DNA of 64,000 nucleotides from NCBI GenBank assembly GCA_001768565.1, contig MEOE01000016.1, positions 1 through 64,000 on the forward strand, written 5' to 3'. The DNA comes from Bacteroidetes bacterium GWF2_33_16. Its GTDB lineage: Bacteria > Bacteroidota > Bacteroidia > Bacteroidales > UBA12077. Positions 1 to 64,000 of the stretch are shown here, one piece after another (positions within the stretch are counted from its first letter, which is position 1; each line of letters begins with the position of its first letter). Under the pieces are notes generated by a model. It was not told where the DNA came from. It made no database searches and saw only the letters and a program-made list of their open reading frames with translations. Both the position numbers and the translations under genes were made by a program.

Positions 1-781
1 CAATATTTCTGCTGCAAGTACTGCAAAAAGTGTTACTACATTAGCAACAACAATAAGCTATTGTGCATCAAAAGGTAGTAATGTTGCTTACGAATGGATT
101 GATTATGTTGCTTACGGTGGTATGACTAATACAACTGCTGCAAATGCAGGATACGGAAACTTTACTGCATCCAAAATTGCAACTGTTACCCTTGGAACCA
201 GCACAACAATTAATGTAAGTGCAGGATTCAAGAGCAGCGCATATACTGAATACTGGAGAGTATGGATTGACTGGAACCAAAATGGTACATTTGAAGCAAC
301 TGAACAAATGGTTGCCGGTTCATCAAGCAGTAGTGCAACATTATCATATTCATTTACAGTTCCTTCAACAGCATTACTTGGCTTAACAAGAATGAGAGTA
401 ACCATGAAATACAATGCTGCTCCAACTTCTTGTGAAACATTCAGCTATGGTGAAGTAGAAGACTATACTGTAAATGTTGTTGATGCTGCAATGATAAATT
501 TATCAAATGAAACTCCAATTGCAGAGATCCTTGGTAATGAAGAAAGCACACAACTAACTATCTGGCCAAATCCTGCTGTTGAATATATCACTGTTGGTAT
601 AAATAACGGAACCAGATATGGCAAGGTTTATATCTACAACCTAACCGGAACACTTGTTAAATCGGCCGATATTGAAGGAAGCGATAAAGAAATTAGCATT
701 TCTGAACTTCCTGCTGGAATGTATATAATTTCAGTTGATGATGAAAAAGAAAAACTGGTAAAACAGTTTATTAAGAAATAG
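1..781 (+). CDS. C-terminal part of a secreted GEVED-domain protein with T9SS type A sorting signal
   Basis: The reading frame is open from base 2, so the gene begins upstream of the window; the first internal ATG at 122 is not the start. The visible 259 residues open with YCASKGSNVAYEWIDYV and close their first domain with GEVEDYTV, the two hallmarks of the GEVED beta-sandwich domain found in secreted Bacteroidota proteases, adhesins and hydrolases. After a linker, the last ~75 residues (starting near LTIWPNPAVEYITV and ending LVKQFIKK) match a type A T9SS sorting domain, which directs export across the outer membrane and is then cleaved. The catalytic or binding part lies outside the window, so the overall function cannot be given. 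A strong hairpin terminator follows 16 bases downstream. Confidence 0.85.
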   Translation, partial: NISAASTAKSVTTLATTISYCASKGSNVAYEWIDYVAYGGMTNTTAANAGYGNFTASKIATVTLGTSTTINVSAGFKSSAYTEYWRVWIDWNQNGTFEATEQMVAGSSSSSATLSYSFTVPSTALLGLTRMRVTMKYNAAPTSCETFSYGEVEDYTVNVVDAAMINLSNETPIAEILGNEESTQLTIWPNPAVEYITVGINNGTRYGKVYIYNLTGTLVKSADIEGSDKEISISELPAGMYIISVDDEKEKLVKQFIKK

Positions 782-797
782 CTTGTCTTTTCTTTAT

Positions 798-835
798 AAT
801 CCCTACGATGAATTTTAATTCTCGTAGGGATTTTT
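798..835 (+). terminator. Rho-independent terminator
   Basis: Perfect 9-bp stem TCCCTACGA (800-808) / TCGTAGGGA (822-830) with a T run at 831-835. It lies between convergent genes; the plus-strand reading has the better T tract and ends the GEVED-protein gene. It may act in both directions. Confidence 0.8.
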
Positions 836-840
836 ATTGC

Positions 841-1536
841 TCAAAATCCTATTGCAAACTCAACTGTTTTTTCAGCATGAATTTGAGTGGTATCAAAAAC
901 AGGAACAGAACAATCCTCCTGCTGAATAAGCAAAGGTATTTCGGTACAACCTAAAATTACTCCCTCCGCTCCTCTTTTAATGAGTCGTTTTATTACTTGT
1001 TTATAGATTTCTTTTGATGATTGTTTTATCTCACCCAACACCAGTTCATTGTAAATGATATCATGCACTTGTTCAAGGTCGTTACCTTCGGGAATAACTA
1101 CTTCAATTCCATGTTTTTCAACTAACCTTCCTTTGTAAAAATCCTGCTCCATGGTAAAACGGGTTCCAAGCAATGCCACTTTTTTAATCCCCCTTGCCTT
1201 AATTACTTCAGCAGTAGCATCAGCAATATGGACAATCGGAATAGAAATGTTTCTTTCAATATCAGGAACCATTTTATGCATGGTGTTTGTGCAAATGGTA
1301 AGCATTTCGGCTCCACCATGTTCAATTTTCTTGGCTGCATCAATCATTATGCGGGTAAGCTCCTCCCAGTGACCTTCGAATTGCAGTTTCTTAATAATAT
1401 CAAAGTCGACTGAGTACATAACACATTCACACGAATGATGTCCACCCAGTTTTTCTTTCACTTTTTCGTTAACAATTTTGTAATACACAAGCGATGATTC
1501 CCAGCTCATCCCTCCCAGCAAGCCTATGATTTTCAT
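841..1536 (-). CDS. Aspartate/glutamate racemase family protein
   Basis: A 231-residue cytoplasmic protein of the PLP-independent Asp/Glu racemase family. The N-terminal GLLGGMSWESS is the signature of the aspartate racemase (YgeA/RacD-like) branch. The two catalytic cysteines are both present: C82 in ICTNTMHKM and C197 in ILGCTEIPLL; these act as the acid/base pair that inverts the alpha carbon. Length is normal. It is monocistronic, divergent from the gene at 1662 and convergent with the GEVED gene. Substrate cannot be read from sequence: aspartate, glutamate or a broad-specificity amino-acid racemase are all possible. Confidence 0.85.
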   Translation of the reverse strand: MKIIGLLGGMSWESSLVYYKIVNEKVKEKLGGHHSCECVMYSVDFDIIKKLQFEGHWEELTRIMIDAAKKIEHGGAEMLTICTNTMHKMVPDIERNISIPIVHIADATAEVIKARGIKKVALLGTRFTMEQDFYKGRLVEKHGIEVVIPEGNDLEQVHDIIYNELVLGEIKQSSKEIYKQVIKRLIKRGAEGVILGCTEIPLLIQQEDCSVPVFDTTQIHAEKTVEFAIGF

Positions 1537-1609
1537 AATTTTTCAACTTAACAGGATAATTGCCTAAAAGTAGTTCAAATAAAATAAAATATTGCTATCT
1601 GTTTAACCA

Positions 1610-1638
1610 TTTGGTAACTAACAAATAAACTACCTTTG
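1610..1638 (+). promoter_or_regulatory. Bacteroidota-type promoter
   Basis: A -33 TTTG at 1610-1613 and a -7 box TACCTTTG at 1631-1638 (consensus TAnnTTTG), spacer 17. It sits 24 bases before the GTG start of the nuclease-like gene at 1662. Confidence 0.6.
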
Positions 1639-1661
1639 TATCATCATCAAATACTACCATT

Positions 1662-2774
1662 GTGAAAAAGCAATTAATACGTATTACAGGAATAATTATT
1701 TTATCATTTGTTTTAATAAGCTGGGGTGGAACAGGCCATTACAAAATAAACTATGCAACATCCTTGTCTTTTAACCAGGAAATGAGTCAGTTTTACTCAT
1801 GGACAAATACTCTGGCCAGTCATGCTTCTGATGCCGACAGTCGTAAATCCTGGGATTCATCAGAATCTCCTAAACATTATATTGATATTGATAATTATTC
1901 TGAGTTTATCTCATCAGGAATTATTCCTCAAACATTAAGTGGAGCTATTGCAGCGCATGGAAGTAGTTTTGTTTACGATAACGGGATTTTACCATGGGCC
2001 ACTATTACAGCTTTTGACTCGTTAAAAAGCTGTTTTCAGAGAAAAGACTGGAACAAAGCTGTACTTTTTGCTTCCGACCTTGGGCATTATGTTGCCGACG
2101 GACACATGCCTCTTCATATCACAAGAAACTATAATGGATATGATACTGATAATGACGGGATTCACTCACGCTTCGAATCAACAATGATTAACTCCTACAT
2201 TTCGCAAATTACCTATTCAGGCGATAACATTTCATTAATTAACAATGTAAATCAATATATTTTCGATTATATATATGCAAATTATCCTTATGTTGATTCG
2301 GTTATAGCAGCCGATAATTATGCAAAAAGTATTTCGAGTGATTATTCATCAACCGAATATAAAACAGCTCTTTGGAATAAATCAAAACTATATTCTATAA
2401 AGTTATTTAAAGATGCTTCGCATGCATTGGCAGAACTTATTTACACCGCCTGGATTGCAGCAGGAAGTCCTTCAATGACAGCAACAAGAATTGAGACTCC
2501 AATTGCTGAATCGGCAATAACATTAGAGCAAAATTATCCGAATCCATTTTCGGAGTCAACAACAATACAGTTTGCTGTAAAAGAAAACTCACCCGTTCTT
2601 TTACAGATAAAAGACATTCAAGGTAGAACAATATCAACACTTATAAATGATTATACCACAACAGGAACCTATAAATTTGATATTAGCGCTGATTTATTTT
2701 TAAACGGAATCTATTACATTATGCTTGATACAGAATTAGAGCATCAAGTAAAAACGATGATCGTATTGAAATAG
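1662..2774 (+). CDS. Secreted S1/P1-nuclease / zinc-dependent phospholipase C-like protein with T9SS signal
   Basis: 370 residues starting with GTG, placed 24 bases after a good promoter. A signal peptide (1-20) would expose Trp21 as the mature N-terminus, as in S1/P1 nucleases and phospholipase C, where the N-terminal Trp ligates a zinc. Further zinc-ligand-like elements follow in family order: GH (H26), ASDADS, HYIDID, HYVADGHMPLH and HSRFES. The protein should therefore be a phosphodiesterase acting on nucleic acid or phospholipid, but which one is not decidable. From about residue 288 (LEQNYPNPFSESTTIQF) to the end is a type A T9SS sorting domain, so the enzyme is exported or surface-attached. 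The two halves are typical, the fusion less so. Confidence 0.8.
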   Translation: MKKQLIRITGIIILSFVLISWGGTGHYKINYATSLSFNQEMSQFYSWTNTLASHASDADSRKSWDSSESPKHYIDIDNYSEFISSGIIPQTLSGAIAAHGSSFVYDNGILPWATITAFDSLKSCFQRKDWNKAVLFASDLGHYVADGHMPLHITRNYNGYDTDNDGIHSRFESTMINSYISQITYSGDNISLINNVNQYIFDYIYANYPYVDSVIAADNYAKSISSDYSSTEYKTALWNKSKLYSIKLFKDASHALAELIYTAWIAAGSPSMTATRIETPIAESAITLEQNYPNPFSESTTIQFAVKENSPVLLQIKDIQGRTISTLINDYTTTGTYKFDISADLFLNGIYYIMLDTELEHQVKTMIVLK

Positions 2775-3001
2775 AATTAAGCCATACAAAAGTAAGTTGT
2801 ATTTATAAGGACTTGGTTGCGATTTGCTGAGAATTATACTAAACAAAACACCAAACAGATATGTATTCCCAGCAATTATGACACAAAATTGAATATATTG
2901 GCCATGTTGGTTTTTGACGTACAAAAAAATGATTCCTTTCGATATAAAACTTTTCAAAAAAAACCTTAGATTTAGCTTTTTGTTTTAGAAACTTAAGAAT
3001 C

Positions 3002-5011
3002 ATGAAATTTCGATCTTTATTCCCATCTATTATTGTATTGATTTTTATATCCATTTCTGTTTTCTCAAGTAATATACAGGTAGAAAAAGGTATTCTTGAT
3101 CTGAGCATTGTTGATATTGAAAAATCACGGAGCATAAAATTACAAGGTGATTGCGAGTTTTACTGGAATAAATTATTGGAACCAAAAGATTTTCAGACCC
3201 AGAATCAAAATCTGGAGCCAGCATTTGTTAAGATTCCTAAATCATGGACCACTTACACAGTAAAGAATACCAAACTAACAAATGAGGGTTATGCAACCTA
3301 TCGGATTATAATAAAAAAACTACCTGATACAAAAAGAACAATCTATGGTTTAAAAGTATCTTCTGTTTTTTCTAATTATAAGCTATGGGTTAATGGCGAA
3401 TTATTAAACGAAACAGGGAAGGTTGGTACACTAAAAAATAATTCGATTCCACAATTTAAATACCAGGATATCGCATTTATTCTTGACCCAGAGAAAGGAC
3501 CAACAGACAAAATCGAGATTATTTTTCAAATTTCGAATTTTTCACATCAAAGAGCCGGCTTACAAAAACCCATATTTTTTGGCACCTTCGAAAATCTAAA
3601 GGCAGATTCACGATGGATGGACATCCTTAATCTTATAATCATTGGGATTATTTTGATTATTGGTATTAATCATCTTAATATGTATTTTTTCCGTCGTAAT
3701 GATATTTCCAATCTTTACTTCAGCATTGTTTGTATTGTAATGATTTTAAGAAATATCTCTACTGAGGATAGGATTATTACTTATATTTTCCCGAATATAA
3801 ACTGGGAATTACTTGTTAAACTTGATAATTTCTCTGGATTTGGTACCATTCCTCTTTTCGCCCTATTCTTTTACAGTTTATTTAAAGATGATTTTCCGAA
3901 AATAATTAAAGACATCCTGATAGGCTTTGGAATATTTGTTACTCTGCTCGTTTTTGCAACTCCTGCCAATTTCTATGGAAGATTCAGAACCTTTTTTGAA
4001 TTATATATTCTGATTGGTGGATTGTATGTTACTTTTGGTGTTTTATTGGTAGCTGCTCTGCGAAAAAGAGAAACTGCACTATTTACTTTTATAGGTATGT
4101 TTATTCTTTACGCTACAGCCATTAATGATGTATTAAGCAGTATGGGGATTATTCAGACTGCATATTTTGCTCCTTATGGACTTGTTACATTTATGGTTAT
4201 CCAATCGATTACAATTACTCACAAGTCGGCAAAAGCTATTAATCAGAACGAACATTTAAGCGATCAACTTAAAGAAGAAAAAGAGAATCTTGAAAAAAAC
4301 ATTTACGAACGTACTAAAGAATTGCAATCGCAACATGAAGTATTAATTCTACATCAGCAAAAAGAAAAACAACAAAACTGGATAAATACAGGAATTGCCC
4401 AAATAAACGACATTCTTGCAGATAACAAGAATGATTTTACAAAATTAAGTGACAAGGTTTTATCAAATCTGGTTAAATATATTGGTGCACAGTTTGGTGT
4501 TTTATATGTTCTAAACCAATTTGATACAAAAGAGCCCTATCTTGAGCTGATATCTGATTTTGGATGTACAAAGGATGTTCGCGAAAATAAGTTGAAAGTT
4601 TACACAAACACAGGAATGCTTGGTGCTGCATTTACCGAAAACAGAGTAATGATTATTACAGATATTCCTGAAAATTACATTAAAATAAAATCCGGACTAG
4701 GTGAAGCAAAACCAAAATCACTAATTATTGTTCCTTTAAGTATAGAAGACAATGTATTTGGGATGATCGAGATTGCAGGATTTAAAGCATTTACTGAAAT
4801 TGAAACCGATTTTGTAAAACGCATTGCTCTAAATATTGCTTCGCAATTAAACAATACTCGAATGAATGAAAGAAACCTTCAGCTTATAGAAAAATATAAA
4901 GAGCAGGAACTCATTATGAGCGAAAAGGAAGAAGAAATGCGCCAGAATTTCGAAGAACTCAGGTTAATGCGTGAGGAATATGAAAAACTCACTGGCACTG
5001 AAATGAATTAG
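3002..5011 (+). CDS. 7TMR-DISM-type membrane sensor with C-terminal GAF domain
   Basis: 669 residues. A signal peptide (1-22) is followed by a ~190-residue beta-rich periplasmic domain resembling the galactose-binding-like DISMED2 module (WVNGELLNETGKVG, then ends IFFGTFENL). About seven hydrophobic segments follow (residues ~205-405), characteristic of 7TMR-DISM receptors. Next come a coiled coil (EKENLEKNIYERTKELQSQ), a GAF domain (about 455-620; TGMLGAAFTENRVMIITD, PKSLIIVPLSI) and a second coiled coil ending in the C-terminus. No histidine kinase, GGDEF or phosphatase domain is present, so the output must lie in a partner protein or in the coiled coil. It is monocistronic with no adjacent response regulator. 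Ligand unknown; a carbohydrate is plausible from the family. Confidence 0.8.
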   Translation: MKFRSLFPSIIVLIFISISVFSSNIQVEKGILDLSIVDIEKSRSIKLQGDCEFYWNKLLEPKDFQTQNQNLEPAFVKIPKSWTTYTVKNTKLTNEGYATYRIIIKKLPDTKRTIYGLKVSSVFSNYKLWVNGELLNETGKVGTLKNNSIPQFKYQDIAFILDPEKGPTDKIEIIFQISNFSHQRAGLQKPIFFGTFENLKADSRWMDILNLIIIGIILIIGINHLNMYFFRRNDISNLYFSIVCIVMILRNISTEDRIITYIFPNINWELLVKLDNFSGFGTIPLFALFFYSLFKDDFPKIIKDILIGFGIFVTLLVFATPANFYGRFRTFFELYILIGGLYVTFGVLLVAALRKRETALFTFIGMFILYATAINDVLSSMGIIQTAYFAPYGLVTFMVIQSITITHKSAKAINQNEHLSDQLKEEKENLEKNIYERTKELQSQHEVLILHQQKEKQQNWINTGIAQINDILADNKNDFTKLSDKVLSNLVKYIGAQFGVLYVLNQFDTKEPYLELISDFGCTKDVRENKLKVYTNTGMLGAAFTENRVMIITDIPENYIKIKSGLGEAKPKSLIIVPLSIEDNVFGMIEIAGFKAFTEIETDFVKRIALNIASQLNNTRMNERNLQLIEKYKEQELIMSEKEEEMRQNFEELRLMREEYEKLTGTEMN

Positions 5012-5208
5012 AATATCAATTTTGACCTATTTAATTATTGCACATATATTGTTTACTTCAATTTCTATTTATATTTTACTTATCTCTTCTTATATAAGAC
5101 TTATTTAAATCATCATTTTAAAATGACAAAACTTCAATTTATACCTATTTAATATAGATTGAAAATTCAATAAATTTACTATTCAGCTTTATTTAAAATC
5201 TTCGTCAG

Positions 5209-5240
5209 GATAAAAATTCATTTCATCAAGAATTTTTATC
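5209..5240. repeat. Perfect 11-bp inverted repeat upstream of lipoprotein gene
   Basis: GATAAAAATTC (5209-5219) and GAATTTTTATC (5230-5240) enclose a 10-base loop. There is no T tract after it, so it is not a simple terminator. It lies about 90 bases before the lipoprotein start and could be an operator or an mRNA leader stem. Confidence 0.55.
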
Positions 5241-5317
5241 ATTTCATGGAATAATACGATGAAAATTTTGTAAAAGACAAATCTGTGCTTATTTTTACTA
5301 AGTCTAAATAAAAATAA

Positions 5318-5323
5318 AAGGAG
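5318..5323 (+). promoter_or_regulatory. Strong Shine-Dalgarno sequence
   Basis: AAGGAG lies 7 bases before the ATG at 5331. Most genes here lack a recognisable Shine-Dalgarno, as is usual in Bacteroidota, so this fixes the start and suggests high translation. Confidence 0.6.
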
Positions 5324-5330
5324 ATAAAAA

Positions 5331-6401
5331 ATGAAAACAAAATTTGGATTTAATAAACTAGTTTTAGTTCTGGTCCTTTTCGTAGGATCTTTATCGTTCA
5401 TTTCATGTAACGAAACATTGGTAGGTGAAGAACCTATTCTTGAACAAGAATCAACTTTTAGCTTAACAAATGAGGTTGGATTAGAACCATCAAGTCCTTA
5501 TTGTGGTGAAGCTACCTATACTCTTTGGGCTGGTCAAACAATTGATGCAGGAACACTTACAGTTGCAAATGACGAAACCAATCTTTATGTTACTTACACA
5601 ACTACAGGTGTATTCGGAACTTTGCATTTATGGGTAGGTACTGATTTAACATTATTACCAAAGAATAATTCAGGAACCCCAATACCTGGGCAATTTCCAT
5701 ATCATTATGATGCAACTGGTTTGAGTTCGTACACATACATAATTCCTTTGTCATCAATTTCTTTCTACAACACTTGTGGAGATATTATTCATGTAGTTGC
5801 ACATGCTGAAGTATCAATAAATGGTGGAAACGAAACAGCATTTGGTGGTAATATTTCAGGAACAGGAACTAATCGTTGGTACTATTATGCAAGTTATACA
5901 ACAGCTTGCTGCGAAGTAACTCCTCCTCCATCAAGTGAGAAATTAGGAACTGCCTTTGCTAAAGGTGGATATGTTTTCACAACTGATAAAAAATCAAATC
6001 CTGAAAAACTCCCATCATTGAATTTAACTAAAAACCGTTGGGGTTGGGCTATAAACTTAGCTTCTGCAGGAACTTACACTTATGATCTTTGGGTTGGTGC
6101 AGGTTTAAATTATACATCAAAAGGATTACTAGTTGGTGATGTTGTGGTTGATTTCACAGGTACGCAAGCTACAATAACCTATAACTTAGACTTTGGCTAT
6201 TCTATAGAAGAAGCTCATGTTTATGCAGGTGATTTCAGGCCAACAACTCTTGCTCCAGGACAATATGGAAATACAGGTTATTTCAATCCATTTGCTACAA
6301 CTCATTCAGTTACAATTGATGTAACCGATACAAATGGTGATGGCGTTTGGATTATTGCCCACGCTGTTGCATATGGAGTTGGTGTGGTAAATGCTCAATA
6401 A
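5331..6401 (+). CDS. Lipoprotein with two tandem beta-sandwich-like domains, function unknown
   Basis: 356 residues with a lipoprotein signal peptide (FISC, Cys26 as lipidation site). The mature part contains two related modules: domain 1 (about 57-200) with LHLWVGTDL, PIPGQFPY, HVVAHAEV and a Cys-rich end (TACCEV), and domain 2 (about 205-356) with YDLWVGAGL, APGQYGNTGYFNP and WIIAHAVAYG. The LWVG / PGQ(F/Y) / AHA elements recur in the same order in each, so the gene probably arose by internal duplication. A proline hinge (TPPPSS) joins the two. I recognise the module from secreted bacterial proteins but know no function for it. It is transcribed alone: own ribosome site, strong terminator 20 bases downstream. 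Likely an abundant surface lipoprotein. Confidence 0.75.
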   Translation: MKTKFGFNKLVLVLVLFVGSLSFISCNETLVGEEPILEQESTFSLTNEVGLEPSSPYCGEATYTLWAGQTIDAGTLTVANDETNLYVTYTTTGVFGTLHLWVGTDLTLLPKNNSGTPIPGQFPYHYDATGLSSYTYIIPLSSISFYNTCGDIIHVVAHAEVSINGGNETAFGGNISGTGTNRWYYYASYTTACCEVTPPPSSEKLGTAFAKGGYVFTTDKKSNPEKLPSLNLTKNRWGWAINLASAGTYTYDLWVGAGLNYTSKGLLVGDVVVDFTGTQATITYNLDFGYSIEEAHVYAGDFRPTTLAPGQYGNTGYFNPFATTHSVTIDVTDTNGDGVWIIAHAVAYGVGVVNAQ

Positions 6402-6421
6402 ATTTTAGGTTTTTAATAAAA

Positions 6422-6456
6422 AAGAAGCTGCCTCAAAAAAGGCAGCTTCTTTTTTA
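6422..6456 (+). terminator. Rho-independent terminator
   Basis: Stem AAGAAGCTGCC (6422-6432) / GGCAGCTTCTT (6441-6451), an 11-bp perfect helix with an A-rich 8-base loop and a T tract. A near-copy ends the susD gene at 58284-58320. Confidence 0.9.
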
Positions 6457-6472
6457 ATATTATAATAAGTTT

Positions 6473-6480
6473 TACCTTTG
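6473..6480 (+). promoter_or_regulatory. Bacteroidota-type -7 promoter element
   Basis: TACCTTTG matches TAnnTTTG exactly, 45 bases before the GTG start of the M3 peptidase gene. No clear -33 TTTG. Confidence 0.5.
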
Positions 6481-6525
6481 ATTTTCAATTTAAATTCATA
6501 AGTAATAACTCATAAATATCTAATC

Positions 6526-8619
6526 GTGAAAAAAAAAACATTAATGATGTTCGCAGTAGGTTTACTTCTAGCATCGTGTACCCCAAAAACAGAAAATATG
6601 GAGAATCCATTATTGAGCGAATTTAATACTCCACATGGAGTTCCGCCTTTCGAGTTAATAAAAGTAGAACATTTTGTACCTGCATATACTGAAGCAATAA
6701 AACAAAATGCAGAAGAAATTGACGCGATTGTTGCAAATACAGAAGTTCCAACATTCGAGAACACCATTGAAGCTCTGGAATTTAGCGGCAAGTTACTAAC
6801 CAAAGTGAATGCCACTTTCACAAACCTTAATCAGTCGTTAACAAGCGACGAAATGCAGAAAGTTGCACAAGATGTAGCTCCAATGCTTACCCAACACTAC
6901 GATAATATTGCATTAAATGCTGAGCTTTTCAAACGGTTTAAAGCTGTTTATGATCAAAAAGAACAACTTACCTTAACTCCGGAACAAAATCGTTTACTTG
7001 AAGTTAGTTATAAAAATTTCGAACGTGGAGGCGCTAATCTCGATTCTACCAAACAGGCAAGATTAAGAGAAATTAACGGGGAACTTGCTACCTTGAATTT
7101 AAAATTTGGTGAAAACGTACTTGCCGAAACCAATAGCTACAAAATGATTATTGATAATGAAGCTGATTTGGCAGGATTACCCGAAGCAGTAAAACAAGCT
7201 GCCGCTGATGCAGCCAAAGCTGACAGCATGGAAGGCAAATGGATTTTTACAACCCAGAAACCAAGCATGCTTCCATTCCTGACTTATGCTGAAAATCGCG
7301 AATTACGTCAGAAATTGCACACTGCTTATATAATGCGTGGTGATAATAACAATGAGTACGACAATAAAAAAATATTATCGAGAATTGCTGCTCTAAGTGC
7401 AGAAAAAGCGCAATTATTCGGATTTAATAATTATGCTGAATATGTGCTAGATGTAAATATGGCTAAAAATTCGGAAACCGTTTTTGCATTTCTAAACAAA
7501 GTAATGGTTGCTGTATTGCCAATTGCAAAAAAAGAAGCCGTTGAATTACAAAAAATGATCGACAAAGAAGGTGGCAAGTTTAAGCTGGCTCATTGGGATT
7601 GGTGGTATTACTCAGAGAAACTTCGTAAAGAAAAATATGATCTTGACGAAGAAATGCTTCGCCCTTATTTTGAGAAAAACAATGTTCGCAATGGTGCTTT
7701 CGAAGTAGCAACTAGATTATGGGGAATAAAATTTGTTGAACGTACTGATGTACCTAAATATCATCCCGATGTTGAAGTTTTCGAAGTTCAAAATCCAGAT
7801 GGATCATTCTTAGGAATTTTATATATGGATTGGTATCCACGCACAAGCAAAGTTAGTGGTGCATGGATGGATGAATACCGCAGACAATCAGAAGGTGTTG
7901 ATCCTATTATAACCACAAATTTCAATTTTTCGGCTCCATCTGGTGATAAACCTGCATTATTCACTTTCGACGAAGTTTCAACAACTTTCCACGAATTTGG
8001 ACATGCATTACACGGATTGCTATCTAATTGCAAATACCATTCATTGGCTGCTACAAATGTTGCCCGCGACTTTGTAGAATTGCCATCGCAAATAATGGAA
8101 AACTGGGCATCGGAACCTGAAGTATTAAAAATGTATGCAAAACATTACCAAACTGGTGAAGTTATTCCACAAGAATTAATTGACAAGATTACAAAAAGTG
8201 GTTTATTCAATAAAGGATTTACTGTTTTGGAATATACATCAGCTGCATTGTTAGATATGTATTGGTACACATTAAACGAACCAGTTGAAAAAGATGCAAC
8301 CCAATTCGAAAATGAAATAATGACTAAAATAGGTATGATTCCTGAAATCGTTGTTCGTTATCGCAGCCCTTATTTTGGTCATATTTTTGGTGGTGGTTAC
8401 TCATCAGGATATTATAGCTACCAATGGGCACAAGTACTGGATGCAGATGCTTTCAGTGTTTTCAAAGAAAAAGGATTATTCGATCAGGAAACTGCAAAAT
8501 CATTGCGCGATAATATTCTCTCGAGAGGAAATACCGAACCTGCAATGGATCTATATAAAAAATACCGAGGCATGGAACCTCAACTTGATGCATTCTTAGA
8601 AAGAAGCGGATTGAAATAA
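6526..8619 (+). CDS. dcp: M3-family peptidyl-dipeptidase Dcp-like lipoprotein
   Basis: 697 residues, GTG start. The N-terminus carries a lipobox (LLASC, Cys18), so this form is anchored in the envelope, unlike cytoplasmic Dcp of enterobacteria. The zinc site is clear: HEFGHALHG (H489, E490, H493) with a third ligand Glu downstream (FVELPSQIMENW). The remainder (KVEHFVPAYTEAIK at the start, YRSPYFGHIFGGGYSSGYYSY near the end) is typical of the Dcp/oligopeptidase A branch of family M3. Length matches the family. It removes dipeptides from the C-termini of oligopeptides, so it probably helps turn periplasmic peptides into nutrients. Monocistronic, with its own promoter and terminator. Whether it is Dcp or another M3 subfamily is judged from overall similarity. 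Confidence 0.9.
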   Translation: MKKKTLMMFAVGLLLASCTPKTENMENPLLSEFNTPHGVPPFELIKVEHFVPAYTEAIKQNAEEIDAIVANTEVPTFENTIEALEFSGKLLTKVNATFTNLNQSLTSDEMQKVAQDVAPMLTQHYDNIALNAELFKRFKAVYDQKEQLTLTPEQNRLLEVSYKNFERGGANLDSTKQARLREINGELATLNLKFGENVLAETNSYKMIIDNEADLAGLPEAVKQAAADAAKADSMEGKWIFTTQKPSMLPFLTYAENRELRQKLHTAYIMRGDNNNEYDNKKILSRIAALSAEKAQLFGFNNYAEYVLDVNMAKNSETVFAFLNKVMVAVLPIAKKEAVELQKMIDKEGGKFKLAHWDWWYYSEKLRKEKYDLDEEMLRPYFEKNNVRNGAFEVATRLWGIKFVERTDVPKYHPDVEVFEVQNPDGSFLGILYMDWYPRTSKVSGAWMDEYRRQSEGVDPIITTNFNFSAPSGDKPALFTFDEVSTTFHEFGHALHGLLSNCKYHSLAATNVARDFVELPSQIMENWASEPEVLKMYAKHYQTGEVIPQELIDKITKSGLFNKGFTVLEYTSAALLDMYWYTLNEPVEKDATQFENEIMTKIGMIPEIVVRYRSPYFGHIFGGGYSSGYYSYQWAQVLDADAFSVFKEKGLFDQETAKSLRDNILSRGNTEPAMDLYKKYRGMEPQLDAFLERSGLK

Positions 8620-8640
8620 TAAATATTAAATTCTGTAAGG

Positions 8641-8668
8641 CGGGAGGAACTATTTTCTCCCGTTTTTT
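8641..8668 (+). terminator. Rho-independent terminator
   Basis: CGGGAG (8641-8646) / CTCCCG (8657-8662) followed by six T residues; ends the dcp-like gene. Confidence 0.8.
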
Positions 8669-8731
8669 ATTTTAGTAAACGCAGCTTAATATTCAATAAA
8701 TCCATCTATTAAAAAATCTATCTTAAAAAGG

Positions 8732-8845
8732 ATGAAACCAGAGAAACTAATCGAAATCCTTTTGCGTGTTTTAATCAAGAGTTCCTTAATTGAGCAGGAA
8801 ATAGAATCTCAATCCATATCTATTCCTGTTCAGGAACAAGAATAA
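8732..8845 (+). CDS. Candidate small protein, 37 residues
   Basis: An ATG at 8732, preceded by AAAAAGG, opens a 37-codon frame ending in TAA. The product starts MKPEKLIEILLRVLIKSSLI and has an acidic, Gln/Glu-rich tail. Its first 22 residues could form an amphipathic helix. It lies in the otherwise empty 300 bases between the dcp terminator and the acetyltransferase gene. No family is recognised, and chance cannot be excluded; the putative ribosome site is too close to the ATG to be good. Confidence 0.3.
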   Translation: MKPEKLIEILLRVLIKSSLIEQEIESQSISIPVQEQE

Positions 8846-8917
8846 TAAAACTTCCCTATATCAGTTTTACTAATCAAACAAATAATCATTTATATTTACA
8901 TAAATTTTTTCAAAAAC

Positions 8918-9325
8918 ATGACCGTCTCAGAACAACTACCTTCATCTGAAAAGTTTTTCGAACTCTTCGAAACTACAGGATGGAATACAAAATACGAGCT
9001 ATCCAAAGATGAATTATATCTGGGACTAAAAAATTCATGGTACGCTATTTCTGTTTATGAAAATGAGACCCTTCTTGGATTTGGGCGTATTATTTGTGAT
9101 GGCACGGTGCATGCGCTTATTCTCGATGTAATTGTTCTACCTGAGAAACAAGGCAAGGGAATTGGTCGATTAATAATGGATAAGTTAGTGGCCAAATGTA
9201 AGCATCACAAAATACGCGATATTCAACTATTTTGTGCCAAAGGCAAAAAGGAGTTTTATGAGAAGCTTGGTTTTGAAATCAGACCTGAAGATGGACCAGG
9301 AATGCAACTAGAAAAATACTATTAA
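8918..9325 (+). CDS. GNAT-family N-acetyltransferase
   Basis: 135 residues forming a single GNAT fold. Motif A is clear at about residues 72-95: LDVIVLPEKQGKGIGRLIMD, whose Q-x-x-G-x-G loop holds the acetyl-CoA pyrophosphate. Motif B follows in QLFCAKGKKEFYEKLGF. The short length and C-terminal YEKLGFEIRP fit small cytoplasmic GNATs with unknown acceptors. No neighbour indicates the substrate. Probably monocistronic; 87 bases separate it from the next gene. Confidence 0.85.
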   Translation: MTVSEQLPSSEKFFELFETTGWNTKYELSKDELYLGLKNSWYAISVYENETLLGFGRIICDGTVHALILDVIVLPEKQGKGIGRLIMDKLVAKCKHHKIRDIQLFCAKGKKEFYEKLGFEIRPEDGPGMQLEKYY

Positions 9326-9412
9326 AATTAGTCCCTTTCCAAAAAAAGAGCAGCCTGCCTATTTATCCTTTGATTTATAATCAGTATTTTTATCACAAAT
9401 AATAAGATTCTC

Positions 9413-11374
9413 ATGAGAACTTATATTGTCTTTTTTTTAATATTTTTCTCTTCTCTCTTCGAATCTATAGCGCAAACTCAGAAGATAGACAGCCTTCTCA
9501 ATTATCTAAACTCCAATTTACAAAAGAATGAAATTCGAGTAAATTACCTTAATGAACTCGCTCTTGAATATCAGCATATAAATCTTGAGAAAACGTATCA
9601 GTATATTAAAGAAGCCGAAACTATTTCGACTGAAATAAACCATCCAGAAGGAATCGCAAATAGCTTATTTAGTATGGGGTTTTATTATTGGAACAAAGGC
9701 GATTTCGATACAACAATTGTACTCTGCACAAAAGCACTTGAAATTTTCAAATCGACAAAAGATTATGAAGGTCAGATAAAATGTCTAAATCGAATTGCAG
9801 TTATTCACATGTACAAAGGAGATTACAAGTCTTCGATTGAGAATTATTTCACCAGTATTGAGATTTCTGAAAGAACAAAGAATTATAATCAAATGGGGAA
9901 AATCTATAATAACCTTGGATCGATATACTCAAACTTTGGTGATTACGAAAAAGCTCTTGAGTATAATTTTAAAGCACTTGAAATAAAAAAAATGCTGAAA
10001 GACACTTTTAGCATTGGCGTTTCGCTCGATAATATTGGATTTTATCATCTTAAAGCTGGCAATATTGAAGAGGGATTTAACTATTGCAGGCAAAGTTTGG
10101 AGTATAATACTTCAATTCATAATAATTATATCCTTGGAAGCACATACCAGAATCTTGCCAGCTTACACGATCTTGCAGGAAATTATGATAGTGCCATTAT
10201 TTATCATAATCTTTCGTTAGAATTATTAAAAAACTATGGAAACCTGCGTCAGTTAAGCAACTCTTATACTTTGATTGCCAATCATTATCTTCTTTCAAAC
10301 AACAACAAAAAAGCTATTGAGTTTGCAAAAAAAGGAATGTCTATTGCTATCGAAAATGAGGAAAAAGAATATATAATGAATGCTTCTGCCATTCTTTATA
10401 AGGCTTACGGCAACATACATGATTACAAAAATGCATATATGTATTTTACCGATTATCAGAATTTCTATAATGATTTGAAAAATGAGAGGATAGTAAAAAA
10501 ACTCGCATTTCAGGAAAAAGAACTTGAGTTAAAACTTTTAAAAGATAAAAGCGACCTTGAACTTTCTAATCAGAAAAAAGAAAAATTATTAATTCTTATC
10601 GGTCTTATTTTTACAATTATTCTGGCCTTTTTTGTTTCATATAACCTGTATCAAAAAATAAAATCAAATAGAAAACTGAAAAAGGCAAACGCAACGCGAG
10701 ACCAAATGTTTAAAATTATTTCGCACGATTTTCGCAGCCCTTTAATATCAATTAGCAGCACATTGCAGGTTATTCCTGAGTTAATAAAAGAGAAAGATTA
10801 TGATACAGTTATCGATCTTGCCGAAAAAAATGAAGAATCTGTTCGGAGGGTTCTGTCGCTAATCGATAATCTTATTAACTGGACTTTAAGTCAAAACGAT
10901 GATATTCCATATAAACCAGAAACTTACTCTCTAAAAGAAATTACAAATTTCATTATTGATATTTATACACCAATTGCCAGTTATAAAAAATTAAAACTCA
11001 TTAATAAAATTACTGATTCGTTATTTATTTATGCTGATAAAAACATCTTTAATACTGTTTTGCGAAATCTGGTAAATAATGCTATAAAATTCACACCAGA
11101 AAATGGTGAAATAATTATTGATTGTACATTTGACAATGCCAAGGCAATAATTCAGGTTGCCGATACCGGTATAGGTATAGAAGAATCTAAACTCCGTAAA
11201 ATATTTAGCATCGAAAAAGACAGGAAACTAGGTACAAAGGGAGAAAAAGGTAATGGACTTGGACTTTTCTTTTGTAAAGAGTTTGCCAGAAAAAACAAGG
11301 GTAATATTTGGGTAGAAAGTATTCTTGGTAAAGGTTCTACTTTTTATTTTTCGGTTCCCATCCATCCAATTTAG
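9413..11374 (+). CDS. TPR-domain sensor histidine kinase
   Basis: 653 residues: signal peptide (1-20), a periplasmic array of about seven tetratricopeptide repeats (residues ~35-340, for example IYNNLGSIYSNFGDYEKALEY), a short coiled coil, one transmembrane helix (~392-412), then a cytoplasmic kinase. His438 in KIISHDFRSP is the phosphorylation site; the ATPase domain has the N box NLVNNAIKFTPENG, G1 DTGIGI and G2 GNGLGLFFCKEF. There is no receiver or DNA-binding domain and no response regulator nearby, so its partner is encoded elsewhere. This TPR-TM-kinase layout is common in Bacteroidota. It may respond to protein or peptide partners in the periplasm. The permease gene follows after 160 bases. 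Confidence 0.9.
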   Translation: MRTYIVFFLIFFSSLFESIAQTQKIDSLLNYLNSNLQKNEIRVNYLNELALEYQHINLEKTYQYIKEAETISTEINHPEGIANSLFSMGFYYWNKGDFDTTIVLCTKALEIFKSTKDYEGQIKCLNRIAVIHMYKGDYKSSIENYFTSIEISERTKNYNQMGKIYNNLGSIYSNFGDYEKALEYNFKALEIKKMLKDTFSIGVSLDNIGFYHLKAGNIEEGFNYCRQSLEYNTSIHNNYILGSTYQNLASLHDLAGNYDSAIIYHNLSLELLKNYGNLRQLSNSYTLIANHYLLSNNNKKAIEFAKKGMSIAIENEEKEYIMNASAILYKAYGNIHDYKNAYMYFTDYQNFYNDLKNERIVKKLAFQEKELELKLLKDKSDLELSNQKKEKLLILIGLIFTIILAFFVSYNLYQKIKSNRKLKKANATRDQMFKIISHDFRSPLISISSTLQVIPELIKEKDYDTVIDLAEKNEESVRRVLSLIDNLINWTLSQNDDIPYKPETYSLKEITNFIIDIYTPIASYKKLKLINKITDSLFIYADKNIFNTVLRNLVNNAIKFTPENGEIIIDCTFDNAKAIIQVADTGIGIEESKLRKIFSIEKDRKLGTKGEKGNGLGLFFCKEFARKNKGNIWVESILGKGSTFYFSVPIHPI

Positions 11375-11534
11375 TTAATTATTTATTTCCTGATTATAAT
11401 TCCAACTTTTGTAAATAATCTGTGTCATTAATTCAGACACTAGGAAGTTAGCAGAAAGAAAATTTGCATTTATTTGAATTTTTTGTAACCTAATTATTTA
11501 ATTAAGTGTCAGAAAAGAAAAACAAAATTAAATT

Positions 11535-13928
11535 ATGATAAAAAATTATCTCCTGTCTGCATTTAGAAATATCCTCAGATACAAAGGTTTTTCGTTTATT
11601 AATATTTTTGGACTTGCTATTAGTATGTCGGTTTGCATGCTAATAATTGTAATAATTATAGATCAGTTTAAATACGACGATTTTGTTCCCAACCAAGATC
11701 GCCTTTATAGAGTTGAAAGCATCGATAATATGAGTAAATATGCAGTGCGTAATTTTGCTTCAACAACATATCCATTATATAGTGAACTAATTACCAAATA
11801 TTCGCTTGTTGAAAATGCTGCCATTATAAATAACAGACTGGATGGTTCTGGAATATATAACGATAAAAGATTTCGTATAAATGGCTTTTATGTTAATGAA
11901 TCATTTTTAAATATGTTCGAATTTGAATTAACAAAAAATTCATTTACAAATCCGTTTGAGGAAGCTTTTTCGATTATTCTAACCGATGAAATTGCTCAAA
12001 AATATTTTGGTAATGAAAATCCTATTGGGAAATTCTTACAAATTGACACCCTCGGAAATTTTAAAATTACAGGTATTGTTAGAACATCCGAATCCAAGTC
12101 TCAATTTCAATTTGATGCATTAGTTTCATCAAAAACATTAGAATTACTCGAAAACAACAAAAAGGTAAATAAGGTTACTGATAATTGGAAAAACTTCTAT
12201 TCAAACTATTTATATATACTTGTAAAAAAAGGCACAGCCTTTACAAAAATTGAAAAAGCTCTTGCTGAAATTAGTAAAGAGAAATATAAGGACGACGAAA
12301 AGGTGAATGTTAGCTTCTATTTAAAACCTTTTAAGAAGATCGTCCCAGGAGACTTTATAGGTAATGAAATTGGAGTATTTCTTCCAAAGATTTTTATTAT
12401 TTTCCTTGGAGGTTTGTCTCTGATAATAATAATTTCTGCAGCCTTTAATTATACCAGTTTATCGTTAGCCAGATCAATGCTAAGAGCTAAAGAAGTAGGC
12501 GTGCGCAAAACGGTTGGCGCTACAAAAACCCAAATAATTATCCAATTTTTATTAGAGGCAATTTTAACTGCCGTTTTTGCATTGATTTTTGCCTTTGTGT
12601 TGCTGCAATTTATACTACCCGGATTCTCAGGAATGAAATTAATGTCGCTCATAAAAGTTACTCCTCAACTAGATTTCTCTATGTTTCTTTGGTTTTTTAT
12701 ATTTGCTTTGGTAACAGGTTTCTTGTCGGGAATAATTCCAGCCATGTTTATCTCCTCACTCAGTCCGATAAAAGTTTTAAAAGGATCATCAAGCATAAAA
12801 TTACTTAGCAAAGTAACTTTTCGCAAAATTCTTTTAGTAACACAGTTTGTTTTTTCGATGATCTTTATTATTTCCATTATTCTTATTTACAGGCAAATGA
12901 ATTATATGGTTAATGCGAAGATGGGATTTGATCGCGATTTTGTTTATAATGTGCATCTCCAAAAAAACAACTTTGAAAAAATTAAAAATTATTATAGCCA
13001 AATTCCAGAAATACAAAACATTTCTGGAGCATCTCATGTACCTGGAGTTGGAAATATTTGGGATACAGATATCAGAATAAACAAAGAAGATGAAAAACAA
13101 GATGCTCATTATTTCGCAGTCGACGAGAATTATATCGATGTTATGGGCATTAAACTAATTGCAGGTGAAAATTTCCCTAACGACTTATCTGCAGAAACTG
13201 AAAGTTTTATCATTGTTGATGAGAATACAGTTTCGAAATTGAATTTCACCAATGCAAATGATGCCGTTGGTAAAAGCATAATTATTGAAGACTCAACCCT
13301 AGTTGAAATTATAGGGGTTGTAAAAAACTACCAATATACTGCAATGTTTCTGCCAATACGTCCGCTTGTTTTAAGATACACCCCAAAAAGTTTCCGAATT
13401 GCAGCACTTCGAATTAATGGAGGTATTTCTCCTTCAATAATTGCAAAAATTAAAAACAAATGGAAAAACATTGATAAATACAACGACTTTGAAGGGGAAT
13501 TTCTGGATGCGGAAATTCGTGATTATTATTCCTATTTTGAAGATGTGATTTATACTGTTGGGTTTGCATCAGCATTAGCTATTGTTATTGCATGCCTTGG
13601 TTTACTTGGAATGGCTACTTACAGTACTCAAACCAGAACAAAAGAAATTGGTGTTAGAAAGGTGTTTGGGGCAGATACTAAAAGCGTTGTAATTCTTATA
13701 TCAAGAGCATATATCAGGATGTTTATAATAGCTGGAATTATTGCAGTACCATTAGCGTATTTTATTAATAATGCATGGTTACAATATATTTCTAATCATG
13801 CTCCTTTTGGATTTGGAACTATCTTTACCGGAATATTTATCATTGTGTTATTTGGAATGATTACTATTGCATCCCAAACCATGAAAGCAGCTAATACAAA
13901 CCCCTCAAATTCATTGCGATACGAATAA
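11535..13928 (+). CDS. FtsX/MacB-type ABC transporter permease
   Basis: 797 residues of the large Bacteroidota ABC permease family: N-terminal NYLLSAFRNILRYKGFSFIN with a transmembrane helix (~22-43), a periplasmic MacB-like core domain (~45-245), three helices with the FtsX signature (ARSMLRAKEVGVRKTVGATK), then a second such half: helix, periplasmic domain (~445-660) and three final helices with RTKEIGVRKVFGADTKSVV. Such proteins are normally mechanotransmission permeases driven by a separate ATPase; no ATPase gene is adjacent here. Substrate unknown: lipoprotein, peptide or antimicrobial export are possible. A strong terminator follows. Confidence 0.88.
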   Translation: MIKNYLLSAFRNILRYKGFSFINIFGLAISMSVCMLIIVIIIDQFKYDDFVPNQDRLYRVESIDNMSKYAVRNFASTTYPLYSELITKYSLVENAAIINNRLDGSGIYNDKRFRINGFYVNESFLNMFEFELTKNSFTNPFEEAFSIILTDEIAQKYFGNENPIGKFLQIDTLGNFKITGIVRTSESKSQFQFDALVSSKTLELLENNKKVNKVTDNWKNFYSNYLYILVKKGTAFTKIEKALAEISKEKYKDDEKVNVSFYLKPFKKIVPGDFIGNEIGVFLPKIFIIFLGGLSLIIIISAAFNYTSLSLARSMLRAKEVGVRKTVGATKTQIIIQFLLEAILTAVFALIFAFVLLQFILPGFSGMKLMSLIKVTPQLDFSMFLWFFIFALVTGFLSGIIPAMFISSLSPIKVLKGSSSIKLLSKVTFRKILLVTQFVFSMIFIISIILIYRQMNYMVNAKMGFDRDFVYNVHLQKNNFEKIKNYYSQIPEIQNISGASHVPGVGNIWDTDIRINKEDEKQDAHYFAVDENYIDVMGIKLIAGENFPNDLSAETESFIIVDENTVSKLNFTNANDAVGKSIIIEDSTLVEIIGVVKNYQYTAMFLPIRPLVLRYTPKSFRIAALRINGGISPSIIAKIKNKWKNIDKYNDFEGEFLDAEIRDYYSYFEDVIYTVGFASALAIVIACLGLLGMATYSTQTRTKEIGVRKVFGADTKSVVILISRAYIRMFIIAGIIAVPLAYFINNAWLQYISNHAPFGFGTIFTGIFIIVLFGMITIASQTMKAANTNPSNSLRYE

Positions 13929-13970
13929 TATCGCGCAGGATTTAAAAGATTTTTAAAAATAATTTCATTC

Positions 13971-14006
13971 AAAATCAAAATAGTAACAACTATTTTGATT
14001 TTTTTT
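13971..14006 (+). terminator. Rho-independent terminator
   Basis: 14-bp perfect stem AAAATCAAAATAGT (13971-13984) / ACTATTTTGATTTT (13989-14002), 4-base loop, T run. AT-rich but long; ends the permease gene. A second, weaker inverted repeat (ACCTTAA 14031-14037 / TTAAGGT 14045-14051) follows. Confidence 0.75.
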
Positions 14007-14202
14007 CTAAAATTTGCACCCTGAATTATAACCTTAAGAATTTTTTAAGGTATAAGTTCATGTATTTTGAAATAGACAGAGTAAAAAATCACTATTAATC
14101 AGAAAAGTATGAAATTAGTGGAAAAAAGTTCTGATTTCTTTGTCAAATAACAATTTCTAAATATATTTCGGACATTAAAAACTAAGTTAAAATCATAGAA
14201 AA

Positions 14203-14565
14203 GTGGCAAAAAAACGAGTAGTAATAGATTACGACAAGCTTCCTGAAGATACAATAAACAGGATAAAGATGGTATATCCCGACGGATACGAAGACAATTT
14301 AATAACTTTTACAAATGCTGAGGGCAGATATATATCGGCTTTACCATTCGAAACTGAAGAAATTTATTATTTAATCCGCATGACAGCAGGTGAAGCCAGA
14401 CAGATTGTTAAGGATGATGATGATTTTGATAGTGAAGGTAAATTGCGTGGTGACTTTGCAGATGAAGTTGAAGCAGATGATGCTGAAGATGAAGAGAGCG
14501 AAGAGTATCTTGACGACAACTACGATGAAGCCGAAAATGTAAAGGATGAGCCTTACGAAGAATAA
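14203..14565 (+). CDS. Small acidic protein conserved in Bacteroidota, function unknown
   Basis: 120 residues, GTG start. The first ~70 residues are a compact domain (VVIDYDKLPEDTINRIKMVY, then PDGYEDNLITF and SALPFETEEIYYLIRM). The last ~50 are extremely acidic (DDDDFDSEGK..., AEDEESEEYLDDNYDEAEN) and surely disordered. I recall close relatives across Bacteroidales and Flavobacteria with the same folded head and acidic tail, but no experimental role. The tail could mimic nucleic acid or bind basic proteins; that is inference only. Monocistronic, with an upstream terminator and its own terminator 24 bases downstream. Confidence 0.75.
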   Translation: MAKKRVVIDYDKLPEDTINRIKMVYPDGYEDNLITFTNAEGRYISALPFETEEIYYLIRMTAGEARQIVKDDDDFDSEGKLRGDFADEVEADDAEDEESEEYLDDNYDEAENVKDEPYEE

Positions 14566-14588
14566 GAAAATACCCAATCATACTGCGA

Positions 14589-14617
14589 AAAGAGATCTCG
14601 ATGATCTCTTTTTTTAT
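14589..14617 (+). terminator. Rho-independent terminator
   Basis: AAAGAGATC (14589-14597) / GATCTCTTT (14603-14611), 5-base loop, followed by T residues; ends the small acidic-protein gene. Confidence 0.85.
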
Positions 14618-14822
14618 TCTTTCCTTTGCAAATATCGGACGCAGCAAACGATTTCAAAACATTTCAAATTCAATGTGAATTTGATGCAAAAGCCAACTTA
14701 ACTACCTAAATTCCAAGCATAACAGCATTAAAGTAAATTTCTTTCTGGTATTATTTATAAAAGTATAATTAGATTTTCTTAAACCGTTCCTAGATAAATT
14801 TACTATTACATTGGCAAAAACT

Positions 14823-14855
14823 TTTGCATTCTTCAAATACTTTTTGTTAAATTTG
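14823..14855 (+). promoter_or_regulatory. Bacteroidota-type promoter of the MATE gene
   Basis: -33 TTTG at 14823-14826, spacer 21, -7 box TAAATTTG at 14848-14855, an exact fit to the consensus. Transcription should start near 14862, leaving a ~130-base untranslated leader. Confidence 0.6.
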
Positions 14856-14876
14856 CATGAGATAAAACATACACCG

Positions 14877-14924
14877 ATGAAACCGATCATTGTATTTATT
14901 GCCCAAGTGGCATTCCTGTTTTAA
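14877..14924 (+). CDS. Possible 15-residue leader peptide before the MATE gene
   Basis: ATG at 14877 opens a 15-codon frame (MKPIIVFIAQVAFLF, stop TAA) just after the predicted transcription start. Efflux genes are sometimes controlled by leader peptides, but the frame is very short, no alternative hairpins were identified, and chance is likely. Confidence 0.15.
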   Translation: MKPIIVFIAQVAFLF

Positions 14925-14991
14925 AAACTCCTGTTTTTAAATCGCATATCATTTAACTATTTCTATTGTTTTATCTTATTCTCAAATTATA

Positions 14992-16434
14992 ATGTCGTTA
15001 AAAAAATACCTTTATAACTATACGAAGTATAGATTTACAAAATCTAATTTATTGGAACTGTGGAAAGATATTAAAGAATCGATTGCTGGTACCGATAAAG
15101 ATTTTACAAATATCCCATTACGCAAATCAATCTTGTTATTATCCATTCCAATGGTTCTTGAAACCTTAATGGAATCGATATTTGCTATTACTGATATATT
15201 TTTCGTTTCAAAACTTGGACCCGATGCAATTGCAACTGTTGGATTAACCGAATCAATGCTAACCATGATATATGCAGTAGGCATGGGTTTAAGTATGGCA
15301 ACAACTGCAATGGTTTCGCGCCGAATTGGTGAAAAGAAACCATATTCAGCATCGGTAATTGCTGTACAGGCCATTATGGCTGGCATTGTTGTATCGTTAG
15401 CAATCGGAATACCAGGAATCATTTTTGCACCATCGTTATTAAAATTAATGGGTGCAAGTAACATAATAGTCGAGGAGTTTTCGGTTTACACAACCATTAT
15501 TCTTGGCAGCAATATGGTTATTATGCTTCTGTTTATAATAAATGCAGTATTCAGAAGCTCTGGCGATGCAGCTATTTCAATGCGTGTATTGTGGCTTGCA
15601 AATATTGTAAACATTGTTCTCGATCCAATTTTTATTTTCGGATGGGGGCCAATACCAGCAATGGGAATTAAAGGTGCAGCGTTAGCAACAACCATTGGCA
15701 GAGGATTGGCAGTTATTTACCAGTTCTACTTATTATTTAAAGGACATGGAAGAGTTCGGATAATACGAAGAGCTATTAAGCTTAACTTAAAAGTGATGTA
15801 TAATCTCTTTAAAGTATCGCTTGGAGGAATAGGTCAATCGCTTGTTGCAACAATAAGCTGGGTTGGAATGGTTCGTATTATTGCCGAATATGGCAGTAAT
15901 GCACTAGCAGGATATACAATCGCAATTCGGGTTATCATTTTTGCACTAATGCCATCGTGGGGAATTAGCAATGCAGCCGCCACTTTAGTTGGACAAAATC
16001 TGGGAGCAAAAAAACCAGAGCGAGCCGAAAGAGCTGTTTGGATTACCGGGTATGTAAATATGGTATTACTCGGACTTGTATCTATTATATTTATTACCTA
16101 TCCAGACTTTTTTATCAGGTTGTTTATTGATAATCCTGATGTTGTAAAATCCGGAGCTAAAGGTTTGCAAATAATTAGTATGGGATATATATTTTATGCT
16201 ATGGGAATGGTTATGGTACAATCGTTTAATGGGGCAGGCGATACCCGAACGCCTACACTAATTAATATTGTTTGTTTCTGGATGATTGAAATTCCTCTTG
16301 CTCTGATATTGTCAAAAAGGGTATTTCATAACGAAAATGGAGTATTTACTGCAATTGTAATTGCCGAATCTTTAATGACACTAATTGCAATTTACTTGTT
16401 CCGCAAAGGAAAGTGGAAAACGGAGAAGGTGTAA
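14992..16434 (+). CDS. MATE-family multidrug/Na+ antiporter
   Basis: 480 residues. After a ~40-residue cytoplasmic, charged N-terminal extension come twelve hydrophobic segments in two six-helix halves. The first half begins RKSILLLSIPMVLETLMESIFAITDIFFVSKLGP, with the family's conserved VD/TD-type helix 1, and later GLSMATTAMVSRRIGEK; the second half begins with SLGGIGQSLVATISWVG and contains AAATLVGQNLGA. These are classic MATE signatures. The protein exports cationic drugs or metabolites against a Na+ or H+ gradient in the inner membrane; the substrate is unknown. The N-terminal extension is longer than in NorM. Monocistronic with a 130-base leader. Confidence 0.9.
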   Translation: MSLKKYLYNYTKYRFTKSNLLELWKDIKESIAGTDKDFTNIPLRKSILLLSIPMVLETLMESIFAITDIFFVSKLGPDAIATVGLTESMLTMIYAVGMGLSMATTAMVSRRIGEKKPYSASVIAVQAIMAGIVVSLAIGIPGIIFAPSLLKLMGASNIIVEEFSVYTTIILGSNMVIMLLFIINAVFRSSGDAAISMRVLWLANIVNIVLDPIFIFGWGPIPAMGIKGAALATTIGRGLAVIYQFYLLFKGHGRVRIIRRAIKLNLKVMYNLFKVSLGGIGQSLVATISWVGMVRIIAEYGSNALAGYTIAIRVIIFALMPSWGISNAAATLVGQNLGAKKPERAERAVWITGYVNMVLLGLVSIIFITYPDFFIRLFIDNPDVVKSGAKGLQIISMGYIFYAMGMVMVQSFNGAGDTRTPTLINIVCFWMIEIPLALILSKRVFHNENGVFTAIVIAESLMTLIAIYLFRKGKWKTEKV

Positions 16435-16445
16435 AAAAGGCATAG

Positions 16446-16490
16446 AGCAAAGGGTAAAGAGCATAATTCTTTCTCTTTGCTTTTCGTTTT
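16446..16490 (+). terminator. Probable terminator
   Basis: AGCAAAG (16446-16452) / CTTTGCT (16475-16481) with an inner AAAGA/TCTTT pairing, followed by T-rich sequence. Imperfect, moderately supported. Confidence 0.5.
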
Positions 16491-16573
16491 TAAACAAAAT
16501 AAAAGTTGATTTGTATTCCAATAAGTGAGCTATTTTTTTATACCTTCAACACATTAAAAAAGGTTTTTATTTC

Positions 16574-19051
16574 ATGAATAAGAATACCCTGTTTGCTGAT
16601 GTAGTTTTACCATTGCCTTTGAATCAGTTATTCACCTTTTCGATTCCTGAAGAGCTTAAGGATATTGTGAAAAAAGGGAAACGAGTTATTGTCCAATTCG
16701 GAGCACGTAAAATCTACACGGCAATTGTATATAAAATACACCAAGAGAGACCAGTAAATTATGAGACAAAAGACATCCTTTCTGTTTTAGATAATCGACC
16801 TATAATAAATGATCATCAGTTTAAACTTTGGTTTTGGATAAGTGATTATTACATGTGTGCGCTTGGGGAAGTATATAAAGCCGCATTGCCTGCAGGCTTA
16901 AAGCTCGAAAGCGAAACCCGGATAATTTATAACCCGGATTATATCGAAACAGATAGACTGAGTAAATCTGAAATTCTTGTGCTCGATTTTCTCTCAAAAG
17001 TAAATACAGCAACAGTTCAAGAAATTACCAAAGCACTCAACCGAAAGAATATTTTCCCTATTACTGTTTCTCTGCTTGAAAAAAATGCCATAACCATAGA
17101 TGAGCATCTAAAAGAAATGTACAAGCAAAAGACAGAACCATATATAGCTTTACACAACTCTATTAAAAGCGAAGATGAATTGAATATTGCTATTGAATCG
17201 CTAAAAAGAGCTCCTAAACAAAGTAATTTATTACTAGCTTTCGTTGAGTTATCAAAAGTATTTAATGATGAAATAATAACAGAAGTAAAGAAGAAAACCC
17301 TTTTAGAACATTCAAAATCAACCCATCAGATACTTAAACCCTTACTCGAAAAAAAAATACTTTCTGAATACAATATCCCTATTAGTAGGCTTAATCTGAA
17401 TAACCAAAAAGCTATCGAACTAAAAACTCTTTCTGATACCCAACAAGCAGCCTACTTATCAATTCAAAATCAGTTTTTGGAAAAACAGGTGGTTTTGTTG
17501 CATGGCGTAACATCAAGCGGAAAAACAGAGGTTTATATTCATCTTATTTTAGAACAACTAAATAAAGGAAAACAGGTATTGTATTTGTTGCCTGAAATTG
17601 CACTTACAGCTCAGATAATAAACCGATTAAGAGCTGTTTTTGGAAATAAGGTAGGAATTTATCATTCAAAATTCAGCGATGCAGAACGTGTTGAGGTTTA
17701 TCAAAATATTTTAAATACCAAAAACGAAAACTCTTACCAGTTGGTTTTAGGAGTCCGTTCTGCACTATTTCTTCCTTTCTCGAATCTGGGATTAATTATT
17801 GTAGATGAAGAACACGAACCTTCATACAAGCAATACGATCCGGCCCCACGTTATAATGCCCGCGATAGTGCAATAATTCTTGCACAGGAACAAAATGCAA
17901 ACGTTTTGCTGGGTTCAGCAACTCCATCTATCGAAACATATTTTAATGCCAAATCGGGAAAATTTGGTTTCGTGGAACTAATTAATAGATACCTGGATAT
18001 AGAATTGCCATCTACAAAGCTGGTTGATATACTTCGTGCGAAAAAAAGAAAAGAGATGAAATCGCATTTTAGCGACCAGCTCATTAATAGCATTACAGAA
18101 GCTTTGGAGCAAAACGAGAAAGTAATTCTTTTCCAAAACAGACGAGGATTCTCTCCCTATCTTGAATGCGAAACCTGTGGTTGGATTCCATATTGTCCTA
18201 ATTGCGATGTTAGCTTAACTTACCACCAATTTTCAAATGAATTAGCTTGTCATTATTGCGGTTTTTCAGTACATACCTTTAAAGCATGCAAGAAATGCGG
18301 CAATACAGCATTAAGTACTCGCGGTTTTGGTACTGAGAAAATCGAGGAAGACATTAAAATTTATTTCCCGAATGCAAAAGTCGTGCGTATGGACCTGGAT
18401 ACAACCCGCTCAAAACATTCCTATCAGAGAATAATTTCTGATTTTGAAGATGGAAATATTGATATTCTGATTGGAACCCAAATGGTTTCAAAAGGACTTG
18501 ATTTTGATCACGTACGACTTGTTGGGATTCTGAATGCCGATAACATGCTAAATTACCCAGATTTTAGATCACATGAAAGAAGCTACCAGCTTATGGCTCA
18601 GGTTAGTGGCCGAGCCGGGAGAAAGAACAAGCAAGGTAAAGTTATTATACAAACCAACAATCCTACTCATCCTATCCTGCAATTTGTAATAAAGAATAAT
18701 TATGATGGATTTTATAAATCGCAGCTTCAGGAACGGATGGAATTTAGTTATCCTCCATTTTGCCGTTTAATAAATCTTGGTATAAAGCACAAGAATCCTG
18801 AAACGGCTAATAATGCAGCTCAATACTTGGCAGATAACCTAAAACGTATTTTTGGTAAACGAATTCTAGGACCACAATCGCCTGTAATTGGTCGAATGCA
18901 TAATCTTTACATTAAAAACATTCTGATTAAAGTTGAACGACAAAGTTCTTTTAACAAAGCGAAAGTATTATTAAAAGCAGAAATTGAAAAGCTCAATACG
19001 CACGATAATTTTAAGATGGTACAAATTACCATCGACATTGATCCAATTTAA
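16574..19051 (+). CDS. priA: Primosomal protein N' (replication restart helicase PriA)
   Basis: 825 residues. N-terminal 3'-DNA-end-binding domain (FADVVLPLPLNQLFTFSIP), a winged-helix region, then a DEAH-type helicase: Walker A GVTSSGKTEVY (GKT at 316-318), Walker B DEEH (411-414), LLGSATPSIET, and the C-terminal lobe with GTQMVSKGLDFDHV and the QVSGRAGR arginine-finger motif. The PriA-specific zinc-binding insert with eight cysteines (C532 onward: CETCGWIPYCPNCD, CHYCG, CKKCG) is intact. PriA recognises stalled forks and reloads the replicative helicase. Length is typical of Bacteroidota PriA. Monocistronic, convergent with the kinase gene that follows. Confidence 0.95.
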   Translation: MNKNTLFADVVLPLPLNQLFTFSIPEELKDIVKKGKRVIVQFGARKIYTAIVYKIHQERPVNYETKDILSVLDNRPIINDHQFKLWFWISDYYMCALGEVYKAALPAGLKLESETRIIYNPDYIETDRLSKSEILVLDFLSKVNTATVQEITKALNRKNIFPITVSLLEKNAITIDEHLKEMYKQKTEPYIALHNSIKSEDELNIAIESLKRAPKQSNLLLAFVELSKVFNDEIITEVKKKTLLEHSKSTHQILKPLLEKKILSEYNIPISRLNLNNQKAIELKTLSDTQQAAYLSIQNQFLEKQVVLLHGVTSSGKTEVYIHLILEQLNKGKQVLYLLPEIALTAQIINRLRAVFGNKVGIYHSKFSDAERVEVYQNILNTKNENSYQLVLGVRSALFLPFSNLGLIIVDEEHEPSYKQYDPAPRYNARDSAIILAQEQNANVLLGSATPSIETYFNAKSGKFGFVELINRYLDIELPSTKLVDILRAKKRKEMKSHFSDQLINSITEALEQNEKVILFQNRRGFSPYLECETCGWIPYCPNCDVSLTYHQFSNELACHYCGFSVHTFKACKKCGNTALSTRGFGTEKIEEDIKIYFPNAKVVRMDLDTTRSKHSYQRIISDFEDGNIDILIGTQMVSKGLDFDHVRLVGILNADNMLNYPDFRSHERSYQLMAQVSGRAGRKNKQGKVIIQTNNPTHPILQFVIKNNYDGFYKSQLQERMEFSYPPFCRLINLGIKHKNPETANNAAQYLADNLKRIFGKRILGPQSPVIGRMHNLYIKNILIKVERQSSFNKAKVLLKAEIEKLNTHDNFKMVQITIDIDPI

Positions 19052-19116
19052 ATATACCCGATTGTTTAATTTAAAAAACTTGCCAAAAAGAATCGTCACG
19101 GATTTATCTGCAAGCA

Positions 19117-20883
19117 CTAGAGGTTTGGAAGTTCAAAATAGAAAGTAGAACCCTTACCAAGTTCAGACTCAAAACGAATTGATCCGCCCATTAAATCAAC
19201 ATATGATTTAGAGATTGACAATCCCACTCCTAATCCACCATAATTTCTTGTTAATGTTGGATCTTCCTGATTAAAGTACCTGAAAATGTTTTTGTAATTT
19301 TCTGGCTTTATGCCAATACCTGTATCCTTTACATAAAAGGAACAGGTATTTTCCTTACAATTAAATCCCACTTCGATAAAGCCTCTTTCAGTAAATTTTA
19401 TACTATTATTTACCAGTGATGCAATTACCTTTTTAAATTTTTCTTCATCGTTGGTAATAAGTAGTTTATTATCTGAATCAGGAAAATTTGTTTTTAAATC
19501 AAGACCCTTATTGTTTAATGCAGGAATTAAAGTATCCAGCACTTGTAAAATCGCTTTATCAATTTCAAATTCTTCACAAACTTTATCAAGCTTGCAAGCC
19601 TGAATATTAGACAATTCTAATACATTTGAAATTACAGATAATAATTGTTTGCTTGAGCTGTGTATCATATCTTTATATTCTCTAGCATGATTCTGGTCTA
19701 TATTGTTTTCAACTATTAACTCAGTAAATCCAAGAATACCATTTAAAGGAGTACGGATTTCATGTGAAATATTGTTTAAAAAGGCTGTTTTTAGACGATT
19801 ACTTTCTTCTGCTTTTATTTTAGCATCTAAAAGTACCTTTTCATATCTTTTTCTATCTGCAATATTAATTATAAGATAAAACAATAATGACAAACCAATA
19901 ACCAAGGTTCCAATCGCAATGTAAAACAATTCTTTTGATCGCACAGTGGCCTCTTCAATTGGTATTTCAACCATCATACTCCAAGGATTACTTCCACTCC
20001 CAATCTTTATTGGATAGAAAAACCGGAATACTTTTTTACCTGTAAATTCTGATTTCGATTCAGTTGTTAATTCGTTTCCATTATGAATTGAATTGGAAAC
20101 AAGTGAATCATTTCCATTTACTAATGCAAAAATATTTTTAGCAATAAAAGTTGAATCAAAATGAGTAATAATAACACCATTATTGGCTATAAGTGATAGA
20201 AAACCAGTTTGATAGAGTATAACTTTGTTGAGTTTATCTTGCAGGTTTTTAAAATCAATATCAACCCCAATAACTCCTAGAAACTGCTCATTATGAATTA
20301 TAGGAACACTAACAGTGGTTCCAAAATACAGTTTATTATACCCAGAATATCTGAACTTATAAGGATTAACAATAATAACTGATTTTATTTCTTTCACAGG
20401 CAAATAGTAAATGCTGATATAATCAGCCTCGGTCATGGTTTCAGTATAAACAGAATTATTATTTCTAAAAAAAGCCAGACCTAATGTTCCCTGTTTATTG
20501 TAAAGTGAATCGTTTTTGAAAAAACTATCCTTGCCATCAAAAGCGTTGGGTTCCCAAAGTGTCCAAGTAGCTAGAAAATTAGGGTTAGAGAATAATCCGT
20601 CTTTTAAAATCTCTTTAATTTTTTCGCGTGAACCCCCAAGTTCTTTTACAAGTATTACCCTTTTTTGCATCGACTGACCAATTGCCAATGCTGAATTAAG
20701 ATATATTTCTGTTTCGGCAGCAGCTTTTCGCGAAATCTCCTTGGCAATCTGTTTTGAATCTTCGTAAACATCTTTGCGATGGTTTATGCCTAGAAATAAA
20801 TAAAGAAATAAGAACACCAATGCTGTAACAATGGTGGCAATTATGGCTAACGTAATATTTGATTTTTCTTTATTAGACAACAC
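19117..20883 (-). CDS. Cache-domain sensor histidine kinase
   Basis: 588 residues: transmembrane helix (~10-32), a large periplasmic dCache-like sensor (~38-310, with FLATWTLWEPNAFDGKD and FLGVIGVDIDF, features of amino-acid or organic-acid sensing Cache domains), second helix (~319-341), then HisKA with His374 in NISHEIRTPLNGILGF and a HATPase domain (NNSIKFTERG, DTGIGI, GGLGVGLSISKSYVDLMGG). No receiver domain and no adjacent response regulator: an orphan kinase. Ligand unknown. The ATPase C-terminus is complete. Read from the minus strand between priA and a small lipoprotein gene. Confidence 0.92.
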   Translation of the reverse strand: MLSNKEKSNITLAIIATIVTALVFLFLYLFLGINHRKDVYEDSKQIAKEISRKAAAETEIYLNSALAIGQSMQKRVILVKELGGSREKIKEILKDGLFSNPNFLATWTLWEPNAFDGKDSFFKNDSLYNKQGTLGLAFFRNNNSVYTETMTEADYISIYYLPVKEIKSVIIVNPYKFRYSGYNKLYFGTTVSVPIIHNEQFLGVIGVDIDFKNLQDKLNKVILYQTGFLSLIANNGVIITHFDSTFIAKNIFALVNGNDSLVSNSIHNGNELTTESKSEFTGKKVFRFFYPIKIGSGSNPWSMMVEIPIEEATVRSKELFYIAIGTLVIGLSLLFYLIINIADRKRYEKVLLDAKIKAEESNRLKTAFLNNISHEIRTPLNGILGFTELIVENNIDQNHAREYKDMIHSSSKQLLSVISNVLELSNIQACKLDKVCEEFEIDKAILQVLDTLIPALNNKGLDLKTNFPDSDNKLLITNDEEKFKKVIASLVNNSIKFTERGFIEVGFNCKENTCSFYVKDTGIGIKPENYKNIFRYFNQEDPTLTRNYGGLGVGLSISKSYVDLMGGSIRFESELGKGSTFYFELPNL

Positions 20884-20938
20884 TTGTTATATCTTTTTGA
20901 GTAAAAATCATTTTCTTAAAATTACTATATCTTCTTTT

Positions 20939-20946
20939 CAAATTTA
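20939..20946 (-). promoter_or_regulatory. Possible -7 promoter element of the Cache kinase gene
   Basis: On the minus strand this reads TAAATTTG, an exact TAnnTTTG match, 56 bases upstream of the kinase start. No -33 TTTG seen. Confidence 0.4.
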
Positions 20947-21070
20947 TATTAATTATTTTAAAATTGTTGGCATCTAATCGCTTATTTAATAAAATTGAAT
21001 GAATTTTAGTGACTAATCCGATGATTAATTTAAACATTTTGGTACTTTTAAAATTTAAAATAAATAAATT

Positions 21071-21544
21071 ATGAAAACAAAGTTACTGCCATTATCAATT
21101 TTATTAGTTTTAATAGGGTGTACCGCAAAAATCAATTTAGAGCAGGAAAAAGAAAAAATGATGCAAACAGATATTGATTTCTCAAATCGATCTGTTGAAG
21201 CGGGAGTCCATCAGGCATTTATTGAGTATGCATCTAATGATGTTACGATGCTAAAACCAAACTCATATCCTATTGTCGGAATCGAGGCCTTGAAACAAAG
21301 TTATATAGGCAAGTCTGATTCAACGTACAAATTAACCTGGAAACCCAGTTATGCAAAAATCGCAAGATCTGGCGAATTAGGATATACTTATGGTATTTGG
21401 GTGGTTGAATTTCTGGCTGGAGAAAATAAGGGTCATACTGAACAAGGCACTTATGCAACTGTTTGGGAAAAAAACGAAAAAGGAGAATGGAGGTTTGTTC
21501 TCGATACTGGAAATGATGGATTAAAACCAGAAAACAACGAATAA
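21071..21544 (+). CDS. DUF4440/SnoaL-like lipoprotein
   Basis: 157 residues with a lipobox (LIGC, Cys17). The mature part fits the NTF2-like cone fold of the DUF4440/YybH group: an N-terminal helix (MMQTDIDFSNRSVEAGVHQAFIEY), then a curved sheet with IVGIEALKQSYIG, LGYTYGIWVVEF and GTYATVWEKNEKGEWRFVLDTGND. Such proteins are often periplasmic and may bind small molecules; few are characterised. No catalytic residues are evident. Single gene. Confidence 0.8.
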   Translation: MKTKLLPLSILLVLIGCTAKINLEQEKEKMMQTDIDFSNRSVEAGVHQAFIEYASNDVTMLKPNSYPIVGIEALKQSYIGKSDSTYKLTWKPSYAKIARSGELGYTYGIWVVEFLAGENKGHTEQGTYATVWEKNEKGEWRFVLDTGNDGLKPENNE

Positions 21545-21580
21545 TATTCATAAAATAATAATTTCTCAACTTCAAATTAC

Positions 21581-21588
21581 TATTTTTG
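21581..21588 (+). promoter_or_regulatory. Bacteroidota-type -7 element before the heptose kinase gene
   Basis: TATTTTTG, an exact TAnnTTTG match. It places the transcript start near 21594, so the hairpin at 21605-21629 would lie at the extreme 5' end of the mRNA. Confidence 0.5.
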
Positions 21589-21604
21589 CATATTAAAATT
21601 AAAC

Positions 21605-21629
21605 AATAAAAGGGCTTAAGCCTTTTATT
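21605..21629. repeat. Hairpin between the DUF4440-like and heptose kinase genes
   Basis: AATAAAAGG (21605-21613) / CCTTTTATT (21621-21629) around GCTTAAG. No T tract follows, so termination of the upstream gene is doubtful; alternatively it is a 5' leader stem of the downstream mRNA. Confidence 0.5.
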
Positions 21630-21656
21630 AAAAGTTATTTATTAAAGAAGATTCTT

Positions 21657-22652
21657 GTGAAAAAAGCTGATATTAAATCCGTTTTTGATTCATTCAATCA
21701 ATTCAATATACTGATCATTGGCGATGTAATGATCGATTCATACATGTGGGGTAAGGTAAATCGGATTTCTCCTGAAGCACCCGTTCCTATTATTATGAGT
21801 ACACATCAGGAATATCGATTAGGTGGAGCAGCTAATGTTGCATTAAATATTCAGTCGCTTGGAGCAAACCCAATACTTTGCTCTGTGATTGGTAATGATT
21901 CAAAAGCAAAAACCTTTTTCAACTTGCTTAAAAAGCAACATCTTACTTCTGAAGGAATTATAGAGGACGAAAATCGCAAGACAACAGTTAAAACAAGAAT
22001 TATTTCAAATAATCAACATCTTTTAAGAATTGACGAAGAAGTTGATTTTGAATTGGAGAAAAGTATTGAAAACGTGTTTGTTAAGCACATTATTAAGATT
22101 TTATCAACGAAAAATGTAAATGCAATAATTTTTGAAGATTACGATAAAGGTTGTATTACTCCTTCGGTAATTAAAAAGGTAGTTGAATTTGCAAACAAAA
22201 AAAATATACCAACACTTGTAGATCCAAAACGTAGAAACTTTTCTGAATATAAAAACGTAACTTTATTTAAGCCCAATTTCAAGGAATTGATCGAAGGATC
22301 AAAAATTGACATTAGAAAAGGAGATTTTGAAGGGATTTTCAACGCATCGAAAAAACTTCATAAAGAATTATCAGCAAAGTATTTATTAGTAACATTATCT
22401 GAGTTGGGAGTATTTATAAGTTATAACAATTCATATAAAACAATACCAGCAGAAGTGCGCGATATTGCTGATGTTTCAGGTGCCGGAGATACAATTATAA
22501 GTATTGCCAGCCTATGTTTGGCTGCAAAACTCAATCCAGAGATTATTGCTGAAATATCAAACCTTGCCGGCGGATTGGTTTGCGAAAAAATTGGCGTTGT
22601 ACCAGTTGATAAGAAACAATTGCTTGATGAAACAATAAAGAAATTTTCATAA
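21657..22652 (+). CDS. rfaE1: D-glycero-beta-D-manno-heptose-7-phosphate kinase (RfaE1/HldE kinase domain)
   Basis: 331 residues, GTG start. A PfkB/ribokinase-fold kinase with the heptose-kinase signatures GDVMIDSYMWGKVNRISPEA near the N-terminus, RLGGAANVALNIQSLGA, and the catalytic anion hole/base DVSGAGDT near the C-terminus. It would phosphorylate heptose 7-phosphate at C1 in ADP-heptose synthesis for lipopolysaccharide core. Only the kinase half of E. coli HldE is present; the adenylyltransferase (RfaE2) must be elsewhere, as is usual in Bacteroidota. No other LPS genes are adjacent. A 243-base gap separates it from parA. Confidence 0.85.
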   Translation: MKKADIKSVFDSFNQFNILIIGDVMIDSYMWGKVNRISPEAPVPIIMSTHQEYRLGGAANVALNIQSLGANPILCSVIGNDSKAKTFFNLLKKQHLTSEGIIEDENRKTTVKTRIISNNQHLLRIDEEVDFELEKSIENVFVKHIIKILSTKNVNAIIFEDYDKGCITPSVIKKVVEFANKKNIPTLVDPKRRNFSEYKNVTLFKPNFKELIEGSKIDIRKGDFEGIFNASKKLHKELSAKYLLVTLSELGVFISYNNSYKTIPAEVRDIADVSGAGDTIISIASLCLAAKLNPEIIAEISNLAGGLVCEKIGVVPVDKKQLLDETIKKFS

Positions 22653-22746
22653 TCAATTTTATTTTTTGAGAATTGATCTGATAATTCACAAATTGGCCAA
22701 AACACTTATAAAACTTGTATTTTTTAAGAAATAGCCAAACCGATCA

Positions 22747-22767
22747 TTGTTAATAATTTGTTAATAA
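22747..22767. repeat. Tandem 10-bp direct repeat upstream of parA
   Basis: TTGTTAATAA occurs at 22747-22756 and again at 22758-22767, so the copies are in 11-bp phase (about one helical turn). They lie about 60 bases before the parA -7 element and could be binding sites for a regulator. AT-richness makes chance repetition possible. Confidence 0.4.
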
Positions 22768-22826
22768 CTACAAAAAAATTGTTTACAAATCTTCTCCGCC
22801 ACGTATTTTTAAAGATTATAAAATTG

Positions 22827-22834
22827 TATTTTTG
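22827..22834 (+). promoter_or_regulatory. -7 promoter element of the parAB operon
   Basis: TATTTTTG, an exact consensus match, 61 bases before the parA start. No clear -33. Confidence 0.5.
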
Positions 22835-22895
22835 AAATCCTGTAAAAGGAATTAATTTTAGTAACGAAAACAAAGCAAATCCAATAAATTCAAAC

Positions 22896-23696
22896 ATGGG
22901 AAAAGTTATTGCTTTAGCAAATCAAAAAGGCGGAGTAGGAAAAACAACCACCGCAATAAATCTGGCCGCCAGTTTAGCTGTTCTTGAAAAGAAAGTTATT
23001 ATTGTCGATGCTGATCCACAAGCCAATGCTACATCTGGTACCGGATTCGATATAAGAGCTATTAAAACAAGCATTTACGAATGCCTGGTCGATGATCTTG
23101 ATCCTAAAAGCATTATCTTGAACAGCGACATTGAGGGCTTGGACTTAATTCCGTCTCATATTGACTTGGTTGGAGCCGAAATTGAAATGCTAAATCAGCC
23201 AAACCGTGAATATATTCTTAAACGAGTTATTGAAAAGTTTAAAGATGATTACGATTATATTCTAATTGATTGCTCTCCATCGCTCGGATTAATTACTGTT
23301 AATGCGTTAACCGCTGCCGATTCGATAATAATACCCGTACAATGTGAATATTTTGCTCTTGAAGGATTGGGAAAACTATTGAATACAATAAAAATAATTC
23401 AAACCCGCTTAAATAAAGATCTTGAAATAGAAGGATTTCTGCTAACAATGTACGATCCCCGATTAAGATTATCAAACCAGGTAGTCGACGAAGTAAAAAA
23501 GCATTTTCAGGATATGGTGTTTGAGACTATTGTTCAGCGCAATATTAAATTAAGCGAATCACCTAGCTATGGTAAACCAGTAGTATTATATGATGCTGCA
23601 TCGAAAGGATCGGTTAATTACCTTAATTTAGCACGAGAACTATTACAGCGCAACGATAAAACGAAAATTGCAAACGCGGCAAAAATTGTTGAATAA
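22896..23696 (+). CDS. parA: Chromosome partitioning ATPase ParA (Soj)
   Basis: 266 residues starting MGKVIALANQKGGVGKTTTA. The deviant Walker A (KGGVGKTT) is at residues 11-18; Walker A' is VIIVDADPQANAT and Walker B is YILIDCSPSLGL. No N-terminal DNA-binding extension, so it is the chromosomal Soj type (ParA class Ib-like length). It binds the nucleoid as an ATP dimer and moves ParB-parS complexes. First gene of a four-gene run parA-parB-DUF5683-mltD, 31 bases ahead of parB. Confidence 0.95.
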   Translation: MGKVIALANQKGGVGKTTTAINLAASLAVLEKKVIIVDADPQANATSGTGFDIRAIKTSIYECLVDDLDPKSIILNSDIEGLDLIPSHIDLVGAEIEMLNQPNREYILKRVIEKFKDDYDYILIDCSPSLGLITVNALTAADSIIIPVQCEYFALEGLGKLLNTIKIIQTRLNKDLEIEGFLLTMYDPRLRLSNQVVDEVKKHFQDMVFETIVQRNIKLSESPSYGKPVVLYDAASKGSVNYLNLARELLQRNDKTKIANAAKIVE

Positions 23697-23727
23697 TAAA
23701 TTAGTATAGATTTAACTTTAGTATAAA

Positions 23728-24594
23728 ATGGCACAACGAAATGCATTAGGCAGAGGATTAGGAGCATTGATTGACGATGCAGGTCAGGAACACACAGTAA
23801 ATGCCGATTCGGTTAACGAAATTGATATAAACAGGATTGAAGTTAATCCTTTCCAGCCTAGAACAAATTTTGATGAAGAAGCTCTTAATGAGCTCGCGAA
23901 TTCTATTCGACAACTTGGTATTATTCAACCTATTACCGTTCGAAAAATTGACGATCGAAAGTTTCAGTTAATTACTGGTGAAAGACGTTTGAGAGCAGCA
24001 CAAATTGCTGGACTAAATAAAATTCCTGCTTTTGTTCGTTTTGCTAACGATCAGGAGATGCTTGAAATGGCACTTGTTGAGAATATTCAACGTGAGGATT
24101 TAGATGCCATAGAGATCGCTATTAGTTACCAACGTTTAATCGAAGAATGCAAACTAACACAGGAAAATTTAAGCGACAGAGTTGGTAAAAAGAGATCAAC
24201 TGTTTCTAACTACTTACGCTTATTAAGACTTCCCGCTGAAATCCAATTGGGTATTCGCGATAAGAAAATATCAATGGGACATGCCAGGGCTCTAGTAAAT
24301 ATTGAAAATGTTAAAACCCAACTTAAAACCTATTATCGTATTATCGACGAAGATTTATCGGTACGAAAAATAGAAGATATAACCCGTGATATAAATATTC
24401 CAAAGCCCGAAGAACAAAAGGATAAAGTTAGATTACCTGAAGAATACGAACAGCTCAAAAAGCATCTTTCGGATCACTTTATTGCAAAGATTGATTTTAA
24501 AAGAAATAATAAAGGAAGCGGGAAAATTGTTATTCCTTTTAAATCTGATGAAGATTTAGAAAGAATTATGGGAATTATCGATAAAATGAAATAA
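23728..24594 (+). CDS. parB: Chromosome partitioning protein ParB (Spo0J)
   Basis: 288 residues. Begins AQRNALGRGLGALIDD, the ParA-stimulating peptide typical of chromosomal ParB. The ParB/Srx-like N-domain follows (NPFQPRTNFDEEALNELANS, LITGERRLRAAQIAGL: the CTP-binding GERR motif) and then a helix-turn-helix (LSDRVGKKRSTVSNYLRLL). The C-terminal dimerisation region is short. It clamps DNA around parS and recruits ParA and SMC. No parS-like GTTTCACGTGAAAC was seen in the window. Confidence 0.95.
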   Translation: MAQRNALGRGLGALIDDAGQEHTVNADSVNEIDINRIEVNPFQPRTNFDEEALNELANSIRQLGIIQPITVRKIDDRKFQLITGERRLRAAQIAGLNKIPAFVRFANDQEMLEMALVENIQREDLDAIEIAISYQRLIEECKLTQENLSDRVGKKRSTVSNYLRLLRLPAEIQLGIRDKKISMGHARALVNIENVKTQLKTYYRIIDEDLSVRKIEDITRDINIPKPEEQKDKVRLPEEYEQLKKHLSDHFIAKIDFKRNNKGSGKIVIPFKSDEDLERIMGIIDKMK

Positions 24595-24629
24595 TTTTGC
24601 CCCAGTAAAAACTAAAACCACTTGCTGTT

Positions 24630-25235
24630 TTGTTGGGACATAAACTACAATTCCTTTTTAATAAATATTTTCTGATTTTGATTCTAACTTGTATATCTAT
24701 TAAGACATACAGTCAGAAAGATCCGGCTATTACTGGCGATCAGGTTCCAATTACCAATAATTTGGAGCAAAATCATTCACCACACAAAGCAGCTATTTAC
24801 TCTGCCCTGATTCCTGGATTAGGCCAGATTTATAATAAAAAGTATTGGAAACTACCTGTAATTTATGGATTAACCGGAATATTTATTTATTCATTCGATT
24901 TTAATAACAATCAGTACAACAAATACACAAACGCCTATATCGACCTTAAATCTAATAAGATAACGAATTTCGAAGGTTATACTGAATTTAGTACACTTGA
25001 TAAAATTCGGGATAATTATAAACGTAATCGTGATTTGAACGTAATCAGCCTTGCAGCTATCTATCTCTTAAATGTTATTGATGCCACTGTCGATGCACAT
25101 TTATTCTATTACGATATTAGCGAGGATTTGTCGCTAAATGTTCAACCCGCTCTATTTAATACAATTAACAATCAGAGTGCGGCAGGATTCTCCTTAAAGA
25201 TTAACTTTAAAAGTAACAAAAGTTTATTTGATTGA
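24630..25235 (+). CDS. DUF5683 membrane protein
   Basis: 201 residues with the DUF5683 core: AAIYSALIPGLGQIYNKKYWKLPVIYG, then a hydrophobic segment (IFIYSFDF) and NVISLAAIYLLNVIDATVDAHLF. An N-terminal signal sequence (FNKYFLILILTCISIKTYSQ) suggests export with 2-3 membrane helices. No ATG exists between the upstream in-frame stop (24606) and the signal; the start is a TTG at 24630 or 24633. The family sits between parB and a LysM transglycosylase in many Bacteroidota, so a link to cell-cycle-coupled wall remodelling is plausible but unproved. Starts 35 bases after parB. Confidence 0.8.
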   Translation: MLGHKLQFLFNKYFLILILTCISIKTYSQKDPAITGDQVPITNNLEQNHSPHKAAIYSALIPGLGQIYNKKYWKLPVIYGLTGIFIYSFDFNNNQYNKYTNAYIDLKSNKITNFEGYTEFSTLDKIRDNYKRNRDLNVISLAAIYLLNVIDATVDAHLFYYDISEDLSLNVQPALFNTINNQSAAGFSLKINFKSNKSLFD

Positions 25236-25368
25236 TTTTTTCAACACATTAAAACTATTTTAGTTTTCTACTGTTAAAAAGAATTAACAATTTATAACAA
25301 AAAATATTTCTTTTTTATGTCGAAAAGCCCTTATTTCGGGCTATAATGTTTACTTATATTATTTCATT

Positions 25369-26913
25369 ATGTTTAAACGAATTTTCATAACACTGATCAT
25401 ATTTTTTCAATTTATTTCTTTCAATGGTAATTCAACGAATCCTATTGATACACTAAGATTTGGAGTTGAGTATTATTCAAATTTTGAAGACAATTTAGAC
25501 AGTTTGCTAAATTTATGGTATATAAAAAATTCATTAAAAACTGACTATTCGGCAAATTATGAAAATGAATTTACCGATGTTCCAGAGTTTTCTGACTCGG
25601 TATACATTGAAAGATTAAAAAACATACCTTCTGTTGTTGAATTAAATTACAATCCTATTGTAAGAAACTACATTCACGTTTACACTAAGAAACGCAGAGA
25701 AAACGTACAGGCAATGATAGGATTATCAGACTATTACTTTCCAATAATTGAAGAGATTTTCGAAGGTTATGGTATACCAACAGAACTCAAATACATGGCC
25801 GTTATTGAGTCGGCCTTAAATCCAAGAGCCGTTTCAAGAGTAGGAGCTACAGGAATGTGGCAATTTATGTATGGAACAGCCAGAATGTATAATCTTACTA
25901 TTAATTCATATGTTGATGAGCGCCGTGATCCAGTTAAATCAGCTCATGCTGCAGCCAAATTTATGCAAGACCTGTATAGCATGTTCAATGATTGGACATT
26001 GGTTATTGCTGCTTATAATTGTGGTCCGGGAAATGTAAATAAAGCCATTCGTCGCACGGGAGGGAAACGCGATTTTTGGGAATTATATTACCATCTGCCA
26101 CGCGAAACAAGGGGTTATGTACCGGCCTTTATTGCTGCAGCTTATACTATGAATTATTACAAAGAGCATTATATATCTCCTGTTATTCCAGAAATATCGA
26201 TAGCTACCGACACGTTAATGATATCTGACAATTTGCATCTAAAGCAGATTTCCGATGTTTTAGGTATACCATTGCAACAAATAAGAGATTTAAATCCACA
26301 ATATAAAATAGATATAATACCAGCAAAAGGCCATTCTTATCCGATAACTTTACCCATGAATTTTACAGGTAAGTTTATTACCTTTAAAGACTCGATTTTC
26401 TCGTACAAAGATTCTATTTTCTTTACTGCCGATAATACGATAAAATCACCCCAGAAATCGTATTACATTCCAACAGCACCAACCGGTCGTGAAAAATTGG
26501 TATATACTGTAAAATCTGGCGACAATCTGGGATTTATAGCTGCATGGTACAATGTAGGTTTGTCTGATTTAAGATACTGGAATAATATTCGTGGAAATAC
26601 TATTCGCTCTGGACAGAATATTGTTGTTTATGTTCCTAAAAAAAGTGCAGGCAAATACAGCGATATTAATTCACTCTCTTTTGAAGAAAAGCAACAAAGG
26701 ATAGGAAAATCAGGTACTCCTCCTGATGAAATTATTAGTCAACCAGCAACAGGAAACTATGTTTATTATACTGTACGATCTGGTGATACACTTTGGGAAA
26801 TAGCAAAAAGGTATCCGGGAGTAACAGAAACAGAAATAATGAAACTAAATAACATGACAAGTGGGCGATCGTTAAAAGCTGGGCAGACCATTAAAATTAA
26901 ACCTAAAGGATAA
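25369..26913 (+). CDS. mltD: MltD-like lytic transglycosylase with two LysM domains
   Basis: 514 residues: signal peptide (1-~22), a ~100-residue N-terminal region, then an SLT (family 1, MltD-type) domain at ~125-260 with the catalytic Glu147 in MAVIESALNPRAVS, followed by GATGMWQFM and AAYNCGPGNVNKAI. Two LysM repeats close the protein: VYTVKSGDNLGFIAAWYNVG (about 382-428) and YTVRSGDTLWEIAKRYPG (to the C-terminus). It cleaves peptidoglycan glycan strands to 1,6-anhydro products in the periplasm. It follows DUF5683 after 133 bases, in the conserved parA-parB-DUF5683-mltD order. Converges with the flavodoxin-like gene 9 bases away. Confidence 0.92.
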   Translation: MFKRIFITLIIFFQFISFNGNSTNPIDTLRFGVEYYSNFEDNLDSLLNLWYIKNSLKTDYSANYENEFTDVPEFSDSVYIERLKNIPSVVELNYNPIVRNYIHVYTKKRRENVQAMIGLSDYYFPIIEEIFEGYGIPTELKYMAVIESALNPRAVSRVGATGMWQFMYGTARMYNLTINSYVDERRDPVKSAHAAAKFMQDLYSMFNDWTLVIAAYNCGPGNVNKAIRRTGGKRDFWELYYHLPRETRGYVPAFIAAAYTMNYYKEHYISPVIPEISIATDTLMISDNLHLKQISDVLGIPLQQIRDLNPQYKIDIIPAKGHSYPITLPMNFTGKFITFKDSIFSYKDSIFFTADNTIKSPQKSYYIPTAPTGREKLVYTVKSGDNLGFIAAWYNVGLSDLRYWNNIRGNTIRSGQNIVVYVPKKSAGKYSDINSLSFEEKQQRIGKSGTPPDEIISQPATGNYVYYTVRSGDTLWEIAKRYPGVTETEIMKLNNMTSGRSLKAGQTIKIKPKG

Positions 26914-26922
26914 TCTTCAACC

Positions 26923-27456
26923 TTATAATAGTTTTGCCAATTCTTCTAATTGGTTCAAGGCAGGTAAATCATTTTCTGCATCTCCAATATTATAAGACTC
27001 AGTAGTAACTACTCCTAAATATTCAATTTCCAGTGCATTAAATATACGTTTAAACATTTCGATTGTTAGATCGCAATCACCAGCACCCGAACCAGCTGGT
27101 AATATTAATGCTGCCTTTTTACCATTAAGTTTTTTATTTACAAAATAAGGTCTAAATCGATCGATAAGTAGTTTTGTCTGTGCTGTTGGACCAAACCAAT
27201 AGATAGGAGTAGCGAAAACCAGAATATCAGATTTTTCTAGTTTTTCATACAAATCATTCATCTGATCTTTAAGGACACAAATTAGATCACCTGTTTTGCA
27301 TGCTCTGCAATCGATACATGGCTCAATATTGAATCCATACAGATAAATAGTATCTATTTCAAATTTTTCTTTTACCCTGATTGCCAGTTCGTTTGACAGA
27401 AATACAGAGTTTCCTTTTTTTCTTGGACTACCTATTAAAATTGATAATTTTTTCAT
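26923..27456 (-). CDS. Flavodoxin-fold NAD(P)H-dependent FMN reductase/oxidoreductase
   Basis: 177 residues. FMN phosphate-binding loop GSPRKKGNS at residues 9-17, then CIDCRACKTGDLIC (a cysteine cluster as in iron-sulfur flavoproteins and the YwqN/Isf branch) and ATPIYWFGPTAQTKLLIDR, the isoalloxazine-contacting loop. It is a cytoplasmic flavoprotein; the cysteines could hold an Fe-S cluster or be redox-active thiols. Five bases downstream of the GH92 gene, so very likely co-transcribed with it, though no functional link is obvious. Confidence 0.85.
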   Translation of the reverse strand: MKKLSILIGSPRKKGNSVFLSNELAIRVKEKFEIDTIYLYGFNIEPCIDCRACKTGDLICVLKDQMNDLYEKLEKSDILVFATPIYWFGPTAQTKLLIDRFRPYFVNKKLNGKKAALILPAGSGAGDCDLTIEMFKRIFNALEIEYLGVVTTESYNIGDAENDLPALNQLEELAKLL

Positions 27457-27461
27457 TTGTA

Positions 27462-29762
27462 CTAATTTTTGTTTGGTTTTGATCCCATAAAAAAAGTTAT
27501 TGAGCCTCCATTGGCTATATCTGAATGCAACAGGTAATTTCGTTTTAGGTCGTTGCCATTCAGAATGATTTTCTGAATATAAAAATTCGTAGCACTCTGA
27601 TTTTTAGTTTCAATAATAAATAATTTCTCCCCATCAAGGTTAATTTTTGCTGATTTAACCATCGGGCTTCCAATAGCATACTGATTACTTCCCGGACAAA
27701 CAGGATAAAACCCCAATGCACTAAATACATACCATGCCGACATTTGTCCTGCATCATCATTTCCGCATAATCCGTCAGGAGTATTTGAATACATTGTTTG
27801 CATAATCATGCGAACTCTTTGCTGTGTTTTCCATGGATGATTTGTCCAGTTGTATAAATACGGAATATGATGCCCCGGTTCATTACCATGTATATAATTC
27901 CCGATAATTCCATCACGGGTTATATCTTCAGTTTCGGCAAAATGCACATCATCAATATGCATAGTAAATAATGAATCGAGGTGTTCTACAAATCTATCCT
28001 TCCCTCCCATCATTTTAATCATTTGATCAGGTTGGTGAGGCACATACAAACTATAATTCCATGCATTGCCTTCGATAAATCCTTGTCCGTGAGTACTGAG
28101 CGAGTTAAATTCACTCTTCCAGCTTCCATCTGATAATTTAGGTCTCATAAAACCAATTGAGCTATCATACACGCTTTCAAAGCTCTGAGAACGCTTTATA
28201 AATTTCTCGTAACTTACTTTATCTTCCGCTTTGTTGGCAATCTGTGCAATACACCAGTCATCGTATGCATATTCTAGTGTTTTAGAAACCGATGATGAGC
28301 TTTTATCTTCGGGAACATAGCCCAGTTGCATATAATAATCTAATCCATCATAGTATTTATTTTCGGCAGTATTAACACAAGCTTCAAGCAATTCTTTATA
28401 TTTAAAACCGGCAGGCAAAGTCCCTTTAATTATTGCATCGGCAATAACCGGAACACTGTGATAGCCGATCATACACCAGTTTTCATTGGCGTAATGCGAC
28501 CACACTGGAAGCATGTTATGTACACTTTGGTTGTAATGCTCTAGCATTGACTTAACCATATCTGCATTGCGCACAGGTTGAACAATATTAAACAATGGAT
28601 GCAAGGCTCTGTAGGTATCCCAAAGAGAAAAAATGGTGTAATTTGTAAAATTATCAGCATAATGAATATTTTGATCTAATCCACGATATGCTCCATCAAC
28701 ATCCATGTAAGTGATTGGCCCAAGAAAAGTATGGTATAAAGCTGTATAAAACGTTTCCTTTTCGCTCTGACTTCCTGTTTCGACCTGAATTTTATTGAGT
28801 TCGTTATTCCAAAGTTCTTGACTTTGATTTTTTACTGCTTCAAAATTCCAATGAGGAATTTCAGCTTGCAAATTTTTTAAAGCACCTTGAGCACTTACTG
28901 ACGATAGAGCAACCTTAATTTTAATCTTTTCATCTTCGGTTGTTTTAAAATCGAAGTAGGCTTTGATTTGTTTTCCTGCCATCTCTGGAAAATTTTTTGA
29001 CTCATCGAACTTACGCCAAAACCCTTTATAAATGCTCTGATCATATTTTTTATGACCATATTGATAGAATGGTTTTGAAAACACCATTGCAAAATAAACT
29101 GTTCGTGTACGCGCCCAGCCATTTGTTTGGCGATAACCTGTAATTAGCGTATCATTCTCTACCCTAACAAATGTCCAAACGTTTTTGTCATTAAAATTGT
29201 ATATTCCCGAAATCAAATCCAGAATGATGTGAGCACTATCGGATTTTGGGAAGGTATACTGATGAAACCCGACACGATTGGAAGCAGTTAACTCTGCAAT
29301 AATGTTATAATCATCCAACATTACTTTGTAATAGGCTGGCTGAGCTGTTTCATTATCATGACTAAACCTTGATCTATAACCGCTTTCGGGATTTGCAGAA
29401 ATTCCCGGATTCAATTTTAAATCACCAACAGTAGGCATTATTAAAAAATCTCCTAAATCCGAATGCCCGGTACCACTAAAATGAGTATGACTGAAACCAA
29501 CTATTGTTTTGTCATCGTACTGATATCCAGAACAATACTTATAAACATCACCATTATACTTACCATTTAATTCGTACTGCACCGTATCTGTTTCGGGACT
29601 TAATTGAACCATTCCAAACGGCACTGTTGCTCCGGGGTATGTGTGACCCATGTTTTTTGTACCAACCAAAGGATTAACAAATTGAATCAGATTCTGATCT
29701 TGGGTTTGCGCAATTATACGAACTGATAAAATGCAAAATATAACAATGATTGATCTTCTCAT
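27462..29762 (-). CDS. GH92-family glycosidase (alpha-mannosidase family)
   Basis: 766 residues with a signal peptide (1-18). The start FVNPLVGTKNMGHTYPGAT is the canonical GH92 opening. The N-terminal beta-sandwich is followed by an (alpha/alpha)6 catalytic barrel with YNWTNHPWKTQQ, TPDGLCGNDDAGQMSAWYVF and GFYPVCPGSNQYAIGSP. The acid Glu lies in HGNEPGHH, and the Asp pair of GNDDAGQMSAW is the probable base and calcium site. GH92 enzymes are calcium-dependent exo-alpha-mannosidases (1,2-, 1,3-, 1,4- or 1,6-linked), used on N-glycans and yeast mannan. No C-terminal sorting signal, so periplasmic. It is not linked to the SusC/D pair 24 kb away. Confidence 0.92.
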   Translation of the reverse strand: MRRSIIVIFCILSVRIIAQTQDQNLIQFVNPLVGTKNMGHTYPGATVPFGMVQLSPETDTVQYELNGKYNGDVYKYCSGYQYDDKTIVGFSHTHFSGTGHSDLGDFLIMPTVGDLKLNPGISANPESGYRSRFSHDNETAQPAYYKVMLDDYNIIAELTASNRVGFHQYTFPKSDSAHIILDLISGIYNFNDKNVWTFVRVENDTLITGYRQTNGWARTRTVYFAMVFSKPFYQYGHKKYDQSIYKGFWRKFDESKNFPEMAGKQIKAYFDFKTTEDEKIKIKVALSSVSAQGALKNLQAEIPHWNFEAVKNQSQELWNNELNKIQVETGSQSEKETFYTALYHTFLGPITYMDVDGAYRGLDQNIHYADNFTNYTIFSLWDTYRALHPLFNIVQPVRNADMVKSMLEHYNQSVHNMLPVWSHYANENWCMIGYHSVPVIADAIIKGTLPAGFKYKELLEACVNTAENKYYDGLDYYMQLGYVPEDKSSSSVSKTLEYAYDDWCIAQIANKAEDKVSYEKFIKRSQSFESVYDSSIGFMRPKLSDGSWKSEFNSLSTHGQGFIEGNAWNYSLYVPHQPDQMIKMMGGKDRFVEHLDSLFTMHIDDVHFAETEDITRDGIIGNYIHGNEPGHHIPYLYNWTNHPWKTQQRVRMIMQTMYSNTPDGLCGNDDAGQMSAWYVFSALGFYPVCPGSNQYAIGSPMVKSAKINLDGEKLFIIETKNQSATNFYIQKIILNGNDLKRNYLLHSDIANGGSITFFMGSKPNKN

Positions 29763-29801
29763 AAATCAGATTTTTAAGATTATTAAACTAAAAACCTTAT
29801 A

Positions 29802-29839
29802 AAAATAAAACTTTCCAAAAGTATTAGCCTTTGGAAAGT
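29802..29839 (-). terminator. Terminator of the VUT transporter gene
   Basis: ACTTTCCAAA (29810-29819) / TTTGGAAAGT (29830-29839), a 10-bp perfect stem. Read on the minus strand it is followed by a T-rich tail, so it ends the transporter gene and separates it from GH92. Confidence 0.75.
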
Positions 29840-29868
29840 CAAATTTTTTTGTACTATTAATAAATCAA

Positions 29869-30654
29869 TTATGCATTTGTAGCTACCTCAATCATTTCAT
29901 GGGCTTTTTCCTTACCCAGGTATTTATCAATTATAAAATGCATCCAGTAAATAACAGGAGTTAATAATATTGCAATAAATATTTTATAGATGTACTGAAT
30001 TAATCCAACAGATAATACCTGAATAAATGTCCAGTTTCCAAGAAGGTAAAATGCGATAAAAAGTATTAAAAAGCTATCGACAAGTTGAGATACGACTGTA
30101 GAACCAGTTGCTCTAAGCCACAACCATTTATGATTGGTAAGTATTCTAAGGTAATGAAATGTGTATGCATCGACCAACTGACCAACAAGAAAAGCCGTAA
30201 TGGAACCCACAATAATACCTAATCCCTGACGAAAAATGGTATTGTAGGCGAAATTGATATTAAACACATTCCCATCGGGATCTACATTATTATTCTCAAG
30301 CCAAAAATCTGCTGGTGGCGACTGAGTCGAGAAAACAACAATTATAAATGAATACGCAATTAGTAAGGATGCAAGAATACTTATTTTCTGAACTCCTTTA
30401 CGACCATAGTATTCGTTAATAACATCGGAAATAATAAAAACTATTGGCCAAATTATAACACCAACACTCATATTTAGACTTAGTAATGAATCGCCAATAA
30501 AATCAATGTTTAATGGTTTTATTCTAAGAATCCTTTCTAACGAGATGATTTTAACGCCAATAAACTCGGCCATTAAAGCATTTGTAATAAAAAGAGCTGA
30601 AAGAATTATAAAGAGGTTGTGATTCTTCGCGGAGACAGTTTGATCCTTAGCCAT
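29869..30654 (-). CDS. VUT-family (YhhQ-like) queuosine precursor transporter
   Basis: 261 residues with about six to seven transmembrane segments. The family signature IWPIVFIISDVINEYYGRKGVQ is complete (residues ~68-90), followed by GLGIIVGSITAFLVGQLVDAYTFHYLR and GSTVVSQLVDSFLILFIAFYL. In E. coli, YhhQ imports the 7-deazapurine precursors preQ0/preQ1 used for queuosine in tRNA. The product carries a central extracellular stretch (PPADFWLENNNVDPDGNVFN) longer than in E. coli. No queuosine genes and no preQ1 riboswitch are adjacent: the leader is only about 20 bases. A palindrome overlaps the promoter. Confidence 0.85.
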   Translation of the reverse strand: MAKDQTVSAKNHNLFIILSALFITNALMAEFIGVKIISLERILRIKPLNIDFIGDSLLSLNMSVGVIIWPIVFIISDVINEYYGRKGVQKISILASLLIAYSFIIVVFSTQSPPADFWLENNNVDPDGNVFNINFAYNTIFRQGLGIIVGSITAFLVGQLVDAYTFHYLRILTNHKWLWLRATGSTVVSQLVDSFLILFIAFYLLGNWTFIQVLSVGLIQYIYKIFIAILLTPVIYWMHFIIDKYLGKEKAHEMIEVATNA

Positions 30655-30670
30655 TTACGATTTATTTAAA

Positions 30671-30685
30671 TTTGATTAAATCAAA
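30671..30685. promoter_or_regulatory. 15-bp palindrome overlapping the transporter promoter
   Basis: TTTGATTAAATCAAA is a perfect palindrome around the central A. It covers the first part of the -7 box and the transcription start of the minus-strand VUT gene, the position of a repressor operator. It resembles an Fnr/Crp-like TTGAT-ATCAA site but has a 3-base instead of a 4-base spacer. Confidence 0.45.
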
Positions 30686-30711
30686 GATATTAAATAATTA
30701 ACATAATACAA
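30682..30711 (-). promoter_or_regulatory. Bacteroidota-type promoter of the VUT gene
   Basis: Minus strand: TATCTTTG at 30682-30689 (exact -7) and TTG at 30709-30711 (-33), spacer 19. It lies about 28 bases before the start codon. Confidence 0.6.
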
Positions 30712-31030
30712 TAGAGAATGTTTTATAAAAAAAATAAGAATATATAAAAACAATCTATTTTCACCAGCTAATCCCTTTTTTTTCATATAACAATTATAGT
30801 AAAACTATTGTTTTTAATTCCACAACATTATTTTCTCTATTATATTCAGTTAAAATTTATTTAAAATAATTTTTATAATCAGCAGAAAGATTCTTTTCCT
30901 TTAAAAATAGTTGTACATAAGTATGGTTAATCTATTTAGAAATTTATTATTCCATAATATATTTAAATAAATATTGATATATTTATCTCTCAATTTAGCC
31001 TTGCAAGAAGGCATCAAGCAAAATTGTATT
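30712..31030. other. AT-rich intergenic region before the O-acetylation cassette
   Basis: About 320 bases, very AT-rich. No RNA gene, riboswitch or credible ORF was seen. It presumably carries the cassette's promoter, but no exact TAnnTTTG box is close to the first ATG. A short ATAGT-aaa-ACTAT hairpin with T residues occurs near 30800. Confidence 0.4.
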
Positions 31031-32587
31031 ATGAAGCCCTTTAAAACACTTCTGTTTCTGATATTCACATTTTTACTGCTTGCAATACTATCTTATTTTT
31101 TTCCTATACAAGGAATCAGAATTGGTTCCGACTTATTGTTGCGTTTTCCCAGGCTAGAAACTATAATTATCAATGAGAATAATGCACATGCAGATATCTC
31201 AGGAATTATAGAGCAATATCAAATTGAACCACTCGATACAATATTCGAAAGCGATACATTGGAGTTTGTTTCAGATAGTATTGAATTTGTGCCAGATTCA
31301 ATTACTTCAAAATATTTAACCGATACCATTTCGAAAAGTGCCGAGATGAAACCCGATAAAAAAGCAATTTTGCCGGGATCGGTAAAACAAAAACTTGAAT
31401 ATCCAAACAATAACAGAAATGTACTATTCACTTTTTTTGAGTCGCTGCATAATTTAAAAACATCAAACGATTTAATTCGAATTTTGCATTATGGTGATTC
31501 TCAAATTGAGGGTGATCGAATAAGCTCATACATTCGAAAAGAGTTACAAAGGGAATTTGGTGGATCAGGAATTGGTTTGTTCCCGGCAGTAATTATTCAA
31601 GGTACAACTATATCGGTAGATCAAAAGCTAAGTGGAAGTTGGGATCGTTATACTATTCAAAGCATACGTAACGGGAATATTTATCACAAACGATTAGGTG
31701 CACTTATGAGTTTTAGCAGATTTGCTCCCGTAATTCAACAAGAAAATACTATGTGTTCTGCCGAAATAACACTCAGGAAATCAAGCAATACGTACCTAAA
31801 CACACGTAAATTTAAAAACCTTAAAATATACTATGGATATAACGAGAAACCATTTATCGCAGAACTAAAATATAAAAATCAAACTCTTGATGCTGAGCTT
31901 ATATCGGTAACTAAGCAACTAAGCACTATTTCGTGGAAAATAGATAATTCAGTTGATGAGTTAACAATTCATTTTAAAGGAGAAGACAGTCCGGATATTT
32001 ACGCCATGGCACTAGATGATTTTAAAGGTATTGCAGTTGATAATATCCCTTTACGTGGTAGCAGTGGAACAGATTTTACAAAAACCGATCTTGCATTTTT
32101 TCGCTCAATGTACCAAAAACTGAATGTTAAACTTGTATTGTTGCAGTTTGGGGTTAACCTTGTTCCTCATATAGTTAGCGATTATTCATATTATGAAAAA
32201 CAACTCGAAAAACAATTGAAAACAATTAAGAGTCTTAGGCCTGATATTAGTATTATTGTAATTGGTGTTTCAGATATGTCACGAAACGAAGGAGGGAAAT
32301 ATGTTTCTTATCCAAATATTGAAAAAATAAGAGAGGCTCAGAAAAATGCTGCATTCAAATCTGATTGTGCATTCTGGGATACTTATCAGGCAATGGGTGG
32401 AATAAATTCAATGCCCGCATGGGTATATGCAGATCCGCCTCTGGCACGAACCGATTTTACACATTTTACGTGGAAAGGATCTACCGTTATAGCTAAAATG
32501 TTTTTTGATGCTCTTATGTCGGATTACAATTATTATTTACAACAAACAACAGAACAAATACAACCGAATACGAATGAAATTAATTAG
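31031..32587 (+). CDS. SGNH-family esterase/acetyltransferase-like protein, membrane-anchored
   Basis: ATG at 31031 is preferred (518 residues); an upstream in-frame TTG at 30974 adds 19 residues that hide the signal anchor. A single N-terminal transmembrane helix (~5-27) leads to a ~100-residue low-complexity acidic linker and then an SGNH domain: block I LHYGDSQIEGD (nucleophile Ser157), an oxyanion Gly/Asn segment LLQFGVNLVP, and the Asp-His pair in RTDFTHFTWKG. The domain is interrupted by a ~150-residue insert (about 185-330). With the downstream SGNH protein and MBOAT it resembles AlgX/AlgJ- or PatB-type partners of O-acetyl transfer systems. The next gene overlaps its stop codon. Confidence 0.78.
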   Translation: MKPFKTLLFLIFTFLLLAILSYFFPIQGIRIGSDLLLRFPRLETIIINENNAHADISGIIEQYQIEPLDTIFESDTLEFVSDSIEFVPDSITSKYLTDTISKSAEMKPDKKAILPGSVKQKLEYPNNNRNVLFTFFESLHNLKTSNDLIRILHYGDSQIEGDRISSYIRKELQREFGGSGIGLFPAVIIQGTTISVDQKLSGSWDRYTIQSIRNGNIYHKRLGALMSFSRFAPVIQQENTMCSAEITLRKSSNTYLNTRKFKNLKIYYGYNEKPFIAELKYKNQTLDAELISVTKQLSTISWKIDNSVDELTIHFKGEDSPDIYAMALDDFKGIAVDNIPLRGSSGTDFTKTDLAFFRSMYQKLNVKLVLLQFGVNLVPHIVSDYSYYEKQLEKQLKTIKSLRPDISIIVIGVSDMSRNEGGKYVSYPNIEKIREAQKNAAFKSDCAFWDTYQAMGGINSMPAWVYADPPLARTDFTHFTWKGSTVIAKMFFDALMSDYNYYLQQTTEQIQPNTNEIN

Positions 32588-33746
32588 TTTACATATATTT
32601 TTAACATTAGTATCTATTTCTGCATCATGCCAAAGCTTGTGCGATACTCTTGCTTTTATCCAATGCGAGAAAAATAAAATACAATTCTCTTATAGCGACC
32701 AGGCAAGAGTCTCTAAAATACTTGAATCGGGAAATTTCCACATTTTGCATATTGGTGATTCTCATTTGCAGGCTGCATTCCTTACCGAAAAGATAAAACA
32801 ACAATTACATGAATATTTTCGCGACGACAGTTTTCTTGCTTCACCCGGTTTTATATTCCCATTTAGTATTGCTCAATCGAATAATCCCTTTTTCTATAAA
32901 GTGAATTATACAGGTTTATGGACCAGAACAAGAAATGTAGATGATATTCAGAATGCACCAATTGGTCTGTCAGGGATAACAGTGTCATCAAAATCTCCAA
33001 TAGCAGAAATTGGTATTAAGATAGAAAACCAGAAGTATAACTATAAATCGAAATATTTTTTCGACAAGGCTACATTACTTCATAATACGGATAGTTCAAT
33101 TACAGTTTTAGCAAACAATACTTTAGGTGAAAAAAATGATTTGGGTACAACATGGCAATTCAATAATCTGGTCGATTCTGTAAATTTTTCGTTAACAAAC
33201 ACCGACACCACAAAGAATTTTAACCTTTATGGAATTATACTTGAAAAAAGCAACTCAATGGTTCAATATCATACAATTGGTGTAAATGGATCAATGGCAA
33301 AATCATATTTAAAATGCAAATTATTCGACGATCACTTTCAAGTACTTAATCCGAACTTGGTTATAATTTCGCTGGGCACAAACGAAGCATATAGCAAGGA
33401 TTTTACAAGAGAAGATTTTATTTTTGGTTTTACAAGCCTAATCTCGAAAATTCACAATCTAAATCCCGATGCCCTAATTATTATTGCTATTCCTAATGAT
33501 CATTATAAAGATGGAAAACCAAATAAAAATTTAGAAATAGTTCATGAAAGCATTTATCATTTAAGTAAGTTCTTCGCTTTTGGAATTTGGGATTTTTATG
33601 AGATTATGGGTGGCGAAGGATCAATTAGCGAGTGGCATAAAAAACAACTTGCCGCTGATGACCGTTTGCATCTTAACCGCAAAGGATACGAAATTCAAGG
33701 AGACCTATTTTATAAAGCATTAATAAATCTTTTTGATTCAAAATAA
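32574..33746 (+). CDS. Second SGNH-family esterase/acetyltransferase-like protein
   Basis: ATG at 32574 (390 residues) overlaps the first SGNH gene by 14 bases, indicating translational coupling; the longer in-frame start at 32505 has no signal peptide. Signal sequence with a possible lipidation site (SISASC, Cys17). SGNH blocks: LHIGDSHLQAA (Ser63), VIISLGTNEAY (Gly/Asn) and the Asp-His pair in ADDRLHLNRKGYEIQ. It is clearly related in layout to the first SGNH gene (same GDS-to-insert-to-GTN spacing) but more compact. The catalytic residues are all present. Likely hydrolyses or transfers O-acetyl groups delivered by the MBOAT protein. Confidence 0.8.
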   Translation: MKLISLHIFLTLVSISASCQSLCDTLAFIQCEKNKIQFSYSDQARVSKILESGNFHILHIGDSHLQAAFLTEKIKQQLHEYFRDDSFLASPGFIFPFSIAQSNNPFFYKVNYTGLWTRTRNVDDIQNAPIGLSGITVSSKSPIAEIGIKIENQKYNYKSKYFFDKATLLHNTDSSITVLANNTLGEKNDLGTTWQFNNLVDSVNFSLTNTDTTKNFNLYGIILEKSNSMVQYHTIGVNGSMAKSYLKCKLFDDHFQVLNPNLVIISLGTNEAYSKDFTREDFIFGFTSLISKIHNLNPDALIIIAIPNDHYKDGKPNKNLEIVHESIYHLSKFFAFGIWDFYEIMGGEGSISEWHKKQLAADDRLHLNRKGYEIQGDLFYKALINLFDSK

Positions 33747-33757
33747 AACAATTACAA

Positions 33758-35293
33758 TTGGAATTTATTAAAAACATATTAATCTATTCTGAAAATAAAC
33801 CTTTGTTGTTTACAAGTCTTTATTTTTGGGTATTTTTTGCTTTAATACTTGTTGTTTATTCTATTATTTACAAAAGAAATCCATTACGAAACGCCTTTCT
33901 GTTTTTGATGAGTCTTTTCTTTTACTACAAGTCGGGAGGATATTTTTTTACACTGTTAATTTTTTCTACTTTAGTTGATTATACAGCAGGAATACTGATA
34001 TACAAATCAGTTTCACAATTTCGAAAGAAACTCTTTGTAACAATTAGTATTGTAACCAACTTATCGTTACTTGGTTATTTTAAATATGCTTATTTTTTTA
34101 CCGATATATTTAACCAAACTTTTCAGAGCAATTTCGAAGTAATTAACAGTCTTGCACTCTGGACAAACCAACTTACGGGATCAGGATTTGATATTTCTAA
34201 AATTATACTCCCTGTGGGTATTTCATTTTTTACTTTCCAAACCATTAGTTATTCTGTAGATGTATATCGAGGAAAACTAAAACCTGTAAGAAGCATAATA
34301 GATTTTGGCTTTTATGTTTCGTTTTTCCCTCAGTTGGTTGCAGGCCCTATTGTTCGGGCAGCCGAATTTATGCCTCAATTATATCAGAAGTACAGGCTTA
34401 CAAGACAGGAATTCGGGCATGCTATTTTCTTAATCTTGAACGGATTAGTTAAAAAGATGATGATTTCAGATTATATCTCAATAAATTATGTTGATAGAAT
34501 ATTTGATTCGCCATCTTCATTTACAGGATTCGAAAACCTGATGGCTGTTTATGGCTATTCGATTCAGATTTATTGCGACTTTTCCGGTTATACCGATATC
34601 GCTATTGGCGTTGCACTTTTATTAGGATTTCGCTTACCAATTAATTTTAACTCCCCGTATAAATCTTTAAACATAACCGATTTCTGGCACCGATGGCATA
34701 TTTCATTATCATCATGGTTACGCGATTATCTTTATATTCCATTGGGAGGTAATAAAAAAGGAAAAACCCGAACCACAATTAACCTAATGATTACTATGAT
34801 TTTAGGCGGATTATGGCACGGTGCAAATTTGCGGTTTGTTATCTGGGGTGGATTACATGGACTAGGACTTGTAATTCACAAGTTATGGGTGAATCTTAAC
34901 TCTTCGCTTAACAAATACTATAATGTAAGAACAAGCCGCAACTGGTTCACTCATTTTCTTTCTGTTTTTATAACATTTAACCTTGTTAGCTTTGCTTGGA
35001 TTTTCTTTAGAGCTGAAGATATGCCGAGTGCAAAAACCATGATAACCCAAATAGGTTTGAACTTCCAGCTAGAGCTCATCCCCATTATGATTTCATCATA
35101 CTATAAAATATTCGTGGTAATTCTAATAGGCTTATTAATTCATTGGTTACCAACTTCATTTAAGGAATACTACAGAGGCAAATTCATACAAAGCAATATT
35201 GTTATTAAAGTTTTAATTGTAGTAATCGTAGTTTTTATGATCTATCAGGCCAAATCAGCAGCAATACAACCCTTTATTTATTTTCAGTTCTAA
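33758..35293 (+). CDS. MBOAT-family membrane-bound O-acyltransferase (AlgI/PatA/DltB-like)
   Basis: 511 residues, TTG start 11 bases after the second SGNH gene. About eleven transmembrane helices. Family signatures: GFYVSFFPQLVAGPIVRAAEF, YCDFSGYTDIAIGVALLLGF, NITDFWHRWHISLSSWLRDY and, at the presumed catalytic His354, GGLWHGANLRF. The second conserved residue (WHRWH) is intact too. AlgI/DltB-type proteins pass an acetyl (or D-alanyl) group across the inner membrane to periplasmic acceptors. The position after two SGNH genes indicates a three-part O-acetylation system. Its acceptor (peptidoglycan or an exopolysaccharide) is not shown by the neighbourhood. Confidence 0.93.
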   Translation: MEFIKNILIYSENKPLLFTSLYFWVFFALILVVYSIIYKRNPLRNAFLFLMSLFFYYKSGGYFFTLLIFSTLVDYTAGILIYKSVSQFRKKLFVTISIVTNLSLLGYFKYAYFFTDIFNQTFQSNFEVINSLALWTNQLTGSGFDISKIILPVGISFFTFQTISYSVDVYRGKLKPVRSIIDFGFYVSFFPQLVAGPIVRAAEFMPQLYQKYRLTRQEFGHAIFLILNGLVKKMMISDYISINYVDRIFDSPSSFTGFENLMAVYGYSIQIYCDFSGYTDIAIGVALLLGFRLPINFNSPYKSLNITDFWHRWHISLSSWLRDYLYIPLGGNKKGKTRTTINLMITMILGGLWHGANLRFVIWGGLHGLGLVIHKLWVNLNSSLNKYYNVRTSRNWFTHFLSVFITFNLVSFAWIFFRAEDMPSAKTMITQIGLNFQLELIPIMISSYYKIFVVILIGLLIHWLPTSFKEYYRGKFIQSNIVIKVLIVVIVVFMIYQAKSAAIQPFIYFQF

Positions 35294-35504
35294 TACCTTT
35301 CTTCCCTGTCCGATTATGTACACCAACTGCTATAAAACCGAACATTTTAAGATTTTTTAATTTTCATGATTATTGCTCTAACGTTTTGATTATATACAAC
35401 TTAATAAGTATGGCATTATAAATGATTCTTATTTTTTTATAAAAAAAGCATCAAATAATAAAATTGCTCGTCTATAAACTGAAAAATGACTAAAAAAGGG
35501 AATT

Positions 35505-38096
35505 ATGTACAAGAAAATGTTACTGGCAACTATTGCTTTTATTGCAGTAGTTACAGTTTATGCACAGCAGAATGGAGTTGAAAAACGAATCTACACTACA
35601 CAGCGAATAAATGGCGAAACACCTGTAATTAATGGTTATATTGATGAACAGGCCTGGAATTTAGTTGAGTGGTCGGATAATTTTATTCAACGCGAACCAC
35701 ACAATGGAGCAGCACCATCACAACAAACAGCTATTAAAATTTTGTACGACGACGATAACTTATATATTGCAATAAGGGCTTTTGATACTGAACCCGACAA
35801 GATCGTAAAACGAATGTCGCGCCGCGATGGATTTGATGGCGATTGGGTTGAGATTAACATCGACAGTTATTTTGATAAGCGCACAGCATTTTCATTTACT
35901 GCATCTGTTTCGGGTGTTAAAGGAGATGAAGCTATAACAAACGATGGTGATAACTGGGATTCAACCTGGGATCCAATCTGGTATGTTAAAACCAGTATCG
36001 ATAGCTTGGGATGGGTTGCCGAAATGAAGATTCCGTTTACAGCACTTCGATTTAGTAATAATAAGGAAAATTATATTTGGGGTTTGCAGGTTAACCGACG
36101 ATTTTATAGAAATCAGGAAAGATCGAACTGGCAACATGTTCCTCAGGATGCCTCAGGATGGGTTCATAATTTTGGCGAATTGCATGGTATAAAAGGAATT
36201 AAGCCCAAAAAACTATTTGAAATCTCGCCATATGTACTTGCAAAAATCGAAACCTATACCAAAGATATTGACAATCCTTTTTCAAAGGGAAAAGAACCTG
36301 GTTATGGAATTGGACTAGATGGGAAGATCGGAATAACAAATGATTTCACCCTTGATTTTACAATTAATCCCGACTTTGGGCAGGTAGAAGCTGACCCATC
36401 GCAAGTAAATCTTGGTGCATTTGAAACCTACTTTAATGAAAAAAGACCATTCTTTATTGAAGGAAGAAATATAACCAATTTCCAGATTTCAGGCGGGGGC
36501 AACTCTTTTGCTCTGGATAATTTATTCTATTCAAGGAGAATAGGTCGTAATCCACATTATTACCCAGATGTTGATTCCGACAACTCTGAATATGCCGATG
36601 TACCCGAAAACTCTACCATACTTGGAGCATTAAAACTTACCGGAAAAACAAAAAATGGTTTGTCTATTGGAATTATTGAAAGCGTTACAGCAGAAGAAAA
36701 AGCTGATATTTCGAGAAATGGAGTAGAAAGCACAGAAACAGTTGAACCCATGACAAACTATTTTGTGGGACGAGTTCAACAAGATCTTAATAACAGCAAT
36801 ACAATTGTTGGAGGAATGATCACTTCGACCAACAGATTTATTAATGATGATCATCTGAATTTCTTAAACACGGATGCTTATTCCGGCGGATTAGATTTAA
36901 CCCAATATTGGAAAGACAAAAAGTATTATATGAAACTTGTATATGCTATGAGTCATGTAACTGGTGATAGCACTGCGATAATTGATCAGCAAAGCTCATC
37001 ACGACGATATTTTCAACGACCCGATAATACATATAATACATTTGATTCAACAAGAACTTCACTCACCGGGCATGCGGGAACTATACAATTTGGAAAAAAC
37101 GGATTCAGCAAGTTGCGATGGGTATTTTGGGTAACATGGCGTTCGCCTCAATTTGAAACAAATGACGTAGGTTTTTTGCACCACTCCGATGCTATTTTTC
37201 AGGTATTCTGGGCTGGTTACAAATTTACTGAACCATTTAGTATTTTCAGATCTATGCAAATAAATTTTAATCAATGGACTGGTTGGGATTTTGGATTAAA
37301 TAGCAATTTTTATGGAGGGAATATCAACACATTTATGGAATTTAAAAATTACTGGTGGTTTAATGGAGGAATTAGTTACGACGCAGGATCAGTTTCTAAT
37401 ACCATGTTACGAGGAGGCCCTTCAATAAAATATCCGGGAAGCACCAATTACTGGTTAGGTCTTGGAACCGATAATCGAAAGAAGATCCAACTCTCTGGAA
37501 ATGCTAATAGTAACTTTGGATTCGAAAATTCTTCGAAAAATTCGTACTATGGTGTTTCGCTAATTTACAGACCATTAGACGCACTTAGGTTTTCATTATC
37601 ACCTTCAATTTCTTATTCAAATGATAAATTGCAGTATGTTACAACAGAGAACTACAATAATGAAGATCGCTACATTTTTGCTACAATCGATCAGGTTACT
37701 ACCAGCATAACCCTTAGAATTGATTATACTATTACTCCGGAACTAACTATTCAGTATTACGGTTCGCCTTTTATTAGTGCAGTTGATTATTATGATCCAA
37801 AGTATATAACCAATCCGAATGCAAATAAATTTGAAGACAGATTTAGTACCGATGTTTCTTTTTCAACAGATGATTTTGAAAATGGATACGACTTTAATTT
37901 TCGCCAATTCAGGTCAAATCTAGTTGCCAGATGGGAATATCGCCCTGGCTCATTAATTTATCTTGTTTGGACACAGGGCAAAACAGGAAGTACTGCTACA
38001 GGAGATTTCTCTTTTATGAACGACATGGATGGATTATTTAACCTTCATCCACACAATGTTTTCTTAATCAAGTTCTCGTATCGAATTGGTAATTAA
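35505..38096 (+). CDS. DUF5916 outer-membrane protein with CBM9-like N-terminal domain
   Basis: 863 residues, signal peptide 1-20. Residues ~25-215 form a carbohydrate-binding-module-9-like beta sandwich (INGYIDEQAWNLVEWSDNF, IKILYDDDNLYIAIRAFD, EINIDSYFDKRTAFSF, GWVAEMKIPFTALRF). The rest is the DUF5916 domain, rich in aromatic alternating strands (FTLDFTINPDFGQVEADPSQ, FNEKRPFFIEG) ending LIKFSYRIGN, as in outer-membrane beta barrels. Function unknown; probably a surface barrel with a soluble binding module. Monocistronic: 211-base upstream gap and a strong terminator. Confidence 0.85.
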   Translation: MYKKMLLATIAFIAVVTVYAQQNGVEKRIYTTQRINGETPVINGYIDEQAWNLVEWSDNFIQREPHNGAAPSQQTAIKILYDDDNLYIAIRAFDTEPDKIVKRMSRRDGFDGDWVEINIDSYFDKRTAFSFTASVSGVKGDEAITNDGDNWDSTWDPIWYVKTSIDSLGWVAEMKIPFTALRFSNNKENYIWGLQVNRRFYRNQERSNWQHVPQDASGWVHNFGELHGIKGIKPKKLFEISPYVLAKIETYTKDIDNPFSKGKEPGYGIGLDGKIGITNDFTLDFTINPDFGQVEADPSQVNLGAFETYFNEKRPFFIEGRNITNFQISGGGNSFALDNLFYSRRIGRNPHYYPDVDSDNSEYADVPENSTILGALKLTGKTKNGLSIGIIESVTAEEKADISRNGVESTETVEPMTNYFVGRVQQDLNNSNTIVGGMITSTNRFINDDHLNFLNTDAYSGGLDLTQYWKDKKYYMKLVYAMSHVTGDSTAIIDQQSSSRRYFQRPDNTYNTFDSTRTSLTGHAGTIQFGKNGFSKLRWVFWVTWRSPQFETNDVGFLHHSDAIFQVFWAGYKFTEPFSIFRSMQINFNQWTGWDFGLNSNFYGGNINTFMEFKNYWWFNGGISYDAGSVSNTMLRGGPSIKYPGSTNYWLGLGTDNRKKIQLSGNANSNFGFENSSKNSYYGVSLIYRPLDALRFSLSPSISYSNDKLQYVTTENYNNEDRYIFATIDQVTTSITLRIDYTITPELTIQYYGSPFISAVDYYDPKYITNPNANKFEDRFSTDVSFSTDDFENGYDFNFRQFRSNLVARWEYRPGSLIYLVWTQGKTGSTATGDFSFMNDMDGLFNLHPHNVFLIKFSYRIGN

Positions 38097-38118
38097 ATAA
38101 TAACAAAACATTTCGTTT

Positions 38119-38149
38119 AACTCCGTTATCAACTTAACGGAGTTTTTTT
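38119..38149 (+). terminator. Rho-independent terminator
   Basis: AACTCCGTT (38119-38127) / AACGGAGTT (38136-38144) followed by T residues; ends the DUF5916 gene. Confidence 0.85.
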
Positions 38150-38201
38150 GATTTGTTTTTAAAAATTAATACCTTTCAGCTTCATCAAAAATTATTGCAA
38201 C

Positions 38202-38939
38202 ATGAAAAAAATAATAATCCTAATTTGCATTATCAACTTAAATATGAACCTAGCTATGGCACAAGACTTACAACAAGATAGCTTTTCAACCAGCAAAGGA
38301 GAACTAGTGATTAATTTTGTAAAACACGCCTCTCTCTTTTTTGAATTTGATGGTAAAATAATTCATATCGATCCTGTTGCCAGAATGGGAAATTATGAAA
38401 TATATCCCGATGCCGATTTAATTATTATTACACATCACCATGGTGATCATTTAGATTTGAATGCCATCGAACAGATCAAAAAGGAAAATACCAAAATCAT
38501 ATTTACCGAAAAATGCAAGGAACTAAGCGAAAATATAAGCGATTTTATAGTGATAAAAATTGGGGATGTTCTAACTATTAATGGATTAGAAATTGAAGCA
38601 ATCCCAGCCTATAATATAGAGAACAAACGACCAAATGGCCATCCTTTTCATCCAAAAGGAGAAGGAAATGCATACATTCTAACTTTTGGAGATAAAAGAG
38701 TTCTTATAGGAGGTGATACTGAAAATACTCCAGAAATAAAATCGCTAAAAAATATCGATATTGCTTTTTTACCAATGAACCTTCCCTATACGATGACAAT
38801 TGAAATGGTTGTCGATGCAGCAAAAGCATTCAGACCAAAAGTATTATATCCTTATCATTATGGTGATACAGATACATCTACATTGGTTGAACTGTTAAAA
38901 GCAGAGAATGATATTGAAGTAAGAATTAAAAAAATGTAA
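38202..38939 (+). CDS. Secreted MBL-fold metal-dependent hydrolase
   Basis: 245 residues with a signal peptide (1-20). The metallo-beta-lactamase motif is IITHHHGDHLDLNAI (HxHxDH), with ligands GGDTENTPEI and a C-terminal PYHYGDTDTS. The overall shape resembles the UlaG/UPF0173 group of small MBL proteins (start LVINFVKHASLFFEFDGKIIHIDP). It probably hydrolyses a phosphodiester or lactone in the periplasm; the substrate is unknown. A near-consensus -7 box (TACCTTTC, 38170-38177) precedes it. Converges with the EamA gene 21 bases away. Confidence 0.85.
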   Translation: MKKIIILICIINLNMNLAMAQDLQQDSFSTSKGELVINFVKHASLFFEFDGKIIHIDPVARMGNYEIYPDADLIIITHHHGDHLDLNAIEQIKKENTKIIFTEKCKELSENISDFIVIKIGDVLTINGLEIEAIPAYNIENKRPNGHPFHPKGEGNAYILTFGDKRVLIGGDTENTPEIKSLKNIDIAFLPMNLPYTMTIEMVVDAAKAFRPKVLYPYHYGDTDTSTLVELLKAENDIEVRIKKM

Positions 38940-38960
38940 GTTTTTATTATTTCATTCATT

Positions 38961-39884
38961 CTATAAAAAGAATAAAACTACACCTCCAACAGCTATTATT
39001 GAACCAATTACTTCTTTAATAGTTAATTTCTCTTTTAAGAAAATTACTGCAGGTACAATAATTAAAACCGGAACAATAGACATTATAGTTGATGCAATAC
39101 CAGTTGAGGTATATTTTACGGATAACAGTGAAAAGGAAACTCCCAGAAAAGGTCCAAAAAAGGCCCCAATACTTAAACGTGTCATTGCTTTTTTGTTCTT
39201 AACGGCAATTCCAAGTTTTGTCCAATTTTTTGTAAAAAGAAAAATAAGCATAAATCCAAAAACGCCAGTAATAACTCTGATTTGGGTTGCTGCAAATGGA
39301 TCATAATCCTGCATCCCGTATTTACTAAGAACCAAGCCTCCTGCTTGTCCAAGTGCGCCACCAAAAGCCAATAAAATTCCTAAAATCGGATAGATCAATT
39401 TTACTTTTCTGCGTCCATTCTCATTATTCTCAGCATCGCTTTTTGATTCACGGTTGAAAAGCACAAGAATAATTCCGGAAAGAGTAAGGAACATTCCTAA
39501 GAAATTTTGTCCTGTAAGTTTTTCTCCCATAACAATCCATCCAATAAAAGCTGTAATGGGCGGGGTTAATGACATAATAAGCATTGAAACCCTTGCTCCA
39601 ACTACAACATAAGCTTGAAACAAAAATAAATCGCCAAGTACAAAACCCACCAAGCCCGATAACGAAAGCCAAACCCAATTATGAGTTGATGCTCCCAGAG
39701 GTAAAAATGATCCTCGAATAAACAAACCATAAACACCAATAAAGATAAATGCTAAAAACAATCGAATAAGATTTGTTGATAATGATCCAACTTTGCGACT
39801 TGCCGATTCGAAAGCTAAGGCTGTAATTGTCCAAAAAACTGCAGTTAAAAGTGCCGCAAATTCTCCAGGATGCGATTGAAACAT
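38961..39884 (-). CDS. EamA/DMT-family transporter
   Basis: 307 residues with ten transmembrane segments in two EamA repeats: the first from PGEFAALLTAVFWTITALAFESA, the second starting near the glycine-rich ILGILLAFGGALGQAGGLVLSKYGM and ending VLIIVPAVIFLKEKLTIKEVIGSIIAVGGVVLFFL. The two halves are joined by a charged loop (FNRESKSDAENNENGRRKVK). Drug/metabolite transporters of this type export amino acids, nucleosides or other metabolites. Substrate unknown. Read from the minus strand, divergent from the AI-2E gene. Confidence 0.88.
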   Translation of the reverse strand: MFQSHPGEFAALLTAVFWTITALAFESASRKVGSLSTNLIRLFLAFIFIGVYGLFIRGSFLPLGASTHNWVWLSLSGLVGFVLGDLFLFQAYVVVGARVSMLIMSLTPPITAFIGWIVMGEKLTGQNFLGMFLTLSGIILVLFNRESKSDAENNENGRRKVKLIYPILGILLAFGGALGQAGGLVLSKYGMQDYDPFAATQIRVITGVFGFMLIFLFTKNWTKLGIAVKNKKAMTRLSIGAFFGPFLGVSFSLLSVKYTSTGIASTIMSIVPVLIIVPAVIFLKEKLTIKEVIGSIIAVGGVVLFFL

Positions 39885-40010
39885 AAAATTAATTTAATTG
39901 GTTGTAAGTATTGCAAAGCTGATTGTTTAACTTTGTTTTATAATCCCCTAAAAAAGTTTAATTTAGCTTATTGCTTTTGTTTAGATAGAATCAACTTAAT
40001 TAAGTTTAAT

Positions 40011-41114
40011 ATGAACAGCAAAATTAAATATTTGTTTATTGCTATTGGAATTATTGGCGTTGGATTTATTCTCTGGTACTTTAAATCAATTGTGACCTAC
40101 ATTCTTATATCGGCAGTATTATCAATTGTTGGCAAACCTATTGTTGACTTTCTCGACAAAATACATATAAAAAGAATTAAAATTCCGAAAGCAATATCTT
40201 CCTTATTTACAGTATTTTTGCTGTGGAGTATGCTGTTTTTCTTCTTTCGCTTTTTTATACCACTCATTGCAAATCAAGCAAGTGATTTATCATCTATTAA
40301 TGTGGACACACTATCATTGAAATTCCAGGAACCACTCGAGAAAATTAATAGATTAATAGCTGAGTATAATATTTCAGCTGACAATGCTCAGTCTGTTGAA
40401 GATTATATTAGCGAAAAGGCTCTTGTATTTTTAAATGGCACCTTCTTATCAAATTTTTTTGGATCTATAATTGGAGTGCTTGGAAATATATTTATTGCAA
40501 TATTTTCTATTTCGTTTATTACGTTTTTTTTCCTAAAAGATCAAACCTTATTTTATCATGGAATTTTGCTCTTTGTTCCCGAAAACCTAAACCAAAACTT
40601 TGTACATATACTTGATTCGATAAAAAAGTTATTAACAAGATATGTTATTGGTGTTATTATAGAGGTTTTAGGTGTAATAACATTAGTCTCAATAGGTTTG
40701 GTTATTATTGGCATTAATTTCCAAACAGCCATAGTTATTGGGCTTGTAGCCGGACTGTTCAACATAATCCCATATGTTGGACCCTTAATTGGTTCATCAA
40801 TTGGTATTATTTTAGGTTTTGCTACTCACCTTAATCTTGATTTTAATTCAGAGTTATTTCCATTATTAGTATATATGGCTATTGTTTTCTCTCTTGTTCA
40901 GGTTGTCGACAATGTTGTTTTTCAACCATTTATATACTCAAGTAGCGTAAATGCCCACCCTTTGGAAATTTTTATAGTTATTATGATGGCGGCGAGTCTG
41001 GCTGGAATCATAGGTATGATACTTGCTGTTCCAACATATACTATAATTAGGGTTTTTGCTAAAGAATTTTTCAACAACTTGAAGGTGGTTAAAAAATTAA
41101 CCGAAAAAATTTAA
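40011..41114 (+). CDS. AI-2E family membrane permease
   Basis: ATG at 40011 is preferred (367 residues); a longer in-frame version from 39870 would add 47 residues of non-membrane, Cys-rich sequence overlapping the divergent gene. Eight transmembrane segments with the long hydrophilic insert typical of TqsA/YdiK/PerM permeases (residues ~85-160), and the family's C-terminal signature GLVAGLFNIIPYVGPLIGSSIG followed by QVVDNVVFQPFIYSSSVNAHPLEIF. Family members have been linked to autoinducer-2 export, Na+/H+ antiport and peptide or metabolite efflux; the present role is unknown. Confidence 0.9.
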   Translation: MNSKIKYLFIAIGIIGVGFILWYFKSIVTYILISAVLSIVGKPIVDFLDKIHIKRIKIPKAISSLFTVFLLWSMLFFFFRFFIPLIANQASDLSSINVDTLSLKFQEPLEKINRLIAEYNISADNAQSVEDYISEKALVFLNGTFLSNFFGSIIGVLGNIFIAIFSISFITFFFLKDQTLFYHGILLFVPENLNQNFVHILDSIKKLLTRYVIGVIIEVLGVITLVSIGLVIIGINFQTAIVIGLVAGLFNIIPYVGPLIGSSIGIILGFATHLNLDFNSELFPLLVYMAIVFSLVQVVDNVVFQPFIYSSSVNAHPLEIFIVIMMAASLAGIIGMILAVPTYTIIRVFAKEFFNNLKVVKKLTEKI

Positions 41115-41161
41115 GGATTTCTTTGGGTATTTTATATATTTACGTGTGTAAAAAAACAATA

Positions 41162-41797
41162 ATGAAAAGAGTTAAAATAATTATTTTCCTGCTGCTAATA
41201 TTTTCTGTTTCTGATCTCTTTGCTCAAATTGATTCGGTTATCTTTAATTTTCATCGTGGAGTCTCGTTATTTGAGTTTTCATTCTTTGCTCAGAAGATTG
41301 ATGAAGGAGATACCATTGTTTTTAATCCAATTGAAAATCTAGACGATACAAACTATGTTTTTCATTGGTATATAGATTTAGTAGAACAAACCAATGATAC
41401 ATTACCTATTTTTAGACACAGATTTGCAACCGAAGGAAATTATACTATTGATCTTGAAGTTTTCGATAAACCTAATAATAATACAATTACTGCTTCTCAA
41501 ATCGTTCCGGTACGCGACACTATAATTATACCCAATGTTTTTTCACCCAACAATGGAGATAATATAAATGATTTATTCATTATTCGTTCGAACGGGATTA
41601 CGCCCCTCGATATTTCCATTTTTAGCAGAACAGGAGTTATGGTGTATAAATCTAAAGCCCCTATTATAATCTGGGATGGAAGAAATTCTACGGGAGCAGA
41701 AATGAGCGAAGGTGTGTATTATTATATTCTCAAATCTGATGATCCGTCGGTAAAGGACAGGGTTGGTTTTATACATCTTTTTAGAAATAAGAAATAA
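41162..41797 (+). CDS. Secreted protein with PKD-like region and T9SS type B sorting domain
   Basis: ATG at 41162 is preferred (211 residues), placing the signal peptide (RVKIIIFLLLIFSVSDLFAQ) at the N-terminus. Residues ~45-115 form a short PKD-like beta domain (YVFHWYIDLVEQ, FATEGNYTIDLEVFD). The last ~85 residues are a CHU_C/type B T9SS sorting domain: IPNVFSPNNGDNINDLF, then WDGRNSTGAEMSEGVYYYIL and a terminal FIHLFRNKK. Type B cargo usually interacts with SprF/PorP-like proteins at the outer membrane. The small size is unusual: it is mostly signal plus sorting domain. Whether the PKD-like part binds anything is unknown. Confidence 0.85.
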   Translation: MKRVKIIIFLLLIFSVSDLFAQIDSVIFNFHRGVSLFEFSFFAQKIDEGDTIVFNPIENLDDTNYVFHWYIDLVEQTNDTLPIFRHRFATEGNYTIDLEVFDKPNNNTITASQIVPVRDTIIIPNVFSPNNGDNINDLFIIRSNGITPLDISIFSRTGVMVYKSKAPIIIWDGRNSTGAEMSEGVYYYILKSDDPSVKDRVGFIHLFRNKK

Positions 41798-41924
41798 CTC
41801 TTCATTCTCGATTATTATTTATTATATCACCTATTTTATTTTAAATCTGCAACTTTATGTGTTTTGTTATTTAGAAAAACCTAATACTATTTATTAGAAT
41901 ATGGTTTTCTGTTAAAGGTTTTTT

Positions 41925-41932
41925 TATCTTTG
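41925..41932 (+). promoter_or_regulatory. -7 promoter element of the cytochrome bd operon
   Basis: TATCTTTG, exact TAnnTTTG, 16 bases before the DUF4492 start. An imperfect inverted repeat (AGAAAAACC near 41873 / GGTTTTCT ending 41910) lies just upstream and could be a redox-regulator site. Confidence 0.55.
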
Positions 41933-41948
41933 AATAAGGAATTCAAAA

Positions 41949-42188
41949 ATGACTATACAAAAAAACATTTTTAAGCAGGTTTTCCTTTTCTATTACGAAG
42001 GATTTAGAAGTATGACCTTAGGTAAACGGCTTTGGATTATTATCCTTATTAAGCTCTTTATCATATTTGTAATACTTAAATTATTTTTCTTTCCCAATTT
42101 ACTAAAATCAAATTTTGCTACCGATAAAGAGCGTGGCGAATATGTGCTTGAACAATTAACAACTCCTAAAAAAATAAACAATGATTGA
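41949..42188 (+). CDS. DUF4492 small membrane protein, cytochrome bd operon
   Basis: 79 residues of the DUF4492 family, which in Bacteroidota and Epsilonproteobacteria is found directly before cydA. N-terminal amphipathic segment (IFKQVFLFYYEGFRSMTLGKR), then one transmembrane helix (LWIIILIKLFIIFVILKLFFF), then a charged tail ending at a residue shared with the start of cydA. The gene overlaps cydA by 8 bases, so translation is coupled. Role probably in assembly or stability of the bd oxidase; not proven. Confidence 0.85.
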   Translation: MTIQKNIFKQVFLFYYEGFRSMTLGKRLWIIILIKLFIIFVILKLFFFPNLLKSNFATDKERGEYVLEQLTTPKKINND

Positions 42189-43746
42189 AAACGTAGATAT
42201 GGCATTAGTAAACTGGTCGAGAGCACAATTTGCTCTTACTGCTATGTATCATTGGCTCTTTGTTCCCCTGACCCTGGGAATAACTTTTATAATAGCCTTT
42301 ATGGAGACTATTTATGTTAAAACTGGCGATCCCGAATGGAAACGCATAACCAAATTCTGGATGACAATTTTCGGAATTAATTTTGCAATTGGTGTAGCCA
42401 CAGGTATTATCCTTGAATTCGAATTTGGTACAAACTGGTCGAACTATTCGTGGTTTGTTGGTGATATTTTTGGAGCACCGCTAGCAATTGAAGGAATAAT
42501 GGCCTTTTTCCTTGAATCTACTTTTATCGCCATTATGTTTTTTGGGTGGAATAAAGTAAGTAAGAAATTTCATCTCTTATCGACCTGGCTGGTTGCATTT
42601 GGATCAAACCTTTCTGCTCTTTGGATCTTGGTAGCCAATGGATGGATGCAATCACCCGTAGGAATGCATTTTAATCCCGATGCTGCCCGCAACGAAATGC
42701 TTAATTTCTGGGAAGTTTTTTTATCACCCATAGCAATAAATAAATTTCTGCATACCATTACGTCAGGATATGTTTTGGCAGCCATCTTTGTTATTGGCAT
42801 TAGTGCATGGTATTTAATTAAAGGGCGTGAGCAATTACTTGCAAAACGTAGCATTGTTATTTCTTCTGTATTTGGCTTGTTAAGTTGTTTGTTTTTAGTA
42901 TATACTGGTGATGGTTCAGCATATCAGGTTGCTCAAAAGCAACCCATGAAACTGGCTGCCATGGAAGGTCTTTATCAAGGATCGAAAGGCGCAGGAATTG
43001 TTGTACTCGGAATGCCAACACCAGGAAAACAGTACAATGACTCAAAAGATGAATTCGTATTTAAGTTTGAAATACCTAAGTTATTATCGTTTTTAGGATA
43101 TGGCGATACCGAAGCATTTGTTCCCGGCGTTAATGATTTAATTAACGGAGGTTTTGAATATACAGATAAAGATGGAAATACCCAGTTAGCAATATCTGCA
43201 GAGCAAAAAATAGAACAAGGAAAAATATCGATAGCTGCATTACGCGAGTATAAAAATGCCAAACAAAATAATGATCCTGTCAAAATGGAAGAATCATTAT
43301 TAACTTTTAAAGAAAGCTTTCGTTATTTCGGTTATGGTTTTTTAAACGATCCAGGAAGCATAATACCTAATGTACCCCTTACGTTTTATAGTTTTCACAT
43401 AATGGTAGGATTGGGTTTTTATTTTATTCTATTTTTTAGTTTGGCCCTATTTTTTGTGTTTGTTGATAAGCTCGAATCTAAAAAATGGTTTTTACGCCTC
43501 TCAGTGTTAACTATCCCATTAGCCTATATTGCATCTATGTCGGGTTGGATTGTTGCAGAAGTGGGTCGCCAACCTTGGACTATTCAGGATTTACTACCAA
43601 CAGTAGCAGCAGTATCTCAGATCGATGCTAGTGCCGTTCAGATTACATTCTGGCTTTTTATGGTCATATTTACTGCACTGCTGATTGCAGAGATAAAAAT
43701 CATGACTAAACAAATAAACATAGGACCTAAAGAAGGAGGACATTAA
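42181..43746 (+). CDS. cydA: Cytochrome bd ubiquinol/menaquinol oxidase subunit I
   Basis: 521 residues with nine transmembrane segments. Starts with DMALVNWSRAQFALTAMYHWLFVPLTLG, containing the first haem-ligand histidine of CydA. FEFGTNWSNYSWFVGDIFGAPLAIEG is the second canonical segment and SGWIVAEVGRQPWTI carries the GRQPW motif after the Q-loop. The Q-loop (quinol site, ~residues 240-380) is long and rich in charged residues, apparently the L-type. CydA carries haems b558, b595 and d and oxidises quinol while reducing O2 to water with high affinity. In an operon with DUF4492, cydB and a tiny ORF. Confidence 0.96.
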   Translation: MIENVDMALVNWSRAQFALTAMYHWLFVPLTLGITFIIAFMETIYVKTGDPEWKRITKFWMTIFGINFAIGVATGIILEFEFGTNWSNYSWFVGDIFGAPLAIEGIMAFFLESTFIAIMFFGWNKVSKKFHLLSTWLVAFGSNLSALWILVANGWMQSPVGMHFNPDAARNEMLNFWEVFLSPIAINKFLHTITSGYVLAAIFVIGISAWYLIKGREQLLAKRSIVISSVFGLLSCLFLVYTGDGSAYQVAQKQPMKLAAMEGLYQGSKGAGIVVLGMPTPGKQYNDSKDEFVFKFEIPKLLSFLGYGDTEAFVPGVNDLINGGFEYTDKDGNTQLAISAEQKIEQGKISIAALREYKNAKQNNDPVKMEESLLTFKESFRYFGYGFLNDPGSIIPNVPLTFYSFHIMVGLGFYFILFFSLALFFVFVDKLESKKWFLRLSVLTIPLAYIASMSGWIVAEVGRQPWTIQDLLPTVAAVSQIDASAVQITFWLFMVIFTALLIAEIKIMTKQINIGPKEGGH

Positions 43747-43747
43747 T

Positions 43748-44878
43748 ATGCTTGAAACAATATCGCATTTAGCATTACAACAATATTGGTGGCTAATTAT
43801 CTCCCTCTTGGGAGCTATCCTGGTTTTTTTGATGTTTGTTCAGGGAGGGCAAACCCTTATTTATACATTAGGAAAAACAGAACTTGAACGAAGATTAATA
43901 ATAAACTCTTTAGGTCGAAAATGGGAGTTTACCTTTACCACTCTTGTGACTTTCGGTGGAGCATTTTTTGCCTCATTTCCATTATTCTACTCCACAAGTT
44001 TTGGTGGAGCATACTGGGTGTGGATGATTATCTTATTTGCATTTATAATACAAGCCGTATCGTATGAATTCCGGTCGAAACCAAATAATTTTCTGGGTGC
44101 AAAAACATATGAAATATTTCTATTCATTAATGGGGCATTAGGAACAATTCTGCTTGGCATAGCAGTTTCTACTTTCTTTACCGGATCAGAGTTTTCGCTA
44201 AACGAAATGAACTTCTCAAAATGGGAAGGTGCAGCATATGGACTTGAGCTTGCATTAAATTTGCACAACTTATCTCTTGGATTGGCTGTATTTTTTCTTG
44301 CAAGAGTTTTAGGTATTCTCTATTTTATGAACAACATTGATCATCCAGAAATTATTGCTCGTTCTAAAAAGCAATTGATTATTAATGCAATTCCATTCCT
44401 TGTATTCTTTCTTCTATTTGTTATTTGGTTGCTTTTTATTGATGGCTTTGCTTATAATTCTATTACAAAGCAGGTATCAATGGAGCCATACAAGTATTTG
44501 CATAATTTTATTCAAATGCCTGTAGTATTAATCCTTTTCCTTATTGGTGTTGTGCTAGTGCTTTTCGGGATAGGGAAATCTATCTTAAAATCATGTTCAA
44601 ACGGAATTTGGTTTGCAGGAGCAGGAACAATCTTAGCGGTTTTATCATTATTCCTTGTAGCAGGATTAAACAATACAGCCTTTTATCCATCAACGTTCAA
44701 TTTACAAAACTCTTTAACAATTGAAAATGCATCATCTAGTAAATATACTTTAACAATTATGAGCTATGTTTCATTAATGGTTCCTTTTGTTGCAGCTTAT
44801 ATCTGGTTTGCATGGAGATCAATCAATAATAAAAAGATTGACGCCAATGAAATGAGCGAGGATATTCATGTGTATTAA
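43748..44878 (+). CDS. cydB: Cytochrome bd oxidase subunit II
   Basis: 376 residues with eight transmembrane segments. It opens LQQYWWLIISLLGAILVFLMFVQGGQTLIY, as in Bacteroidota CydB, and contains GRKWEFTFTTLVTFGGAFFASFPLFYS. A strong Shine-Dalgarno (AAGGAGG, 43733-43739) sits inside the end of cydA, one base separates the two genes, and coupling is clear. CydB is the non-haem partner in the bd oxidase. A small membrane ORF follows 30 bases downstream. Confidence 0.95.
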   Translation: MLETISHLALQQYWWLIISLLGAILVFLMFVQGGQTLIYTLGKTELERRLIINSLGRKWEFTFTTLVTFGGAFFASFPLFYSTSFGGAYWVWMIILFAFIIQAVSYEFRSKPNNFLGAKTYEIFLFINGALGTILLGIAVSTFFTGSEFSLNEMNFSKWEGAAYGLELALNLHNLSLGLAVFFLARVLGILYFMNNIDHPEIIARSKKQLIINAIPFLVFFLLFVIWLLFIDGFAYNSITKQVSMEPYKYLHNFIQMPVVLILFLIGVVLVLFGIGKSILKSCSNGIWFAGAGTILAVLSLFLVAGLNNTAFYPSTFNLQNSLTIENASSSKYTLTIMSYVSLMVPFVAAYIWFAWRSINNKKIDANEMSEDIHVY

Positions 44879-44908
44879 CTTTCTTCTTTAAACTTATAAC
44901 TTTAAATT

Positions 44909-45010
44909 ATGTATATAACTGAAATAATCTGGTTGGCATTGTGGCCTGTTTTAATCTGGGTAAGTTATAAACTATCAGTTTTAGCTATAGAAAAGATCGA
45001 AAAAAAATAA
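44909..45010 (+). CDS. 33-residue single-helix membrane protein after cydB, candidate CydX-like subunit
   Basis: ATG at 44909 opens a 33-codon frame to TAA at 45008-45010: one membrane helix (about residues 5-20, rich in Trp, Leu and Ile, with WLALWPVLIWVSYKL) followed by a charged tail (AIEKIEKK). It is the only such frame between cydB and the aroF-like gene. In proteobacteria the cyd operon also ends in a 30-40-residue single-helix subunit, CydX, needed for stable bd oxidase. Position, size and topology fit; sequence similarity to E. coli CydX is not obvious by eye, so this is an inference from context. Confidence 0.6.
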   Translation: MYITEIIWLALWPVLIWVSYKLSVLAIEKIEKK

Positions 45011-45070
45011 TTTTATTTTCTTTTTGGTTATAAATACTTAATTGTAAACTGTAAATCAACTTAATAAATA

Positions 45071-46177
45071 ATGCCCAAATTAAAAAATATCGTTCCCCTT
45101 AAAAAATGGTTTAAAGGAATTGGAGATTCTCCATTAATAATTGCAGGTCCATGTAGCGCCGAATCGGAAACACAGATTCTAACTACTGCCAAACAAATTG
45201 CGGCATTAGGTAAGGTTAAAATTTTCCGAACTGGTATCTGGAAACCTCGAACTCGTCCAGGCAGTTTCGAGGGTGTAGGCAAACAAGGATTAATCTGGTT
45301 ACAACAAGTTAAAAAAGAGACTGGATTACTTACCGCTGTTGAAGTAGCCCGTCCTGAGCATATTGATCTGGCTGTTAAATATGATGTAGACATTTTGTGG
45401 ATTGGTGCCAGAACAACTTCAAACCCATTTTCAGTTCAAGAGTTAGCCGATTATATGAAAGGTATTGACAAACCAGTGATGGTGAAGAATCCTATTAATC
45501 CTGATTTGCAATTATGGATTGGTGCTTTAGAACGCTTTAATAAAGCTGGAATAGAAAAGCTTGCTGCAGTACATCGTGGATTTTACCCATTCGAAAAAAC
45601 TACGCTTCGCAATATACCCAAATGGGAAATTCCTATTGAACTAAAAAGCTTATGTCATAGCTTGCCAATAATTTGCGATCCGAGTCATATTGCCGGAAAT
45701 ACTGAATATATTGCTGAAATAGCCCAAAAAGCATTCGATCTAAATATGGACGGACTAATGATTGAGACTCATTGCAATCCAACTGAAGCACTTAGTGATG
45801 CAGAACAGCAATTAACACCTCATCAGTTAAATATTCTTATCGAAAATTTAGTTGTTCGCAAAGCAACATCTGATGATGAAACCTTCACGAATATTTTAGA
45901 AACACTACGAAACAGGATAGATTCTATTGATCAACAAATGATAGAATTATTGGCTCAACGAATGACAGTAGTTGAAGAAATTGGCAAGTATAAAAGCCAA
46001 AAACAAGTTACTATTTTACAATTACGTCGTTGGGAAAAAATTGTTACTACAAGAATTAAACATGGTAAGGCGCTAGGATTATCGGAAGAATTTGTAAAAA
46101 AACTACTTCAGCTTGTACATAAAGAATCAATTCAACGGCAAACTGAAGTAATGAGTAAGATAAAATCTTCTAAATAG
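45071..46177 (+). CDS. Bifunctional DAHP synthase (type Ibeta) / chorismate mutase
   Basis: 368 residues. Residues ~1-260 form the 3-deoxy-D-arabino-heptulosonate 7-phosphate synthase: IIAGPCSAESETQI at 22-35, FRTGIWKPRTRPGSFEGVG, AVHRGFYPFEKT and the metal-ligand motif ICDPSHIAGN. It belongs to the class that lacks the N-terminal regulatory extension of type Ialpha. Residues ~275-368 are an AroQ-type chorismate mutase (LRNRIDSIDQQMIELLAQRM and EIGKYKSQKQ). This synthase-mutase order is usual in Bacteroidota and lets the mutase domain mediate feedback control by prephenate or chorismate. First step of aromatic synthesis plus the Phe/Tyr branch point. Monocistronic. Confidence 0.93.
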   Translation: MPKLKNIVPLKKWFKGIGDSPLIIAGPCSAESETQILTTAKQIAALGKVKIFRTGIWKPRTRPGSFEGVGKQGLIWLQQVKKETGLLTAVEVARPEHIDLAVKYDVDILWIGARTTSNPFSVQELADYMKGIDKPVMVKNPINPDLQLWIGALERFNKAGIEKLAAVHRGFYPFEKTTLRNIPKWEIPIELKSLCHSLPIICDPSHIAGNTEYIAEIAQKAFDLNMDGLMIETHCNPTEALSDAEQQLTPHQLNILIENLVVRKATSDDETFTNILETLRNRIDSIDQQMIELLAQRMTVVEEIGKYKSQKQVTILQLRRWEKIVTTRIKHGKALGLSEEFVKKLLQLVHKESIQRQTEVMSKIKSSK

Positions 46178-46199
46178 GGTAATGTACTGAAAAATAGTT

Positions 46200-46229
46200 G
46201 GTAGAATATTTTGAATGATTTATTCTACC
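46200..46229. repeat. Hairpin between convergent genes
   Basis: GGTAGAATA (46200-46208) / TATTCTACC (46221-46229), 9-bp perfect stem with a 12-base loop. No strong T tract; probably an accessory stem to the terminator just downstream. Confidence 0.55.
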
Positions 46230-46241
46230 TATTTATTAGAG

Positions 46242-46275
46242 AAGTTTTATGAATCGATTTTCATAAAACTTTTTC
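46242..46275 (+). terminator. Rho-independent terminator
   Basis: AAGTTTTATGA (46242-46252) / TCATAAAACTT (46261-46271), 11-bp perfect stem with 8-base loop and T run; ends the DAHP synthase gene and may also face the purS gene. Confidence 0.75.
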
Positions 46276-46291
46276 GTTGCTTAAAGATCTA

Positions 46292-46546
46292 TTATTTCAA
46301 TTCTTTCAATGTATAATCGTAACCTTCCATTATTGGGTTCGAAAGAATTTTATTACATGCTTCGTTTACTCTTTCCATTGCTGCTTCTTTACTTTTCGCT
46401 TCTATTTCGAGAGTAATATGTTTTCCTATTCGAACATTTGATACTTCGGTAAACCCAATATTTTTCATGCTATGAGTAACCGCTTTACCTTGTGGATCGA
46501 GCAATGCTTTTAATGGCATCACGTTAATTTCAGCAATAAATTTCAT
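46292..46546 (-). CDS. purS: Phosphoribosylformylglycinamidine synthase subunit PurS
   Basis: 84 residues, the normal PurS length. The start MKFIAEINVMPLKALLDPQG and the stretch GKAVTHSMKNIGFTEVSNVRIGKHI are diagnostic of PurS, the small subunit that dimerises and links PurL and PurQ in the three-part FGAM synthase of purine synthesis. PurL and PurQ are not in the window. Second gene of pssA-purS, 11 bases after pssA; the pairing with a lipid enzyme is odd but probably only a shared transcript. Confidence 0.92.
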   Translation of the reverse strand: MKFIAEINVMPLKALLDPQGKAVTHSMKNIGFTEVSNVRIGKHITLEIEAKSKEAAMERVNEACNKILSNPIMEGYDYTLKELK

Positions 46547-46557
46547 TGTTTTATATA

Positions 46558-47307
46558 TTAATTCAGTTTATAAATCCAGTTATTAATTGCTGATAAAATC
46601 AGATAAAGAATAATGATTATAGGAACAGCAATCGAATGCAATAATATTAATAAAATTGCAGATAAGCCAATAAATAAATATTGAATTTTGTTTCCTTTAA
46701 GTCCCAGGTTTTTAAATTTTAATGCAAACATAGGAAACTCAGCTACAAGTAATAAAGAAAAAACCACAACCAATACTGCAATAAAAAACCTATTATAAAA
46801 CAAAGTTAAAACCGTCTCGTTATTATTAGTTAGAGTAACTATAAACAACGATACAAAAAACAATGCATTGGCTGGTGTTGGCAATCCGATAAATGAATCC
46901 GTTTGTCTTTCATCAAGATTAAATTTTGCAAGACGAACAGCCGAAAGCACAGGAATTAAAAAAGGAATAATCAAAAAGAAATACTCCTGAAACGAAATGT
47001 AACTATAGAAAGGTAATTGCTCAGAACCAAACAATGCTGTTTTCATCATTTGAAAAACAATAAACGCAGGAGCAACACCAAAACTCACAACATCGGCTAA
47101 TGAATCAAGTTCTTTGCCCATTTCAGAATAAACTTTAAGCAATCGCGCTGTCATTCCATCAAAGAAATCAAAAATAGCAGCCAGAAAAATCAAATATACC
47201 GCAGCTAGCAAATATCCTTCGAATGATAATACAATAGAAATACATCCTGCAAGAAGATTTAATGATGTAATTGTATTTGGAATATGTCTTTTTAATCTTG
47301 TAATCAT
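46558..47307 (-). CDS. pssA: CDP-diacylglycerol-serine O-phosphatidyltransferase
   Basis: 249 residues with seven to eight hydrophobic segments. The CDP-alcohol phosphotransferase motif is complete: FDFFDGMTARLLKVYSEMGK followed by ELDSLADVVSFG (D-G-x2-A-R-x8-G-x3-D-x3-D). It exchanges CMP for serine on CDP-diacylglycerol to give phosphatidylserine, which the Psd encoded at 62 kb decarboxylates to phosphatidylethanolamine. It belongs to the integral-membrane PssA branch of Gram-positives and Bacteroidota rather than the soluble E. coli type. Promoter at 47342-47349. Confidence 0.93.
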   Translation of the reverse strand: MITRLKRHIPNTITSLNLLAGCISIVLSFEGYLLAAVYLIFLAAIFDFFDGMTARLLKVYSEMGKELDSLADVVSFGVAPAFIVFQMMKTALFGSEQLPFYSYISFQEYFFLIIPFLIPVLSAVRLAKFNLDERQTDSFIGLPTPANALFFVSLFIVTLTNNNETVLTLFYNRFFIAVLVVVFSLLLVAEFPMFALKFKNLGLKGNKIQYLFIGLSAILLILLHSIAVPIIIILYLILSAINNWIYKLN

Positions 47308-47341
47308 ATTAAATTAGTTGTCAGATGAACAATAATAGCCA

Positions 47342-47349
47342 CAAAAATA
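47342..47349 (-). promoter_or_regulatory. -7 promoter element of pssA-purS
   Basis: Minus strand reads TATTTTTG, exact TAnnTTTG match, 34 bases before the pssA start. No TTTG found at -33. Confidence 0.5.
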
Positions 47350-47426
47350 AGTTAAAAATTAGAGTTTGATAAATTATTTTTTAATTACTAAGTTTGATTC
47401 CTAAAAAAACAGAATTAGTTAAACCA

Positions 47427-48515
47427 ATGTATAAACGAATTCTTATTCCTATATTCATTATTACTAGTCATTTTGTATTTGGACAAGCACCCAAGTACAG
47501 TAATGAGTTTTTGTCTATAGGTGTTGGAGCCAGAGCATTGGCAATGGGTAATTCGGTTATTGCAAGCACAAACGATGCTTCATCTGGCTATTGGAATCCG
47601 GCTGGTTTAACTTTATTACAAACTGATTTTGATGCAGGACTTATGCATGCCGAATACTTTGCTGGTATTGCTAAGTATGATTACATGGGTGCTGCAATGA
47701 AATTAGATTCTGTACAATGGATTAGCGCAAGTATAATTCGTTTTGGTGTGGATGATATTCCTAATACTACTGATTTAATTGATAAAGAAGGGAATATTGA
47801 TTACGATCGTATTTCTAAGTTCTCTGCTGCCGATTATGCTTTTCTTTTTTCGTATGCACGAAAATCGCAAATTCAGGGATTATCTTATGGCGCTAATATT
47901 AAGGTTGTATACCGCAATATTGGAAAGTTTGCTCATTCATGGGGCTTTGGATTAGATGCCGGAGCTCAGTTTAAGCATAATAGATGGAGCTATGGAATCG
48001 TACTACGTGATATTACATCAACATTCAATGCGTGGACTTTTAATGAAGAAGAGCTGATTATTAAAGTTTTGGATACTACTTATAATTATGCCCCAGATAA
48101 TTCTCTCGAAATTACATTGCCAAGATTACTAATGGGCATTTCGCGCGAGTTTCCGGTTTATAATAAATTTACAGGATTGGCAGAAATAGATTTGGATATT
48201 ACTTTTGATGGAAAAAGGCATGTGCTTATTGAAGGTGACCCCATAAGCATCGATCCTCATCTTGGAATAGAAATTAATTACAATAAGTTGGCTTTTATTC
48301 GATTTGGAGTTGGCAATTTTCAACAGGTAGTTGAGTTTGACAACACAGAGTCGATGACATTTCAGCCCAATTTTGGCATTGGCATTCAGTTTAAAGGCTT
48401 TAGTATTGACTACGCACTTACCGATCTAGGCGATAATTCATTAGCACTTTACTCTAATATATTTTCGGTGCGCTACTCCTTTAACCAGAAAAAATCGTCG
48501 AAGGGAAACACATAA
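47427..48515 (+). CDS. PorV/PorQ-family outer-membrane protein, possibly PorV2 (T9SS-associated)
   Basis: ATG at 47427 is preferred (362 residues), giving a proper signal peptide ending FVFGQ; an upstream TTG at 47394 would add 11 residues. The mature start SNEFLSIGVGARALAMGNSV and then SGYWNPAGLTLL are the family hallmark of PorV/PorQ-type beta barrels (FadL-like). The remainder is alternating-strand barrel sequence ending LYSNIFSVRYSFNQK. PorV shuttles cargo of the type IX secretion system from the translocon to the attachment complex. Length and start fit the 'PorV2' subgroup better than PorV proper. The neighbouring T9SS cargo genes make a role in T9SS plausible. Confidence 0.75.
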   Translation: MYKRILIPIFIITSHFVFGQAPKYSNEFLSIGVGARALAMGNSVIASTNDASSGYWNPAGLTLLQTDFDAGLMHAEYFAGIAKYDYMGAAMKLDSVQWISASIIRFGVDDIPNTTDLIDKEGNIDYDRISKFSAADYAFLFSYARKSQIQGLSYGANIKVVYRNIGKFAHSWGFGLDAGAQFKHNRWSYGIVLRDITSTFNAWTFNEEELIIKVLDTTYNYAPDNSLEITLPRLLMGISREFPVYNKFTGLAEIDLDITFDGKRHVLIEGDPISIDPHLGIEINYNKLAFIRFGVGNFQQVVEFDNTESMTFQPNFGIGIQFKGFSIDYALTDLGDNSLALYSNIFSVRYSFNQKKSSKGNT

Positions 48516-48537
48516 TATAATTCATTAAAATATTCGT

Positions 48538-48545
48538 TACTTTTG
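48538..48545 (+). promoter_or_regulatory. -7 promoter element of the HAD gene
   Basis: TACTTTTG, exact TAnnTTTG match, 17 bases before the ATG at 48563. The transcript may be nearly leaderless. Confidence 0.5.
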
Positions 48546-48562
48546 TTTAAAATCTCCGAAAA

Positions 48563-48979
48563 ATGAAAATTGCAGTCGATTTCGATGGAACAATTGTTGA
48601 TCACGAATATCCCATTATAGGGAAAACAAAGCTTTTTGCGTTTGAAACATTAAAAGCACTGCAAAAGAGAGGTGATCTGCTAATTCTCTGGACATTCAGA
48701 TCGGGAAAAGAGTTGCAGGAAGCAGTTGAGTTTTGTAAGCAAAACGGAGTTGAGTTTTATGCGGTAAATAAAAATTATCCAGAAGAGATCTATGATGATA
48801 CTATAAGTCGAAAAGTTGAAGCTGATATATATATTGATGATAGAAATATAGGCGGTTTTCTGGGCTGGAGTAAAATTTGGCAACTATTAAACCCTAATGA
48901 ATATACAAATGATATAAAAAAACAAATGAAAAATATTCCTCTTAAAAGAAAATCCATCTTTAAACGATTATTCAAATAA
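48563..48979 (+). CDS. Small HAD-superfamily hydrolase (BT0820-like)
   Basis: 138 residues: HAD motif I AVDFDGTIVDHEYP (D6 nucleophile, D8 acid), motif II LILWTFRSG, and motif IV IYIDDRNIGGF (metal-binding acidic pair). There is little cap domain, like the minimal HAD proteins of Bacteroides thetaiotaomicron. Substrate is probably a small phosphorylated metabolite. Thirty-two bases separate it from the glutamine cyclotransferase gene, so the two may share a transcript. Confidence 0.85.
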   Translation: MKIAVDFDGTIVDHEYPIIGKTKLFAFETLKALQKRGDLLILWTFRSGKELQEAVEFCKQNGVEFYAVNKNYPEEIYDDTISRKVEADIYIDDRNIGGFLGWSKIWQLLNPNEYTNDIKKQMKNIPLKRKSIFKRLFK

Positions 48980-49011
48980 CCCAAAAATACAACCGCCAAA
49001 AATATATTGCC

Positions 49012-50100
49012 ATGATAAAACCAATTTACTTACTCTCTTTGCTTTTACTCTTACTTTATTCTTGCAATACAAAAGAAACTAAAGAAAGTCAACCGGGAAT
49101 AGAAAGTGCACAAAAATCCAGTAAAACTGAATCAGTTATTGAGGTAGTTTCTCCAAAAGCAGGAGATCTTTTTTCAATTGGAGATAATATTACTATTAAA
49201 ATAGCGCTGAAAGAATCTGACTTAACAATTGATTCGTTGGTTGTAGAAAGTGAATATCATCACAATCAGCTTAAAAAAGATGAACTTACATTTGTTTGGA
49301 AAACTGACAAATTAAATACTGGCCCTAACCAATTGCGCATATTTGCTTATTCAAACGGAAATCACATCGACACATATTATCTTAAGCTTCGCTTTAAATC
49401 AGATATTGTACCGGAAAATCTCGAGTGTAGAATAATTAACACATATCCTCATGATATTAAATCGTATACTCAGGGATTAATTTTCGAAGACGGAAAAATG
49501 TACGAAGGTACTGGTCAATATGGCCAATCTGTTTTACGTAAAATAGATTTCGAAACAGGTAAAATAATTGCTGAATTAAGCATTCCATCTCAACACTTTG
49601 GCGAAGGAATAACTGCTTTTGGTGATAAGATTATACAGTTAACATGGACGTCTCAGGTTGGTTTTGTTTATGATAAAAAGAGTTTCAAATTATTAACCAC
49701 ACTTCAATATTCTACTCAGGGCTGGGGCTTAACTACCGATGGTAAGCGATTAATTATGAGCGATGGATCATCAACAATCTATTTTCTCGATCCGGAGTAT
49801 TTCACTCAAAATGGAAGTATTGAGGTTTTTGATAACAATGGTCCGGTTAAAAAATTAAATGAGCTTGAATTTATAAATGGACTTGTATATGCCAATGTAT
49901 ATCAGACCGAAGAGATAATCGCCTTCGATCCTGAAACAGGCAAAGTGATGAAACGCATTGATTGCCGCAAGATAGTTCCTGATGGTTTTCATGGAGAAGA
50001 GGATAATGTTCTAAATGGAATAGCCTACGATTCAAAAAACGGGAGAATATTTGTAACAGGTAAACGATGGCCATATTTATACGAAGTGGCTTTTAAATAA
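49012..50100 (+). CDS. Glutaminyl-peptide cyclotransferase lipoprotein
   Basis: 362 residues with a lipobox (LLYSC, Cys18). Residues ~35-130 form an immunoglobulin-like domain (VSPKAGDLFSIGDNITIKIAL). Residues ~140-362 are the five-bladed propeller of the plant/bacterial-type glutamine cyclotransferase: YPHDIKSYTQGLIFEDGKMYEGTG, LTWTSQVGFVYD, GWGLTTDGKRLIMSDGSSTI, LNELEFINGLVYANVYQTEEI and VLNGIAYDSKNGRIFVTGKRW. The enzyme forms N-terminal pyroglutamate from glutamine. Many T9SS cargo and SusC proteins of Bacteroidota start with Gln after signal cleavage, so an envelope-anchored QC is sensible. The extra Ig-like domain is not part of the minimal plant enzyme. Confidence 0.9.
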   Translation: MIKPIYLLSLLLLLLYSCNTKETKESQPGIESAQKSSKTESVIEVVSPKAGDLFSIGDNITIKIALKESDLTIDSLVVESEYHHNQLKKDELTFVWKTDKLNTGPNQLRIFAYSNGNHIDTYYLKLRFKSDIVPENLECRIINTYPHDIKSYTQGLIFEDGKMYEGTGQYGQSVLRKIDFETGKIIAELSIPSQHFGEGITAFGDKIIQLTWTSQVGFVYDKKSFKLLTTLQYSTQGWGLTTDGKRLIMSDGSSTIYFLDPEYFTQNGSIEVFDNNGPVKKLNELEFINGLVYANVYQTEEIIAFDPETGKVMKRIDCRKIVPDGFHGEEDNVLNGIAYDSKNGRIFVTGKRWPYLYEVAFK

Positions 50101-50177
50101 AATATTTTTTTGAAATTTTTTATTAATCCTTTTCATCATATCATTGTCAAAAGAAAGAATAACCAATAATTAAATAT

Positions 50178-53100
50178 ATGCGACAATATCTAAAATTACT
50201 AATCAGCTCTGTTTTTATATTGGTCCTATCGATCAGTATTGTAAAAGCAGAAAACGATTCGCGACTACTGCGATTTCCTGATATTAACAAAAATCTTATA
50301 GCATTTGTGTATGCAGGAGATATTTGGACAGTAAATTCAAATGGTGGTGATGCAAAAAGATTAACATCACACCTTGGGTTAGAATTGTTTCCAAAAATAT
50401 CACCAGATGGAAAATGGATTGCATTTTCGGCCGAATATTCAGGAAGCCGACAAGTATATGTTATGCCATCTGACGGAGGAACTCCAGAACAATTAACCTA
50501 TTATAATGATGTAGGTATTATGCCTCCACGTGGTGGTTGGGATTATGTTGTACTCGACTGGACTCCAGATAGCAAGAATATCCTTATTAGAGCTAATCGT
50601 ACTCCCTATGGAGATAGAAACGGCAAGTATTTTCTTGTAAGCATTAATGGGGGACTCGAAAAACCACTTCAGATAACAAATGGCGGTTTTGCTGTACTTT
50701 CACCTGATGCTACCAAGCTTTGTTTTACTCCTGTCGATCGTGAGTTTCGTACATGGAAAAGATACAAAGGAGGACGCGCTTCAGATCTTTGGATTTATGA
50801 TCTGGTAAATGATAATTCAGAGCGTATTACAGATTTTGTGGGAACAGATCAAATACCTACATGGCATAAAAACAAAATCTTTTTTGCTTCCGACAGAGAT
50901 CTTACTCTTAACATTTTTAGCTACGATATAGATTCTAAAGAAACAAAGAAAATAACCAATCATACTGAGTTTGATGTAATGTGGCCTTCAGGAGAAAACG
51001 GTATGTTAGCATACGAGAATGGTGGGTATATCTACAAACTAAATTTAGAAACTGGAACTAACGAAAAGGTAATTGTAAATATTAATTTCGATAATCCGAA
51101 CATACTTCCATATTTCAAAAATGTTTCTGAATTTATTGATGGATTTAATATTTCTCCAAGTGGTAAAAGAGCTTTGTTCGATGCCCGTGGTGATATTTTT
51201 TCTGTGCCAGCGGAGAATGGCGTTACAGAGAATCTAACGAATACACAAGGCATTAGAGAGATGTTTTCGAATTGGTCACCTGATGGTAAATATATAACCT
51301 ATGTTTCTGATGCTACTGGCGAATATGAAATTTATCTGCTTGAGAATAAAAAAGGAGCTAAAGCAAAACAGATAACCTTTAATTCCAAATCATGGAAATA
51401 TGATTTAATCTGGTCGCCCAATAGTAAATACTTGTTGTTTTTTGATCGTACCTTAAAACTTCAATTGCTAACTATTGAAACAGGAATTATAAAAGATGTA
51501 ACATCCGCTTATTCAAATGAAATTCGCGATTATCAGTTCTCCCCAGATTCAAAATGGGTGACATATACAAATGATGCAGAAAATGGCAATAGCGCAATTT
51601 ATGTTTATAATCTCGAGAATGGTCAGAACTATAAACTAACCGACGATTCTTTTAACGATAACTCACCTGTATTTTCGAAGTGTGGAAACTATATTTTCTT
51701 TTTGTCAAACAGAGATTTTAATCTTGCTTTCTCAAGTTTTGAATTTACCTATTTATATAATAATGCAACTCGTATTTATGCATTGGCATTAAGAAATGAC
51801 AGCCCTAAATTGTTTAAATTCAAAAATGATGTTGAAACAGTTAAAAAAGAAGAATCAACTGAACCAAAGGCTGGCGATTCCAAATCGAAAGATGCAAAAG
51901 GGAAAGAATCACCAAAATCAGAATTAAACATAAAAATTGATTTCGATGGTATAGCATCAAGGATAATGGATTTCCCGATTCAGGCAGGAAATTACAGAGG
52001 TATAGATGCCGTTGAAGGTGGAATACTTTATTCGTCAAACGATGGATTACATAAATATGATATTGCTGACGAAAAAGATCAGGTAATTATTTCCGGCAGC
52101 AGACAATTTATTGTATCAGCTGATGGTAAAAAATTAATTTATAACGCTGGACCAAATTATGGTATTGTTGACATAAAACCCGGGCAAAAATCAGGCGATG
52201 GAAAAATAAACCTGGAAAACATGGTTATGAAAATCGATCCTAAAAAAGAATGGCAGCAGATTTATACCGATGGATGGAGAATATTCAGAGATTATTTCTA
52301 TGTTGCAAATTTGCACAATATCGATTGGGCAGGATTGAAAGCAAAATACGAAAAGCTTGTTCCTTATGTTAGTCATCGTGCCGATTTAGACTATATTTTT
52401 GGTGAGATAATTTCTGAAAGCAATACTGGTCATGCTTACGACAACTGGGGAGATATAAAAAGAGTTGAGAGAATTGATGGAGGGTTGCTAGGTGCTGAAT
52501 TAAAACCAGATTTAGCTGCAAACAGATATATTATTTCTAAGATCTATAAAGGTGAAAACTGGAACGAATCACGCCGGTCACCATTAACTGAACAGGGCAT
52601 AAATGTTAAAGAGGGCGATTATTTAATTACCTTAAACGGAAGTAATGTTACTTTGGCAGACAATCCCTATAAATTCCTCGAAAATACTGTTGGTAAGATT
52701 ATTGAAATAACAGTTAATAATAAGCCAACTGTTGATGGATCCAAAACTTACGAGATAAAACCAATAAAGAGTGAATTAGAATTATTTTACCTTGATCAGA
52801 TAGAAACCAGAAGACAGATGGTAGATAAACTATCAGGCGGTAAAATTGGATATATACATGTACCAAATACTGCTGTAGAAGGAAACTACGAATTGCACAG
52901 GGGAATGTATACTTATCACAATAAAGAAGCTTTAATTATTGATGATCGAGATAATGGTGGAGGTTTTATCCCTGAAAACATGGCCGATCTGCTTGATCGT
53001 GAAACGTTAAGCTATTGGCATCGAAGAGGTTTAAAATCAACCAAGTCGCCTGCAATAGCACATGACGGACCAAAAGTTATGCTTATTAATGGGTATTCCT

Positions 53101-53465
53101 CTTCAGGTGGTGATGCATTTCCATATTATTTCAGGAAAAAAGGATTAGGCCTTTTAATTGGTACACGCACATGGGGCGGATTAGTAGGGATACAAGGAGG
53201 CAGAAGCTTTGTTGATGGAGGTAGTTTTAATGTTCCTCAGTTTGGAGTATACGACGAAAACGAAGAGTGGATTATTGAGGGGGTTGGCGTTTATCCAGAT
53301 ATAGAAGTAATTGATGCTCCTCATTTAATTGCTAAGGGAATCGATCCAAGCATTGAAAAAGCAGTCGAAGTTTTATTAAAACAACTTCAGGAGAATCCTG
53401 TTAAAAAAGTAAATCCACCAGCAGATCCTGACAGATCGAAATGGATTGAAAAAGACATTAAGTAA
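50178..53465 (+). CDS. Tricorn-like S41 protease
   Basis: 1095 residues with a signal peptide (1-24). Residues ~30-560 are two beta-propellers of WD40-like/PD40 repeats (SPDGKWIAFSAEYSGSRQVY, SPDGKYITYVSDATGEYEIY). Then comes a Lys/Glu/Ser-rich, probably disordered, linker (EEST...GKESPKSE), a PDZ-like region near GGLLGAELKPD, and a C-terminal S41-type catalytic domain with NTGHAYD and INGYSSSGGDAFPYYFR, where the serine of the SSSGGD segment is the likely nucleophile. Tricorn proteases degrade peptides released by the proteasome or, in bacteria, periplasmic peptides. The C-terminus ends after DPSIEKAVEVLLKQLQENP. Signal peptide implies a periplasmic enzyme. Monocistronic. Confidence 0.92.
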   Translation: MRQYLKLLISSVFILVLSISIVKAENDSRLLRFPDINKNLIAFVYAGDIWTVNSNGGDAKRLTSHLGLELFPKISPDGKWIAFSAEYSGSRQVYVMPSDGGTPEQLTYYNDVGIMPPRGGWDYVVLDWTPDSKNILIRANRTPYGDRNGKYFLVSINGGLEKPLQITNGGFAVLSPDATKLCFTPVDREFRTWKRYKGGRASDLWIYDLVNDNSERITDFVGTDQIPTWHKNKIFFASDRDLTLNIFSYDIDSKETKKITNHTEFDVMWPSGENGMLAYENGGYIYKLNLETGTNEKVIVNINFDNPNILPYFKNVSEFIDGFNISPSGKRALFDARGDIFSVPAENGVTENLTNTQGIREMFSNWSPDGKYITYVSDATGEYEIYLLENKKGAKAKQITFNSKSWKYDLIWSPNSKYLLFFDRTLKLQLLTIETGIIKDVTSAYSNEIRDYQFSPDSKWVTYTNDAENGNSAIYVYNLENGQNYKLTDDSFNDNSPVFSKCGNYIFFLSNRDFNLAFSSFEFTYLYNNATRIYALALRNDSPKLFKFKNDVETVKKEESTEPKAGDSKSKDAKGKESPKSELNIKIDFDGIASRIMDFPIQAGNYRGIDAVEGGILYSSNDGLHKYDIADEKDQVIISGSRQFIVSADGKKLIYNAGPNYGIVDIKPGQKSGDGKINLENMVMKIDPKKEWQQIYTDGWRIFRDYFYVANLHNIDWAGLKAKYEKLVPYVSHRADLDYIFGEIISESNTGHAYDNWGDIKRVERIDGGLLGAELKPDLAANRYIISKIYKGENWNESRRSPLTEQGINVKEGDYLITLNGSNVTLADNPYKFLENTVGKIIEITVNNKPTVDGSKTYEIKPIKSELELFYLDQIETRRQMVDKLSGGKIGYIHVPNTAVEGNYELHRGMYTYHNKEALIIDDRDNGGGFIPENMADLLDRETLSYWHRRGLKSTKSPAIAHDGPKVMLINGYSSSGGDAFPYYFRKKGLGLLIGTRTWGGLVGIQGGRSFVDGGSFNVPQFGVYDENEEWIIEGVGVYPDIEVIDAPHLIAKGIDPSIEKAVEVLLKQLQENPVKKVNPPADPDRSKWIEKDIK

Positions 53466-53473
53466 TTAATAAG

Positions 53474-53506
53474 AAAAACAGGGAGTTCGCTCCCTGTTTT
53501 TTTTTT
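53474..53506 (+). terminator. Rho-independent terminator
   Basis: ACAGGGAG (53478-53485) and CTCCCTGT (53490-53497) joined by a stable TTCG tetraloop, followed by a long T run; ends the Tricorn gene. Confidence 0.92.
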
Positions 53507-53946
53507 GGAATAGCATAAACATTTATTTAACATGACTATTTGATCTGAGTTTTTTTATCACTCTACAAATTACAAAATTCTAATGTTCGATTTCGAACAA
53601 ACACTCTACGGAACCGGTCGTTTTTTTATTTATATCAACCTCGTCTTATAGTCCTATAATTCTAATTTTCTTGCACATATACACTTTGGCATTATTAATG
53701 AATTTCCTTATTTTAAAAATTTTATTTTTACAACCACTACTAATTGATTATTTTTAATATATATGATTATTTGGTATTAACAACGGTTAAATATTATAAT
53801 TAAAAAGTAAATAAAAGATTCTGTGTAGAATTAATATTACCATTTTGTAGGGTAGAAGTAAACTTGTTGATCTATTTAAATATGAAATATATTTCACAAA
53901 TATATTTACAGAATTTATATTTTTTAATAACTTAAAATTTTAATCT
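53507..53946. other. Long leader/regulatory region before susC
   Basis: 440 bases, AT-rich with a small GC island near 53600-53620. Contains the palindrome 53585-53598 and a weak -7-like TACCATTTTG (53838-53847), which has one base too many for the consensus. No ORF, tRNA or riboswitch was recognised. Confidence 0.5.
53585..53598. promoter_or_regulatory. Palindrome upstream of susC
   Basis: GTTCGA-tt-TCGAAC, a perfect 6-bp inverted repeat with a 2-base centre, about 350 bases ahead of susC. Candidate operator; no sigma, anti-sigma or hybrid two-component gene of the Sus type is adjacent. Confidence 0.35.
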
Positions 53947-56910
53947 ATGAAAAAACGAATGATTTTTTTTGCATTTATGCTATTTGCGGGCTTTATTTCG
54001 CAGGCACAAATGCAAATTTCTGGAACAGTACTTGGAGCTGAAGATGGATTATCAATTCCAGGAGTATCTGTTGTTGTAAAAGAAAGTCCAACAATTGGTA
54101 CAACAACAGATATTGATGGTAAATATTCGTTATCAGTACCCAGCACTGCACAAGTTTTGGTTTTCAGCTTTGTTGGTATGAAAACTCAGGAAGTGCTTAT
54201 AAATGGGAGATCTGTAATTGATATTCAGATGGAATCAGAAGTAATGGAGATGGATGAAGTAATTGTTGTCGGTTACGGATCCCAAAGCAAGAAATTAATT
54301 ACAGGATCTGTTGTTTCCGTAAGTGCTGATAAACTAGAAAACGAAGTAATACAAGGAGTTGATTTGGCTCTTCAAGGACGAATGTCCGGAGTAAGAGTAT
54401 CTGCAAACTCTGGTACTCCTGGTGGTGGTATTTCTGTGAGAATCCGAGGAGCATCTTCAATTCTGGCAGGTAATGAACCTTTGTATATAATTGATGGTAT
54501 TCCAATCAATACTGGAGATTACTCGCAGGAAACTTCTTATGGTGGTCAGGATTTAAGTGCAACAACATCTATTAATCCCAATGACATTAAAGATATTCAG
54601 GTATTAAAAGATGCTTCCTATGCTGCTATCTATGGAGCAAGAGCTGCTAATGGGGTTGTTCTTATTACTACTAAAAACGGTAATGCTGGAAAAGCACAAG
54701 TAAACTTTAGTTATTCTACTGGTACCCAAGAAGTAATTAAAAAGCGAGATTTGCTTAATACAGAACAATATGTTGAAGCAATGAATGAAGGATTGTTCAA
54801 CAGATATGGGTTAGTAGATTATTTGGGATCCCCAGAAGATTACGATGCAGATACTGATTGGCAAGATGCAGTATTTAGAGTTGCACCTATGTCGGAATAT
54901 CAGTTATCTATTGCTGGAGGAAGCGAAACATTTAACTATTATGTTTCAGGTGGTTACATGGATCAAACAGGTATTGTAATCGGTTCTGACTATGAAAGAT
55001 TGTCAGCAAGAATTAACATGGATGTTAAAGCTACAGATAAATTGAAATTAGGAACAAGAATTCAGATTTCAAAAGAAAATATTAACCGAATCTGGGGTGA
55101 TAATAATATCTATGGACCATTATCGAACGCTTATGCTGTTCCGCCAACAGATGCAATATATAATGATGATGGTAGTTATAACACTAATACATTATATGCT
55201 AACCCTGTTGCTATGGGAAAAGAACCAAAACACTTAAATCAGATCTTCAGAACAATAGGAAATGTATTTCTTGAGTATGATATTATTACTAATCTTTCGT
55301 TTAAATCAAGTGTAAATGCCGATTTATTAAATTTAAGAGAGGATAGTTTTTTACCTACCGATATTGGAATTGCTGTTGGCAGCAATGGTAGTGGTACTTC
55401 AGGAAACTCTGATATTCAACGTGTAGGTTTAGAAGAAACTCTTACCTATAGTTTGAATTTTGATTCTCATTCATTTAAAGTTCTTGGAGGATTCAGCTAC
55501 GAGGACAATAAAGAGTATTATACTCAGGTTCAGGCAATTCAGTTTCCATCAAATGATTTTAAATGGATTACCTCTGCAGCTGAAGTAAATGGAGGAACCG
55601 CCCGAACAACTGGATATAAACTAGCATCATACTTTGGAAGAGTACAATATGATTTTAATAAAAAATTGCTTTTCCAATTCATTATCCGTGCTGATGGTTC
55701 TTCTCGTTTTGGAGCAAATAATAAATATGGATATTTCCCTTCAGCATCACTGGCTTACAGACTCTCTGAGGAAGGATTTATAAAAAACATATCTTTTATT
55801 AGTGATTTAAAAATAAGAGCTAGTTATGGTACTACAGGAAACCAAAACATAGGAAACTTCCAATCCTATGGGCTTTGGGGTTCTGGAAATAATTATAATG
55901 GAAATCCAGGTGTAGCAACTACACAACTAGGAAATCCTGATTTGAAATGGGAAAAAACTACGACATTTGAAGGTGGCCTTAACCTAGGTTTACTTAAAGA
56001 TCGTATAATGATTGATCTCTCTGTTTACAGTAAAAATACCGATGACTTATTACTAAACAGGCCTTTAACTGGCGTTAGTGGATATACTAGTATAACCGAA
56101 AATATTGGTAGTGTAAAGAATACCGGTGTTGAGATAGGTTTAAATACTATTAATTTCCAAACTAAAGGAGGCTTTACTTGGAATACTGACTTTAATATAT
56201 CTTTCAACAAAAGCGAAATTACAGAGTTGTATAACGACGAACCTCTTGATTTTGGATATGCAAACAGGTTTGCCGTTGGCCATTCTTTCGGTGAATTTTA
56301 TGGTTTAAAGTTTTTAAGAGTTGATCCTGCAACTGGTGATATGGTGTTTGATGATAGAAATGATGATGGACTGATTACAGATGATGACAGAACTTTTATT
56401 GGAAATCCTAATCCTAAATACGAGGGCGGTATTACCAATACATTCTCATTTAAAGGATTAGAATTATCGGCCTTCTTCCAGTTTGTTCAAGGAAATGATG
56501 TCTATAATGCAGTAAGTACTTATTCTCAATCTTATTATTGGGATAATATGGATACAAAGGTTCTTGACCGATGGAAAAATCCTGGTGATAAAACAGATGT
56601 TCCTCGTGCATATTATGGCAATCCAGATATTACTGCATTAGAATCATCTTATAAAGTTGAAGATGGGTCTTTTGTAAGACTTAAATCAGTTAAATTAAGC
56701 TATAATATACCTTCAAAATGGCTTGAAAAAGTTAAAATAAGGAGCATACAGGTATATGCAACCGGACAAAATTTATTTACATGGACTAACTATAGTGGTC
56801 CAGATCCTGAAGTTAACTATGCAGGAACTAATAATACAATTATTGGTACTGATTTTTACACTTACCCGGTAGCAAGAACCATGATGTTTGGTATTAATTT
56901 AGGTTTATAA
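53947..56910 (+). CDS. SusC/RagA-family TonB-dependent outer-membrane transporter
   Basis: 987 residues: signal peptide (1-~20), carboxypeptidase-regulatory-like domain (~25-98; ISGTVLGAEDGLSIPGVSVV, VVKESPTIGTTTDIDGKYSL), plug domain (~110-225; GSQSKKLITGSVVSVSADKL, RIRGASSILAGNEPLYIIDG, YGARAANGVVLITTK) and a 22-strand barrel to the final aromatic GINLGL. There is no N-terminal STN domain, so it does not signal to an anti-sigma factor. Forms a pair with the susD gene 22 bases downstream. Ligand unknown; no enzyme gene is in the same transcript. Confidence 0.95.
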   Translation: MKKRMIFFAFMLFAGFISQAQMQISGTVLGAEDGLSIPGVSVVVKESPTIGTTTDIDGKYSLSVPSTAQVLVFSFVGMKTQEVLINGRSVIDIQMESEVMEMDEVIVVGYGSQSKKLITGSVVSVSADKLENEVIQGVDLALQGRMSGVRVSANSGTPGGGISVRIRGASSILAGNEPLYIIDGIPINTGDYSQETSYGGQDLSATTSINPNDIKDIQVLKDASYAAIYGARAANGVVLITTKNGNAGKAQVNFSYSTGTQEVIKKRDLLNTEQYVEAMNEGLFNRYGLVDYLGSPEDYDADTDWQDAVFRVAPMSEYQLSIAGGSETFNYYVSGGYMDQTGIVIGSDYERLSARINMDVKATDKLKLGTRIQISKENINRIWGDNNIYGPLSNAYAVPPTDAIYNDDGSYNTNTLYANPVAMGKEPKHLNQIFRTIGNVFLEYDIITNLSFKSSVNADLLNLREDSFLPTDIGIAVGSNGSGTSGNSDIQRVGLEETLTYSLNFDSHSFKVLGGFSYEDNKEYYTQVQAIQFPSNDFKWITSAAEVNGGTARTTGYKLASYFGRVQYDFNKKLLFQFIIRADGSSRFGANNKYGYFPSASLAYRLSEEGFIKNISFISDLKIRASYGTTGNQNIGNFQSYGLWGSGNNYNGNPGVATTQLGNPDLKWEKTTTFEGGLNLGLLKDRIMIDLSVYSKNTDDLLLNRPLTGVSGYTSITENIGSVKNTGVEIGLNTINFQTKGGFTWNTDFNISFNKSEITELYNDEPLDFGYANRFAVGHSFGEFYGLKFLRVDPATGDMVFDDRNDDGLITDDDRTFIGNPNPKYEGGITNTFSFKGLELSAFFQFVQGNDVYNAVSTYSQSYYWDNMDTKVLDRWKNPGDKTDVPRAYYGNPDITALESSYKVEDGSFVRLKSVKLSYNIPSKWLEKVKIRSIQVYATGQNLFTWTNYSGPDPEVNYAGTNNTIIGTDFYTYPVARTMMFGINLGL

Positions 56911-56916
56911 AAGATA

Positions 56917-56922
56917 AAGGAG
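56917..56922 (+). promoter_or_regulatory. Shine-Dalgarno sequence of susD
   Basis: AAGGAG, 10 bases before the susD ATG at 56933. Unusually good for this genome. Confidence 0.55.
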
Positions 56923-56932
56923 ACAGATAATT

Positions 56933-58264
56933 ATGAAAAAGTTTCATTTAATAATAATAGCAGTTATTTTACTGTTTTCGGGCTGTGAGGATATTCTTGA
57001 AGTAAACACTACTTCATCATTCAATACAGATCAGGGTGTAATCACTACTGAAGCCCGCGCTGAACTTGCCTTAACAGGTATGTATGATGGCCTGCAAAAT
57101 CAATATTACTATGGTAATTATATAATTACATTCGGAGACCTGCCATCTGACAATATGGATCATACCGGTACTTTTGTTAATAGTGCCGAAGTTGATCAAA
57201 ATGAGATTTATCCATCAAATACTATATTGGCTCAAGTGTGGGATCAAATATACTATGTAATCAATATCGCAAATACTATTTATGAAGATGTTCCGAATAT
57301 CAAAGGTATTGATCAGGAAGTTTCAGACCGCATGCAGGGCGAAGCTTTATTTATTAGGGCTCTATGTTACTTTGATTTAGTTAAAAACTGGGGAGATGTT
57401 CCATTACAACTTAATCCTGTTAGATCAACTCAAGATATTCAAAAATTATCAAGAGAAACAGTTGCAAATGTTTATTTTCAAATTGTTGATGATTTAGAAG
57501 AGGCCGAAACCAAACTTGGTGATTATGATGAAGCCGGCAGAGCCAATATCTGGGCTGTTAGAGCACTATTGTCAAGAGTTCATTTATATCAGGGACATTA
57601 TCAGGATGCATACGATTATGCAAACAATGTGATAGTTAATAGCCCTTATACACTTGAAACAAACTATGCCGATATTTTTACTTACGAAAACGAGTATTGT
57701 TCAGAAAGTATTTTCGAGGTAGACTTTACAGGACAAGATGCAAATAATTTTGCTTTCTGGTATCATCCTGATGATTTAGGTGGAAGATATGAATATGGTG
57801 TTTCTGATGATCTAGAAACTAGCTATGATGCATCCGATGTAAGATATGATGCAAATATTGGATTCTATGCTGCAACCGGTTATTATATTACCAAATACAC
57901 TGATGTTGCTTCCGGTAGCGATAATGTAATTGTTTTGAGATTAACAGAGATGTATTTAACTCGCTCTGAAGCATTGGTTAATGGAGCTACACCAGTAGGA
58001 GGTGATTCAAGACTTGCTGATTTTAACCAGACTTATTCTAGGGCTGGTTTAGGAAATCACCCTGGTCCAATTACAATGACAGATATCCTTAACGAACGTC
58101 GTTTTGAGTTTGCTTTCGAAGGACATCGCTGGTGTGATTTAACCAGAACTGGTGAGGCAATTAATGTACTAACTAATGTTACTAGCACAAATCAATATTT
58201 ATGGCCAATACCACAGGATGAAAGAGATGTAAATCCAAATCTTGAACAAAATCCAGGCTACTAG
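56933..58264 (+). CDS. SusD/RagB-family nutrient-binding lipoprotein
   Basis: 443 residues with a lipobox (LFSGC, Cys17). SusD-type TPR fold: TTEARAELALTGMYDGLQNQYYYGN, QGEALFIRALCYFDLVKNWGDVPL and RADIWAVRALLSRVHLYQG-like helices, with the SusD C-terminus FEFAFEGHRWCDLTRTGEAI and WPIPQDERDVNPNLEQNPGY. It caps SusC and binds the glycan or peptide at the cell surface. Shorter than SusD proper (~550). Only the pair is present; no glycan-degrading enzymes flank it, so its substrate could be a peptide or glycopeptide. Terminator follows. Confidence 0.93.
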   Translation: MKKFHLIIIAVILLFSGCEDILEVNTTSSFNTDQGVITTEARAELALTGMYDGLQNQYYYGNYIITFGDLPSDNMDHTGTFVNSAEVDQNEIYPSNTILAQVWDQIYYVINIANTIYEDVPNIKGIDQEVSDRMQGEALFIRALCYFDLVKNWGDVPLQLNPVRSTQDIQKLSRETVANVYFQIVDDLEEAETKLGDYDEAGRANIWAVRALLSRVHLYQGHYQDAYDYANNVIVNSPYTLETNYADIFTYENEYCSESIFEVDFTGQDANNFAFWYHPDDLGGRYEYGVSDDLETSYDASDVRYDANIGFYAATGYYITKYTDVASGSDNVIVLRLTEMYLTRSEALVNGATPVGGDSRLADFNQTYSRAGLGNHPGPITMTDILNERRFEFAFEGHRWCDLTRTGEAINVLTNVTSTNQYLWPIPQDERDVNPNLEQNPGY

Positions 58265-58283
58265 TATTTTATTTATAATTAAA

Positions 58284-58320
58284 AAAGAAGTTGTCTCCAA
58301 AAAAGACAGCTTCTTTCTTT
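58284..58320 (+). terminator. Rho-independent terminator of the susCD operon
   Basis: AAAGAAGTTGTC (58284-58295) / GACAGCTTCTTT (58305-58316), one G-T wobble, then a T-rich tail. Near-identical in stem and A-rich loop to the terminator at 6422-6456. Confidence 0.85.
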
Positions 58321-58355
58321 TAAAATCTTACTTAATTTATATAATAAAACGCTGA

Positions 58356-59663
58356 TTAAAACACCAAATTTGAATCATAGGCTCCAAATTTTATGTCACA
58401 AGTTGGAGTTTCGCTTGTCGCTCCAGCAAACTGGTATTTGCTATTTTCCTTAATACTCGTGATTTTTTTCGAAAAACGTTCGCGGGGGAATTTCACTTCG
58501 CCATATGTAGTTTCAAATTCCAACGAAAAATTAATTGTTGCATCCAAAGGCATAATTACTGAACAATACTTAAAATTACCTTCGAACAGCGCAAATGATG
58601 GATAAACCTTACTTATAGTTAAATCTGAGTCGTAAGTATTTGGCATCTTAATTAGCTTTTTTATTCCACCAAAAACAAAGTAATCATATTTCGATTCGTC
58701 GCAGCTAAATTCTCCAACATCACCAAGTTTAACATCGCTGTCGTAAATTGATTTTACAACAAATTGATTTACATTGCCTGCCTTTATTCCTGAATATTTG
58801 CCAGAAAAAACAAGTGTGCCAATATTGATTGCTTCAATATCCGAATCGTAAAAATTTATGATACAATTCGACATATCACCTTTTATCCTGTAATCAGAAT
58901 ACTTGGCTTCACTTTTTAAAGAATTAATATTCTGAATAATAATATCATCATCGTACGAATTTAAATCTAGTGTATTAGCACTTCCTATTATAATTTCTGA
59001 ATATTTAGAAGTTATCTCAACATTTTTCATTTCCAAAGCTTCTATATCCGAATCATAAATATTTAATATTGCATCTCCCCCATTTCCGATAGATGCATTA
59101 GAGTATTTCATAGTAAGTTTAGCATCGTCACCAAAGCTTGCCATAGTAATATCGGCATCGTACAAATCAAAATCTATTTTGCCTTTTAATGTTGCAATTT
59201 CAATTTTATTGTACTTGCTTTTTAAATTAAAAGCAATACTTTCTGGAATCCAAAGTGTATATTTTATAGTGTATTTATCAATATTAATTGTTTTGCCATT
59301 TACTAATGTTGTTCTTTTAAAAGGGCCAATTTGTGTGGTGCTTTTCGATAAATTTGTTTTAATATTTAAAGAATTGGTTCCCTGAATAATCTCTGGATTT
59401 TTAAATAAGTCCAATAAAATCTTTTGATCATCGTCTTCGCCTCCTTTAATAATAATCTCTCCTGAAAGTTTAACTTCATTTTTTGCCCATGTATTTACTT
59501 TTAAATCGGTATCGTAACAAGAAAAAGTTAAATCGCCTGTGGAATTAATACTAAATGACTTTTCAAAACTGTCTTTTTTCTCTTGTGCCTGGGTGTAAAA
59601 GCTCAGGAAAATGATTCCAAAGAGTAACAGATAAATTTTAGATTTGAGTTTTATTGTTTTCAT
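58356..59663 (-). CDS. Exported repeat-rich beta protein of a sigma/anti-sigma operon
   Basis: ATG at 59663 is preferred (435 residues; a TTG six codons upstream is possible). Signal peptide (KLKSKIYLLLFGIIFLSFYTQAQ). The mature protein is built of about ten alternating short units in which KYS/KYN (for example LKSKYNKIEIATLKGK) and YDSD/YDAD (FDLYDADITMA, LNIYDSDIEALEM, INFYDSDIEAINIG, VVKSIYDSDVKLGD) recur about every 20-25 residues, typical of a right-handed beta helix; this is like the DUF4097/GIN-type adhesin-like repeats of Bacteroidota. Its start lies inside the anti-sigma gene (26-base overlap). Probably a cell-envelope protein controlled by the sigma factor. Confidence 0.7.
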   Translation of the reverse strand: MKTIKLKSKIYLLLFGIIFLSFYTQAQEKKDSFEKSFSINSTGDLTFSCYDTDLKVNTWAKNEVKLSGEIIIKGGEDDDQKILLDLFKNPEIIQGTNSLNIKTNLSKSTTQIGPFKRTTLVNGKTINIDKYTIKYTLWIPESIAFNLKSKYNKIEIATLKGKIDFDLYDADITMASFGDDAKLTMKYSNASIGNGGDAILNIYDSDIEALEMKNVEITSKYSEIIIGSANTLDLNSYDDDIIIQNINSLKSEAKYSDYRIKGDMSNCIINFYDSDIEAINIGTLVFSGKYSGIKAGNVNQFVVKSIYDSDVKLGDVGEFSCDESKYDYFVFGGIKKLIKMPNTYDSDLTISKVYPSFALFEGNFKYCSVIMPLDATINFSLEFETTYGEVKFPRERFSKKITSIKENSKYQFAGATSETPTCDIKFGAYDSNLVF

Positions 59664-60162
59664 AATTTTTGTTTTTTTCAATTTCGTTTAACATACGGTC
59701 TAAGACCAGAATTTTCTTTTGATACAAATCCATTAGCGAGTTTAGGATTTTTGGATTAGCACCATGATTTTTTAAATCTTCCGAATATTGATGAATCATA
59801 TCGTCAATATTCTGGAGCTCATTAAAACTGGTCGCTAGTTGATCTTTATCAAAATTGGTTTTTATTAATGTGTTATAATATGTATTAATCTGTTTTTGGA
59901 ATTGAGCTTCTTGCCTGGCTAACTTAGGATCAATGTTTTTTAGTATTAACTCTTGATTATTCCTGATAATAGATAATTCAAACACTGCATACGAAAGACC
60001 AATAAACAATAAAACAGATGCAGCTATTTGCAACACAACCATTCGCTTTGACCTCTTTGGTTTAATAAAAGACTGAGATATTCCAGCCCAAAGAAAGTCT
60101 TCATCTGCATTTTCTACATCGAGCTTGTTTCGATTCTGTCTAATGTACTCTTCAATTTTCAT
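59638..60162 (-). CDS. Putative anti-sigma factor, membrane protein
   Basis: 174 residues. A cytoplasmic N-terminus (residues 1-42; KIEEYIRQNRNKLDVENADEDFLWAGIS), one transmembrane helix (~43-62; VVLQIAASVLLFIGLSYAVF), then a ~110-residue periplasmic helical domain rich in Lys, Asn and Gln (KNIDPKLARQEAQFQKQIN). No known zinc-binding ZAS motif is present. Its position directly after the sigma gene (11-base overlap) and the single-helix topology indicate an anti-sigma factor. It also overlaps the downstream exported-protein gene by 26 bases; all three genes are translationally coupled. Confidence 0.75.
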   Translation of the reverse strand: MKIEEYIRQNRNKLDVENADEDFLWAGISQSFIKPKRSKRMVVLQIAASVLLFIGLSYAVFELSIIRNNQELILKNIDPKLARQEAQFQKQINTYYNTLIKTNFDKDQLATSFNELQNIDDMIHQYSEDLKNHGANPKILNSLMDLYQKKILVLDRMLNEIEKNKNYENNKTQI

Positions 60163-60706
60163 AGCTCATTTCTTTGATTAATTTTTCTCGCAGCAACATT
60201 TTTGCCCTTTGATATTGCGATTTCGAAGTTGATTCCGAAATTCCCAGCAGTTCTGCAATCTCTTTGTGCTTATACCCTTCGAGCAAATGCATATTTAAAA
60301 TTACTCTTGCTTTTTCGGGTAATGTTTTAATTGCTTCGTGTACATTCGCAGGCTCAATATCAGGGATATCGTCATTTGAGCTTTCATCATCCACAATTTG
60401 TAAATGATCAATCTCGCTATATTCGAACTTCTTCGTTCGAAGAAAACTAATCGATTTATTAATTACGATTCGTTTTAACCAGCTTCCAAAAGATGAATCA
60501 CCGCGAAAAGAACCTAAGTTTTTAAATGCACATGTAAAAGATTCCTGTATAATATCCTCTGCATCGTATTGATTTGCAACCATTCTGATACATGTATTAT
60601 ACATGGCTTGTACATATAATTTATACAGTCTGTACATCGACTGCTGATCGCCTCCGCGTGCACGCTCAATGAGTTTCAATTGTATTTCAACGGTTTCTTT
60701 GCCCAA
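60152..60706 (-). CDS. ECF-type RNA polymerase sigma factor
   Basis: 184 residues. Region 2: YDAEDIIQESFTCAFKNLGSFRGDSSFGSWLKRIVINKSISFLRTK, the -10-binding part. Region 4: LPEKARVILNMHLLEGYKHKEIAELLGISESTSKSQYQRAKMLLREKL. No extra domain. The acidic spacer (DDESSNDDIPDIEP) between the two is usual in Bacteroidota ECF sigmas. First gene of the operon with the anti-sigma and exported repeat protein, so the three form a closed envelope-response module. Confidence 0.92.
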   Translation of the reverse strand: MGKETVEIQLKLIERARGGDQQSMYRLYKLYVQAMYNTCIRMVANQYDAEDIIQESFTCAFKNLGSFRGDSSFGSWLKRIVINKSISFLRTKKFEYSEIDHLQIVDDESSNDDIPDIEPANVHEAIKTLPEKARVILNMHLLEGYKHKEIAELLGISESTSKSQYQRAKMLLREKLIKEMSYEN

Positions 60707-60927
60707 AATCCTAAACAGTTTAATTAATAGACAACCATATGTTAAAAAAGACGGAATAAAATCTTAAAAAAAATAATTATAAATTTAATATTATTGATTT
60801 CTATTATCGCTTAATGGCAATAAATAAAAATAATAACTTGAAATTGCTTTTAAATCAAACCCATATAAATTGAAGATATTAAGGCTGTAATTTGTTATTT
60901 TATTGTAAATTAGCCAAAATTCATATT

Positions 60928-61425
60928 ATGAAAAAAATAATTTTTTCTTTCTTTATTGTTTTTCTGGTACATTGTTGTACAGTACAAAACACTACCAAAA
61001 TTTATAATAAAATAAGTCAGCAGGATTTTCTTAAACAGCCATTTGGTTTTGAAGAAAGTATTAAAAATTTTACTGCCGAATTACAACCGGAGTTTAAAAC
61101 TCAAAAATTATTACGTAAAAACACGCATTATCCGGAGAAAACTGATACAATATATAGGTTTTATTATAAGAAGTCGGAGATTTTCTTTTACAAGACTTAT
61201 GCTGGCAAAGAGTTTCTGTTAGCAGGGAAAATAATGAATAAACAAATTGAGTTGGAAAATGGCATTCAGGTTGGTTTGCCAAGAACTTCCTTTACCGATC
61301 GTTTTGTAGATAAACTAGATTATATAGGAGATAGTATTCAACTGATTGGCGATGGAACAAAATATACTTTCATCTTTAAAAAAGACAAACTGTACAGAAT
61401 AAATATCGATAACTATTTTGACTAG
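60928..61425 (+). CDS. Probable lipoprotein, function unknown
   Basis: ATG at 60928 is preferred (165 residues); an in-frame earlier start at 60892 lacks a signal. Signal peptide with a lipobox-like LVHCC (Cys15/16). The mature part has a beta-rich C-terminal half (DTIYRFYYKKSEIFFYKTYAG, IQLIGDGTKYTFIFKKDKLYRI). I recognise no family. Divergent from the sigma operon and converging with the next minus-strand gene with only 2 bases between stop codons. Confidence 0.6.
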   Translation: MKKIIFSFFIVFLVHCCTVQNTTKIYNKISQQDFLKQPFGFEESIKNFTAELQPEFKTQKLLRKNTHYPEKTDTIYRFYYKKSEIFFYKTYAGKEFLLAGKIMNKQIELENGIQVGLPRTSFTDRFVDKLDYIGDSIQLIGDGTKYTFIFKKDKLYRINIDNYFD

Positions 61426-61427
61426 CC

Positions 61428-62057
61428 TTATTTAAATACTGGTTTCAACGCTTGTTCAACCAACTCATTCATGGCCGATCGCTTTGTATTAAAATCGAAC
61501 GTTTTCGGTTCTTTTGATGATGAAACTTCGATGGTAGTATAAAGAATATCATCTTTTTTTACATCTTTAAATTGAGCAAAAGCGAAGCAAACTCCAAAAG
61601 TATTAAACCGTAAATTAATATTAATTACAACATCAGCCTCAGCTTTAGTTTTTACTACTTTCCAGTAACCCCAACGTTCCAGAAAATAAGTGGCATGTTC
61701 AACAGCATTTTCATTAGATGATGTTAGGAATACCTTTTTACCCTTTGATAATATTGGCTTTATATTATCAGGAACTTTTTCTGGTACTATAACAGCTGTT
61801 AGGGGTTCTTGAACCTTTTCAGTCCCTTTATTGAATCGTCGTATATTTCCATTCTCAAAAGCTACATATTCTATATTGGCTATTGCCATTGAATAAATTA
61901 CTTCATCTGAGACATTAAATTTCTGGTATTTAACCACTTCGTTGGTAATTTCAGTAACTTTGGCTTTAATCTCATCACCATAAATGGTTTTTATTATATC
62001 CTGGCTCATTGCACTAAACGAAAGTGCTATGAAAAAAAACAACAATAGTTTTCGCAT
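61428..62057 (-). CDS. Exported protein of unknown function in the psd operon
   Basis: 209 residues from the internal Met (the frame allows three more). Signal peptide (RKLLLFFFIALSFSAMSQ). N-terminal segment DIIKTIYGDEIKAKVTEITNEVVKYQKF resembles the short beta domain that starts many Bacteroidota exported proteins; a Pro-rich linker follows, then a second domain with KAEADVVININLRFNTFGVCFAF. No catalytic motifs. Ten bases after psd, so probably the last gene of the ftsH-cdsA-psd transcript. It may have an envelope role. Confidence 0.6.
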   Translation of the reverse strand: MRKLLLFFFIALSFSAMSQDIIKTIYGDEIKAKVTEITNEVVKYQKFNVSDEVIYSMAIANIEYVAFENGNIRRFNKGTEKVQEPLTAVIVPEKVPDNIKPILSKGKKVFLTSSNENAVEHATYFLERWGYWKVVKTKAEADVVININLRFNTFGVCFAFAQFKDVKKDDILYTTIEVSSSKEPKTFDFNTKRSAMNELVEQALKPVFK

Positions 62058-62076
62058 AATACTCATTGTAATTAGT

Positions 62077-62733
62077 TCAGTTCAACTTAGCAATCACTGT
62101 TTGAGTTCCGACTGTATTTTGATTAATATTTACTTTGATTTCGGTATTTAATGGCAGAAGAATATCAACTCTTGATCCAAATCGAATAAATCCAACTTCT
62201 GAGTTCTGTTCAAATTTCATTCCTTCTTTAGCATAACAAATAATTCTTCGGGCAACAACACCTGCAATTTGGCGGAATAAGACCTGTTGCTTATTTTTAT
62301 TTTCAACTACTACAGTTGTACGTTCGTTTTCGGTTGATGACTTGGGTAATCGGGCAACCAAAAACTTACCAGGATGATATTTAACGTATTTAATTATACC
62401 TCCTACTGGAAACCAATTAATATGAACATTCCAAACCGACATAAAAATAGAAACCTGAATTCGTTTATCGTTAAAATACTCATTTTCTTCTGTTTGTTCA
62501 ATAACAACTACCTTTCCATCACATGGGGCATAAACATAATTATCATCGGTAACAATTACACGTGATGGTTTTCGAAAGAAACGTAATATAAAAACAAAAA
62601 ATAATAATGATATAGTAAATATTCCCAAGGAAATAAATGACACAGAAATATAATTTATTGCAAGAAAATCAATAATTGCTAACAAAATGAATACATATAT
62701 AATAATCTTATAACCCTCTTTATGTATAGTCAT
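62077..62733 (-). CDS. psd: Phosphatidylserine decarboxylase proenzyme
   Basis: 218 residues, the short 'archaeal-type' Psd found in Bacteroidota. Two N-terminal membrane segments (residues ~8-50), then FVFILRFFRKPSRVIVTDDN, VSIFMSVWNVHINWFPVGG with catalytic His/Asp region, and the self-cleavage motif FIRFGSRVDILLP (cut before Ser to give the pyruvoyl group). It makes phosphatidylethanolamine from phosphatidylserine in the inner membrane. Lies 17 bases after cdsA; the partner pssA is 15 kb away. Confidence 0.93.
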   Translation of the reverse strand: MTIHKEGYKIIIYVFILLAIIDFLAINYISVSFISLGIFTISLLFFVFILRFFRKPSRVIVTDDNYVYAPCDGKVVVIEQTEENEYFNDKRIQVSIFMSVWNVHINWFPVGGIIKYVKYHPGKFLVARLPKSSTENERTTVVVENKNKQQVLFRQIAGVVARRIICYAKEGMKFEQNSEVGFIRFGSRVDILLPLNTEIKVNINQNTVGTQTVIAKLN

Positions 62734-62750
62734 AACTATAATTTAATCTT

Positions 62751-63563
62751 TTAGTGTATTAATTGTAAATATACGTAAAATAGAGGTAATGCCAAAAAAA
62801 CGGCATCAAAACGATCCAACACACCACCATGCCCAGGCAATAATTTACCTGAGTCTTTTTCGTCAATACTTCGTTTAAAAGATGATTCAACCAAATCGCC
62901 AAAAGTACCAGCTACAGAAACTATCAAACCAACAATTGCCCAATCGATGAATCGTAGTTCCTTAAAAATTAGTGATACAATATAGGCTATTCCAATTGTT
63001 GATGCTGTGCCTCCTATAAAACCTTCCCATGATTTTTTGGGTGAGATTCGTTCAAAAAGTCGATGTTTGCCAAATGAAACACCGAAAATATATGCAAGCG
63101 TATCGTACGACCACATTAAGAAAAAGAATCCAAGTAGCATATGCGAACTATAATTGAGATGCTCATCGATAACTATATAATTGGCAAATGATAGTGGCAC
63201 TGCAATATATAATAGACCCAATATAGTAAACCCAATATTTGTAAAAGGTTGATCAGATTTTCTATAGAGTTCAATAATAAAAACACCCATTATCAGAGGA
63301 ATAACCGGAAGAAAACATTTGGCCGACAATATATTATTAACAAACAGGTAATTCGCTATAATAATGAAAGAACCAACTATAATCCCGTATATTTTTAATG
63401 GACTTATTTCATCTTTTTTCGATAAAGTATAAAGCTCATACATTGAACCTATCTGAATTAATAAAAACAGTACCAGAAATGATATTTTGCTGAAAGCAAT
63501 TGCACTTACAACTATAACCAGAAAAATAATTCCTGTAATAGTACGTTGTATTAGGTTACTCAA
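62751..63563 (-). CDS. cdsA: Phosphatidate cytidylyltransferase
   Basis: 270 residues with eight or so transmembrane helices. The CTP-transferase signature is complete: ISPKKSWEGFIGGTASTIGI, then SSFKRSIDEKDSGKLLPGHG followed by GVLDRFDAVF. It converts phosphatidate and CTP to CDP-diacylglycerol, the precursor for PssA. Second gene of ftsH-cdsA-psd; the stop of ftsH is 24 bases upstream. Confidence 0.94.
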   Translation of the reverse strand: MSNLIQRTITGIIFLVIVVSAIAFSKISFLVLFLLIQIGSMYELYTLSKKDEISPLKIYGIIVGSFIIIANYLFVNNILSAKCFLPVIPLIMGVFIIELYRKSDQPFTNIGFTILGLLYIAVPLSFANYIVIDEHLNYSSHMLLGFFFLMWSYDTLAYIFGVSFGKHRLFERISPKKSWEGFIGGTASTIGIAYIVSLIFKELRFIDWAIVGLIVSVAGTFGDLVESSFKRSIDEKDSGKLLPGHGGVLDRFDAVFLALPLFYVYLQLIH

Positions 63564-63587
63564 ATCTCTTTTGATTATGTATTTATA

Positions 63588-64000
63588 TTATTCGATTTTT
63601 TTCTCTTTTTTAACCTTGGGATCAACAGTTTCTTTTGAATCAATTTCAGATTCTGCCTTTAAAAGTTCATCATTAGCTGTTTCTTTTTTTGATTTCCAAA
63701 GCGATTCCTTGTCATGATGTGAAGGCCAAGGTCTTTTACCAAAAATATTTTCCAGGTCCTCGGCAAAAATAACCTCTTTCTCTAACAGAATCTCTGCAAG
63801 TTTATTTAAGCCATCCATATGTTTGATTAGAATATCCTTTGAACGTTTATAAGCTTCGTCGATAATGTTTTTTGCTTCAGAATCAATTAACTCGGCTGTT
63901 TTCTCGCTGTATGGTTTTGTAAATGCCATATCAGATTGGCCAGATGAATCGTAGAAACTAACATGACCAACCTTCTCGCTCATACCAAAATAAGCAATCA
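63588..64000 (-). CDS. ftsH: ATP-dependent zinc metalloprotease FtsH, C-terminal part
   Basis: Open to the window edge on the minus strand; the visible 137 residues begin IAYFGMSEKVGHVSFYDSS. They cover the end of the M41 protease domain (SEKTAELIDSEAKNIIDEAYKRSKDIL, EILLEKEVIFAEDLENIFG) and a Lys/Glu-rich tail (ETANDELLKAESEIDSKETVDPKVKKEKKIE). The HExxH motif and AAA domain lie outside the window. The ftsH-cdsA linkage is usual in Bacteroidota. The tail is long and charged, probably disordered. Confidence 0.9.
   Translation of the reverse strand, partial: IAYFGMSEKVGHVSFYDSSGQSDMAFTKPYSEKTAELIDSEAKNIIDEAYKRSKDILIKHMDGLNKLAEILLEKEVIFAEDLENIFGKRPWPSHHDKESLWKSKKETANDELLKAESEIDSKETVDPKVKKEKKIE

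Follow-up and report, generated by a model that had tools for sequence, protein, structure and literature searches.

The window (the whole stretch of 64,000 nucleotides that was analysed) comes from Bacteroidetes bacterium GWF2_33_16, a member of the order Bacteroidales with a genome size of 4.33 Mb, and contains a cytochrome bd oxidase operon whose features are collected in Table 1. The last of these is a small ORF with an ATG start and a TAA stop, separated from the cydB stop by 30 nt; its downstream neighbour, from position 45071, is a DAHP synthase/chorismate mutase gene. The initial annotation had given the coordinates, the strand, the length of 33 codons and the gap after cydB correctly, and the neighbours that it named (DUF4492 upstream, cydA and cydB) were all borne out by matches to PF14899, PF01654 and PF02322. 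The cydB product also scored 139.6 bits against TIGR00203, above the cut-off of 117.3. Residues 9-517 of the window CydA align with residues 4-502 of E. coli bd-I subunit 1, and the protein aligns full-length with E. coli CydA and AppC and also with long-Q-loop relatives; by alignment it is thus a long-Q-loop CydA, the type with which CydX and CydY are associated. His191 is invariant in an alignment of seven sequences and corresponds by offset to E. coli His186, which is reported to be a ligand of haem b558 (PMC6853902).

Table 1. Features of the cytochrome bd operon in the window
Feature	Position	Strand	Basis
DUF4492 gene, first in operon	41949..42188	+	PF14899 2.5e-29
cydA, cytochrome bd subunit I, 521 aa, long Q-loop type	42181..43746	+	PF01654 2.9e-169
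CydA TM5, residues 183-213, holds conserved His191	42727..42819	+	bounds by eye from hydropathy
CydA TM6, residues 221-243	42841..42909	+	bounds by eye from hydropathy
cydB, cytochrome bd subunit II, 376 aa	43748..44878	+	PF02322 4.8e-69
small-protein gene, 33 codons, candidate cytochrome bd small subunit	44909..45010	+	ORF, conservation, predicted helix

The product of the small ORF has a single hydrophobic stretch, is free of Lys and Arg up to residue 20 and ends in a Lys-rich C-terminus. Comparable hydrophobic ATG ORFs of 28-55 codons, lying no more than 150 nt from the end of a long ORF, occur at 4 of 41 such ends in the window (the small ORF included), so position, size and hydropathy by themselves are weak evidence for a gene. 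A pattern scan revealed nothing terminator-like in the gap from cydB to the small ORF, and no Rfam match was found in 41700-46400. The Bacteroidota-type promoter pattern gave three matches in the window, none of them in the operon and not above chance.

Conservation and distribution of the small gene

The initial annotation had made its case dependent on the frame being kept in sister genomes and on a test of selection. Stops and indels were looked for, and the frame is conserved: 16 of 19 congeneric genomes match the small protein at E ≤ 3.5e-10 with no internal stops, the remaining three comprising two weak matches (3.7e-4 and 0.010) and one genome without a match. Of 59 relatives in all, 42 gave a match to the protein at E ≤ 1. 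A profile built from 11 seeds was searched against 80 named cydB loci, of which L032 was dropped (its DNA ends at cydB). The family was present after cydB on the coding (+) strand in 73 of the 79 loci with downstream DNA, starting 10-605 nt past cydB, and was not found there at L025, L038, L044, L050, L078 and L079. When these 73 sequences are aligned with that of the window, 32 core columns are gap-free, though the spacer between cydB and the ORF varies in length. Pro13 is conserved in 72 of the 74, Ile16 in 68 and Tyr20 in 58; of the two Trp near the N-terminus, one is kept in 53 and the other, Trp12, in 63. Apart from one member of 51 aa (L054), the proteins are shorter than 50 aa, with a single predicted helix and a gene after cydB. 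Among the 14 closest sequences the pooled pN/pS is 0.187, and third codon positions account for 60% (0.60) of the differences, a share reached in none of 5000 column shuffles; dN/dS values of single pairs were left out because many of these pairs are close to saturated at synonymous sites. On this pattern of substitution the small ORF is under purifying selection, and ORF 44909-45010 is judged to be a real gene, easily missed.

In a sample of the order, 115 of 295 Bacteroidales genomes carry the family at E ≤ 0.001, in 118 places, and a CydB match (E ≤ 1e-10) is present in 207 of the 295, with 150 places among the matches listed. The small gene adjoins cydB in 112 of its 118 places: 106 follow a listed cydB at a distance of 7-624 nt, and six more (L157, L159, L160, L161, L162 and L164) lie beside cydB in the fetched DNA. 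The other six consist of two clear members near contig ends (L158, L165), a doubtful one (L166, 24.6 bits), two weak ones (L168, 16.4 bits; G487:C109, E 9.8e-4), and a clear copy at L163:1838-1969 (-), which stands among other genes with no cydB in the 5.6 kb of DNA covered; its genome, G389, also has a cydB match, outside the matches listed. Carriers of the small gene that are in culture include Labilibacter, Plebeiobacterium and Geofilum rhodophaeum. At 44 of the 150 listed cydB places (29%) the small gene is absent, and DUF4492 was detected at 37 of these 44. The downstream DNA of 43 of them gave no profile match above 10 bits (with about 230 nt covered at L126 and L147). The remaining place, L137, has a 34-codon hydrophobic ORF 25 nt past the cydB stop in the oriented DNA; it scores 14.8 bits and is probably a divergent member.

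The records of Bacteroides ovatus, Prevotella nigrescens and Parabacteroides distasonis (L115, L116 and L186) keep DUF4492-cydA-cydB, and neither inspection by eye nor the profile found such an ORF after cydB in them; their best profile score, 11.7 bits, lies elsewhere in L115. The small protein would be dispensable for some oxidases of this kind, since relatives keep DUF4492-cydAB without it. In a sample of the phylum the family was found in 1 of 296 genomes, the window's own, and DUF4492 in 3 of 296. The four-gene operon proposed by the initial annotation for Bacteroidota is thus real in many Bacteroidales; it does not extend to Bacteroidota at large, nor to the three records just named.

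A tree of CydB with 139 rows places all 82 gene-bearing rows inside one group of 108 rows (SH-aLRT 99), and the other 28 Bacteroidales rows, including the three named records, are labelled as without the small gene. The tree requires 17 changes of state, at least 8 of them forced by well-supported branches. It is the product of a quick search with long branches flagged, and it is rooted by three proteobacterial rows that are very distant. The label 'absent' includes L032 and L126 (not judgeable), L137 (the divergent candidate) as well as three pairs of loci that are identical; the small gene of the genome of L126 sits on another contig, L158. This distribution is compatible with a gain within Bacteroidales followed by losses, as well as with an older origin and a larger number of losses. 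Relatives of the operon from Campylobacterota were sought on mobile elements, with none among the best 60 of 249 and 30 of 670 plasmid rows or among four viral contigs. One viral contig, L188, carries DUF4492-cydA-cydB without the small ORF; another, L189 (IMG/VR), carries a cydA of proteobacterial type preceded by a small ORF at 2855-3046 (+) that looks CydP-like by eye.

The first gene of the operon may have a described counterpart. In Porphyromonas gingivalis, cydW is reported upstream of cydAB and co-transcribed with it (PMC4668044), and by its position cydW would be a DUF4492 gene. The same report describes this species as without CydX, and without CydY or CydZ directly downstream of cydAB (PMC4668044). 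In a comparison of DUF4492 with the NCBIfam model of CydP (NF045611), 6 of 20 members matched at E ≤ 1, the best at 0.0021, all sub-threshold; DUF4492 may be the Bacteroidota counterpart of CydP.

Predicted helix and covariation with CydA

AlphaFold2, run on the family alignment, predicted one helix of residues 3-32 with a mean pLDDT of 94.6. Lys and Arg are confined to the part from residue 21 on, and by the positive-inside rule the Lys-rich C-terminus is predicted to be cytoplasmic and the N-terminus periplasmic. This orientation agrees with the structure reported for E. coli CydX (PMC6853902).

Covariation was analysed by Gaussian direct-coupling analysis on distinct sets of small protein (s), CydA (A) and CydB (B). 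Of 162 loci, 157 had enough of CydA and CydB, and 148 remained after removal of identical rows, a small set with an effective number of 102. The strongest inter-protein couplings were s23-A227, in TM6 (z 10.6), and s9-A186 (8.5), and further top couplings (s12-A193, s14-A197, s19-A201, s15-A194) lie, like s9-A186, in TM5. A single parallel band on TM5 (CydA = s + 180) takes in five cells with z > 4, their sum being 29.0. In random 80% subsamples s23-A227 ranked first in 17 of 17, and the TM5 band was best in 16 of 17. The direction along TM6 is ambiguous, with two cells either way and sums of 14.6 and 14.5. The best band on CydB has three cells and a sum of 14.3; the bands on TM1, TM9 and CydB are all weaker than that on TM5 in the real data, and no strong coupling to TM1 was seen. 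Several top couplings (s9-A301, s7-A211, s18-A111 and s7-B259) fit no single groove.

With the pairing permuted and bands counted over the CydA helices, 1 of 57 permutations matches the real band (six cells with a sum of 28.9 vs five cells with 29.0), and one more of the 57 reaches five cells with a sum of 24.1; a TM5-parallel band had at most three cells in all 35 permutations where it was reported. Once bands in any part of CydA were counted, the real band was surpassed in number of cells by 2 of 22 permutations (six cells, with sums of 29.6 and 28.2). The largest real coupling (10.2 in the run with CydA only) was exceeded in 1 of 68 permutations (12.0). Permuted bands, too, tend toward the variable TM5/TM6 stretch. 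An enrichment of TM5/TM6 columns in the top ten couplings (6 in the real data) was dropped as a measure, 11 permutations giving 1 to 5. In a control with DUF4492 (184 sets with CydA and CydB) the couplings stayed within those of its own permutations: a DUF4492-CydB band of five cells (sum 24.0) was matched or passed by 3 of 22 permutations and a DUF4492-CydA band of four cells (sum 18.4) was passed by 10 of 11, and both were rejected. The band statistic was defined after the couplings had been seen, and the permutations ignore ancestry and are hence lenient (in a within-cluster version one cluster holds 125 of the 148 rows); for these reasons docking of the small helix on CydA TM5/TM6 is graded as suggestive. 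Such a docking fits what has been published on CydX, a source independent of the present data.

Comparison with known small subunits

CydX is needed for the assembly and activity of the oxidase; its profiles are presumably PF08173 and TIGR02106. No match to a CydX model was obtained for the window protein (Pfam/NCBIfam, E ≤ 10) or for 51 members (E ≤ 1), and the curated families of Pfam and NCBIfam gave no credible match of these 51 members to CydX, CydZ or anything else. The best NCBIfam match, of a single member at E 0.0026, was to an unrelated five-TM family, and the PDB sequence search returned unrelated chains (best E 9.7 for the single protein and 0.58 for the profile). By hhalign against nine CydX sequences the probability is weak, at 16%, with a score of 16.0 that lies above all 66 control windows (best 13.1); kinship with CydX is possible on this comparison of profiles.

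The CydX of E. coli is described as a helix of 37 residues that touches CydA TM1, 5 and 6 and has a cytoplasmic C-terminus (PMC6853902); a review gives the contacts as TM1, 4, 5, 6 and 7 (PMC8951039), and in an earlier paper the C-terminus was predicted to be periplasmic (PMC5322542). The small protein shares with CydX the place after cydB, the size, the single helix, a pair of Trp near the N-terminus at a spacing of four residues, the predicted cytoplasmic C-terminus and the suggestive contact with CydA TM5/TM6. It differs in that the consensus MWYFAWILG is missing and a W-P pair is kept instead. Its covariation hints at TM5 and TM6 and not at TM1 (with 1 of 57 permutations equal). CydX homologues are reported to have Trp6 in all known cases and Tyr3 and Gly9 in nearly all (PMC6005532); this signature is not found in the family, whose Trp positions stand at 53 and 63 of 74 and whose consensus lacks Gly.

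In anatomy the nearest described protein is CydY/CioY, here compared by description. CydY of Epsilon- and Deltaproteobacteria is reported to follow cydB in long-Q-loop operons lacking cydX, to have an absolutely conserved Trp, and to be accompanied by a small hydrophobic protein encoded upstream of every such operon (PMC4325964). CioY, the form of CydY in Campylobacter jejuni, has 34 aa, among them conserved Trp, Pro and Tyr, and is reported to co-precipitate with CioA (PMC11955535). The small protein resembles them in its length of about 34 aa, its single helix, the place of its gene after cydB, the long-Q-loop CydA, the absence of CydX, and the small membrane protein gene upstream of cydA. 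The conserved residues of CioY are paralleled by Trp (53 and 63), Pro (72) and Tyr (58 of 74), and no single Trp column of the Bacteroidales family reaches the absolute conservation reported for CydY. CydY and CioY belong to a different phylum, and the likeness is drawn from published descriptions.

Single helices are also formed by CydS of Geobacillus and by AppX of E. coli bd-II, both placed beside CydA near haem b558 (PMC8951039); unlike the present case, CydS belongs to a short-Q-loop enzyme. CydZ (DUF2474, PF10617) likewise is a single helix encoded after cydB, with a Trp at the helix start, and is reported from short-Q-loop operons (PMC4325964), whereas the Q-loop here is long; family members gave no match to DUF2474. 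The DUF4492 protein is also a small membrane protein of the same operon, but it is encoded upstream of cydA, belongs to a separate family, and is present where the small gene is absent. CydH/YnhF of E. coli, another protein to which the name CydY has also been applied, is encoded outside the cyd operon and binds between CydA TM1 and TM9. The small protein is unlike it, its gene lying directly after cydB and its couplings to TM1 and TM9 being weaker than those to TM5.

Proposed role and alternative readings

The reading that we consider likely is that the gene encodes a CydX-like subunit of cytochrome bd, a single helix on CydA, most likely in the TM5/TM6 groove, that aids assembly or stability. 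The small gene would be the last of a co-transcribed DUF4492-cydA-cydB-small ORF operon, and its expressed product a small inner-membrane protein with one transmembrane helix that belongs to the oxidase complex. The helix would pack on CydA near haem b558, most likely between TM5 and TM6, the site of CydX in E. coli, and such a clamp would help the assembly and stability of the haem sites. The CydX-like reading of the initial annotation, proposed from position, size and topology, has thus gained in support from the predicted orientation and the suggestive covariation with TM5/TM6, with homology to CydX as a possibility.

The chances seem evenly balanced that the small protein is a true orthologue of Campylobacterota CydY/CioY, inherited together with the DUF4492-cydA-cydB operon, a reading that concerns descent and not function. 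The place of CydY after cydB in long-Q-loop operons without cydX and the small hydrophobic protein gene upstream of them (PMC4325964) speak for it, as do the Trp, Pro and Tyr of CioY and its co-precipitation with CioA (PMC11955535), when set beside Pro, Trp12 and Tyr20 of the Bacteroidales family. However, the resemblance is one of published descriptions, and inheritance demands that the gene was lost from the 28 Bacteroidales rows lying beyond the main CydB group. Those same rows, together with the confinement of all 82 gene-bearing rows to one well-supported group, fit a bd subunit of separate origin, gained within Bacteroidales and convergent with CydX, which we regard as possible and somewhat less probable than not. 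That neither CydX nor any curated family is credibly matched, and that the CydX profile probability is low, points the same way; the hhalign score above every control window, on the other hand, hints at kinship, the root is formed by three very distant rows, and loss elsewhere explains the pattern equally well. A combined form, in which a subunit independent of CydX occupies the same CydA groove in many Bacteroidales and lineages such as Bacteroides and Prevotella run the same DUF4492-CydA-CydB enzyme without it, appears rather unlikely.

Binding at another site, be it TM1/TM9 in the manner of CydH, CydB or the DUF4492 protein, or service as a transient assembly factor, is a still less probable fate for a membrane protein of this operon: the TM5/TM6 coupling is suggestive and s7-B259, s10-B23 and s18-A111 lie elsewhere among the top couplings, but the bands on TM1, TM9 and CydB are weaker than the band on TM5. 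It is extremely improbable that the ORF is untranslated, its conservation reflecting an element in the operon's 3' UTR, or that it is a chance ORF of the kind seen at other gene ends in the window, given the codon-position pattern, the gap-free core, the lack of an Rfam match around the operon and the copy at L163 that stands away from cydB.

The small-protein family is matched by no Pfam or NCBIfam model. Among the matches listed in the open literature (titles and the starts of abstracts, subscription journals lying mostly outside), nothing dealt with a small subunit encoded after cydB in Bacteroidota; two catalogues of small proteins (PMC11364881, PMC7903761) touch on CydX in passing. Within the literature searched, the probable CydX-like structural subunit is new for Bacteroidota. 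Small subunits of this kind are readily overlooked by gene callers, yet are able to decide the assembly of a bd oxidase, and a conserved family outside the current models is a direct target for purification, structure determination and deletion. Relatives that share the rest of the operon differ in whether they carry it, a contrast that makes the purpose of CydX-type subunits testable. If a subunit of independent origin did occupy the site of CydX, the groove on CydA would be one that is repeatedly filled by unrelated single helices, tuned to lifestyle and not a requirement of catalysis.
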